This document shows, in pieces, positions 1 to 35,353 of a stretch of DNA of 35,353 nt; position 1 is the stretch's first letter; each line of letters opens with the position of its first letter. The position numbers were made by a program, and so were the translations under genes. The notes beneath the pieces are model-generated. The model saw only the letters and a program-made list of their open reading frames with translations, did no database searches and was not told where the DNA came from. The stretch comes from a virus: positions 1 through 35,353 of IMG/VR virus record IMGVR_UViG_3300033145_000526. One strand, written 5' to 3'.

Positions 1-2308
1 TTTCTTTTACACCTTTTCCTTTTATCCATTTCCACATCTTAATTAAACTAAAACCACCAATACCAAGTCCTAAACTTTTACTTGCAAAATCAGAAGCCCA
101 ATCAGAAGTCATTGTAGCTAATGTATTGATTGAGTCTTTTACAAGATTACCAACAAACATTAATCCATTCATTAAAATAGGAATTAACCATCTTCTAAAA
201 CCTGTCATATATCCTGTTAATTTTTTACTAAGTTTTGATTGTTTAATATTTTCTTTTAAAGATTTCATATTTATTTTTCTAATAGATTTAAAAATATTAT
301 AAGTAGTTTCTTTGCCTGTTTTATCTTTTTTAGTTTTAATATTTTCTCTTCTTTGTTTTTTATAATCTTCATACTCTTTTTTTCTTTTATTAAAAGCATC
401 AGAAGCTCTAATAACTTTTGCTTTTTCACCAAGTGTTTGAGATTTTCTATGTATTTCTTTTTGTTTTTCCACATACTCTTTATAATTATTAATCTTTATT
501 TTTAATTTTTCTTTTTGTTCATTCACCCATATAGCTCTATCTTCTTGATTTATTTTTTTAGCTTCAGCGGCCATTTCTTTTTCAAAATCACGCCTTTTAT
601 CATAAAATTTTTGTTCATTTAAATTTTTTATATTCCACCATTCTTTACCTCTACTAAGAAGACTATCTCTTTTTTCTCCGACAGAATCTTTAAATTCGTT
701 AGCTTTTCTATGTAAAAAACCTTTTGTTTTATCTTTAACATCAGAATATTTTGCTTTAGCTTTACCAACTATATCTACTTTTTTATCCCATTCTGCTTGG
801 GTCATTTTAGAACCAATAGTCCACTTACCTATTTTACTTGCAACCCCAAGACCTTTTTTCCCTACTTTTCCTACCAATCTAGCAGCAGCTCCAGCAATTG
901 TGTAACCACTTTGTTTAGGTGCTTTTGTAAGGCCATCTGCTTTTCCGTCATTAGCTTTGGCTGCCGCAGAAGCTGAGATATAAGTATTACCAATTATACC
1001 ATCCATCTTTTCCATAAGACCAGTATAAGTCTGGGTCATAGCATCTAATAATCTTTCAAATACTGTTCCTCTAGTAGTTAATCTATTAGCATATATCCCA
1101 CGTTTTTTAAATAACATTCTTACTGGCATTGTCGCATATTTTATAGTTGCTTTTGATGATGCATAGATAGCATGAAATACTGGATGCTCATACAACATTT
1201 TATTCCAAGCAGCTTCTCTTACTTTATTTTCTCCAGAAATAGTTTTCTTTAACTCAATAGTTGCCTGAACTTGTCTTTCCATTAATGGTAGTTCTTCTTG
1301 TTTAGCTTCTTCTGAATAAGCTGTTATGAAACTCTTAATTAAACCTTGTTGTTCAGTTTTATCTCTTCTCATAATTTGACGTTCAAGATCTAAATTGCTT
1401 CTAGTATAAATTTCAAAAGCATTACGAATGCTAGAACCAACTTTTTCAAAACCAAAAAAGTCTTTTGATTTTTTTCCTTTACTACTCTCAAATATTGTAC
1501 CTTTTAAAAAATTCTTGCTTTTCTTTTCTTTGGCATCCATTCTTTTATTTACTTGATCAACAATAGTTTCAACTATTTTTCCTACAGGCTGGACTACCTC
1601 AGCAGCATGGACTTTAGCCAAACCTTCTTTTTTAACATAACCACCTTTAGCCATATGTGGTACTTGAGATTCTAATGATTTTTTAGTTCCTGCTTTACCA
1701 GTTGCATTCTTTTTAGCATTTTTAACTTGGACATTAATAGAACCACGTTTTTTAGAAGTCTTATCTCGTAAAGAATTCCAAAACTCTTTTGATTTCTCCC
1801 AACCAGCAGATGCAAGTTTTTTAAATCTAGATGAAACTGATTCTAATGCTCTATTTAAGCCAGACTTCATTTTCTCTACCATATTTCTAAAGATACTAGT
1901 CTCAAATAATTTAGCAATAGCATATCCAATAAAAGGAGTTATTTTAGCTGTTAAAGCAACCATCATACCTTCTCTTTTCATATGTATATCTTCACCTAAT
2001 GCTTTTGTATATTCACCAACAACACTTGCTCCTGTTTGTGTTATATTTTTAACACCTCTAGCAGTCTCAACAGTTATTAATTTGACACCCATTGCTAATG
2101 CTTGCGTAGACTTGGTTAAACTTTTTAAAGCTCTATCTACAGAAGATACAGCTTGTTTATTTCCTTTTATTGTTCCATATTGTTTTTCTACTTCAAGAAT
2201 TTTTGATCTCTTTATAGTAGTTTGTGCAATACTGCTAATACCTTTAATTCTTTTATCAGCTGCTGCATATTGACGTGCAGCTTCTTCCTTACTTATTCTT
2301 TCAACCAT
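1..2308 (-). CDS. Tape-measure-like virion protein, C-terminus cut by window edge
   Basis: An open frame of 769 codons runs from an ATG at 2308 off the left edge with no stop. The start is preceded by an AGAGGT ribosome site that overlaps the stop of the upstream gene. The protein is long and lysine-rich, with stretches predicted to be helical. A hydrophobic segment lies near residues 100-135 and another near the visible end (around residues 720-755). In the middle, 'MAKGGYVKKEGLAKVHAAEVV' echoes the Gly-Gly-Tyr/Val ... Ala-Glu-x-Val-x-Pro segment often seen in tail tape-measure proteins. Next to terminase and a probable baseplate hub, a tail or virion role is the best guess. The family assignment rests on composition and this one motif. 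An ejected internal virion protein is the alternative. Confidence 0.5.
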   Translation of the reverse strand, partial: MVERISKEEAARQYAAADKRIKGISSIAQTTIKRSKILEVEKQYGTIKGNKQAVSSVDRALKSLTKSTQALAMGVKLITVETARGVKNITQTGASVVGEYTKALGEDIHMKREGMMVALTAKITPFIGYAIAKLFETSIFRNMVEKMKSGLNRALESVSSRFKKLASAGWEKSKEFWNSLRDKTSKKRGSINVQVKNAKKNATGKAGTKKSLESQVPHMAKGGYVKKEGLAKVHAAEVVQPVGKIVETIVDQVNKRMDAKEKKSKNFLKGTIFESSKGKKSKDFFGFEKVGSSIRNAFEIYTRSNLDLERQIMRRDKTEQQGLIKSFITAYSEEAKQEELPLMERQVQATIELKKTISGENKVREAAWNKMLYEHPVFHAIYASSKATIKYATMPVRMLFKKRGIYANRLTTRGTVFERLLDAMTQTYTGLMEKMDGIIGNTYISASAAAKANDGKADGLTKAPKQSGYTIAGAAARLVGKVGKKGLGVASKIGKWTIGSKMTQAEWDKKVDIVGKAKAKYSDVKDKTKGFLHRKANEFKDSVGEKRDSLLSRGKEWWNIKNLNEQKFYDKRRDFEKEMAAEAKKINQEDRAIWVNEQKEKLKIKINNYKEYVEKQKEIHRKSQTLGEKAKVIRASDAFNKRKKEYEDYKKQRRENIKTKKDKTGKETTYNIFKSIRKINMKSLKENIKQSKLSKKLTGYMTGFRRWLIPILMNGLMFVGNLVKDSINTLATMTSDWASDFASKSLGLGIGGFSLIKMWKWIKGKGVKE

Positions 2309-2317
2309 GAATTACCT

Positions 2318-3262
2318 CTATAATTTTTTTATGATAGAAAAAAGTTTTGTTTGAGGTCCTTTATATAACTCTATAAACATTGCAGTTACCTCTGAAGGAT
2401 AAAAAAGTTCCTGGCTGCAAAATGATAAATTATTTGTAACACCTAACCCAGCTTCATATCCTTTTGTTAATCCAGCATATATATGTTTAAATTTCTTCAA
2501 TTGATTAAATAAAGAATTTAAATCTGAAAAGTATAATTTTATAAAATGATAAAAATCTGATAATACAGAATTAAATTCATCTTCTGTTAAAGTAGATTTT
2601 TTTCTTAAATTTCTACTTATTAAATCTAAATATTTTTTTATTGTGCCTGACGAATGTTTTTTATATTCAAAATTTTTAAATAAAAATCTTACAAACATTT
2701 TAGTTTCATTATTAATATCAAAACCATGCGTTTTAAATATTTCTTCAAACATAATTTTATAATAACTAAGAAATTCACCCCAAAATATTCTAATAAAACT
2801 ATTTTTAAATTTATCAGATGCCATATGCATTAACTCATGCAACATTAAATTTGATAGCCACTTATCTTTAGCAAAACCCCATTTTATATTATTGTCCATT
2901 AATATAAAAATTTGTTTTGTTTTAGGCGAAAAAAATCCAGCTATACCTTGAGATGAATATCCAGCAAAAATTTTAAAGACAGCTAATCTAAAAATTCCTT
3001 TATTAACCCAGCATGGAACTATTTTTTCATTGTTTATTAATCTTTCAATATCTTTAGCAATTGGTTTTATTTTAGAAATATTATACATAGAATTTATATA
3101 TTTCTTTTTTAAACTTTTAGAAGAATATAAATTCATTCCTTGTAAAGATGCAACTTTTTTTGGAGCAATTGGAAGTGCAAAAAGTTCCTGCTGAATGGTT
3201 GCATTATACTCTTGTATGAATTGAGTATCAATATTTACGTCATCTAAAATAATTTTTATCAT
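2318..3262 (-). CDS. Putative zinc metallopeptidase-like protein (HExxH)
   Basis: This 314-residue protein carries HELMH at residues 142-146 within a hydrophobic helix (LMLHELMHMA), the zinc-binding and catalytic signature of zincin peptidases. A glutamate in 'SEVTAMFIELY' near residues 288-298 could be the third ligand. There is no signal peptide or membrane segment. It sits 3 bases after the terminase stop and 9 bases before the tape-measure-like gene, so it is probably co-expressed with packaging and tail genes. A structural-protein processing or cell-wall role is possible, but no substrate can be read from the sequence. Family-level identity is unknown. HELMH is seen directly and peptidase activity is inferred. 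Confidence 0.6.
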   Translation of the reverse strand: MIKIILDDVNIDTQFIQEYNATIQQELFALPIAPKKVASLQGMNLYSSKSLKKKYINSMYNISKIKPIAKDIERLINNEKIVPCWVNKGIFRLAVFKIFAGYSSQGIAGFFSPKTKQIFILMDNNIKWGFAKDKWLSNLMLHELMHMASDKFKNSFIRIFWGEFLSYYKIMFEEIFKTHGFDINNETKMFVRFLFKNFEYKKHSSGTIKKYLDLISRNLRKKSTLTEDEFNSVLSDFYHFIKLYFSDLNSLFNQLKKFKHIYAGLTKGYEAGLGVTNNLSFCSQELFYPSEVTAMFIELYKGPQTKLFSIIKKL

Positions 3263-3265
3263 ATT

Positions 3266-4903
3266 TTATCCTTTGTCTGTTCCAAAAAAGAATTCCATAG
3301 TATTTACCATACCTTGATTTTCTGCTATATTATCTTTAACATATTTCATTATAGTTGCATCATTGATATTTATAGGTCCGTAATCATTTAATCCCATAAC
3401 CTCAGTAAATAAGTTACTAGTAACAGTATTATTTTGTAACATTAACACTGGATCATATTTATGAACATAGAAACATAAACCTGCAGATAAAGCAATATCA
3501 TCATGACATCCAATATCAGCTTCTACTCTTCCACTTGGTTTACTAATTAAGCCTATTAATTCTAATATTAATCTTTGTGATTTTATAATTTCTGGAAACT
3601 CTGTTATAATAGAATATAAAGCATCAATAATCAATGGTCTTGTTTTAGCAGTTGTTTGTAGACCAGGAACTAGTGTATTACCTCTTTTTTCTTTATACAT
3701 CATTTGAGAAAATTCACTCTTCATCATTTCCTCAACAACATGATTTCCATATGAATTTGACTCTACTACTATTGTACCAGGATATTGAGAAGCTGCAACT
3801 TTAACAACCTTAATAAAATCACCAACCCTACATTTGCCTTGATATTCAAATACTTGATCTAAATGTTGATAATCCCATACAGTTATAGCTGATTTATCTT
3901 CACCATGTTCAGGTGCTGTATCAACTCCAATTATATAATGAGTGTTTGGCATAGCAGGTTTATATCTCCATGCTTCACCATTAAATAATTTTATACGTTC
4001 TATAGGTTCTGTATTGATATCTTGTAATACTTGTGTTATATGATCACTAAAAAATGAACCAGTTGTAGCAAGGAATTTGAGTTCTAACTCCTGTTGAATT
4101 TTATTTGGATCATTTTCAAATAGTTGACATTGCGTATCATACCACCCTGGATCTTCTGATAATTCTTTTACATCTCTCCAATGTATTGTAAATTGTGTAA
4201 ATATATCATCCCCACCCACTGCTCTTTGATATTTTTCATAGAACCATTTACCAGGGCCAACTGTTTTATTTGGTGTAGATAATACTATTGTACCATAAGG
4301 AACATTAGCTTTTTTAGCATGCATCTGATTAGTTGATAGAGCTGGAATCATAGAAGTCCAAGCGGTATCAAGAAACTTAATAAAGGCCGCCTCATCTATT
4401 ACCAGGAAGGTTATAGCCTTACCACGAAGAGTTTTCTCTGGTGCATTCGGGTTTACTGGAGAAACGTATACCTTAGCCCCATTAGTTAAAATAAATGATT
4501 GTTCCGTCTTTTTATCAAATATAGCGCCCATCCATTTAGGTAATTTTTCAATCATTCCTCTAATGAATCTTGCAAAGTCAGTTGCTTCCTTACCATCTTT
4601 TGAAACAATACCTATAACAACATTATCAAAGAATGTTGCCAACCAAGCAGAATAAGCTTGAATAATAGTTGATATTCCAATCTGTCTTGATTTTAATACT
4701 AATATATAATGTTTTAGATTAATAGCTTTAATTAGTTCTGACTGTGGTTTATATGGTACAAGAGGTATATCTCCACCTGGCATCTCAATCAATATATATC
4801 TTGAACAAAAATAATCAAATGAATTTTTACAATTTATCCATTCTTGTACATATTTTTGAGCCTGATTCTGTACTTTCTTTTGTTTTGTGACTATAGCATT
4901 CAT
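3266..4903 (-). CDS. terL: Terminase large subunit (DNA-packaging ATPase/nuclease)
   Basis: This is the motor protein that drives DNA into the prohead and cuts it. The N-terminal ATPase has a Walker A-like 'LKSRQIGIST' (about residues 70-79), a Walker B 'FLVIDEAAF' (about 166-174) and the coupling motif 'LSTP' (about 208-211). The C-terminal RNase H-fold nuclease begins with 'IIGVDTAPE' (Asp near 328), followed by 'IVVESNSYGN' and a later acidic 'GCHDDIALS'. The length of 545 residues is normal for T4-type TerL. The start chosen is the ATG at 4903, 7 bases after GGGAG. A TTG two codons upstream is less well placed. No small subunit is visible in the window. Confidence 0.95.
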   Translation of the reverse strand: MNAIVTKQKKVQNQAQKYVQEWINCKNSFDYFCSRYILIEMPGGDIPLVPYKPQSELIKAINLKHYILVLKSRQIGISTIIQAYSAWLATFFDNVVIGIVSKDGKEATDFARFIRGMIEKLPKWMGAIFDKKTEQSFILTNGAKVYVSPVNPNAPEKTLRGKAITFLVIDEAAFIKFLDTAWTSMIPALSTNQMHAKKANVPYGTIVLSTPNKTVGPGKWFYEKYQRAVGGDDIFTQFTIHWRDVKELSEDPGWYDTQCQLFENDPNKIQQELELKFLATTGSFFSDHITQVLQDINTEPIERIKLFNGEAWRYKPAMPNTHYIIGVDTAPEHGEDKSAITVWDYQHLDQVFEYQGKCRVGDFIKVVKVAASQYPGTIVVESNSYGNHVVEEMMKSEFSQMMYKEKRGNTLVPGLQTTAKTRPLIIDALYSIITEFPEIIKSQRLILELIGLISKPSGRVEADIGCHDDIALSAGLCFYVHKYDPVLMLQNNTVTSNLFTEVMGLNDYGPININDATIMKYVKDNIAENQGMVNTMEFFFGTDKG

Positions 4904-4950
4904 ATACAAACTCCCTTTTTTATTTGTTCTAAATGCTTATCATAGATAGA

Positions 4951-4973
4951 ATCCTAAATTATATATATTAATA
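4951..4973 (-). promoter_or_regulatory. Candidate AT-rich promoter for terminase
   Basis: On the minus strand this reads TATTAATATATATAATTTAG followed by GAT, about 50 bases before the terminase start. A closely similar string (ATATTAATATACATAATATTAG) lies before the gene at 9595-9960. Shared spelling in two of the few real gaps suggests a phage promoter element. AT-rich sequence repeats easily by chance, so this is tentative. Confidence 0.3.
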
Positions 4974-5242
4974 ACTATATATAAGAAATTTTTATATATT
5001 TTAGGTTAATTTAATTGGACATTCGATAATGGTAAGTTCCATCGGTAAAATAAAATACACAGAATTACAGATTTCTTATGGTATGGACTATAGGTGATGG
5101 TTAAGAACCCCGTTGAAAATGTACTAAAACATATTGGAGATTAATGTTATGGAGTTTATAGAATATTGTATATTTAGTTTTAGATTTAGTTCAAGATTTA
5201 ACCAAATTTCACATTTTACATTATAGAATTTACATAGAAGAG

Positions 5243-5265
5243 AATCTTCCTTTTATAGGAAGATT
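5243..5265. terminator. Hairpin, likely terminator
   Basis: AATCTTCC and GGAAGATT form a perfect 8-bp stem with a 7-base loop. It lies 14 bases beyond the stop of the hub-like gene, as expected for a minus-strand terminator. The T-run (ATTTTT), however, follows the stem on the plus strand, while the minus side continues with CTCTTCT. It could end the minus-strand operon, or end a plus-strand RNA coming from the noncoding gap. Confidence 0.5.
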
Positions 5266-5278
5266 TTTGTTGTATATT

Positions 5279-6547
5279 TTAATTGATTGTTTTATTAGTT
5301 CTAATTAACTCAATTTTACCTACAGTCAACCAATCAGTAGTTTTACTCCAAACTATATCACTAGAAAATAATATATAATTTCCTTGAATATCAGTATGCT
5401 CTACTGTCTTTGTTTTTAATTTAACAACACATCCAATTTGCAATAATTTTTCTATTTGAAGATTTCTTTCAATATGAAAACTTAACCTAGAAATATCTGA
5501 TATCGCTTTAGATATTTTTGAAATTGCAAATGTTTCAGATAAATCTAATCCATTATTTCCTATATAATATTTAGTTCTATTAGCAACAGAAGTATTTACA
5601 AATGCTGCTTCTCCTTTTGTTGGACTAACTAATCCATAATTTTCACATATATCAGATAAATCATGATTTATTATATGATATAGTTTATCTGAAGGTAGTA
5701 CTATGTGTTTTATTGTTTTACCTAATACTCCAAACTTGGAATTACCCACGTAATTTGTATATAAACTATCATGAGTAAAAAAATAATTCTTTTTAGATTT
5801 AGAAATTTCAACATCTTCATCTTTATAAGATGTTGTTAATTGTTCTATATGCAATAAAAAATTCTTTTTTATTCTAGCAGATAAATTCATTACTTGTATA
5901 GTATTATCATATTGACAAAATATTACTGGAGCACCATTATAAATTCCAAAGTTTTCATCTAAATATTTAAAAGATTGATATAATGTAGTTGGTGGAATAC
6001 AACATTGCAATATTTTATCTGTATTTGCATCATCATCATCGTATTCTAATGTTGCTTGTGGAGTATATTCACTAACAATTGTTTCTATTATCTCTTTAAT
6101 TGTTTTTGGTCCTGTCCAAACTGTTTTTGGTCCTTCATTTAATCCTACAACTGGATTTATCATAGTAGTCATAATTTCAAATGGTTGTCTAACTACAGTT
6201 ACTAATTCATAAGCAGTTCTATCTCTTTGATAATCATTTACCATTATTTCAGAAACTGGAATTTCAAATTCTGAATTTACAATCATTAAATCAAAATCCA
6301 TACTCTCTACTACAAATTCTCCATGATCTTGTAAAGAAATATTTAATAATATTTTATCCTGTCCATATAATTTGTTTAATAATATAGTCTGTGGAGTAAC
6401 ATTTATTGTTAATGTAACTATTTGATATCCTGTCGCTAAAGAGGATGATATTCTTACATGACTAAGATCATTAGAATATTCTTCACCTTTAATCTTTAAA
6501 GTCATTATATAAGTTCTAGATGGAGCTAATATTTTTTTCTCACCCAC
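5279..6547 (-). CDS. Putative baseplate hub / tail protein
   Basis: A 422-residue protein with a GTG start at 6547, 7 bases after AAGGAG. It is rich in beta strands. The N-terminus (residues 10-75) alternates hydrophobic and polar residues as in the first barrel of tail hub proteins. A central segment with 'TIKEIIETIVSEY' and then 'CCIPPTTLYQSFKYLDENFG' (about residues 185-205) resembles the layout of gp27/gpD-type hubs, where a helical insert precedes a Leu-Asp-x-x-Phe-Gly-x-Tyr strand. The C-terminal part returns to strands. It lies between terminase and an abundant virion-like protein, which agrees with a tail role. I recognise the style of the family rather than a precise relative. Confidence 0.5.
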   Translation of the reverse strand: MGEKKILAPSRTYIMTLKIKGEEYSNDLSHVRISSSLATGYQIVTLTINVTPQTILLNKLYGQDKILLNISLQDHGEFVVESMDFDLMIVNSEFEIPVSEIMVNDYQRDRTAYELVTVVRQPFEIMTTMINPVVGLNEGPKTVWTGPKTIKEIIETIVSEYTPQATLEYDDDDANTDKILQCCIPPTTLYQSFKYLDENFGIYNGAPVIFCQYDNTIQVMNLSARIKKNFLLHIEQLTTSYKDEDVEISKSKKNYFFTHDSLYTNYVGNSKFGVLGKTIKHIVLPSDKLYHIINHDLSDICENYGLVSPTKGEAAFVNTSVANRTKYYIGNNGLDLSETFAISKISKAISDISRLSFHIERNLQIEKLLQIGCVVKLKTKTVEHTDIQGNYILFSSDIVWSKTTDWLTVGKIELIRTNKTIN

Positions 6548-6567
6548 AATAAATCTCCTTTTATTAA

Positions 6568-6595
6568 TTTATAATTTGTTCCAAAAAATTGACAA
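6568..6595 (-). promoter_or_regulatory. Candidate sigma70-like promoter
   Basis: On the minus strand TTGTCA (6590-6595) and TATAAA (6568-6573) are separated by 16 bases, just downstream of the 6601-6642 terminator and upstream of the GTG at 6547. The start of transcription would fall right beside the ribosome site, giving a very short leader, which weakens the call. Confidence 0.3.
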
Positions 6596-6600
6596 CAAAA

Positions 6601-6642
6601 AAAAACTCCAACTAATATTATAAAATACAAATTGGAGTTTTT
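6601..6642 (-). terminator. Rho-independent terminator after the 6669-7769 gene
   Basis: AAAAACTCCAA and TTGGAGTTTTT pair perfectly around a 20-base AT-rich loop. On the minus strand the stem is followed by a run of T (complement of A 6597-6605), so it ends transcripts from the gene stopping at 6669. The plus strand also has a short T-run. Confidence 0.8.
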
Positions 6643-6668
6643 CCAGTGTAGACAACACTATAAACTAA

Positions 6669-7769
6669 TTAACCATTAATAACACTTAAAGCATTTATCA
6701 TTTGCTCAGGAACAACCAATACTCTTTCAGCAATGTTTTCCATAATCTTCTTTGAATTAAGATTGGTTTCAACGCTGGTAAATCTAGTAAGAGTAAGAAA
6801 CAGTTGCCAGCTAGTCATATTCCAAGGAGTTGGAGTAGCTGGTGTTTCTGCATCCGGATCAGTAGCAAGGAGTTCATTTGAAATCATTTCCCTTCTTTTC
6901 TTGCCTGCTTTGGTTTCAATAATATCCAAAACTTTCATCATATCAGATTCTGTAATCTGATTATTGAAATTCTCAGTAATCATATCAACAATGTTAGCAC
7001 CAAAGATTGTAACATACTCGCCAAATGCTGCTTCAAGTTCAGTTGAGGAACCTGTTAAATGTATCTGTTTAATCTTACCAAACTTTTCAGTACAAAAGGA
7101 ACTTGAAAGAACATCTGACTCAGCAATATACATACCAAATACAATTGTTGAAGCACCAGTACCATCATAAGAATTGGTAATATTCATCATGGGTGATACA
7201 GTTCCAACGCCAGGAACAACACTGGGATTATTAATAACAATTTCATGTCTGATCTTTGTAAGGTTCGGAGCAATGAAATTTCTTTCAATAAGTTCAGCAT
7301 TGCCTACTGAAGTAATGGATTCTTTAATCTGATCAATCAGGGTTGCATTACCAAGAAATTTGTATGAGTTAGAAATAAAGTTTTGATATTTCCACTCTGC
7401 ATCATCTTCAAGACTTTTGGTAAAGATTGCAAGATGAGAAATTTCTTCATCATCAATAATACCAGAATCACCAAGAGTTTTGAGATTCTTATAAACAATT
7501 TCACTAAATTGATCTCTGTAATAATAAGAGCCTGGAGCAAGAATAGCAAGACCCATTTCAATAGCACGATCACCAAAAGTAGGTTTTAAAGGTTCTTCCT
7601 CATTAATTGTTTCAGTTGTCTCAGTTGTTGTTTCTTCATCGGTATCAGCAATATTATTAAAACCGTCTAAATTACCGTTTGCTTCAACATTTGCTTCAAC
7701 ATTTGCTTCAACAGATCCTTCAATTTCACTTGTATCTTCTTTAATAATTTCATTTAAATTATCGTTCAT
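6669..7769 (-). CDS. Unknown, probably abundant virion protein
   Basis: This 366-residue protein is not recognised. Its first ~65 residues are acidic low complexity, with three copies of VEAN and a Thr/Glu-rich run. The remaining ~300 residues look folded. The start resembles that of the gene at 21413-22186 (MNDNLxxII followed by an acidic linker). Its DNA uses visibly more G and C at third positions than most neighbours (also seen at 8148-9521 and 23031-24182), as in highly expressed genes. It has a strong terminator right after it, so it may be a one- to few-gene transcript. A structural protein, perhaps with a removable N-terminus, is an inference. Confidence 0.6.
   Translation of the reverse strand: MNDNLNEIIKEDTSEIEGSVEANVEANVEANGNLDGFNNIADTDEETTTETTETINEEEPLKPTFGDRAIEMGLAILAPGSYYYRDQFSEIVYKNLKTLGDSGIIDDEEISHLAIFTKSLEDDAEWKYQNFISNSYKFLGNATLIDQIKESITSVGNAELIERNFIAPNLTKIRHEIVINNPSVVPGVGTVSPMMNITNSYDGTGASTIVFGMYIAESDVLSSSFCTEKFGKIKQIHLTGSSTELEAAFGEYVTIFGANIVDMITENFNNQITESDMMKVLDIIETKAGKKRREMISNELLATDPDAETPATPTPWNMTSWQLFLTLTRFTSVETNLNSKKIMENIAERVLVVPEQMINALSVING
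7681..7713 (-). repeat. Tandem 12-base repeat coding VEAN
   Basis: GCTTCAACATTT occurs twice in tandem and a third time with a changed end (GCTTCAACAGAT). On the minus strand it encodes the repeated Val-Glu-Ala-Asn inside the acidic linker of the 6669-7769 gene. Copy number is likely to vary between isolates. Confidence 0.85.
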
Positions 7770-7801
7770 AATAATTAATCCTTTCTTTTATTAAATTCAG
7801 A

Positions 7802-8089
7802 TTATCTATTCTGAATTTTTTTATTGATTTCTTTTAATTCTTCTTCTTTTTCATCACGTTGTTTTTGAAGTTCCAGTAATATTTTACTTGCTTTTAATTC
7901 ATCATCAGAATCTTTGAGTTCTTTCGCTTCTCTGTCAAGAGCCTCAATCTTTCTTTTTAATGAATCACGCTTTTCTTCATCAAAAACTTTCTCACCAACA
8001 AGTTTAGAACTATAGCCTTTTCCCCAAATCTTCCAAGCCCATCTAACAAATAAGAATAAGACTACGAAAGTTATAAGTGCTTGAACCAT
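7802..8089 (-). CDS. Membrane-anchored coiled-coil protein
   Basis: A 95-residue protein with one hydrophobic N-terminal helix (residues 3-20). A charged Lys/Glu/Asp-rich region from about residue 38 to the end has heptad spacing of Leu and Ile, predicted as a coiled coil. ATG at 8089 follows AAGGTG. It is 58 bases downstream of the SPFH gene and may work with it at the membrane. There is no recognised family. The N-terminal helix followed directly by Arg-Trp-Ala-Trp-Lys suggests the C-terminal coiled coil is cytoplasmic. Confidence 0.65.
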   Translation of the reverse strand: MVQALITFVVLFLFVRWAWKIWGKGYSSKLVGEKVFDEEKRDSLKRKIEALDREAKELKDSDDELKASKILLELQKQRDEKEEELKEINKKIQNR

Positions 8090-8147
8090 ATGTCACCTTT
8101 TTAGTTAAATGGTGTGTCCTTATATCTCTATAAGAACAACATGTAAA

Positions 8148-9521
8148 TTAATTAACTTCTGCTACTCTGTTCTTTTGTCCAATATTCATGTCAAGGTCAA
8201 GAGCAAGATCTTTAGCTGCTTTAGCGCTTAAGAGATCCATAAATTGACTTACAGCATTACCGCCAGAAATATTACCTTCAGAACTACCCATCTGAATATT
8301 TGGTACCCATTTTTGTTTACCAAATTCTTTGGCGTATACCTCCTGAGCTGCTAACCAATATTTAGCTTTAAGTTCCAGAGCGCCATCAGCTGCCATAACA
8401 ACTTTCTTTCTATGAGCTTCACCATCTCCCCTAAGGATATTAGCTTTCTTTTCCTGAGCAGCAGCTTCAGCATCAAGAGTAGCTATATCACGAAACTTTT
8501 CAGCTTTAATGATTGCTTCTTGTTTAGCAATAAGCTCCATTTCTTTCTTTTTCTCTGCATTAATAACGGCAACCTCTTTATCTCTATTAGCTTTAACAAC
8601 AGCAACTATTTTTAACTGGAGCTCAGCATATTCAGCTTTTGCAACCTTTGCTTTGCCCTCAGCCTCAATAGTAAGCTTATCCTGCTCGGCTTCTTGAGCT
8701 TTTGCTTTAGCAGTTGCTACAGCCATTCTTGCTTTCTGCTGTTCACCAATCTGTTTCTTAACCTTATCTTCATAACGAAATGTTTTGACTTCAAAGTTCT
8801 TAATGCCGATTCCGCTACCTGCAAGGGGATTGAATTGATATACGGGCATGCCATCAACTTCTTTGATAATGGTAACTTCTTTCCAGATCATTTCACCAGA
8901 AACCAAATCTTTAACCTGTTTGGTTGTGGTAGTTGTTGCATATAAACCATTAGCAATCTGGTCACGAGTCCATCTAATAAACTGACTACGTCTAGTCATA
9001 TAAGATTCAGTTGCACTCATGAGGTTAGCAGTATGACGTAAGACGTTTCTGATCGTAGGTTTAATAAGTTTACTTTCAAGATCAGAATATGTTTTATGTC
9101 CACGTTCAGTAACTAAATTAATTGCTTCTTCTGAAGATGTAGGCATAAGAATACGTGCAGTTCCAGAAATATTACAAATAGAGCCATCATTAAATCTTAC
9201 CTCAATAGATGTATCTGTATTAATATCACTTTTAACATCTTTACCATATGTAAAGAAAAAGGTTTGTGCTTTCGGCCATACATCAATATCACCAAAAAGC
9301 TGAGTCCAAATACCAGGTGTCATTTTAGCACTCATTGTACCAGAAATAGCCGCTTGTTTAATCTGATAAGTACCTTTATCAACAGTCTCAATAAGTGACT
9401 GAGAAAAGATAAGGCCAACGATTATAATAAATACAAACACACCAATTGCGCTCACTTTTTTCATAGACAATCCAAATAAAGTATTACTTGAACTTTTTTC
9501 TTCCTCATCCCAATTACTCAT
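8148..9521 (-). CDS. SPFH/band-7 family membrane protein (prohibitin/flotillin-like)
   Basis: The start is taken at 9521 (MSNWDEEEK), where GGAG lies 8 bases upstream, and not at a frame opening 16 codons earlier. The protein has 457 residues. A cytosolic acidic tail is followed by one membrane helix (about residues 24-44, VSAIGVFVFIIIVGLIF). Next comes the SPFH beta domain with 'VDKGTYQIKQAAISG', then a long Ala/Lys/Glu coiled coil (about 265-390) typical of flotillins, and a small C-terminal domain. Family members form large rings or cages at membranes and regulate proteases or protect the membrane. In a phage, a role in membrane remodelling or blocking superinfection is possible but unproven. 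Codon use is richer in GC than its neighbours, which suggests high expression or recent origin elsewhere. Confidence 0.85.
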   Translation of the reverse strand: MSNWDEEEKSSSNTLFGLSMKKVSAIGVFVFIIIVGLIFSQSLIETVDKGTYQIKQAAISGTMSAKMTPGIWTQLFGDIDVWPKAQTFFFTYGKDVKSDINTDTSIEVRFNDGSICNISGTARILMPTSSEEAINLVTERGHKTYSDLESKLIKPTIRNVLRHTANLMSATESYMTRRSQFIRWTRDQIANGLYATTTTTKQVKDLVSGEMIWKEVTIIKEVDGMPVYQFNPLAGSGIGIKNFEVKTFRYEDKVKKQIGEQQKARMAVATAKAKAQEAEQDKLTIEAEGKAKVAKAEYAELQLKIVAVVKANRDKEVAVINAEKKKEMELIAKQEAIIKAEKFRDIATLDAEAAAQEKKANILRGDGEAHRKKVVMAADGALELKAKYWLAAQEVYAKEFGKQKWVPNIQMGSSEGNISGGNAVSQFMDLLSAKAAKDLALDLDMNIGQKNRVAEVN

Positions 9522-9594
9522 AGTAATTTCTCCATTTCTAAAATTTAAATTATTTTTACAGTAATACAAGTTTTATACTTACATTAATGTTTCA

Positions 9595-9960
9595 CTAGTA
9601 ACCTCCTTGTCCCATGATGACTTTAACCCCATCAGGTAATTTTAAATCATTTAATCCTTGGCGACATAATAAAGTTTCTAAAGGATCATCATAATCTTCG
9701 TCAGAACAATATAAAAAGTATACTATATTTCCTTCTTTAATTAATTTCTGGCATTCTATGTATTGTTCATCTTCTTCATCATCATATCTGTCTTCAACCC
9801 AGAATTTTTTCAACTCTTCTAATGTTAAAATTTTCTTTTCAATATACTTATTTAAGTCAACTTCAATTGTCATAGGAACTTTTAATAAACCTTCTTTAAA
9901 AGCTGTTATAATAAAAGAAGTGCTCGAACTATTAGTAATAAAATCAAGTTTTTTCTTCAT
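9595..9960 (-). CDS. NSSS-motif small protein, paralogue 1
   Basis: 121 residues beginning MKKKLDFITNSSSTSFII, the N-terminal signature shared by six genes in this region. The body is acidic, with an Asp/Glu cluster (DRYDDEEDEQ), and bears no visible likeness to the other five bodies beyond the first ~20 residues. No membrane segment or catalytic motif is seen. It is the most downstream copy. A 70-base AT-rich gap with a possible promoter lies before it, so it may be transcribed separately from the rest. Function is unknown. Confidence 0.8.
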   Translation of the reverse strand: MKKKLDFITNSSSTSFIITAFKEGLLKVPMTIEVDLNKYIEKKILTLEELKKFWVEDRYDDEEDEQYIECQKLIKEGNIVYFLYCSDEDYDDPLETLLCRQGLNDLKLPDGVKVIMGQGGY

Positions 9961-9974
9961 AATAAATCCTTACA

Positions 9975-10000
9975 AATTCTAATATTATGTATATTAATAT
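9975..10000 (-). promoter_or_regulatory. Candidate AT-rich promoter
   Basis: On the minus strand this reads ATATTAATATACATAATATT followed by AGAATT, 15-40 bases before the ATG at 9960, in one of the few real gaps of the region. It resembles the element before terminase at 4951-4973. Low complexity makes chance similarity possible. Confidence 0.3.
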
Positions 10001-10029
10001 ATATATAATATAACATTTTTTAAATGTAT

Positions 10030-10635
10030 TTATTTTAATCTTTCAAGTATTGCTCGAATATAAATATCTCTTCCATCAAATGCATAATCTGAATCCATTG
10101 AAACAACTTTAAATCTTTCTTCCAATCCAAAGAAATATTTAAGTCTTTGCGGAGTCCATACAGAAGCATGAGGCATTGATGGTTCATTAAGAAGTTCATA
10201 AGTCAAAAGAGTATCATGTTTTTCCCATTCAGAATGTTCTATTGTTTCATCAATTTTTTCATTTAAAATTATATCAGCAAGAGTTTCATAATTAGGAACA
10301 ATTATATCAAGAGTTCCACCAACTTTCATTGCTGTTGATAATAGATAAATAAATCCTTGAACATCTGGTTTAGTTATATGTTCAAGAAATCTATAACATG
10401 ATATGAAATCAAATTGATATTTATAATTTCCCAAAAATTCAAATACATCAATATTGGTATATACAATTTCTTGACTTGGTAATTCTTTTGCCCATTTTTC
10501 ATGATTCTGTTCAATTGCTTCAGGTGGATTTACTAACCAATACATTTTATCCAATTGTACCAATAGATTTTTTTTATCTTCTTCATAATCAATTGGAAGT
10601 ATTTTACCTGCTGCTATATTCAAATAACTTTTCAT
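10030..10635 (-). CDS. Class I SAM-dependent methyltransferase-like protein
   Basis: 201 residues. The N-terminal 'YLNIAAGKI' (residues 4-12) stands where the glycine-rich SAM-binding loop is expected. 'FDFISCYRFLEHI' (about 75-87) matches the motif-IV/post-IV strand and helix of Rossmann methyltransferases (D-x-I/V-x-x-x-x-x-L/x-E-H). 'GGTLDIIVPNYETLA' (about 106-120) matches the strand after it. The late 'WTPQRLKYFF' is also typical of small-molecule or sugar methyltransferases. The substrate is unknown. It lies between two NSSS-motif genes and a small membrane protein in a tightly packed run, but no link between them is shown. Confidence 0.65.
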   Translation of the reverse strand: MKSYLNIAAGKILPIDYEEDKKNLLVQLDKMYWLVNPPEAIEQNHEKWAKELPSQEIVYTNIDVFEFLGNYKYQFDFISCYRFLEHITKPDVQGFIYLLSTAMKVGGTLDIIVPNYETLADIILNEKIDETIEHSEWEKHDTLLTYELLNEPSMPHASVWTPQRLKYFFGLEERFKVVSMDSDYAFDGRDIYIRAILERLK

Positions 10636-10638
10636 TTA

Positions 10639-10806
10639 TTAATCCTTTTTATTAAATTTATCATAAATTTCTTTTGGCCAAGATGCTGAATCTCTAATTA
10701 GTTTAATTGCTTTTTCTGCAACTTTACCAGTATCATCTTTAGCAATTTTTACTCCTAATCCTATAGTAAAATATATTGATACTAAGGTCACTAATCCTGT
10801 AAACAT
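10639..10806 (-). CDS. Small membrane protein, 55 residues
   Basis: ATG at 10806 is preceded by AAAGGAG at good spacing. The 55-residue product starts MFTGLVTLVSIYFTIGLG, a single hydrophobic helix, and then becomes basic and amphipathic up to a TAA at 10639. The next gene starts 4 bases later. The ribosome site, the tight spacing and the composition support a real gene. Function is unknown. Confidence 0.65.
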   Translation of the reverse strand: MFTGLVTLVSIYFTIGLGVKIAKDDTGKVAEKAIKLIRDSASWPKEIYDKFNKKD

Positions 10807-10817
10807 AACATTCTCCT

Positions 10818-11276
10818 TTAATTATCCATCCAACATTCTTCAATTCGAGAAAGTTCATCAGGATTAATATTCATACCTATTAATTTAAACTTATCACAAA
10901 TTTCTTGTTTAAATTCTTTTAATGTTTGATCTTCTTTTATACTAAAAGGAGATTTACCAATCATAACTACATCTTCATCAAGTATATTTTGGAGTTCCAA
11001 TCCATCTAAACAACCTTCAACTAACCATACAAAGTCATCATTAATAAATTCTTCATATTCTTTCTCTAATTTTTCTTTGCTATCTTTAGATGGTACTGTC
11101 ATAAAAGCACCTTGTCTCATAGCTTTTTTATGTTTCTTTTTATCTTCCTTTTGTTTATAAATTTTAAATATATTCTGCCCATACTTTTCTTTTAATGTAT
11201 CTGTATCAATACTGACCCCCCAAGCAACAAAACTACAACTGCTTGAGTTTGTAATAAAATCTAATTTTCTTTTCAT
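10818..11276 (-). CDS. NSSS-motif small protein, paralogue 2
   Basis: 152 residues starting MKRKLDFITNSSSCSFVAWG. The middle is strongly basic (KQKEDKKKHKKAMRQ, about residues 41-55). The C-terminal half is acidic and ends in ECWMDN. As in the other copies, likeness to paralogues is confined to the N-terminal ~20 residues. The gene abuts 11284-11661 (7-base gap) and is followed by the small membrane protein. Function is unknown. Confidence 0.8.
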   Translation of the reverse strand: MKRKLDFITNSSSCSFVAWGVSIDTDTLKEKYGQNIFKIYKQKEDKKKHKKAMRQGAFMTVPSKDSKEKLEKEYEEFINDDFVWLVEGCLDGLELQNILDEDVVMIGKSPFSIKEDQTLKEFKQEICDKFKLIGMNINPDELSRIEECWMDN

Positions 11277-11283
11277 AAATTAC

Positions 11284-11661
11284 CTATAATCTTATTTTTG
11301 ATTCAGCTAATTGCTTTTTACCATAATCACTAACATTAGCTGAATCTATTAATATTTCAATATAATCATTATCTAAAACAAAATCTGTTTCAAATAAGTG
11401 AGCAGTTATTTGTGGACAAAATATCATTCTACTTTTAATACCAGAAATCATAGCTGCATCTACACTTAATCCAACTGCTTTTACTGCTTCTTTTTTTGAA
11501 GTTTTAAAGAGTTTATTATTAACCATATTCATTGCTAAATCAGCACTTTCTCTTTCATTGGTTGTCCATCTATAAGTAAAATCTTTTTTAAGAACAGGTT
11601 TCATATCTTCACCTTGAGATAGCTCAACACCAAATAAAGTATAGTATTTAAACTCATCCAT
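11284..11661 (-). CDS. Unknown small protein among NSSS genes
   Basis: 125 residues beginning MDEFKYYTLFGVELSQGED. It lacks the NSSS signature despite lying between two genes that have it. The protein is soluble and mixed alpha/beta, with no cysteine cluster or nucleotide-binding motif visible. The ATG at 11661 follows a GGAGG ribosome site. Not recognised. Confidence 0.65.
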   Translation of the reverse strand: MDEFKYYTLFGVELSQGEDMKPVLKKDFTYRWTTNERESADLAMNMVNNKLFKTSKKEAVKAVGLSVDAAMISGIKSRMIFCPQITAHLFETDFVLDNDYIEILIDSANVSDYGKKQLAESKIRL

Positions 11662-11691
11662 TTATATGTTCCTCCATATCAAAATAAATTC

Positions 11692-12255
11692 TTAATGCTG
11701 GGTTTCAATCATAACCATAAAATCTTTTTGATTAAGATTGATACTTCTACCTGAATAGTCCATAGTCATTCCTATTCTACCACCTTGAATCATACCATCA
11801 TTGTCACCAAAAGAAACTTCAACATAATGATCAAGCTTATTATGTATTGCTTTCTTAATTTTAATGATTTTTTCTTTTGATTCTTTTATATATTCTTTTG
11901 TATACTCAGATGATTTCCAATGAATGTTTTCTTCCGAGTCTCCCTTTAATTCGTCTATAAGAGTTTTTTCAAATTCTTTTAATTCACCTTCATACCTTTC
12001 AAGAAGATCAGTTAGTTTGAGAGGTCCAGGTAAATACCATGGGTCTTCTCTAGTTGATGATAGAATGGGATCCAATTCTCTAATAATATCCCATACATCT
12101 ATATAATCTTCACCGCCACCATATTCATTATATAATTTAAATTTATCTTCATACTTAACCATCTGCCTAAAGAGATCAGTTCTTTTATCTCCTTTGAATA
12201 GAAAAACAAATCCTGTACTAGAACTATTAGTTACAAAATCGTGTTTAATTTTCAT
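11692..12255 (-). CDS. NSSS-motif small protein, paralogue 3
   Basis: 187 residues, the longest of the six, starting MKIKHDFVTNSSSTGFVFLF. A Lys/Glu-rich helical stretch spans about residues 88-140, and the end contains 'VEVSFGDNDGMIQGGRIGMTMD'. The start codon directly follows the stop of paralogue 4, and AAGGATG serves as the ribosome site, so translation is likely coupled. Function is unknown. Confidence 0.8.
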   Translation of the reverse strand: MKIKHDFVTNSSSTGFVFLFKGDKRTDLFRQMVKYEDKFKLYNEYGGGEDYIDVWDIIRELDPILSSTREDPWYLPGPLKLTDLLERYEGELKEFEKTLIDELKGDSEENIHWKSSEYTKEYIKESKEKIIKIKKAIHNKLDHYVEVSFGDNDGMIQGGRIGMTMDYSGRSINLNQKDFMVMIETQH

Positions 12256-12630
12256 TTAACACATCCTTATGCTAGTAATAATTTTAATATTTTCCTTTTC
12301 AAACTCATTAAGAATTTTATCTTCAAACAACTCCTTAATAGAATTTTCAATAGGAAATTTATATGGATCAACCTGATCTATATCATGACTAATACCAATA
12401 TAAATATGATCTGATTTAAGACCCTGTTCTTCTAAATCTCCATATTGTATATCTAATACTTGATCTCCAATATCCTCCATTATTTCAATTGGACTATCAC
12501 CCACTTGGGTATTAATATTATATAGATTAGCAATTCTCATTGCATTTTCTACTGTCTGTTCTAATTTCCAACCAATAAATACAAATGCACATGAGCTGGA
12601 ATTAGTTACAAAATCTAATTTTCTTTTCAT
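12256..12630 (-). CDS. NSSS-motif small protein, paralogue 4
   Basis: 124 residues starting MKRKLDFVTNSSSCAFVFIG, close to paralogue 2 over the first ten residues. The rest is acidic, with 'DIGDQVLDIQYGDLEEQG' and a C-terminal 'IKIITSIRMC'. An AGGAGG-type site lies just before the ATG at 12630. Function is unknown. Confidence 0.8.
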   Translation of the reverse strand: MKRKLDFVTNSSSCAFVFIGWKLEQTVENAMRIANLYNINTQVGDSPIEIMEDIGDQVLDIQYGDLEEQGLKSDHIYIGISHDIDQVDPYKFPIENSIKELFEDKILNEFEKENIKIITSIRMC

Positions 12631-12639
12631 CTTCTCCTC

Positions 12640-12993
12640 CTAATAATCATCATCAACCTTAAATGAAGAAACCACAAACCCCCAATCAGGATCTTTAATA
12701 TATGAATTAGACATTAATTCTTTCATATAATCCGGAACATCTTCTTCTCCATTATGCATACTAACCCATTCATTTACTGTAAATAGATTTGGACCAACAT
12801 CCACTTGAACTTCATCAATATTAGTTCCATCCCAATAACGTAAACCATTTGGATTTCTTTCTTTATAACTAATCATGAATTTATTAAATAATTCAGTAAA
12901 CTCATCTAACCCCATAGTTCCATCATGTGGTCTTAATGTTAATATAAATGATGCTGATGAACTATTTGTTACAAAATCTCCCTTTACTTTCAT
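12640..12993 (-). CDS. NSSS-motif small protein, paralogue 5
   Basis: 118 residues if the ATG at 12993 is used, giving MKVKGDFVTNSSSASFIL. That start fits both the family N-terminus and the AGAGGA ribosome site 9 bases upstream. A frame opening three codons earlier (MMI-) is less likely. The start lies inside the 3' end of paralogue 6 (32-base overlap). The body is acidic, with 'RPHDGTMGLDEF' and 'VDVGPNLFTVNEWV'. Function is unknown. Confidence 0.8.
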   Translation of the reverse strand: MKVKGDFVTNSSSASFILTLRPHDGTMGLDEFTELFNKFMISYKERNPNGLRYWDGTNIDEVQVDVGPNLFTVNEWVSMHNGEEDVPDYMKELMSNSYIKDPDWGFVVSSFKVDDDY

Positions 12994-13375
12994 TATCATC
13001 ATCCTCTATTTTTTTAATTTTATTTTTGTATGATTGACAATTTATATTAATCATAAAACTGTCATCATTTTCTCCACCTTGTTCTATAAATTGTATCATA
13101 AAATCATTCTTACTATAAATATCTGAAAGTACTTCATATGGCTCAAATGGATATGCATTAGTTTCACCATGTTTAAGTAATGCAGAATGATTATATAATA
13201 TTTCATATATAAATTCATCTTTACTATATTCTTTAGCTATCCATTCTTTAGATAAGTGTTTATCTACCATATCTTGGTTTTCTTCAATAGCTTTTTTAAT
13301 ATCAAAATTATCTGGAATATAAACCAAATAACTACATGACGAACTATTTGTTATAAAATCTTTTTTAAGTTTCAT
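12962..13375 (-). CDS. NSSS-motif small protein, paralogue 6
   Basis: 137 residues starting MKLKKDFITNSSSCSYLVYI. The body is acidic and contains 'IEQGGENDDSFMININ' near the end. It is the most upstream copy and follows the radical SAM C-terminal gene with a one-base gap (stop at 13377), so it lies directly in the radical SAM transcript. The 3' end overlaps paralogue 5. Function is unknown. Confidence 0.8.
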   Translation of the reverse strand: MKLKKDFITNSSSCSYLVYIPDNFDIKKAIEENQDMVDKHLSKEWIAKEYSKDEFIYEILYNHSALLKHGETNAYPFEPYEVLSDIYSKNDFMIQFIEQGGENDDSFMININCQSYKNKIKKIEDDDNESKGRFCNK

Positions 13376-13376
13376 A

Positions 13377-14048
13377 TTAAAATCCTTGTACTGTATATGG
13401 ACAACAAGCTTTCTCTTTTGCTAAAATATATCTAAAATCATTAAAAGGTTTAGCTTTTTTCCACACTTCTTGAAGATTACCTTTTGAAATATCAGTACCA
13501 TATTTATCATGATTACCAAATGAACATGGAACTAATCTTTCATCAGGAGTTATATAACAAGACATTCTTCCACCCTCACAAGTATCAGCATACATTTCTT
13601 CTAATTTAGTTAACTCTCTTGTTTGAGCAACCTTATTAATTAAACAACTATCCATACCAATTTTAAATTTAGAATCAGGTCTCTTAATTAATTCAGCAAA
13701 GATTCTTAATTGATTTTTTGTTGGTGACCAATCTAAATCTTTTCCACGACCAGCAGGTTTAAATAATAGAAATACTACTGCATTTAATTTATTTAAATCA
13801 ACCATACCTTCCCAAATATCATCACCTTGTATTAACCTACATGCTAATTCAGCACTTAATTTAGAAAAGATAAAATGAATATTAGTTTTTATTTCTTTAC
13901 CCATTAGTCTGTTTAAAGCATTAAATGTAAATTTATTTTTAAAAATGGGTTTAGATTCATAATAGTTTTTATATTCATATTCATTAGTTTCTTTTTCATT
14001 TTCAGGAATTATTTCCCATTCTTCATTATTAATTTCAATAGTTTTCAT
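13377..14048 (-). CDS. Radical SAM/SPASM enzyme, C-terminal fragment
   Basis: 223 residues. From about residue 40, 'TFNALNRLMGKEIKTNIHFIFS' fits a helix and strand of the radical SAM barrel. The second half has a SPASM-like iron-sulfur region: C135, C157 in 'CEGGRMSC' (C164), C175 in 'LVPCSF', and C215/C216 near the end. The cysteine trio that binds the catalytic cluster is absent here but present at 14773-15306, with an HNH gene between. The first ~35 residues (MKTIEINNEEWEI...) look unlike barrel sequence and may be a tail gained on splitting. The ATG overlaps the HNH stop (TAATG). The two parts may reassemble as separate chains, or the enzyme may be dead. Confidence 0.75.
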   Translation of the reverse strand: MKTIEINNEEWEIIPENEKETNEYEYKNYYESKPIFKNKFTFNALNRLMGKEIKTNIHFIFSKLSAELACRLIQGDDIWEGMVDLNKLNAVVFLLFKPAGRGKDLDWSPTKNQLRIFAELIKRPDSKFKIGMDSCLINKVAQTRELTKLEEMYADTCEGGRMSCYITPDERLVPCSFGNHDKYGTDISKGNLQEVWKKAKPFNDFRYILAKEKACCPYTVQGF

Positions 14049-14767
14049 TATTTATTATCCTTTATAAATCTTTTTCTATAATTATCAATTTTACAATGAC
14101 ATTCTATACATAATGTAATACCAATATCTATTATATGTAAATCTAAATAAGTTTGAATAATTTCTTTAAAATTATCATTAGTCCATAAATCATAACTATC
14201 ATAATTTAGATTATTTTTAAAAACAGACTCATTAAATATTTCTCGATGTGGAGTTAAATGATGAACTTCTAATTTTTTATTAGAATTACATTTAGTACAT
14301 TTAAAACCATCTCTTTTTAATATTGGAAATTTCCAATGAGTATATAATAATCCAGATAATTGAAATTTAAATTCGTTCAGTGAAAGACCTCTTTCTTTAT
14401 TAATAGGTTTTCTATTTTTATAATTAGGCACACCTTTTTTAGATTTACTACATGAAATACCATTTTGTTTAACTCTTTCATCTATTTCTTTTGTTAAACC
14501 TTTATTCCAAGCAATATAATTATTATTTTGTTTAGTATGTTTCATAGTCAATGCATTTTGTTTAACTCTTTCATCTACTTCTTTATTCAAACCTTTATTC
14601 CAAGCAGATTTTCCTGTTGTTCTATTTTTAGGACATTGTTGATGATATTTACTACAACACCATTTACCATTTTTAAAAAGATAATGAGCAGGATTCCCAC
14701 AATAATAACATAAATTAGCTGTTTGTTCAATATAAATTCTATTTGTTAATACAGGATTTCTGCTCAT
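14048..14767 (-). CDS. HNH homing endonuclease inserted in the radical SAM gene
   Basis: 239 residues. An N-terminal zinc-binding region (CYYCGNPAHYLF ... CCSKYHQQCP) is followed by two near-identical NUMOD3-like repeats (AWNKGL-KE-DERVKQN at about residues 54-70 and 86-102). The C-terminal HNH domain has C-x2-C ('CTKC'), 'LEVHHL', an Asn, and 'CIECHCKI'. The N-terminal zinc region resembles that of the HNH gene at 29779-30561. It lies exactly between the two halves of a radical SAM enzyme, with an overlapping stop/start on one side and 5 bases on the other. Such enzymes cut cognate DNA lacking the insert and spread by repair. No room exists for a group I intron core. Confidence 0.85.
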   Translation of the reverse strand: MSRNPVLTNRIYIEQTANLCYYCGNPAHYLFKNGKWCCSKYHQQCPKNRTTGKSAWNKGLNKEVDERVKQNALTMKHTKQNNNYIAWNKGLTKEIDERVKQNGISCSKSKKGVPNYKNRKPINKERGLSLNEFKFQLSGLLYTHWKFPILKRDGFKCTKCNSNKKLEVHHLTPHREIFNESVFKNNLNYDSYDLWTNDNFKEIIQTYLDLHIIDIGITLCIECHCKIDNYRKRFIKDNK

Positions 14768-14772
14768 GATAA

Positions 14773-15306
14773 CTACCTTTTCTTTTTTCTAAGTTTTAAT
14801 TTTGTCTTTTGTTCTTGATAAGTTACTGATACAGCCACAGCTCCACAATATTTTTTTGATATTTCAATTGCTTCATCTGTTAATTTAATTCCACTAGTAG
14901 TATAGTTTGGAATAATATTATTATCAACAGCATATTTTAAGATTTCTTCAAAATACTCATGTTGATTTGGATCACCTCTTCCACCAAGAGCAATTTGATT
15001 AGAATAGTCTTTAGATTGGTCTACAATTAGTTTAAACCCTTCTAAGGACATGTTCTCTTCCCACTTATTACCTTGGTAACAAAATTTACAAGCGTTGTCA
15101 CAATGACCCATAATACCTACATCTAACATACTTGGATACTCAAGAGCAAATGGATCTTTATGTCCATTAATACCAGTTAAAACTTCTTCACCTGTTTTAG
15201 GATTAAATATAATTGCATACTTATCTGTTTCAACAAGTTTAACATTCTCAGGTCGATATTTAATAACATTTCCACAACTAGTTTTAATAACCTTTAATTT
15301 TTCCAT
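14773..15306 (-). CDS. Radical SAM enzyme, N-terminal fragment
   Basis: 177 residues. The signature CX3CX2C is C69, C73, C76 (GHCDNACKFCYQ), which binds the 4Fe-4S cluster that splits SAM. 'IALGGRGDPNQHEYFEEIL' (about residues 104-122) stands where the GGE motif binds SAM. The barrel continues to 'CGAVAVSVT' and then ends in a basic tail (KTKLKLRKKKR) and TAG that look like insert-derived sequence. The continuation of the barrel and the SPASM region are in 13377-14048. The start overlaps the end of 15294-16019. Substrate is unknown. SPASM relatives often modify peptides or proteins. Confidence 0.85.
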   Translation of the reverse strand: MEKLKVIKTSCGNVIKYRPENVKLVETDKYAIIFNPKTGEEVLTGINGHKDPFALEYPSMLDVGIMGHCDNACKFCYQGNKWEENMSLEGFKLIVDQSKDYSNQIALGGRGDPNQHEYFEEILKYAVDNNIIPNYTTSGIKLTDEAIEISKKYCGAVAVSVTYQEQKTKLKLRKKKR

Positions 15307-16019
15307 TCTGTTAATTTTTCTCCTATTTGAATTGCTTTACATTTAACTGAGATTTTGATCAAAAGTTCATAATCTCCCCATGTTAATAAACGTTCATCAA
15401 TTATTTGTTTATACATAAATATTGCTTCATCACATTTACGTATCTTATAAAAAATATCATCATACTTAGACTCTGGAATAATATCCTTCACATTGGATTT
15501 TTGTTGTTCATCAAAATCATTACTGATATATTTTAAGTCTTCTTCTTTTGGTATTGAAGATTTATCCTCAATAATTTTTTCTTCAGTTGGAATTAATTCT
15601 TGAGCTGTATAGTCTTTACCCCCTACAGATAGTGATAGCTTTCTATACCAATCTTCATCAAGTCTATCCCATCTGCATTTGATAGCTCTATTTTTATGAT
15701 CAGTATTCCAATTATTTTTATCTTCAATTGTTAAAGTAATATCATTATTAGTTTTAATAATATTAGCTATATCCATAAAAGGAGTAGAATTTTCTTTTGG
15801 AGCTATATCTCTTCTGCCTACAGCTTCTCTTATTGATATTAATTCTTTTTCATACCATTCTTTTTCAACAGCATCATACATAGTTTTTTCTTGTATTGTC
15901 ATTTTTTGAAACACTGCCGCTGTCGCTGCTTCACTTTCAATATATATAAGACCTCCAATTATAAAAGAAATTATTAGAACACAAATAGCTAAAATAAATG
16001 TTAGATGATAATTTTTCAT
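15294..16019 (-). CDS. Membrane-anchored protein of unknown function
   Basis: 241 residues from the ATG at 16019 (MKNYHLTFILAICVL), which has AGGA 7 bases upstream. A frame opening 6 codons earlier lacks a site. One N-terminal membrane helix spans about residues 5-28, then the rest is soluble and charged, with a Trp-rich stretch 'CRWDRLDEDWYRKLSL'. The orientation could place the main part outside the membrane. The 3' end overlaps the radical SAM start by 13 bases, so the two are probably translated together. Not recognised. Confidence 0.6.
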   Translation of the reverse strand: MKNYHLTFILAICVLIISFIIGGLIYIESEAATAAVFQKMTIQEKTMYDAVEKEWYEKELISIREAVGRRDIAPKENSTPFMDIANIIKTNNDITLTIEDKNNWNTDHKNRAIKCRWDRLDEDWYRKLSLSVGGKDYTAQELIPTEEKIIEDKSSIPKEEDLKYISNDFDEQQKSNVKDIIPESKYDDIFYKIRKCDEAIFMYKQIIDERLLTWGDYELLIKISVKCKAIQIGEKLTEWKN

Positions 16020-16027
16020 TATTTTTC

Positions 16028-16336
16028 CTATATACATTTATTAATATCAAATATTGTTTTAATTCTTATGTTAGCACGATTTATCACTGGTGGTGCTATT
16101 TCTTCTACCCAAAGACTTCTGTATGTATCTATAGTATTATCAGATCTTTCTTTCGTATGCTCAGTGATAACAAAAGGAACTTTCTTTTTATAAAAATCTG
16201 CAGACCAACTCAAAAAGATTTTCCAATCCTTTACAGATCCAGTATTAATTGTTATAAAAGCCATAACTACTTTACCATCAAGGTTATCCTGTAAATTTTT
16301 ATCTTTAATGTTTTTATAATCCAATCCTATATTCAT
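16028..16336 (-). CDS. Unknown small protein
   Basis: 102 residues, starting MNIGLDYKNIKDKNL. The start is 4 bases after the RtcB stop and the end is 8 bases before the next gene, fitting the operon. 'VVMAFITINTG', 'WKIFLSW' and 'VPFVITEH' alternate like strands of a small alpha/beta fold. Not recognised. It may be a partner in the RtcB transcript, inferred only from position. Confidence 0.6.
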   Translation of the reverse strand: MNIGLDYKNIKDKNLQDNLDGKVVMAFITINTGSVKDWKIFLSWSADFYKKKVPFVITEHTKERSDNTIDTYRSLWVEEIAPPVINRANIRIKTIFDINKCI

Positions 16337-16340
16337 ATTT

Positions 16341-18521
16341 TTATCCCTTTACATTAATAAATGGTTTAACATAATCAACCACATCAATCACAATTCCTTC
16401 TTGAGCTTTAATAACTTTTTTAAGATTCTTATATGCTCCATGAGACTCATCTATTGTTGACTTATCAACTTTAGCTATAATTCCTTCCATCCAATGTTTA
16501 TGATCACTAAGTTTAATCATTTTCTTTGCTTTTGTTCTACTCATTTTACGACCTGCTCCATGAGAAGCTGAGCAAAGAAATTCTTCATTACCAAGACCTT
16601 TAGTAATATATACTCCTGACTTCATTGTTCCAGGAATTACACCAAGAGTTCCTTTCTCTGCTGGAGTTGCTCCTTTTCTATGAAGGACTCCATCATCTCT
16701 AACAATTGCATGATTATGATTTTCATTAATAACACCATGAAGAAAATCTTCAATCTGTAATCCTTTATAACCAAGAACTTTAAGAACATCTGTCATCATA
16801 AACATTCTATTATATAAAGCATAATTCAAAGCAAAGTCTAAATCTTCTTTATATGCTTTACCCATATCACTATCTAATCTAAAGAATCCATTAGGTAAAT
16901 CCTTATCTTCTATTTTAGATTTATTCATATAATATTGTGCAATTGAATGTCCTATATTTCTTGAACCAGAATGAATAGTAGCAACTATAAATCCATCCTC
17001 ATTCTCACCAAGTTCAATAAAATGATTGCCTGATCCTAAACTAGATAATTGTATATATAATTTGGAATTAACCTTTTTATTTAAATCTTTATTACCAGAT
17101 GCAGATTTAAATTCATCATATGGTAATGGGTATTTTCTACCAATACCTAATCCAACAGGTACTACTTTATATATTTCATTAAATATTTTTTCTCTTTTTC
17201 TCCGATTAAATGTATTTGCTGGAGTATCAGTTACTACACAACACATACCGCAATTATGCACAAATATTCCAGCTGAAATAGCAAAATTATGATATGTATT
17301 GACAGTTAAACAATATACATCTTCAGTATAATCAAGTTCTATTATTTCTTTTATTTTATGATTACTACTAAATCGATCATCTTTTATATATTCATCAAAA
17401 TTATTATAACCTAATTCTTTAATAATCTTTAAAGATTTATTATATAAAGGATAATTATAAAATTGTTTTCTAGTAATTTCATAATTTTCTTTTGTTATTT
17501 TTTTAAAATTTTTAATACATTTGTTTAAAAGTTTATTAATTCTACCTAACTTTTGTTGAATAATTAATTGTTTGTTTGAATTATTTTTAGAAAAGAATTT
17601 ACCTCCTCTAATACCATTTTGAGTAACAATTTCTTTAAAATATTCTGGATTATTACTCATATATTCTTTAATATTTTTAATTGCTATATTTTTTTTTATT
17701 GGTTTAAATTTTGGATCAAAGAAATATCCTCTTTCTAAAATAGTTTTTCTTTTCTTTTCCTTAAAATCATCAGTTGCAAAATAATTTCTATCAAGTCCAT
17801 GTAATTTACAATGTTCTATTTTATCAATAAACTGTAGATTATAAGGAAAGTTGTTTAATTTATTTTTATCTTTATGATGAATTTGTATACTATTTTTAAA
17901 ATTAGGAATATCCCCCAATAAACCAGATTCAGCAACTATCCATGAAGTTGGTCTAATTTTACTTGTTCCATGTACTCCTAGATATTCATAACCGTCTCTA
18001 TCTAAATATCTATGAAATGGAAATATAGAATTTTTATTATTTAAATCATAAACTTTAGTATAAGATATAGCATTAATATTTAATAATTCATGGTCTGGAG
18101 TGCATATAAATTCTTTATCATTATCTAATATTACTTTAACTAGTTTTGCATTTTTTCTTGTAAGTTTAACTTCATCAGCAATTCCTATTTTATGATCGCC
18201 ATTTTCATCAATAGAATATACAGGAAAGTTTTTAATTTTTTTATCATATAATTCTTTTAATAAATAGTCTTTTCCATCAAGTAATGGTATTTTTGTTGAT
18301 CCTATGAAGCAACCAATATCATAACCAACATACTCAGGAGATATAACATTATCAAGTAGTGCAACTCCGCCAATTGGTAATGTATAACCCATATGAACAT
18401 CAGGCATAATAGCTAAAACTTTTAGAAAATCCAATTCTAAGTTAGCATATATTTGTGTCTGAGCTGACTGCTCAATTTCATGTATTGGAATTAAACTTTT
18501 TAATTTTTCTAAACTAGCCAT
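16341..18521 (-). CDS. rtcB: RtcB-type RNA ligase precursor containing an intein
   Basis: The 726-residue product splits into RtcB residues 1-70, an intein (71-423) and RtcB 424-726. The mature ligase would have 373 residues, slightly shorter than E. coli RtcB. RtcB joins 2',3'-cyclic-phosphate or 3'-phosphate RNA ends to 5'-OH ends using GTP and Mn. Visible motifs are 'MPDVHMGYTLPIGG', 'DIG/CGMC' (metal-binding Cys at the junction), 'HSGSRNIGH', 'ENHNHAIV', 'HRKGATPA', 'PGTMKSG' and 'SHGAGRKMSR' with the His that accepts GMP. It overlaps 18521-18841 by one base. In a phage it would repair tRNAs cut by host nucleases. Confidence 0.95.
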   Translation of the reverse strand: MASLEKLKSLIPIHEIEQSAQTQIYANLELDFLKVLAIMPDVHMGYTLPIGGVALLDNVISPEYVGYDIGCFIGSTKIPLLDGKDYLLKELYDKKIKNFPVYSIDENGDHKIGIADEVKLTRKNAKLVKVILDNDKEFICTPDHELLNINAISYTKVYDLNNKNSIFPFHRYLDRDGYEYLGVHGTSKIRPTSWIVAESGLLGDIPNFKNSIQIHHKDKNKLNNFPYNLQFIDKIEHCKLHGLDRNYFATDDFKEKKRKTILERGYFFDPKFKPIKKNIAIKNIKEYMSNNPEYFKEIVTQNGIRGGKFFSKNNSNKQLIIQQKLGRINKLLNKCIKNFKKITKENYEITRKQFYNYPLYNKSLKIIKELGYNNFDEYIKDDRFSSNHKIKEIIELDYTEDVYCLTVNTYHNFAISAGIFVHNCGMCCVVTDTPANTFNRRKREKIFNEIYKVVPVGLGIGRKYPLPYDEFKSASGNKDLNKKVNSKLYIQLSSLGSGNHFIELGENEDGFIVATIHSGSRNIGHSIAQYYMNKSKIEDKDLPNGFFRLDSDMGKAYKEDLDFALNYALYNRMFMMTDVLKVLGYKGLQIEDFLHGVINENHNHAIVRDDGVLHRKGATPAEKGTLGVIPGTMKSGVYITKGLGNEEFLCSASHGAGRKMSRTKAKKMIKLSDHKHWMEGIIAKVDKSTIDESHGAYKNLKKVIKAQEGIVIDVVDYVKPFINVKG
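17253..18311 (-). mobile_element. Intein with HNH domain, inserted in RtcB
   Basis: A 353-residue in-frame insert. It begins with Cys71 (CFIGSTKIPLLDG), has a block-B-like 'CTPDHELLNI', and ends with 'VYCLTVNTYHNFAISAGIFVHN' followed by Cys, the normal C-terminal splicing signature (His-Asn/Cys). The middle carries an HNH-type nuclease motif, 'IQIHHKDKNKLNNFPYNLQ' with a later His-Cys-x-x-His. Removal restores 'VGYDIG' joined to 'CGMCCV', the conserved RtcB active-site loop. Inteins at this RtcB site are known in archaea. All splicing residues look present, so it should be active. Confidence 0.93.
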
Positions 18522-18841
18522 TATTTATTTCTCCCATGTCCTGGCAACATTCGTTCAAAAGTATAATGTTGCAATCCTTTAATATTATTGTTATGTTTAG
18601 AAATAATATCTTGGTTAATTTTAATGTTTTTCTTATGTTTGTCAATTATTTGAATACCCAGATCTACATCTGTATGACCATATCTTTCAGGAAATTCTGA
18701 TACAGCTTGTAAACATTCATCATGGTAAAATATTCTTTTTCCTATATCAGAATTATAAATACCATAACCATGAACTGAACTTAATATCCCTCCTTTATTT
18801 TTACAAAAGCAACATTTTAATTTTCCAATTATAAAAGCCAT
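18521..18841 (-). CDS. Small putative zinc-binding protein
   Basis: 106 residues. 'CCFCKNKGG' (C10, C11, C14) with a later His-Asp-Glu-Cys ('FYHDECLQAV') could bind one zinc as a treble-clef-like knuckle. The second half is helical and basic, ending in 'MLPGHGRNK'. The stop overlaps the RtcB start (TAATGG), which suggests coupled translation. AAAGGAG lies before the ATG, inside the tail of the broken gene at 18846-19046. Not recognised. Confidence 0.65.
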   Translation of the reverse strand: MAFIIGKLKCCFCKNKGGILSSVHGYGIYNSDIGKRIFYHDECLQAVSEFPERYGHTDVDLGIQIIDKHKKNIKINQDIISKHNNNIKGLQHYTFERMLPGHGRNK

Positions 18842-18845
18842 TTTA

Positions 18846-19046
18846 TTACTCCTTTACTTTGACTAATTCATACCCTTCTGCATTAAATATTTTATTAAGT
18901 TTTGAAGTGCCCAGATCTTCTCATATTCGATAGATCATATTTTCTACCTGTTGTGGAGATGTCTCAATTTCCATTTTTAATGCAACGCTTGTTGTTGATT
19001 CACAACTTCCATATAATTTAAGAATCCGTTCTACTTCTATTTTCAT
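18846..19046 (-). pseudogene. Small gene interrupted by in-frame TGA
   Basis: The start overlaps the stop of 19046-19267 (TAATG), as between intact neighbours. The frame codes 41 residues (MKIEVERILKLYGSCESTTS to MIYRI), then TGA at 18921-18923, then 24 more residues (EDLGTSKLNKIF ... VKVKE) to a TAA at 18846. Reading TGA as Trp gives a smooth 66-residue protein with a helix-turn-helix feel. The stop could be a TGG-to-TGA change, a sequencing error or a readthrough site. The next gene's ribosome site lies at its 3' end. Confidence 0.5.
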
Positions 19047-19267
19047 TATACTTCCACTGGCGGTGTTAAAACTTCTTTTTTCTTTGGTGATTTACCCATT
19101 GCTTGTAATAAAGCATTTTCAAATGTTCTAAATGTTTTTTGATAAAAAGATTCTTTATCAAATATACACCAACCTTTATCATTTCCAAGCTGTTCAACCC
19201 ATTTTATATGAATAGAATCATCTAATATATAAAGATCAGGATTACTTCTTTCTATAGTATGTTTCAT
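19046..19267 (-). CDS. Unknown small protein
   Basis: 73 residues starting MKHTIERSNPDLYILDDSIH. It contains Trp-Val-Glu-Gln and 'GWCIFDKESF', and ends in a Lys/Pro-rich tail (KKKEVLTPPVEV). The start overlaps the stop of 19267-19482 and the stop overlaps the broken gene, so these are read as a coupled set. Not recognised. Confidence 0.6.
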   Translation of the reverse strand: MKHTIERSNPDLYILDDSIHIKWVEQLGNDKGWCIFDKESFYQKTFRTFENALLQAMGKSPKKKEVLTPPVEV

Positions 19268-19482
19268 TATTCTTCTTCCTTTTTTGGAATCTCTACTGGA
19301 AAATTTCCTACTATTGTTCCACAGTTTCGGCAGTAATCAAAATCTAAATAATCATTAGCACCAATGTTTATACCTTTTGGCACATATCCTTCATGATCAG
19401 TTCCATCAGGATACATAATATAACATAAATCATTACATTTACCACTCACTCTTATCACTTCTCGTTTTTCACAACATCTCAT
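19267..19482 (-). CDS. Small putative zinc-ribbon protein
   Basis: 71 residues. Four to six cysteines are placed as in a small zinc ribbon: 'RCCEKRE', 'GKCNDLCYIMYPDG' and 'YCRNCGTIVG'. The end is acidic (KKEEE). It may bind zinc and nucleic acid or protein, but nothing identifies a family. The stop is fused to the next start (TAATG). Confidence 0.6.
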   Translation of the reverse strand: MRCCEKREVIRVSGKCNDLCYIMYPDGTDHEGYVPKGINIGANDYLDFDYCRNCGTIVGNFPVEIPKKEEE

Positions 19483-19496
19483 TTTTTTAATCCTTT

Positions 19497-19694
19497 CTAT
19501 TTTAAATGATATTTTCGTTCCTGTCGCATAAAATCTTTTTTAACTTCTTTCCAAACTCGTTCTTTAGATTCTGTTTTAGAAACAATTACACAACCACCCT
19601 TTTTATGTTTATAAATTTCATGTCTACTTTGTCGGTATAAAAACCAACCTCGTTCTTTAGCCTCTTTTATAACCTTTGCTTTTTCTTTTTGCAT
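19497..19694 (-). CDS. HicA-like small basic protein
   Basis: 65 residues, strongly basic. 'ERGWFLYRQSRHEIYKHKKG' resembles the HicA/YcfA dsRNA-binding-like fold (Gly-Trp ... Arg-Gln ... Ser-x-His ... Tyr-x-His), with the likely catalytic His retained. No HicB-like antitoxin follows. It is in frame with the preceding gene at 19707-20432: reading through that gene's TGA would fuse the two via EDKK. It could be a toxin remnant, a nucleic-acid-binding phage protein or a C-terminal domain. Its own ribosome site is weak (AGAAGA). Confidence 0.5.
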   Translation of the reverse strand: MQKEKAKVIKEAKERGWFLYRQSRHEIYKHKKGGCVIVSKTESKERVWKEVKKDFMRQERKYHLK

Positions 19695-19706
19695 TTTTTT
19701 ATCTTC

Positions 19707-20432
19707 TCATGCATGCTCTAATACAATTGATTGACAAAAGGGTTTTAAATACATATCAAAATAGATTTCTCTATCCACATCTTCAGCATCTAAAACCTTT
19801 ATCATGTTTTTTGAAATTTGTGTTTCTCCATAACCTTTAAAAAATATGCTAAATTGTTTCTTTCCTACTGGAATACAATACAACCTAACATTGGAACTAG
19901 TCATTATTTCATCTTTAATATCTTGCAATCCTTTGAATATTGCAATTTTATTAGCAAAATTTAAACTCAATAGCTTCTTAAACATATTATCCATCTCAGG
20001 ATATCTATGAGAAACTCCTTTAATGTCAGTCTTATCATATGTTTTTGCTAAATATTTTTGTCTATCAAATGCAATTAACATATACTCATAATATGCTTGC
20101 ATATCTATTGGGATATAAGCATCAGTCGTTTCTGTTAATCGTCTTGTCGTAATGATCCCATCATAAGCATTTAAAATCAATTCTTCTGGTTGAATATTAT
20201 TACGTTTGATATATTCATTTATGATTGAAATAGTGGAAGTTCTCAAAACTGTTGTTAATCTTGGATTTTCTTTCATCAACAAACCTATTTGAGTATTTCT
20301 TTTAAGTTTATCGTCCTTGTTAATCAATGACAAATCAAACCCAAGCTGATCTAAGATCGTGTAATGACAAGCTGATATATCATAGAGATATACATCTTTT
20401 AAAAATAGTTTACATGTTTTGTTGATATCCAT
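19707..20432 (-). CDS. Unknown protein with two polymerase-like acidic motifs
   Basis: 241 residues, not recognised with certainty. 'VYLYDISACHYTIL' (about residues 14-27) resembles a polymerase motif A, where an Asp is followed by small residues and a Tyr. 'ILNAYDGIITT' (about 86-96) could be a second carboxylate strand. Between them is a helical region with 'LRTSTISIINEYI'. The length is too short for a full polymerase, and no fingers-domain motif is plain. A palm-like domain, or a chance likeness, are both open. It ends in TGA, and an in-frame sequence continues into 19497-19694. The gene starts 17 bases after its neighbour's coding end. Confidence 0.6.
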   Translation of the reverse strand: MDINKTCKLFLKDVYLYDISACHYTILDQLGFDLSLINKDDKLKRNTQIGLLMKENPRLTTVLRTSTISIINEYIKRNNIQPEELILNAYDGIITTRRLTETTDAYIPIDMQAYYEYMLIAFDRQKYLAKTYDKTDIKGVSHRYPEMDNMFKKLLSLNFANKIAIFKGLQDIKDEIMTSSNVRLYCIPVGKKQFSIFFKGYGETQISKNMIKVLDAEDVDREIYFDMYLKPFCQSIVLEHA

Positions 20433-20449
20433 TGTTTATCCTTATAGAA

Positions 20450-20689
20450 TTAAATGTTTTTATTAATATAATTAAAACCACTTAAAACTCTAGATTTTGT
20501 TCCTTGTTCTTTTCCAACTATATTTTCAATCCAATCGAGTTTTCCATCTCCTTTACATTTACGACATGTATGATTCATATCGATTGTAATATATGTTCCT
20601 CCACTATCCCTAAATATTTTAGGTTTTTTAGCTAATCCATTACCTTCACATTTATCGCATTTAACTTCTCCTTTCTTTAATTTTTTCAT
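20450..20689 (-). CDS. Tandem zinc-finger protein, copy 4 (CxxCxGxG)
   Basis: 79 residues. Two knuckles, 'CDKCEGNG' (starting at about residue 11) and 'CRKCKGDG' (about 42), match the DnaJ-type CxxCxGxG zinc repeat and would bind one zinc together. After them comes 'KLDWIENIVGKEQG', shared with its neighbours. It lies last in a run of four paralogues, and its ATG overlaps the TGA of the interrupted copy. DnaJ's J domain is absent, so it is not a co-chaperone by sequence. It may be a virion or assembly zinc protein. Confidence 0.75.
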   Translation of the reverse strand: MKKLKKGEVKCDKCEGNGLAKKPKIFRDSGGTYITIDMNHTCRKCKGDGKLDWIENIVGKEQGTKSRVLSGFNYINKNI

Positions 20690-20910
20690 GACGTATAATT
20701 TCCAATTATATTACCTAAATTGTGGTTTATCTTCATTCCATAATTCATTTTAAAATCAAATTTTACTTTCTTCTTACCAGTTATATTTTCAATCTAATCA
20801 AGTTTACCTGTTCCTTTACAATATGAACAATCCATATAAACTCTATAATCTGCTTGATTACCAGATCCTTTACATTTTGGACATAATAATTCACCTTTTT
20901 TTAATTCCAT
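20686..20910 (-). pseudogene. Tandem zinc-finger protein, copy 3, with in-frame amber codon
   Basis: The frame opens at the ATG at 20910 with MELKKGELLCPKCKGSGN, then 'CSYCKGTGKLD'. A TAG at 20794-20796 falls exactly where the three paralogues have Trp in DWIE. After it the frame continues IENITGKKK and on to a TGA at 20686 that overlaps the next ATG. One G-to-A change from TGG explains it. The 36 codons after the stop remain open, so either the change is recent, it is suppressed, or the base is miscalled. Without suppression a 38-residue two-knuckle finger would be made. Confidence 0.7.
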
Positions 20911-20912
20911 AA

Positions 20913-21143
20913 TCACCTCAACCTTGAAAATTCTAATAATTGATCATGTAGTAATTCATTTGGTTTTTTACCTACTACAGCTTCTATCCAATCAAGACCA
21001 CCCTTACCATGACACTTTAAACAAGTTCTTGAGTATCCCATTACATATGGAGTTCCAGAAGGATAGTTCATAGTAACTGAATATTCATCTTTTTGATAAC
21101 CTGAACCATTACATTTATCACATATCGTATCAGACTTCTTCAT
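20913..21143 (-). CDS. Tandem zinc-finger protein, copy 2 (CxxCxGxG)
   Basis: 76 residues with 'CDKCNGSG' (about residues 8-15) and 'CLKCHGKG' (about 41-48), followed by 'GLDWIEAVVGKKP'. The inter-knuckle loop is 25 residues and rich in Tyr, Ser and Gly. The start lies inside the end of copy 1 in another frame (14-base overlap). The stop is TGA, 2 bases before the start of copy 3. Structural zinc binding is the safest reading. Partner and role are unknown. Confidence 0.75.
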   Translation of the reverse strand: MKKSDTICDKCNGSGYQKDEYSVTMNYPSGTPYVMGYSRTCLKCHGKGGLDWIEAVVGKKPNELLHDQLLEFSRLR

Positions 21144-21363
21144 AAGGACCCCACTGTGTTGTTGGATGAGATTGTAATTTAAGTTGAAAATCCATTTGGT
21201 CTATTATCTTTTTACTAACAACATTTTCAATCCAATCTAATTCCCCTTCACCATGACATATCAAACACATTTTAGTTGTCATCCATATCATTCCATTGTC
21301 AACTGCTTTAAGTTCTACTCTTTTATCCACTACACCTTTGCCATTACAATTATCGCATATCAT
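21130..21363 (-). CDS. Tandem zinc-finger protein, copy 1 (CxxCxGxG)
   Basis: 77 residues with 'CDNCNGKG' (residues 3-10) and 'CLICHGEG' (about 33-40), then 'ELDWIENVVSKKI'. It is the most upstream of four paralogues and has its own GGAGGG site 4 bases before ATG, just after a strong hairpin. Its C-terminal tail (QWGPYEEV) differs from the others. The DWIE segment is kept even where loops diverge, so it is likely the functional contact. Confidence 0.75.
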   Translation of the reverse strand: MICDNCNGKGVVDKRVELKAVDNGMIWMTTKMCLICHGEGELDWIENVVSKKIIDQMDFQLKLQSHPTTQWGPYEEV

Positions 21364-21372
21364 TTTCCCTCC

Positions 21373-21406
21373 AAATGGCTGCGATAAATTAATACCGCAG
21401 CCATTT
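21373..21406 (-). terminator. Strong intercistronic hairpin, possible terminator
   Basis: AAATGGCTGCG pairs perfectly (11 bp) with CGCAGCCATTT around a 12-base loop, between the stop at 21413 and the ribosome site of the zinc-finger set. On the minus strand only three T follow before GGAGGG. On the plus strand five T follow. It may partly terminate, or protect the end of the upstream message, and could affect access to the ribosome site. Confidence 0.55.
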
Positions 21407-21412
21407 TTAGAT

Positions 21413-22186
21413 TTAAGCTATTAACCAAATCAAGATATCATCAATTTGTAATAGATGATTAATATCTCTTATGCTAGATTGTTTATCAAGCAACCATGTT
21501 ATAGCTGATTGTTTATCAGTAATTTGATCCAATTCTTTCTGAACCTGTTTATATTGAATTTGCAACCCTTCTAGATCTAATGAAGAAAGAATGTTAGAGG
21601 TAATGTATTGTCTATTTGGATAACCAATAGTAACATTAGTATCTCTTTTTTTAACTTTCATTCTTTTATATGGAATTAATTGACCATTAATAGGACAACA
21701 GAATATAATAATTAACCCTGTTTTAATTCCGTAGCATTTTAAAACTATATCTTCATTAAAAGAATACATAATTTGAAAACCATTTCCATAAATATCCATA
21801 TCATAACCAGGAATATCTAACACAGGAAACACATTAGCATCTTTAATTAACTCCAAGTGTCTTACTGGATGATTGTCTTCATCAATCTCTCCTTTAGGAT
21901 CAAGGACGGAACATACAAGACGTTCATCAGTTTTAACTCCTCTAACTTGGATTTTTAATCTATTAATTCTATCAAGATTTTCATTGTTTTCCTCAAACCA
22001 ATCAGACAACATAATAACATCAATTACTGCTTCATTCTCTGGAGTTGGTTCAAGAAATAATGTTTGTTCAATAGAGGGTGTTTCTTGAATATTATCATCT
22101 TCATTTTCATGAGATTCAAAATCAGTCGCAGGAGTTTTAGCCCCTACTTGCTCATTTTGAATTATTTGAGCTAGATTGTCATTCAT
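21413..22186 (-). CDS. Unknown protein with acidic N-terminal linker
   Basis: 257 residues. The first ~45 are acidic low complexity, opening MNDNLAQIIQNEQ, much like the start of the 6669-7769 gene. The middle looks like a beta-rich fold ('LKIQVRGVKT', 'GFQIMYSFNEDIVLKCYGI'). The C-terminal ~50 residues are helical, with regular Leu and Gln. The ATG at 22186 has a ribosome site (AGGAGG) before it and a strong hairpin follows the gene. A virion component is a guess from the N-terminal likeness. Confidence 0.6.
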   Translation of the reverse strand: MNDNLAQIIQNEQVGAKTPATDFESHENEDDNIQETPSIEQTLFLEPTPENEAVIDVIMLSDWFEENNENLDRINRLKIQVRGVKTDERLVCSVLDPKGEIDEDNHPVRHLELIKDANVFPVLDIPGYDMDIYGNGFQIMYSFNEDIVLKCYGIKTGLIIIFCCPINGQLIPYKRMKVKKRDTNVTIGYPNRQYITSNILSSLDLEGLQIQYKQVQKELDQITDKQSAITWLLDKQSSIRDINHLLQIDDILIWLIA

Positions 22187-22201
22187 AAAAATTACACCTC
22201 C

Positions 22202-22522
22202 TTAATATACTCCCTTATGTGGTTCACATGAGAATCTATGTTGTCCTTTATTAATATAAATTACTTTATATTCATGACCATGAAACATAAATTTTTCACC
22301 CATCTCAGGTAAAGGAATATCTTTTTTATTAACTTCTTTTTTAACTTCTGGAATATCATCAACAATAGAAACTTTTTCTTCATTCTCTATAGTTAAATCT
22401 CCAGTTGCCACTAATTCTGGTATTTCAATACCAATTTTATCAGCAGCATCTTTAATTGGTTTTAAATGATCTACTTTATCACTTTCTGCTATTACAGTTC
22501 CTTCATCTTTATTCTCTTCCAA
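22202..22522 (-). CDS. Unknown small protein with acidic N-terminus
   Basis: 106 residues with a TTG start at 22522, 8 bases after AGGAGG. The start overlaps the previous gene's end by 14 bases. The first ~70 residues are acidic and disorder-like. The last ~35, 'MGEKFMFHGHEYKVIYINKG' and on to CEP, look like a small beta domain (Gly-x-x-F/Y-x-x-x-Gly-x-x-Tyr-x-Val) common in phage small proteins. Function is unknown. Confidence 0.6.
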   Translation of the reverse strand: MEENKDEGTVIAESDKVDHLKPIKDAADKIGIEIPELVATGDLTIENEEKVSIVDDIPEVKKEVNKKDIPLPEMGEKFMFHGHEYKVIYINKGQHRFSCEPHKGVY

Positions 22523-22895
22523 TATTATTTCCTCCTGTATTAATATTCCATTTATCTTTTATACCATCTTCTCTCCAATGATTAGGGTCAATATCAGTGA
22601 ATGCTTCTAATGCTGCACCTGAAAGAGCATGTACTTTAATTAATTCTTCATAAGCTCCAACAGGTACAGTTGATACTTTATGTCCATGATCATTTTCTTT
22701 AGCTGATATTAACCAATCTGGTAATTCATGACTCCATTTAGAAACATATGCTTTTTTAGCTTTCTCTAAATAGGTTTCAATTATGAGCATCAAACTAGCA
22801 ACATTCAAAGCTGGATCAATTGAATAATCTCCAAATATAGTTTCTTCATATTGTCTTTCTTTTTTATAAAGCTTCAAGATTGTTTCTCTATTCAT
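22509..22895 (-). CDS. Conserved-looking phage protein, unknown function
   Basis: 128 residues, mostly helical. 'VASLMLIIETYLEKAKKAYV' is followed by 'WSHELPDWL' and 'AYEELIKVHALSGAALEAF'. This pattern recalls a phage protein family I have seen without assigned function. Acidic residues in the E-x-Y and E-E-L-I-K helices could bind a metal, as in all-alpha nucleotide pyrophosphatases, but the MazG signature is not seen. It overlaps both neighbours by 8-14 bases. Confidence 0.65.
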   Translation of the reverse strand: MNRETILKLYKKERQYEETIFGDYSIDPALNVASLMLIIETYLEKAKKAYVSKWSHELPDWLISAKENDHGHKVSTVPVGAYEELIKVHALSGAALEAFTDIDPNHWREDGIKDKWNINTGGNNIGRE

Positions 22896-23034
22896 TTTCC
22901 TCCTCCAAATCTATAATTGCTATTGGAGTAATACCAAGATTCAGTTCAGATTCATTCTCAATACCATGAAATTCAAGAAATGCACCTTTAGCATCCTCAC
23001 ATAAATCATCAAACCATATTTCAAAAGTTTTCAT
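22888..23034 (-). CDS. Small acidic protein, 48 residues
   Basis: ATG at 23034 overlaps the TGA of the upstream gene (ATGA), with GGGAGG just before it. The product MKTFEIWFDDLCEDAKGAFL and on ends at a TAG at 22888, overlapping the next start. 'LNLGITPIAIIDLEEENE' at the end has the Pro-Ile-Ala-x-Ile-x-x-Glu pattern common in small phage proteins. Coupling and ribosome site make it convincing. Function is unknown. Confidence 0.7.
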   Translation of the reverse strand: MKTFEIWFDDLCEDAKGAFLEFHGIENESELNLGITPIAIIDLEEENE

Positions 23035-24182
23035 ATACCTCCCACGAAATCCTTAGCCATAATTTCAGCTTTAGTTTTTATTCTCTTTCTGATTGAAACT
23101 GAGAATTCTCCAACACCTGGTTGCATTAATTTAATTCTGTCCCATTTAATTTTCTTTTTTGGAAAATTGAAATCTCTTTCCCATGTAGTACCGCCTGATA
23201 ACCAAGCCGGCATCTTTTCTCCGCCTTCTTTTTTCTGTCCATACTTATAGAAAGCGTATTCAGTGATTCTAGTAGAAAATTTAAGATTTGGGATAATTGT
23301 ATTATTCCATTTTCTTCTTTGTTCGGTCAATGCAATTAAATTTTCTTGAGTGCTTTCAAGTTGAGCATACACAGTGCTATTATCTGGTACATCAATTTCA
23401 ACTTCCATAGCTTCAAACTTAACAGATTTACCTTCTGCCTTGGTTGATTTTGGCCAAACTTTCTTTATACCTTCTCCAGTTTCAGGATATTTAATCCCGT
23501 CAGCAAGTATCCTCTTTATTTGTTTGAAGTTATCAGCAGCTTGCTCAGTCAATCTATCAATCAAAGCTTTGGTAATAAAGTAATGTTGTCCATAAATACT
23601 AATCCATCTGTTTGGATGAACAAAATGTTTGAAAACAACTCTGTTATTTGTCCAAATTTCATTTTCAGAAAGAAACTTGTTCTCTTTAACAGAAGGATCC
23701 CAACCAATTGAATCCCAACCATCATACCAGTTTCCATCTGGAGTTGTCAAAGAGAAAGTTCTGAAATCACCAACCGACTCAGAAGTCATCACGTTCATAT
23801 CCATCATCTTCAGTCCGAAACTGAAAACATCTTTGTTTGCAACTAGATTAAGAATCTTTCCATGACGATTTTTTGAGGATGAGATTCTTTCTCCTTCTCT
23901 TATAGTCTTTGGCCGCATTGATTTATAACGAGGAATATTAAGAACTGCACCTCTCTCTGCTAATGCTGTAAGAAAACAAGCAAGATCCAAATCTGTTCCT
24001 TCAAACACTCCATCAATCAATGCAGGTCCAGGTTTACGGTTATACATATCGTATGTCCAATAATCTTGTACTACTTTAATTACATCATCTAAAGGTAATG
24101 TTCTATCCTGAATAAATTGCATAGTATGATTTTTAAGAATGTTTCTCAGGGTTTTTGCTACATGTTTCTTTTCTCTAGCCAT
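23031..24182 (-). CDS. Unknown protein, probably well expressed
   Basis: 383 residues, not recognised. The N-terminus is basic and helical (MAREKKHVAKTLRNILKNH). The middle is rich in Trp and Asp ('GNWYDGWDSIGWDPSV'), and a helical stretch (about 270-300) precedes a basic C-terminus. No nucleotide-binding or catalytic motif is visible. The DNA is less AT-biased than neighbouring genes, as in the 6669 and 8148 genes, suggesting strong expression and perhaps a virion role. Stop and next start overlap (ATGA). Confidence 0.6.
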   Translation of the reverse strand: MAREKKHVAKTLRNILKNHTMQFIQDRTLPLDDVIKVVQDYWTYDMYNRKPGPALIDGVFEGTDLDLACFLTALAERGAVLNIPRYKSMRPKTIREGERISSSKNRHGKILNLVANKDVFSFGLKMMDMNVMTSESVGDFRTFSLTTPDGNWYDGWDSIGWDPSVKENKFLSENEIWTNNRVVFKHFVHPNRWISIYGQHYFITKALIDRLTEQAADNFKQIKRILADGIKYPETGEGIKKVWPKSTKAEGKSVKFEAMEVEIDVPDNSTVYAQLESTQENLIALTEQRRKWNNTIIPNLKFSTRITEYAFYKYGQKKEGGEKMPAWLSGGTTWERDFNFPKKKIKWDRIKLMQPGVGEFSVSIRKRIKTKAEIMAKDFVGGI

Positions 24183-24193
24183 TTTTTTTCTCC

Positions 24194-24598
24194 TTAAATT
24201 TGTTTACTAAGATTGGATAAATTATGACAACATATATGTTGTAGGTGTCCTTTTAATTCACCGCTAGTTATTAAGACTACTGCATAATAGTCTTTAAATG
24301 TTCCATTCAACTTTTCTTTAATAATTCTATATCGTTCTAGAATTACTCCGTATTTTCCTCTTATTTTTTTTCTAAATGTACAACTATCAAATCTAATAAT
24401 ATCTCCTCTTCTTAATCTTAATCTGTCACTATCCACTTTTTGATAAGTTGCTTGATATTCATATTTATTATTTTCATATTTATTATTTTTACGATCAAAT
24501 TTATAATAATAATAAGGACATGAAGCAATCTTTTTTATAGTTTTACCTAGTGGGAGCCCATAATCCTTCTTCCGTAGAGATAATTTAACGTGCTTCAA
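24194..24598 (-). CDS. Unknown basic protein
   Basis: 134 residues, strongly basic, with a Tyr/Lys/Asn low-complexity stretch (about residues 31-49; NNKYENNKYEY). After it, 'LRLRRGDIIRF', 'KYGVILERYRI' and 'YYAVVLITSG' look like strands of a small SH3-like barrel that could bind nucleic acid. A Cys-Cys-His ('HICCHN') lies near the end. It overlaps the next gene upstream by 14 bases. Not recognised. Confidence 0.55.
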   Translation of the reverse strand: MKHVKLSLRKKDYGLPLGKTIKKIASCPYYYYKFDRKNNKYENNKYEYQATYQKVDSDRLRLRRGDIIRFDSCTFRKKIRGKYGVILERYRIIKEKLNGTFKDYYAVVLITSGELKGHLQHICCHNLSNLSKQI

Positions 24599-24839
24599 AA
24601 TTCATCCTTTTAAAATGTTTTAAATATAATTTTTCAAATTCTTGTTTAAATGCTTCATTAAAAAATTCTACTTCTGTTTCTTGATTGAATAAATTATATA
24701 ACATATTTAAACCATCATTAATACTTCTAATTCTATTATTTTCAAAACCATTTTTAATTAATTTTAGTTCACCTTCTTGATTCATCCCAAAAACAACATC
24801 ACATTCTGACAATGTTTGTAATGCATCATTTATGTTCAT
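24585..24839 (-). CDS. Unknown small acidic protein
   Basis: 84 residues starting MNINDALQTLSECDVVFGMN. It is mostly helical with no cysteine motif or membrane segment. The start overlaps the stop of 24839-25024 (TAATG) and its end overlaps the next gene. Support is from tight packing and length. Not recognised. Confidence 0.55.
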   Translation of the reverse strand: MNINDALQTLSECDVVFGMNQEGELKLIKNGFENNRIRSINDGLNMLYNLFNQETEVEFFNEAFKQEFEKLYLKHFKRMNFEAR

Positions 24840-25024
24840 TATACACCAACCTTAAAACTTTCAATTCTATCTAAAACAAAACCCTTTGTCATAATAGAAT
24901 TATCTGGCCAATCAAATTCTTTAACCAATTCTTTATAGTGGTCGAAATCTGTATGAATAAACCCAAAATCTAAATTATCTATTTCAAACTTAGTTCTCCC
25001 TGTTTTAGATAATTTTTTAACCAT
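24839..25024 (-). CDS. Unknown small protein
   Basis: 61 residues starting MVKKLSKTGRTKFEIDNLDF. A ribosome site (AAAGGAAA) precedes the ATG, just downstream of a terminator-like hairpin, so this may be the first gene of a new transcript or depend on readthrough. No motif is recognised. Confidence 0.55.
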   Translation of the reverse strand: MVKKLSKTGRTKFEIDNLDFGFIHTDFDHYKELVKEFDWPDNSIMTKGFVLDRIESFKVGV

Positions 25025-25045
25025 ATTATTTCCTTTCTATATAAA

Positions 25046-25069
25046 GGACTATCCAATTAAGAATAGTCC
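25046..25069 (-). terminator. Probable terminator after the 25099-25392 gene
   Basis: GGACTAT and ATAGTCC form a 7-bp stem with a 10-base loop. On the minus strand it is followed by TTTATATAG. It lies in a 74-base gap after the stop at 25099. Moderate strength. Confidence 0.55.
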
Positions 25070-25098
25070 CCTAAATATATTAATTACTAAGCTTTGCT

Positions 25099-25392
25099 TT
25101 ACTTCATTATTCCATGGTTAACTAATACACCATACATAGCTTTTTCTAAATCTCTTTTAATAGGAATATTCATCATTGCTGATGGAGTTAATTCATATGT
25201 TAAATCAAGATTTAAATAAGATTGAACTAATAAACCTATAGCTGCTGGTAATGTACAATGATCTTTTGGAACTCCAAACCTATTTTTAATAACATTAATG
25301 CCATTATTTGAAACAGAAACCATTATATGTGCTTGATGCATTTTTTCTGTTATAGATAGTCTTTTAAATCTACCTGGATTTACTGGTGCCAC
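25099..25392 (-). CDS. Unknown small protein downstream of folE2
   Basis: 97 residues with a GTG start at 25392, right after AGGAGG. It begins MAPVNPGRFKRLSITEKMH. The rest is mixed alpha/beta, with 'CTLPAAIGLLVQSYLNLD' in the middle. It lies 8 bases after the FolE2 gene and before a terminator-like hairpin, so it is probably last in the RNA polymerase/FolE2 transcript. Not recognised. Confidence 0.6.
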   Translation of the reverse strand: MAPVNPGRFKRLSITEKMHQAHIMVSVSNNGINVIKNRFGVPKDHCTLPAAIGLLVQSYLNLDLTYELTPSAMMNIPIKRDLEKAMYGVLVNHGIMK

Positions 25393-25400
25393 AAATCCTC

Positions 25401-26243
25401 CTATAAGAAAAACTTATAATCAAATCCATTTTCAACACCTTTCCAATTAGAAGCAATAGCTTCTGAAGTATGAATTGATTCTTCATGTGTGCATTTAACT
25501 ATCCAATCAACAACTGGCATGATATCTAATTCAACACTTATTTGTCTAATTGCATCCTCAACAAATATTGGATTTTCTGCCGCAATACGAGCGATCTCTT
25601 GTTCATCTACCCGTTTGATAATAGGGTATACTGTTGTTTTAATTGCTCGTTCAACGGACTCTATAATGTCCTCCAACCAAATATAAGAGTCTTTCATACC
25701 TTCTATCATAATATTAGCATAAGATCTTTGAGCATGTGGAAAACCATTCATACCTTTTTCTCTTAGATCTTTTGATAACTCAGCGCTACATGGACAATAG
25801 CTAGCATATTGGATAGTTGCACCTTGAAAGAATTTAAAGTCATCTCCTCTCATCTGTCCTTCAAATCTACATTTATGATATATTGGAAATTCATTATCTG
25901 ATAATATTGATTTTTTAACTATTGGATAAAGAAAATCAAACCTCATATAACTTTCTGTGGATTCAACATTTTTCATTAAATCAATTAAAATTTGTTTTAT
26001 TAAAACCTTCTTTAAAGGAAGATCTAAATATTTTTTCAATGTTCTGATTAATCTGGACATTGAAATTCCTTTTACATTAGGTTCTAAATTCGTGCGCATA
26101 GAAACATTAGCAACCATTGATTTCATTCCGCCATACTTAGATTCTAAACTAAATGGAACTTGAACATTACCAACCCCAACCTCTCGGATAGGAATTTGAA
26201 TTTTTGGGAATGTGCCTTGTATATCAGGCAGTATATCTGTCAT
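25401..26243 (-). CDS. folE2: GTP cyclohydrolase IB (FolE2-type)
   Basis: 280 residues. FolE2 converts GTP to 7,8-dihydroneopterin triphosphate, the first step to folate and, in many phages, to 7-deazaguanine bases. The signature 'YCPCSAELSKDL' (C150, C152) matches the S-x-C-P-C-S-K-x-I segment with the metal-binding Cys. 'FPHAQRSYANIMIE' (H170) matches GAHNQRS. 'KGISMSRLIRTLKKYL' matches the dimer segment that is RGIHMSRF in relatives, with His changed to Ser. 'FVEDAIRQISVEL' is also typical. The gene abuts the kinase stop. No queC, queD or queE is in the window, so the end product is not known. Confidence 0.88.
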   Translation of the reverse strand: MTDILPDIQGTFPKIQIPIREVGVGNVQVPFSLESKYGGMKSMVANVSMRTNLEPNVKGISMSRLIRTLKKYLDLPLKKVLIKQILIDLMKNVESTESYMRFDFLYPIVKKSILSDNEFPIYHKCRFEGQMRGDDFKFFQGATIQYASYCPCSAELSKDLREKGMNGFPHAQRSYANIMIEGMKDSYIWLEDIIESVERAIKTTVYPIIKRVDEQEIARIAAENPIFVEDAIRQISVELDIMPVVDWIVKCTHEESIHTSEAIASNWKGVENGFDYKFFL

Positions 26244-26696
26244 TTATTTATTTCCTTTGTCATTAATAGTTATAAATTTATCAAATAGTTTATCCTTAAC
26301 TACCAATAATTCTGCTAAATTATTATCCATATCTCGCATTTTATCAATTGGAATTTGATTTTCCCTTCTATTTTCACATATATTGAATGGAGTATTAATA
26401 TATACACCAACTATAGAGTATCCATATTCTTCAGCTAATTTTTTCCATTTCTCTACAATATATATTTGACAACACGTAGAATCAATAATTATTGGAAGAC
26501 CTCTTTCCATCAATGCTCTTGCTTGAACATCAACTACCATATATACAACTGGTTCAGTTTTTGGATTATAAGTACTACCAAGTGCTAGTCTTATATCATC
26601 AAGACATAGCACCTGATTTCTCTTTGCTAAATTTTTATTAACAAAAGTACTTTTTCCACAACCAGGAATACCTATCATTAAGGCTATCCGTTTCAT
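26244..26696 (-). CDS. P-loop nucleotide/polynucleotide kinase-like protein
   Basis: 150 residues. The Walker A motif 'GIPGCGKST' (residues 9-17) is followed by 'VLCLDDIRLALGSTYNP', the Asp-Asp-x-x-Arg layout of T4 PNK-type 5'-kinases. 'LPIIIDSTCC' (about 69-78) replaces the usual Asp-x-Thr. 'NICENRRENQ' gives lid-like arginines. It lacks the C-terminal phosphatase domain of T4 PNK. It starts 10 bases after the beta gene. It may phosphorylate RNA or DNA 5' ends. With RtcB in the same phage, an RNA repair role is possible, though RtcB itself needs 5'-OH ends. Confidence 0.75.
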   Translation of the reverse strand: MKRIALMIGIPGCGKSTFVNKNLAKRNQVLCLDDIRLALGSTYNPKTEPVVYMVVDVQARALMERGLPIIIDSTCCQIYIVEKWKKLAEEYGYSIVGVYINTPFNICENRRENQIPIDKMRDMDNNLAELLVVKDKLFDKFITINDKGNK

Positions 26697-26706
26697 TCAT
26701 ATCTCC

Positions 26707-29700
26707 TTATCTTTTAAGACCTAACGCAGTTAAATTAGCATTAAGAAGTTTAACTGATTCCGGCACTACAGAATCTTCTTCATCCTCAACTTTTCCTAAA
26801 TCTGAATCTAATGCATCTCTTATAAATTTATTTTTTAAATCAATACAGTCAGACTTAGTTGTTAAAAATTCTCTTAAATTTAAGTTAGCATCATGACCAA
26901 TTAAAGCAGCTGTTTCCATTTCTCCACATCTTTGACCACCCTTATTTTTACGACCAGCTAAAGGTTGTAAAGTCTTTCTAGCATATGAACCAATACCTCT
27001 TGCCGCTAACCTGGTCTCAGAGATATGAACCATCTTAAAAAAATATTCATATCCACATGCTATTTGTTGATTAATCATTTGATTAGATTGAGGATCAAAA
27101 ACATCATATTTAAATTTAGTTTCTGTATACTTTAATGCTTCTCTAATCTTAGCCATATTAACAGATTCAAATGGAGGTTGAATAATTGAAAGATCATCAA
27201 TCCATTTATCATCAATTACATCTGGCAAATCATTTACAAATTGTTCATAATACCAGCCTTCTTCAGTTTTATCAACTATAGCAATATATCCAGCAACATA
27301 ATCTTTAACTAAAGCTTGAATTTGAGTGTCATTAAAATCTTTTAAAGATGGAATATCTTTATTGATAATTCTTTTCATATATTGTTTAAGATCATATAAA
27401 GACATACTTAAATGTAATTCAAACAACTGACCAATATTCATCCTTGAAATAGTTCCTAAAGGATTAACAATAATATCAGCATGTCTTCCATCTGGTAACA
27501 TAGGCATTTTTTCATGCTCAATTATTGTAGAAATAACACCTTTATTTCCATGTCTATTTCCAACCTTATCCCCAATCTGTATTGGTCTAAAAAAGATTCC
27601 AATTAACTCTACTCTAATTCCTGGTATTTCTTCTCCTTTCATTTTAAATTTACCAACATTACTAAACAAGTCTAAATTATTTTGTTTAATAAAAGGTTTA
27701 ACTTGTTCTTTCTCAAGATTTTCTTCAATGATAATTTTAATTTTTAATTCATTATCTTCTTGAGATTTAATTATACTTTTAATCCATTCATCATACTCAG
27801 GGATACTACTGCTCCATTGATTAACATAAATATTAACTTCAGTTATAATAACATCTTGTTTGGAAATCTTTTCTTGTTCTTCTTTAAATATATCAAAGAA
27901 ATCCATTTGTTGACTTGGGAATTCTTTTAAAATTGCATATGGTTGTCCTTTAGCAATTCTATCTCCTACATTTGGTATTGGTTTATAATCACCAGAGTTA
28001 TCTAATGTTAACAACACTTTAGATATTGGAATATCATAAGACATATCTTCAAAATGCACAGAAGTAAATAATCCTTCTTTCTGCACTCTATCAGATATAA
28101 TAATTCCATCCTCATAGTTATAACCATAATAAACCATCACACAAGTTAAAAGGTTTTTGCCAATATTAATACTACCATCCTTACAAAAATTACTTTCAGC
28201 AAGGATATCTCCAGCATTAAATGTATCACCCTGTTTAACATATATATTAAATACATCAAGATTTGAAATATAGATTTTTCTGTATGCAACATTAAAGATT
28301 TCAATTGTTTTATCATCATACAGAGCGATTATATAATTATTATCAAGATGTATAACTTTTCCTGATTTTTTAGCAATTTTTACAAACTGTGTATATTTAG
28401 TATATAGATTTTCACAACCAGATTTAATCATTGGTTGATCAAAATTTTGTAACATAATTGCTTGTCTTGTCTGTGAAGACGCCATTTGCAACCTGGTTTG
28501 ATCATCATGTTCAAGAAATGGAACTAATGATACAGGTATTGAAATAGGCTGTTTTTTTAAATAATGTTCATTAAACCTTCCATTAGCATCTAAAGGAACA
28601 TTAGGTATAAGATTTTGAAGCACTCCACAGTTATCTCTATCTGGTGTGTCAACAGGACATAACCTCCCAAACATGGAAGGCATGATATCCCTTAAATGCT
28701 CAGGTACATTTTGTCTATTAAATCCACCAGGTCCAACCAAACTTGTTCTGCTTAATTTTGTTAATTCATCAATTGGATTAATAGCAAAGTCAAATTGAAC
28801 AATATCTGAAACATTACACTCAGATACTATTTGTGCTGAATTAACATTAAACTTTGGTTGTCTTGCTGTTCTATTTGACATACACATATCAAATATTGCT
28901 TTGGATACTTTTGCTAACACTACATATTCAAAACATCTAATTCTTTTATTTGTTAAGTCAGTATCATCAAGATCTCCACCATTCAACACATGAACAATTT
29001 CTTCAATGATACTATCCTTTTCAAAAAACTCAGCAGATATTGGATCAACTTTTAAAATTAAATCCAAAGAATATATAATATCTTCTCCTTTAACTTTTGC
29101 ATTAAATTTTGAATAATTTCTTCCAATTTCTTTAATGATATCATCTTGAGTTAAACCTCTTGATTCATCATAAAAACATTTTAAATCATATATTAATTTA
29201 TCATATAGAGTTGATTCAAGAGTCATAATAGGAGTATCAACCATATCTGATAAACCAAATCTATCATTGGTTTCATCAATTCCATAATATCCAAATATAA
29301 TTAAAAACAATGGAACTTTTCTTCCTAACAAACTAATGTAAATATATGGTGCTTCCTTCTGAGGAAATATCATCAAGGTTGCAACATTTGTTCTTATTTT
29401 AATACTTTTTCCTCTTGTAACAACAGGAATATCAAATAGCTGAAACAAAGGTATTTTTTGTCTCCCATTTATAACAATATAATTATCATTAACTAATGTG
29501 GGTATTTGCATTGTTAAGTCAATTTTAGATGTACCTTTCATAAATCTAATAATTAGATTTTTCTTTATGGTTTTATTTATTTCTCCATTAGAAAATCTAG
29601 GCTCCTTTAATCTATATTCAATTAGATCAAATCCTAATTCTTCTGCTGGGATCAGTATTTTCCTTATATTTTCCAAAAGAGCAGCATACTCTTGTTGTCT

Positions 29701-29760
29701 AATATTGAAAATATGATTATTAGTATCGCCAACCTTATATATTGGATTTTCTATAGTCAA
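26707..29760 (-). CDS. RNA polymerase beta-subunit-like protein
   Basis: 1017 residues, TTG start at 29760 after AAGGAG. It is a phage-type RpoB homologue in one chain. Landmarks in order: 'RTSLVGPGGFNRQNVPEHLRDI' and 'GRLCPVDTPDRDNCG' (the rifampicin-region/fork segments); 'VMVYYGYNYEDGIIISDRV' (flap-side barrel); 'IQIGDKVGNRHGNKGVIST' (active-site lysines); 'FKMVHISETRLAARGIGSY'; and 'RKNKGGQRCGEMETAALIGHDA' near the C-terminus. It is shorter than bacterial RpoB (~1150-1350), mainly through missing lobe insertions. With 30562-33294 it would form a phage RNA polymerase core for its own promoters. No alpha, omega or sigma homologue is visible here. The order is beta' then beta, reverse of bacteria. 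Confidence 0.93.
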   Translation of the reverse strand: MTIENPIYKVGDTNNHIFNIRQQEYAALLENIRKILIPAEELGFDLIEYRLKEPRFSNGEINKTIKKNLIIRFMKGTSKIDLTMQIPTLVNDNYIVINGRQKIPLFQLFDIPVVTRGKSIKIRTNVATLMIFPQKEAPYIYISLLGRKVPLFLIIFGYYGIDETNDRFGLSDMVDTPIMTLESTLYDKLIYDLKCFYDESRGLTQDDIIKEIGRNYSKFNAKVKGEDIIYSLDLILKVDPISAEFFEKDSIIEEIVHVLNGGDLDDTDLTNKRIRCFEYVVLAKVSKAIFDMCMSNRTARQPKFNVNSAQIVSECNVSDIVQFDFAINPIDELTKLSRTSLVGPGGFNRQNVPEHLRDIMPSMFGRLCPVDTPDRDNCGVLQNLIPNVPLDANGRFNEHYLKKQPISIPVSLVPFLEHDDQTRLQMASSQTRQAIMLQNFDQPMIKSGCENLYTKYTQFVKIAKKSGKVIHLDNNYIIALYDDKTIEIFNVAYRKIYISNLDVFNIYVKQGDTFNAGDILAESNFCKDGSINIGKNLLTCVMVYYGYNYEDGIIISDRVQKEGLFTSVHFEDMSYDIPISKVLLTLDNSGDYKPIPNVGDRIAKGQPYAILKEFPSQQMDFFDIFKEEQEKISKQDVIITEVNIYVNQWSSSIPEYDEWIKSIIKSQEDNELKIKIIIEENLEKEQVKPFIKQNNLDLFSNVGKFKMKGEEIPGIRVELIGIFFRPIQIGDKVGNRHGNKGVISTIIEHEKMPMLPDGRHADIIVNPLGTISRMNIGQLFELHLSMSLYDLKQYMKRIINKDIPSLKDFNDTQIQALVKDYVAGYIAIVDKTEEGWYYEQFVNDLPDVIDDKWIDDLSIIQPPFESVNMAKIREALKYTETKFKYDVFDPQSNQMINQQIACGYEYFFKMVHISETRLAARGIGSYARKTLQPLAGRKNKGGQRCGEMETAALIGHDANLNLREFLTTKSDCIDLKNKFIRDALDSDLGKVEDEEDSVVPESVKLLNANLTALGLKR

Positions 29761-29778
29761 AATGTTTTCTCCTTAAAA

Positions 29779-30561
29779 TTATATTTTATATCGTTGATAT
29801 AAAATAGCTTTATACCAAGATTTGTGCCACATTCTTTCATAATTAGCTATTACATTACATGAATTACATAATGTAATTAGATTATTTCTTTCACAATTTT
29901 CTTTGTTATAATCAATATGATGTATAACAATTATATTACTTTTTTTATTACAACATGGATTTAAACAACTATAATTATCTCTAAACTTAATAGATTCTTT
30001 AAAATCCATATTTGACCATAATTCACAATAAGGTAAATTTTGTATTCCGCCTTTCCAATTTGGATTGCCAGACCCACTTAAATTAATTGATTGTTGGATA
30101 TATTGACATTCTGGACATTCAGCACCAGCTGTAAATATATCCCATCTCATATTAAAAACATGTCCAAATATACATTGAAGTTTAATTTTACCAATGCAAG
30201 GTGAATATTCTTTAGTAAAACATTTATAACCTCTTTTTTTAGAAAATTGTTTAACCTTTTCAATATTCCAGTAAGTTATATTATTACACTCAGGGCAACT
30301 CCCTCCTGTATTTAAATTATTATAATTAGTAATATAATTATGTCCATTTTTACATTTTAAAATTAATTTAGATAATTCATTTTTATATTTACCGCTAATC
30401 CATTCATAACCTTTTGATTCTAAAAAAGTTTTAACATCTATATCACTTCTTCTATGATGTTGATTAGGGCATTTTTGTCTATTATACTCACATGTCCATT
30501 TTGGGTTTCCTTTCCTGGGTGGATATTTAGCTTCTTTACCACACCCATACTCACATTTCAT
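29779..30561 (-). CDS. HNH homing endonuclease between the RNA polymerase genes
   Basis: 260 residues. The N-terminal zinc knuckle (CEYGCGKEAKYPPR ... CPN) resembles the one in the 14048-14767 endonuclease. Two repeats with 'LKCKNGHNYITNYNN' and 'LQCIFGHVFNMRWD', each followed by a Cys-Pro-x-Cys, look like zinc-ribbon DNA-binding modules. The C-terminal HNH domain has 'CLNPCC', 'VIHHIDYNKENCERNN' and 'TLCNSCNVI'. The ATG follows the beta' stop without a base between, and no ribosome site of its own is evident, so translation would be coupled. It sits 18 bases before the beta gene. No intron core fits; free-standing homing gene. Confidence 0.85.
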   Translation of the reverse strand: MKCEYGCGKEAKYPPRKGNPKWTCEYNRQKCPNQHHRRSDIDVKTFLESKGYEWISGKYKNELSKLILKCKNGHNYITNYNNLNTGGSCPECNNITYWNIEKVKQFSKKRGYKCFTKEYSPCIGKIKLQCIFGHVFNMRWDIFTAGAECPECQYIQQSINLSGSGNPNWKGGIQNLPYCELWSNMDFKESIKFRDNYSCLNPCCNKKSNIIVIHHIDYNKENCERNNLITLCNSCNVIANYERMWHKSWYKAILYQRYKI

Positions 30562-33294
30562 TTATATTTCCTCACCGCATAAGATTTTATCCATAACACC
30601 ATGATATAATCCTGAGTCAAGAATACCTCTAATTATATGTTTCTTTGGATTTGAAAATGCTAAACCCATTAACCAACTTTCATTGCTAGGAACTGTCTGC
30701 ACGCTCAAATACTTTGGAACATTATTTTGTCTATTTTTAATTAATCTCCATTTTTTATTATTAAACCACATTAACTGAGATACAACACATTCAAAATGTA
30801 CATGATGTATTGTTCTACTAGTATTATAACAAGTATATAATTGAGAAACTAAGTTTTCTGGTGTAGTTCCTTTTGGAAATTTATGAAGAAGTTTAGATAC
30901 TGTTGATAAATCAGCTACAATATCTTGTTGTTTCATTTCTTTATCATCTGATCCATCCTCATTTTTATGAAGAACAGCAACACCAGATGTATGGAACGTG
31001 CGCAGAACTAATTGAGTATTACATTCACCCAAGCTTTGAGCTGCTATAACACCTACAAATTTACTATCCAACATTTTATGTAACTCACCATAACAAGTAG
31101 TACAAACTTTTGGATTCTTACAATATATTGGACTTCTAACATTAACTACTTCTCCTACATAACCAAGATAATTATACTCAGTCATTTTAATAAGAGAACC
31201 ATTTTCCATAAACCATTTGCCAATTAATAGTTTAGCTTTTTTCTCATTATCAACATATACTTGTAATAGATCAGTGGTACCACAATCTTCTACATCCTTA
31301 TCAATTTGAAGATTAGCGCAAGTAAATATTAATTTTCTAGATAGATATCCAGATGTTCCAGTATTTAAAGCAACATCAAGTAATCCTTTTCTACTACCAT
31401 AAGTTGAATTAAAAAATTCCTTTGGAGTAAGACCATTTATAAAACTATGTTTAATAGGTTCTTCAATAATTTGTCCTCTAAAGTTTGAAATAAAACCTCT
31501 AGTCAAAACTATTTGTCTAACCTGATCCCAACTGCCTCTAGCTCCAGATTCAACCATATAAGCATAATTAAAATTATTTCTAAGGTATTGAGTAGTTTCT
31601 TCCTTAGATACCATATCCAATTGCTCTCTGATATTATCACTTTCATATAAGGAATCTCTTTTTTCAAGACATCCATCAATAAAACATTCATCCAATGATA
31701 ATGTAGCTCCAAATAATGTTGAATATTTAAACCCTAAAAATTTAACTTTGTCCAATACTTCAGCAGTAATTTCATTTGAATATCTATTATTAACATCTGT
31801 CAGATAGTATTTAATTTCTTTACTACCAATTTCTTTGTCAATTACTGGGTAATCTTCTGGAAAACAATCATTTAGTAATTTACGATCTGCTTTAATTATC
31901 TTACCTTTACATTCAATATCATTTTGTAAATTATCAAATATTTTATGTGTAACAGCATATATTCCTAAAATAATATCTTGACTTGGAGTTGTTGATAAAC
32001 TACCATTAGAAGGATTAGTAAGATTTCTTATAACAAGCAATCTATCTAATATTTCTTGTTTAGTCTCTTCACTAATTGGAACATATACAGCCATTTGATC
32101 TCCATCAAAATCTGCATTAAATGGAGGGCAAGATAATGGATGAATCTTTATAACTTTGTCTAAATTAACTTTTGTTTTATATCCAAGAAGACTCAACCTA
32201 TGTAATGAAGGTTGTCTGTTTAATAAACACACTTCATCTTTAGCTATTTCTTCACAAGTATTAAATAAAACTGGATTATTAATTTCAATGCACTTATCAA
32301 TAAAATCAATAGCATTGTTAATCTTTTTAAATCTACCCAGCTCAATAATTTTCTTTGCTATTTTTAACTTAAATAACTCAAGAAACATTAGATAAGGAAG
32401 AGAACAATATTCCATACTCAATGTAGGATCTGGAACAATTACTGCTCTACCAGAGAAATCAATTCTTTTTCCTAAAATATTTCCACGAATTAACCCTTCT
32501 TTCTTAGACATTTTCTCAAGAATATATGCATATAATTCATTAACATCTTTTTGTAATTGTCTATAATAGTTATAAAATAAATTTCTATCAACTCTCGCAT
32601 CAACAATTGTTTCTCTCATTGCTTCTTTTTTAGTTAATATTTGAGTATAATATCTATTAATTTTATCAGATGATACTTGACCTTTTTTACTAATCTTTTT
32701 TGAAGCTGGTCTTAAATCAGGCGGAAGAACAATAACCTGATTTATTATTAATTGATCAATATTTTCTTTTATAATATCCCAAATTGTATCTCCAATTGAA
32801 ATTTGAGTATCAGCTAAATCTTCAACTAATACTCTAATAGCTTCAGTACCAACCAAAGAATTTCTATCTATATTTTCTGGATCTTGTTTTGTAACTTCCC
32901 ACCCTTCACTTCCATCTTCATATTCTTCATGAGTTAAAATACTATTTTCATCTTTCATTAATTTATCTATTGCTTCCTTAATCTTACGACCTCCCAAATC
33001 AACCAATAGATCATAAAATAAAGGATTAACAACTCCAATTGGAAGTAATATCTTAGCAAATCTTTTTCTTCTAACATTGCTATTAACAACATCAACTCCA
33101 CAAGTAACGCATGTACCACCAGAACCTGAAATTCCATAATAAGTTCCGCATTGACAAGTATAATTCTTTTCTGGTCCAAATATCTGCTCAGAAAACAACC
33201 CTTCCGGATGGGGTTGTTTTTTATTTAGATGTTTGGTTGTTGTGATTTCTTTTAAGTCCTCACAAAATTCTTCAAAATTTAATAATGTAGGCAT
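30562..33294 (-). CDS. RNA polymerase beta'-subunit-like protein, compact form
   Basis: 910 residues, far shorter than bacterial RpoC (~1200-1400), yet complete in order. An N-terminal zinc site (C47, C49, C62, C65) comes first, then 'GNILGKRIDFSGRAVIVPDP' (switch/rudder side). The catalytic loop 'NADFDGDQM' (residues 393-401) has all three Asp. The bridge-helix region 'ALNTGTSGYLSRKLIF' follows, then the trigger loop 'AAQSLGECNTQLVLRTFHTSG'. The end 'GLAFSNPKKHIIRGILDSG' matches the final bacterial helices. In the trigger helix, GEPGTQL is changed to GECNTQL. Large lineage insertions are missing. Catalytic residues look intact. Confidence 0.93.
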   Translation of the reverse strand: MPTLLNFEEFCEDLKEITTTKHLNKKQPHPEGLFSEQIFGPEKNYTCQCGTYYGISGSGGTCVTCGVDVVNSNVRRKRFAKILLPIGVVNPLFYDLLVDLGGRKIKEAIDKLMKDENSILTHEEYEDGSEGWEVTKQDPENIDRNSLVGTEAIRVLVEDLADTQISIGDTIWDIIKENIDQLIINQVIVLPPDLRPASKKISKKGQVSSDKINRYYTQILTKKEAMRETIVDARVDRNLFYNYYRQLQKDVNELYAYILEKMSKKEGLIRGNILGKRIDFSGRAVIVPDPTLSMEYCSLPYLMFLELFKLKIAKKIIELGRFKKINNAIDFIDKCIEINNPVLFNTCEEIAKDEVCLLNRQPSLHRLSLLGYKTKVNLDKVIKIHPLSCPPFNADFDGDQMAVYVPISEETKQEILDRLLVIRNLTNPSNGSLSTTPSQDIILGIYAVTHKIFDNLQNDIECKGKIIKADRKLLNDCFPEDYPVIDKEIGSKEIKYYLTDVNNRYSNEITAEVLDKVKFLGFKYSTLFGATLSLDECFIDGCLEKRDSLYESDNIREQLDMVSKEETTQYLRNNFNYAYMVESGARGSWDQVRQIVLTRGFISNFRGQIIEEPIKHSFINGLTPKEFFNSTYGSRKGLLDVALNTGTSGYLSRKLIFTCANLQIDKDVEDCGTTDLLQVYVDNEKKAKLLIGKWFMENGSLIKMTEYNYLGYVGEVVNVRSPIYCKNPKVCTTCYGELHKMLDSKFVGVIAAQSLGECNTQLVLRTFHTSGVAVLHKNEDGSDDKEMKQQDIVADLSTVSKLLHKFPKGTTPENLVSQLYTCYNTSRTIHHVHFECVVSQLMWFNNKKWRLIKNRQNNVPKYLSVQTVPSNESWLMGLAFSNPKKHIIRGILDSGLYHGVMDKILCGEEI

Positions 33295-33296
33295 TA

Positions 33297-33701
33297 TTAT
33301 TCCTTTTCTTTAAAGTTTTTAATTACAAATTCTGCTAAAGCAACTAAATGTTTCTTAATCTCCTTTGATATTTTTTTATTAAAATCTGGCATTAATTTTA
33401 ACATTATTTTACTAACCAAATCTTCTATTTCATTTTGTTGAACATAAGAACCATTATGTATAGATTCTACTTGCTGTTCGAGTTCACTCATATCAATATT
33501 ACTTTCTACAATATTTGCAAAATCATTCGCTATATCTTCAACCTCAACAAGTCTTTTATTGATTTGTTTTACATTTTTTTCAATACCAATCAATACATCT
33601 CTCTGAATATCAAACGCTTCAACGATTTTTGATTTGACTAGTTGTTTATCAATTAATTTTATAAATTCTTTTTTCACTTCTTCACTAAACATATCACTCA
33701 T
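33297..33701 (-). CDS. Coiled-coil protein upstream of RNA polymerase genes
   Basis: 134 residues, acidic and almost fully helical. Heptad Ile, Leu and Val are seen at about residues 30-75 ('IGIEKNVKQINKRLVEVEDI') and again near the C-terminus. There is no nucleotide-binding or zinc motif. It is packed directly between the E1-like gene and beta' (2-base gap to beta'). A structural or polymerase-accessory role is only inferred from position. Confidence 0.6.
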   Translation of the reverse strand: MSDMFSEEVKKEFIKLIDKQLVKSKIVEAFDIQRDVLIGIEKNVKQINKRLVEVEDIANDFANIVESNIDMSELEQQVESIHNGSYVQQNEIEDLVSKIMLKLMPDFNKKISKEIKKHLVALAEFVIKNFKEKE

Positions 33702-34586
33702 TTAAGCCCCTCCTGTTTCTGGTAACAATTCAATATAAACTTCATCATAGTTTAATTCATTTAATCTTAAAGTATATGATTCATAGTTTAAGTTTAAATT
33801 TCTGGTTATTTCACTAATCTTTGTTACTGCAGTATTAAAAGATGTAATTTCATATTTTTTAAATTTTTGAATAACTTGACCATCCTTATCCTGTCCAACT
33901 ATCAATATTAAATCTTTAGTTGTATTAGCTTTAACAATAGAAGGTAAACATTCATAGAAATTTTTAATCTTTTCATCCCCTTTACAATAATCAATTACCA
34001 TATCAGGTTTGCTATCAAATTCTTTAATAGATTTTAAAATTTCTTTGTTTGCAGAGTTAATTGGTATTTGGTGAGTTATTTGTTTCCTTATTAAATCTTT
34101 TATCTCATCACTGTAAATCATTTGTGTAGCAATTATAGAAGCAGCTGCTAAATCTATATTTCGTAAATTGTGTATATATCTTCCATTAGATTGCCTACTA
34201 ACTTTAATATTTTTCTTAGAATCAATAATTAACATATTAAAAGAAATATATAATCTAACATCAATGTTATTATTTCTAGAACATATAATATCACGACAAT
34301 CCACAACTAAATCTACATTTGGTGTTACTACTTTATTATCAATATATTCAATTGGGTGAGTTATTATATTTAATTCATCACTATTATGTTTGATAATATT
34401 TTTTAATGCCTCAACTTTAAATTTACCAATATCATTCTTTCTATAAATAGATCTACCTATATTTCTATCTTCTACTATATCAGGATCAATTAGTATCAAA
34501 GATTGTAAACCGTCCATTCTAGAAATATTCTCAGCGAAGAATCCTCCAAGGGATCCTAATCCAATTATTACAATACTTTTATACAT
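33702..34586 (-). CDS. E1/ThiF-family adenylating enzyme-like protein
   Basis: 294 residues. The Rossmann ATP site 'IVIIGLGSLGGFFAENIS' (residues 5-22), the acidic strand end 'LILIDPDIVEDRNIGR' (Asp34/36, Asn42, Arg45) and 'DIGKFKVEALKNII' (Lys55/57) are the ThiF/E1 signatures. 'VDLVVDCRDI' (about 90-99) continues the fold. Such enzymes adenylate the C-terminal Gly of a ubiquitin-like protein. The CxxC pair that binds zinc in ThiF and MoeB is not visible. The protein ends ETGGA. Upstream lie a helical unknown and a ubiquitin-like gene whose tail is AGSKG. It may activate that protein for conjugation, or for sulfur transfer. Confidence 0.85.
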   Translation of the reverse strand: MYKSIVIIGLGSLGGFFAENISRMDGLQSLILIDPDIVEDRNIGRSIYRKNDIGKFKVEALKNIIKHNSDELNIITHPIEYIDNKVVTPNVDLVVDCRDIICSRNNNIDVRLYISFNMLIIDSKKNIKVSRQSNGRYIHNLRNIDLAAASIIATQMIYSDEIKDLIRKQITHQIPINSANKEILKSIKEFDSKPDMVIDYCKGDEKIKNFYECLPSIVKANTTKDLILIVGQDKDGQVIQKFKKYEITSFNTAVTKISEITRNLNLNYESYTLRLNELNYDEVYIELLPETGGA

Positions 34587-34628
34587 ATCATTTCTTAAAT
34601 CCTTTTATATATTAGTTTAAAACTTAAA

Positions 34629-35156
34629 TCAAGCGATTTTATATCCATAACCTATTATGGAAGATATTGCTGTTGAATAATCCATAGGAATAAATGGTTT
34701 TATAATTTTAAATTCTTTTAACTCTCCATTTTCAACCATTTGTTTTCCAATATCATCCATAGTATTTAATAAAGATTTAATTTCTTTCATAAATGTGTAA
34801 GCTTTACCATATATTTCAATATTAATATTTTTATATGGATGATGAAAAACATTTGATATGTGTTGATTACATATAGGAGAAATGATTTTATATAATTTAT
34901 CAATATAACACGTTACACGATTTGCTACTCTTTTATATTCATTAACATTTGGAATATGATTAATATATTCTATTAATACTTTTAATAATTCCTCAAAATT
35001 ATGTTTTGGAATATGTTTACTAATATGATAAATAGTATTCTTCCATCTTTCATCAATCTCATTTTTATCTATTTTAAATAATTTAACCACTTTACCATCA
35101 ACTTCTGCCATATAACTTTTATCATCTTCTGATATTATTTTTATAGTATCATTCAT
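34629..35156 (-). CDS. Helical unknown between E1-like and ubiquitin-like genes
   Basis: 175 residues starting MNDTIKIISEDDKSYMAEVD. An N-terminal ~30-residue beta portion is followed by helices. Five residues after 'RVTCYIDKLYKII' comes a His/Cys-bearing stretch 'CNQHISNVFHHPYKNIN'. No E2 (UBC) or JAB/MPN motif is seen, so a catalytic role in conjugation is not shown. It could be a target, adaptor or an unrelated passenger. The 68-base gap before it holds a strong hairpin. Not recognised. Confidence 0.6.
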   Translation of the reverse strand: MNDTIKIISEDDKSYMAEVDGKVVKLFKIDKNEIDERWKNTIYHISKHIPKHNFEELLKVLIEYINHIPNVNEYKRVANRVTCYIDKLYKIISPICNQHISNVFHHPYKNINIEIYGKAYTFMKEIKSLLNTMDDIGKQMVENGELKEFKIIKPFIPMDYSTAISSIIGYGYKIA

Positions 35157-35172
35157 TATTTTATATCCTTTT

Positions 35173-35208
35173 AAATAAGGGGTAAGGACTAATCCCTACC
35201 CCTTATTT
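35173..35208 (-). terminator. Strong hairpin after the ubiquitin-like gene
   Basis: AAATAAGGGGTA and TACCCCTTATTT pair over 12 bp, with three further pairs (GGA/TCC) after one mismatch and a 4-base loop. T-runs are short on both strands (TTATTT). It lies between the stop at 35225 and the gene starting at 35156, so it probably attenuates readthrough. Confidence 0.65.
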
Positions 35209-35224
35209 TAATCAAAAACTACGA

Positions 35225-35353
35225 CTATCCTTTAGACCCAGCAGGTTTGATAAACTCAAGAACATCTCCTTCTTTAAGAACATAAGAAGAATCAACACCT
35301 TTACAAGCAACCTGACCCTCGGCAAGACGATCAATATTCAGAACTTCTTTAAG
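35225..35353 (-). CDS. Ubiquitin-like (ThiS/PRTRC-C-like) protein, C-terminal end only
   Basis: Only the last 42 codons are in the window; the frame runs off the right edge. The end 'YVLKEGDVLEFIKPAGSKG' has the beta-grasp pattern of ThiS/MoaD (Leu-Lys-x-Gly-Asp-x-Leu-x-Phe) and an Ala-Gly-Ser-Lys-Gly tail. That tail is close to the Gly-Thr-Lys-Gly end of the PRTRC system protein C. A C-terminal Gly is what E1/ThiF enzymes activate, and such an enzyme is coded at 33702-34586. Codon use is less AT-biased than its neighbours. The length and full domain set, single or multiple ubiquitin folds, cannot be judged. Confidence 0.65.
   Translation of the reverse strand, partial: LKEVLNIDRLAEGQVACKGVDSSYVLKEGDVLEFIKPAGSKG

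Follow-up and report, generated by a model that had tools for sequence, protein, structure and literature searches.

A phage ubiquitin-like protein tail and a second E1-like enzyme beside RNA polymerase genes: the probable downstream half of a 6d/PRTRC-type conjugation cassette

The right end of the 35,353-base virus fragment analysed here (IMG/VR record IMGVR_UViG_3300033145_000526, positions 1-35,353; hereafter the window) probably carries the downstream half of a phage cassette for conjugation and deconjugation of a ubiquitin-like protein (UBL), built on the 6d/PRTRC type and with a second E1/E2 arm added. The cassette belongs to a lineage of large uncultured phages, and the window shows only the UBL tail and the second E1. 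The second E1 (E1b) and an E2-like protein with an HPN motif and a downstream cysteine (the HPN protein) are absent from the related bacterial loci.

Almost all genes of the window lie on the minus strand, and they encode among others a terminase, an RtcB ligase and the beta' and beta subunits of RNA polymerase. Read in gene direction, the right end holds the UBL tail, a 175-aa protein, E1b, a 134-aa protein, RpoC, an HNH endonuclease and RpoB. The UBL gene (35225-35353(-)) starts beyond the contig end, and its last 42 codons read LKEVLNIDRLAEGQVACKGVDSSYVLKEGDVLEFIKPAGSKG, with a stop after them, so that the protein ends in FIKPAGSKG. The 175-aa protein between UBL and E1b (34629-35156(-)) has relatives in 13 other viral loci and lacks an E2 or JAB match, as the first-pass annotation of this DNA had claimed, nor does it match any Pfam or NCBIfam family over cut-off; its gene is conserved in the nearest relatives only, and in other contigs that place is taken by another small gene. 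E1b (294 aa, 33702-34586(-)) is followed by a small, helical-looking protein of 134 aa (33297-33701(-)), of which about 55 relatives have a shorter homologue, always immediately before RpoC. The location beside phage RNA polymerase genes that had been noted for these genes is correct: the RpoC-like beta' subunit (30562-33294(-)) matches PHROGs RNA polymerase families (E = 2e-36), and the RpoB-like beta subunit (26707-29760(-), a 1017-aa ORF), which belongs to the context, has a like protein after RpoC in locus L082. Between rpoC and rpoB stands a free-standing HNH endonuclease gene (29779-30561(-); PHROG 559, E = 5e-17, and a weak IscB match), likely a homing endonuclease. The match to the RtcB tRNA-splicing ligase (726 aa, 16341-18521(-)) falls into two stretches, and aa 207-260 match HNH, which suggests an intein or other insertion.

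That E1b is a ThiF/E1-type adenylating enzyme, as its motifs had indicated, was borne out. The protein matches Pfam ThiF (PF00899) with E = 1e-15 and 58 bits (cut-off 28.1 bits), its profile matches the structures of MoeB, ThiF and UBA3, and its AlphaFold model (pLDDT 93.7) finds only E1-like folds among its top Foldseek matches (Cap2, MccB, UBA5 and ThiF), Cap2 being the best. In an alignment with 46 relatives the glycine loop (G9, G11 and G14), D34, K57 and D96 do not vary, and R45 of the window protein aligns with an arginine of MoeB that we take to contact ATP. The ThiF-type nucleotide-binding domain is followed by a C-terminal strand-strand-helix-strand-strand domain (aa about 210-294), and beyond the nucleotide domain no cysteine is conserved in the same alignment. 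We also considered the C-terminal domain as a paralogue of the UBL and rejected this, as profile comparison found no detectable homology. The C-terminal tail is strongly conserved, ETGAA being the commonest form and ETGGA and VTGGA occurring too; the window (33702-33959(-)) has ETGGA. In locus L226 a 409-aa frame (10727-11956) has a Rho_N-type start that runs into E1b, which may reflect a fusion of UBL with E1b or else a frameshift from sequencing.

With E1b as query no match was found in GenBank phages, nor in a single-sequence scan of IMG/VR, and relatives were therefore sought through RpoC, which served as the anchor and of which 80 viral relatives were kept. A second set, of 80 viral loci that overlaps the RpoC-derived one, came from a scan with E1a, the E1-like protein of the core. 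Ahead of RpoC, 64 of 80 viral loci have the order JAB - E1a - UBL - small gene - E1b - HPN protein - small gene - RpoC, the small genes not being detected in every locus of the 64. A profile search places an E2 family-D protein (E2-D, about 850 aa) directly upstream of JAB in 62 phage loci, and the full order E2D-JAB-E1a-UBL-E1b-HPN-RpoC is present in 59 of the 80 viral loci of the E1a scan. Neighbouring genes overlap or are separated by short gaps (medians of -7.5 bases for JAB-E1a and -1 for E1b-HPN). Since this order is repeated in dozens of divergent contigs, chance is excluded. The close relative L002, whose RpoC is 85% identical to that of the window, carries E2-D, JAB, E1a and the HPN protein. 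Extension past the contig end by means of the relatives thus shows a full UBL, E2-D, JAB and a cysteine-bearing E1a, and by analogy E2-D, JAB and E1a would lie beyond the contig end in the window phage as well. The first-pass annotation had proposed E1-only conjugation or sulfur transfer for the set; this was an artefact of the contig end, as the relatives have E2-D, JAB, the cysteine-bearing E1a and the HPN protein.

The tail AGSKG had been taken for the end of a beta-grasp-like UBL, and as the end of a UBL it holds up. Over 60 viral contigs encode full-length proteins that it matches (best E = 2.8e-36), and the Lys-Gly end is invariant in 41 aligned relatives. The typical length of complete relatives is about 155 aa; a linker joins a Rho_N/SAP-type N-terminal domain, found in 34 of the 41 members, to a C-terminal domain that resembles ThiS/TGS. 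A bacterial orthologue in L114 scores over the ThiS cut-off (28.9 bits) whereas the phage UBLs by themselves stay under it, and for TIGR03738 (PRTRC_C) no match to the UBL was seen. Some UBLs have one or a few residues past the glycine, that of L044 has a long C-terminal extension after the tail, and L057 encodes a tandem UBL of 319 aa with an internal GRKG (6744-7703), an arrangement like that of polyubiquitin; in such forms a protease would be needed to expose the glycine. Extra genes upstream of E2D in L007, L008, L013 and L037, at first candidates for further UBLs, encode small Rho_N-only proteins and were discarded as second UBLs. With a Rho_N/SAP-type domain fused to it, the UBL would probably confer on its targets a surface related to nucleic acids or transcription, and the Rho_N-type domain and the RNA polymerase neighbourhood together suggest a link of the cassette to transcription or nucleic acids.

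The upstream proteins of the cassette retain the residues expected of their families. Prok-JAB is matched by all 36 JAB members, their metal-binding residues H130, H132, S140 and D143 are invariant, and the best PDB matches, and closest solved relatives, are the deubiquitinase Rpn11; the L012 JAB matches TIGR03735 (PRTRC_A) with E = 1.1e-11 and 44.7 bits, under the cut-off of 101.8. E1a matches PRTRC_ThiF (TIGR03736; best E = 1.5e-14, under the equivalog cut-off) and MoeB in 36 of 36 members, keeps the nucleotide residues and has an invariant Cys171. Cys178 of E2-D is present in 58/58 phage and 53/53 bacterial members; the protein matches PF14460 under cut-off (E = 5e-4), and its profile matches proteins annotated as 'prokaryotic E2 ligase family D'. 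These findings bear on the possibility that the UBL is a ThiS/MoaD-like sulfur carrier which is thiocarboxylated for cofactor synthesis or tRNA thiolation, the E1 proteins serving to adenylate only. Such a role would suit the likeness of the phage UBLs to ThiS/TGS and that of E1b to ThiF and MoeB. However, a JAB peptidase and two cysteine-bearing E2-like proteins share the operon, the UBL bears a Rho_N-type domain, and in reading the cassettes we met no gene for rhodanese, cysteine synthase, ThiG or MoaE; we consider a sulfur carrier improbable.

What, then, is the partner of E1b? E1b is found almost only together with the HPN protein, whose His56 and downstream Cys67 are present in 47 of 47 members. 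Both of the top two PDB profile matches of the HPN protein are E2 enzymes, aligned at HPN...CL, at E values that are not significant (0.52 and 1.8). Its model (pLDDT 96.7) likewise has E2s among the top Foldseek matches, none of them significant (best E2 E = 0.26), and a comparison of its profile with three eukaryotic E2s, represented by approximate sequences, was weak (19% probability). We therefore call the protein E2-like rather than a proven E2. Among the correlations of pairwise distances, that of E1b with the HPN protein is the strongest (0.82), followed by RpoC/E1a (0.81) and UBL/E1a (0.77), whereas E1b/E1a reaches 0.61 and UBL/E1b 0.54, though UBL and E1b are near neighbours. The E1b/HPN value suggests that these two proteins work together, although adjacent genes may also co-vary through being inherited together. 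E1b is a second, phage-specific E1-like protein and not the obvious UBL partner. The earlier proposal that the phage activates its own UBL stands insofar as the phage UBL comes with E1-like enzymes of its own, but the one visible in the window is not the evident activator.

A different division of labour would unite E1a and E1b in a single heterodimeric E1, like UBA3-NAE1 or UBA2-SAE1, with the catalytic cysteine coming from E1a and an E2-recruiting C-terminal domain from E1b. Two ThiF-type proteins in one operon would fit such an enzyme, all the more as E1a is short and bears the cysteine while E1b has the strand-strand-helix-strand-strand domain and, outside the nucleotide domain, lacks a conserved catalytic cysteine. 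Yet E1b retains D34, K57 and D96, unlike the inactive subunits of eukaryotic E1s, and co-varies more with the HPN protein than with E1a. We regard the heterodimer, which would be a special form of the cassette model, as possible, if rather unlikely.

The window has no HPN gene at the usual position between E1b and the 134-aa gene, and neither a remnant nor a moved copy was found within the 35,353-base fragment by six-frame HMM search and tblastn. In no other contig examined was E1b seen to adjoin the small gene ahead of rpoC directly, and E1b of the window phage may thus be without an HPN partner. An apparent loss of HPN in L226, L239 and L240 was rejected, as divergent proteins are present there; in L239 the protein has the HPN...C motif, and in L226 and L240 the resemblance is only partial.

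The kinship with the PRTRC kind that the first-pass annotation had put forward was confirmed at the level of homology. In operon type 6d, described by Iyer et al. 2006 (PMC1779556), genes for a UBL, JAB, an E1-like protein and E2 family D stand together as they do in the phage cassette, and an example of this type is formed by the PRTRC genes A, B, C and ThiF on plasmid C of Trichormus variabilis (L162), whose products match phage JAB (1e-7), E1a (1e-24) and E2-D (3e-12). Beyond 6d/PRTRC, the phage cassette has E1b, the HPN protein, the Rho_N-type domain on the UBL, an E2-D of about 850 aa and adjoining RNA polymerase genes. PRTRC_D gave no match in 10 large phage records, in a search that matched nothing in the controls either, and for a PRTRC ParB one weak ParB-type match in one record was the nearest to a convincing hit; we therefore speak of a 6d-like and not of a full PRTRC cassette. 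The same E2D-JAB-E1a-UBL core, often in the same order, occurs in chromosomal and mobile loci of Methylomirabilota, Chloroflexi, Patescibacteria and others (L084-L161), where by profile search the bacterial and archaeal MAG loci lack the phage E1b and HPN protein; phage E1a forms a clade apart from bacterial E1a (67/70, support 0.92). A cultured Bacillus phage, vB_BauM_KLEB27-3, encodes a PRTRC_A-type JAB, a ThiF and an E2-D homologue (gp194-196, OM634661), with no E1b or HPN gene detected. Our literature search, which left most subscription journals outside its coverage, found neither a paper that names this phage nor an account of a phage cassette of this kind, and no biochemistry on the 6d/PRTRC type; a term search of a 2021 jumbo phage survey (PMC7824862) did not turn up such a cassette either.

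Related enzymes are used by host antiphage systems, Bil and type II CBASS (Cap2), which have in common with the phage cassette the logic of E1, E2 and JAB and a conjugated protein tail, but whose E1 and E2 are fused or otherwise arranged and which lack a second E1 like E1b (PMC10097602). They are host defence systems, whereas the present cassette consists of phage genes. This relationship, together with Cap2 as the top fold match of E1b, might speak for UBL and E1b acting against host UBL defence of the CBASS/Bil type, as mere decoys or inhibitors with no conjugation of their own. A decoy would have no need of a complete E2/JAB set, however, and the active-site residues are strictly kept though RpoC differs by up to half across the lineage, which makes a purely counter-defensive role very unlikely in our judgement.

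Returning to the conjugation cassette, from the gene set and order, the conserved active-site residues and the structure models we infer the following chemistry, partners and targets. JAB would trim any extension past the Lys-Gly of the UBL, whose glycine E1a would adenylate and then hold as a thioester on Cys171. From there the UBL would be moved to Cys178 of the E2-D protein and on to target proteins, from which JAB could take it off again. E1b would likewise be an adenylating protein and would act together with the HPN protein, whether in a second arm of activation or as a partner subunit of E1a. More speculatively, and in our view unlikely as a whole, this could amount to a two-arm phage UBL system of two E1s and two E2s that, in the course of infection, puts the Rho_N-bearing tag on RNA polymerase or on further transcription proteins of host or phage. 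If the cassette is active, phages would encode a complete UBL cascade of E1, E2 and JAB instead of being attacked with one. E1b and the HPN protein would then be prokaryotic parts nearer to eukaryotic arrangements than the 6d core, and the uncharacterised 6d/PRTRC systems would gain a model that is compact and testable.

Two very large viral contigs, L229 (527,112 bases) and L243 (458,813 bases), have the E2D-JAB-E1a-UBL core with no adjacent E1b or HPN gene. L082 and L083 are binned as archaea and look like contigs of the cassette's phage lineage; in L082 the core is followed by E1b, the HPN protein and RpoC.
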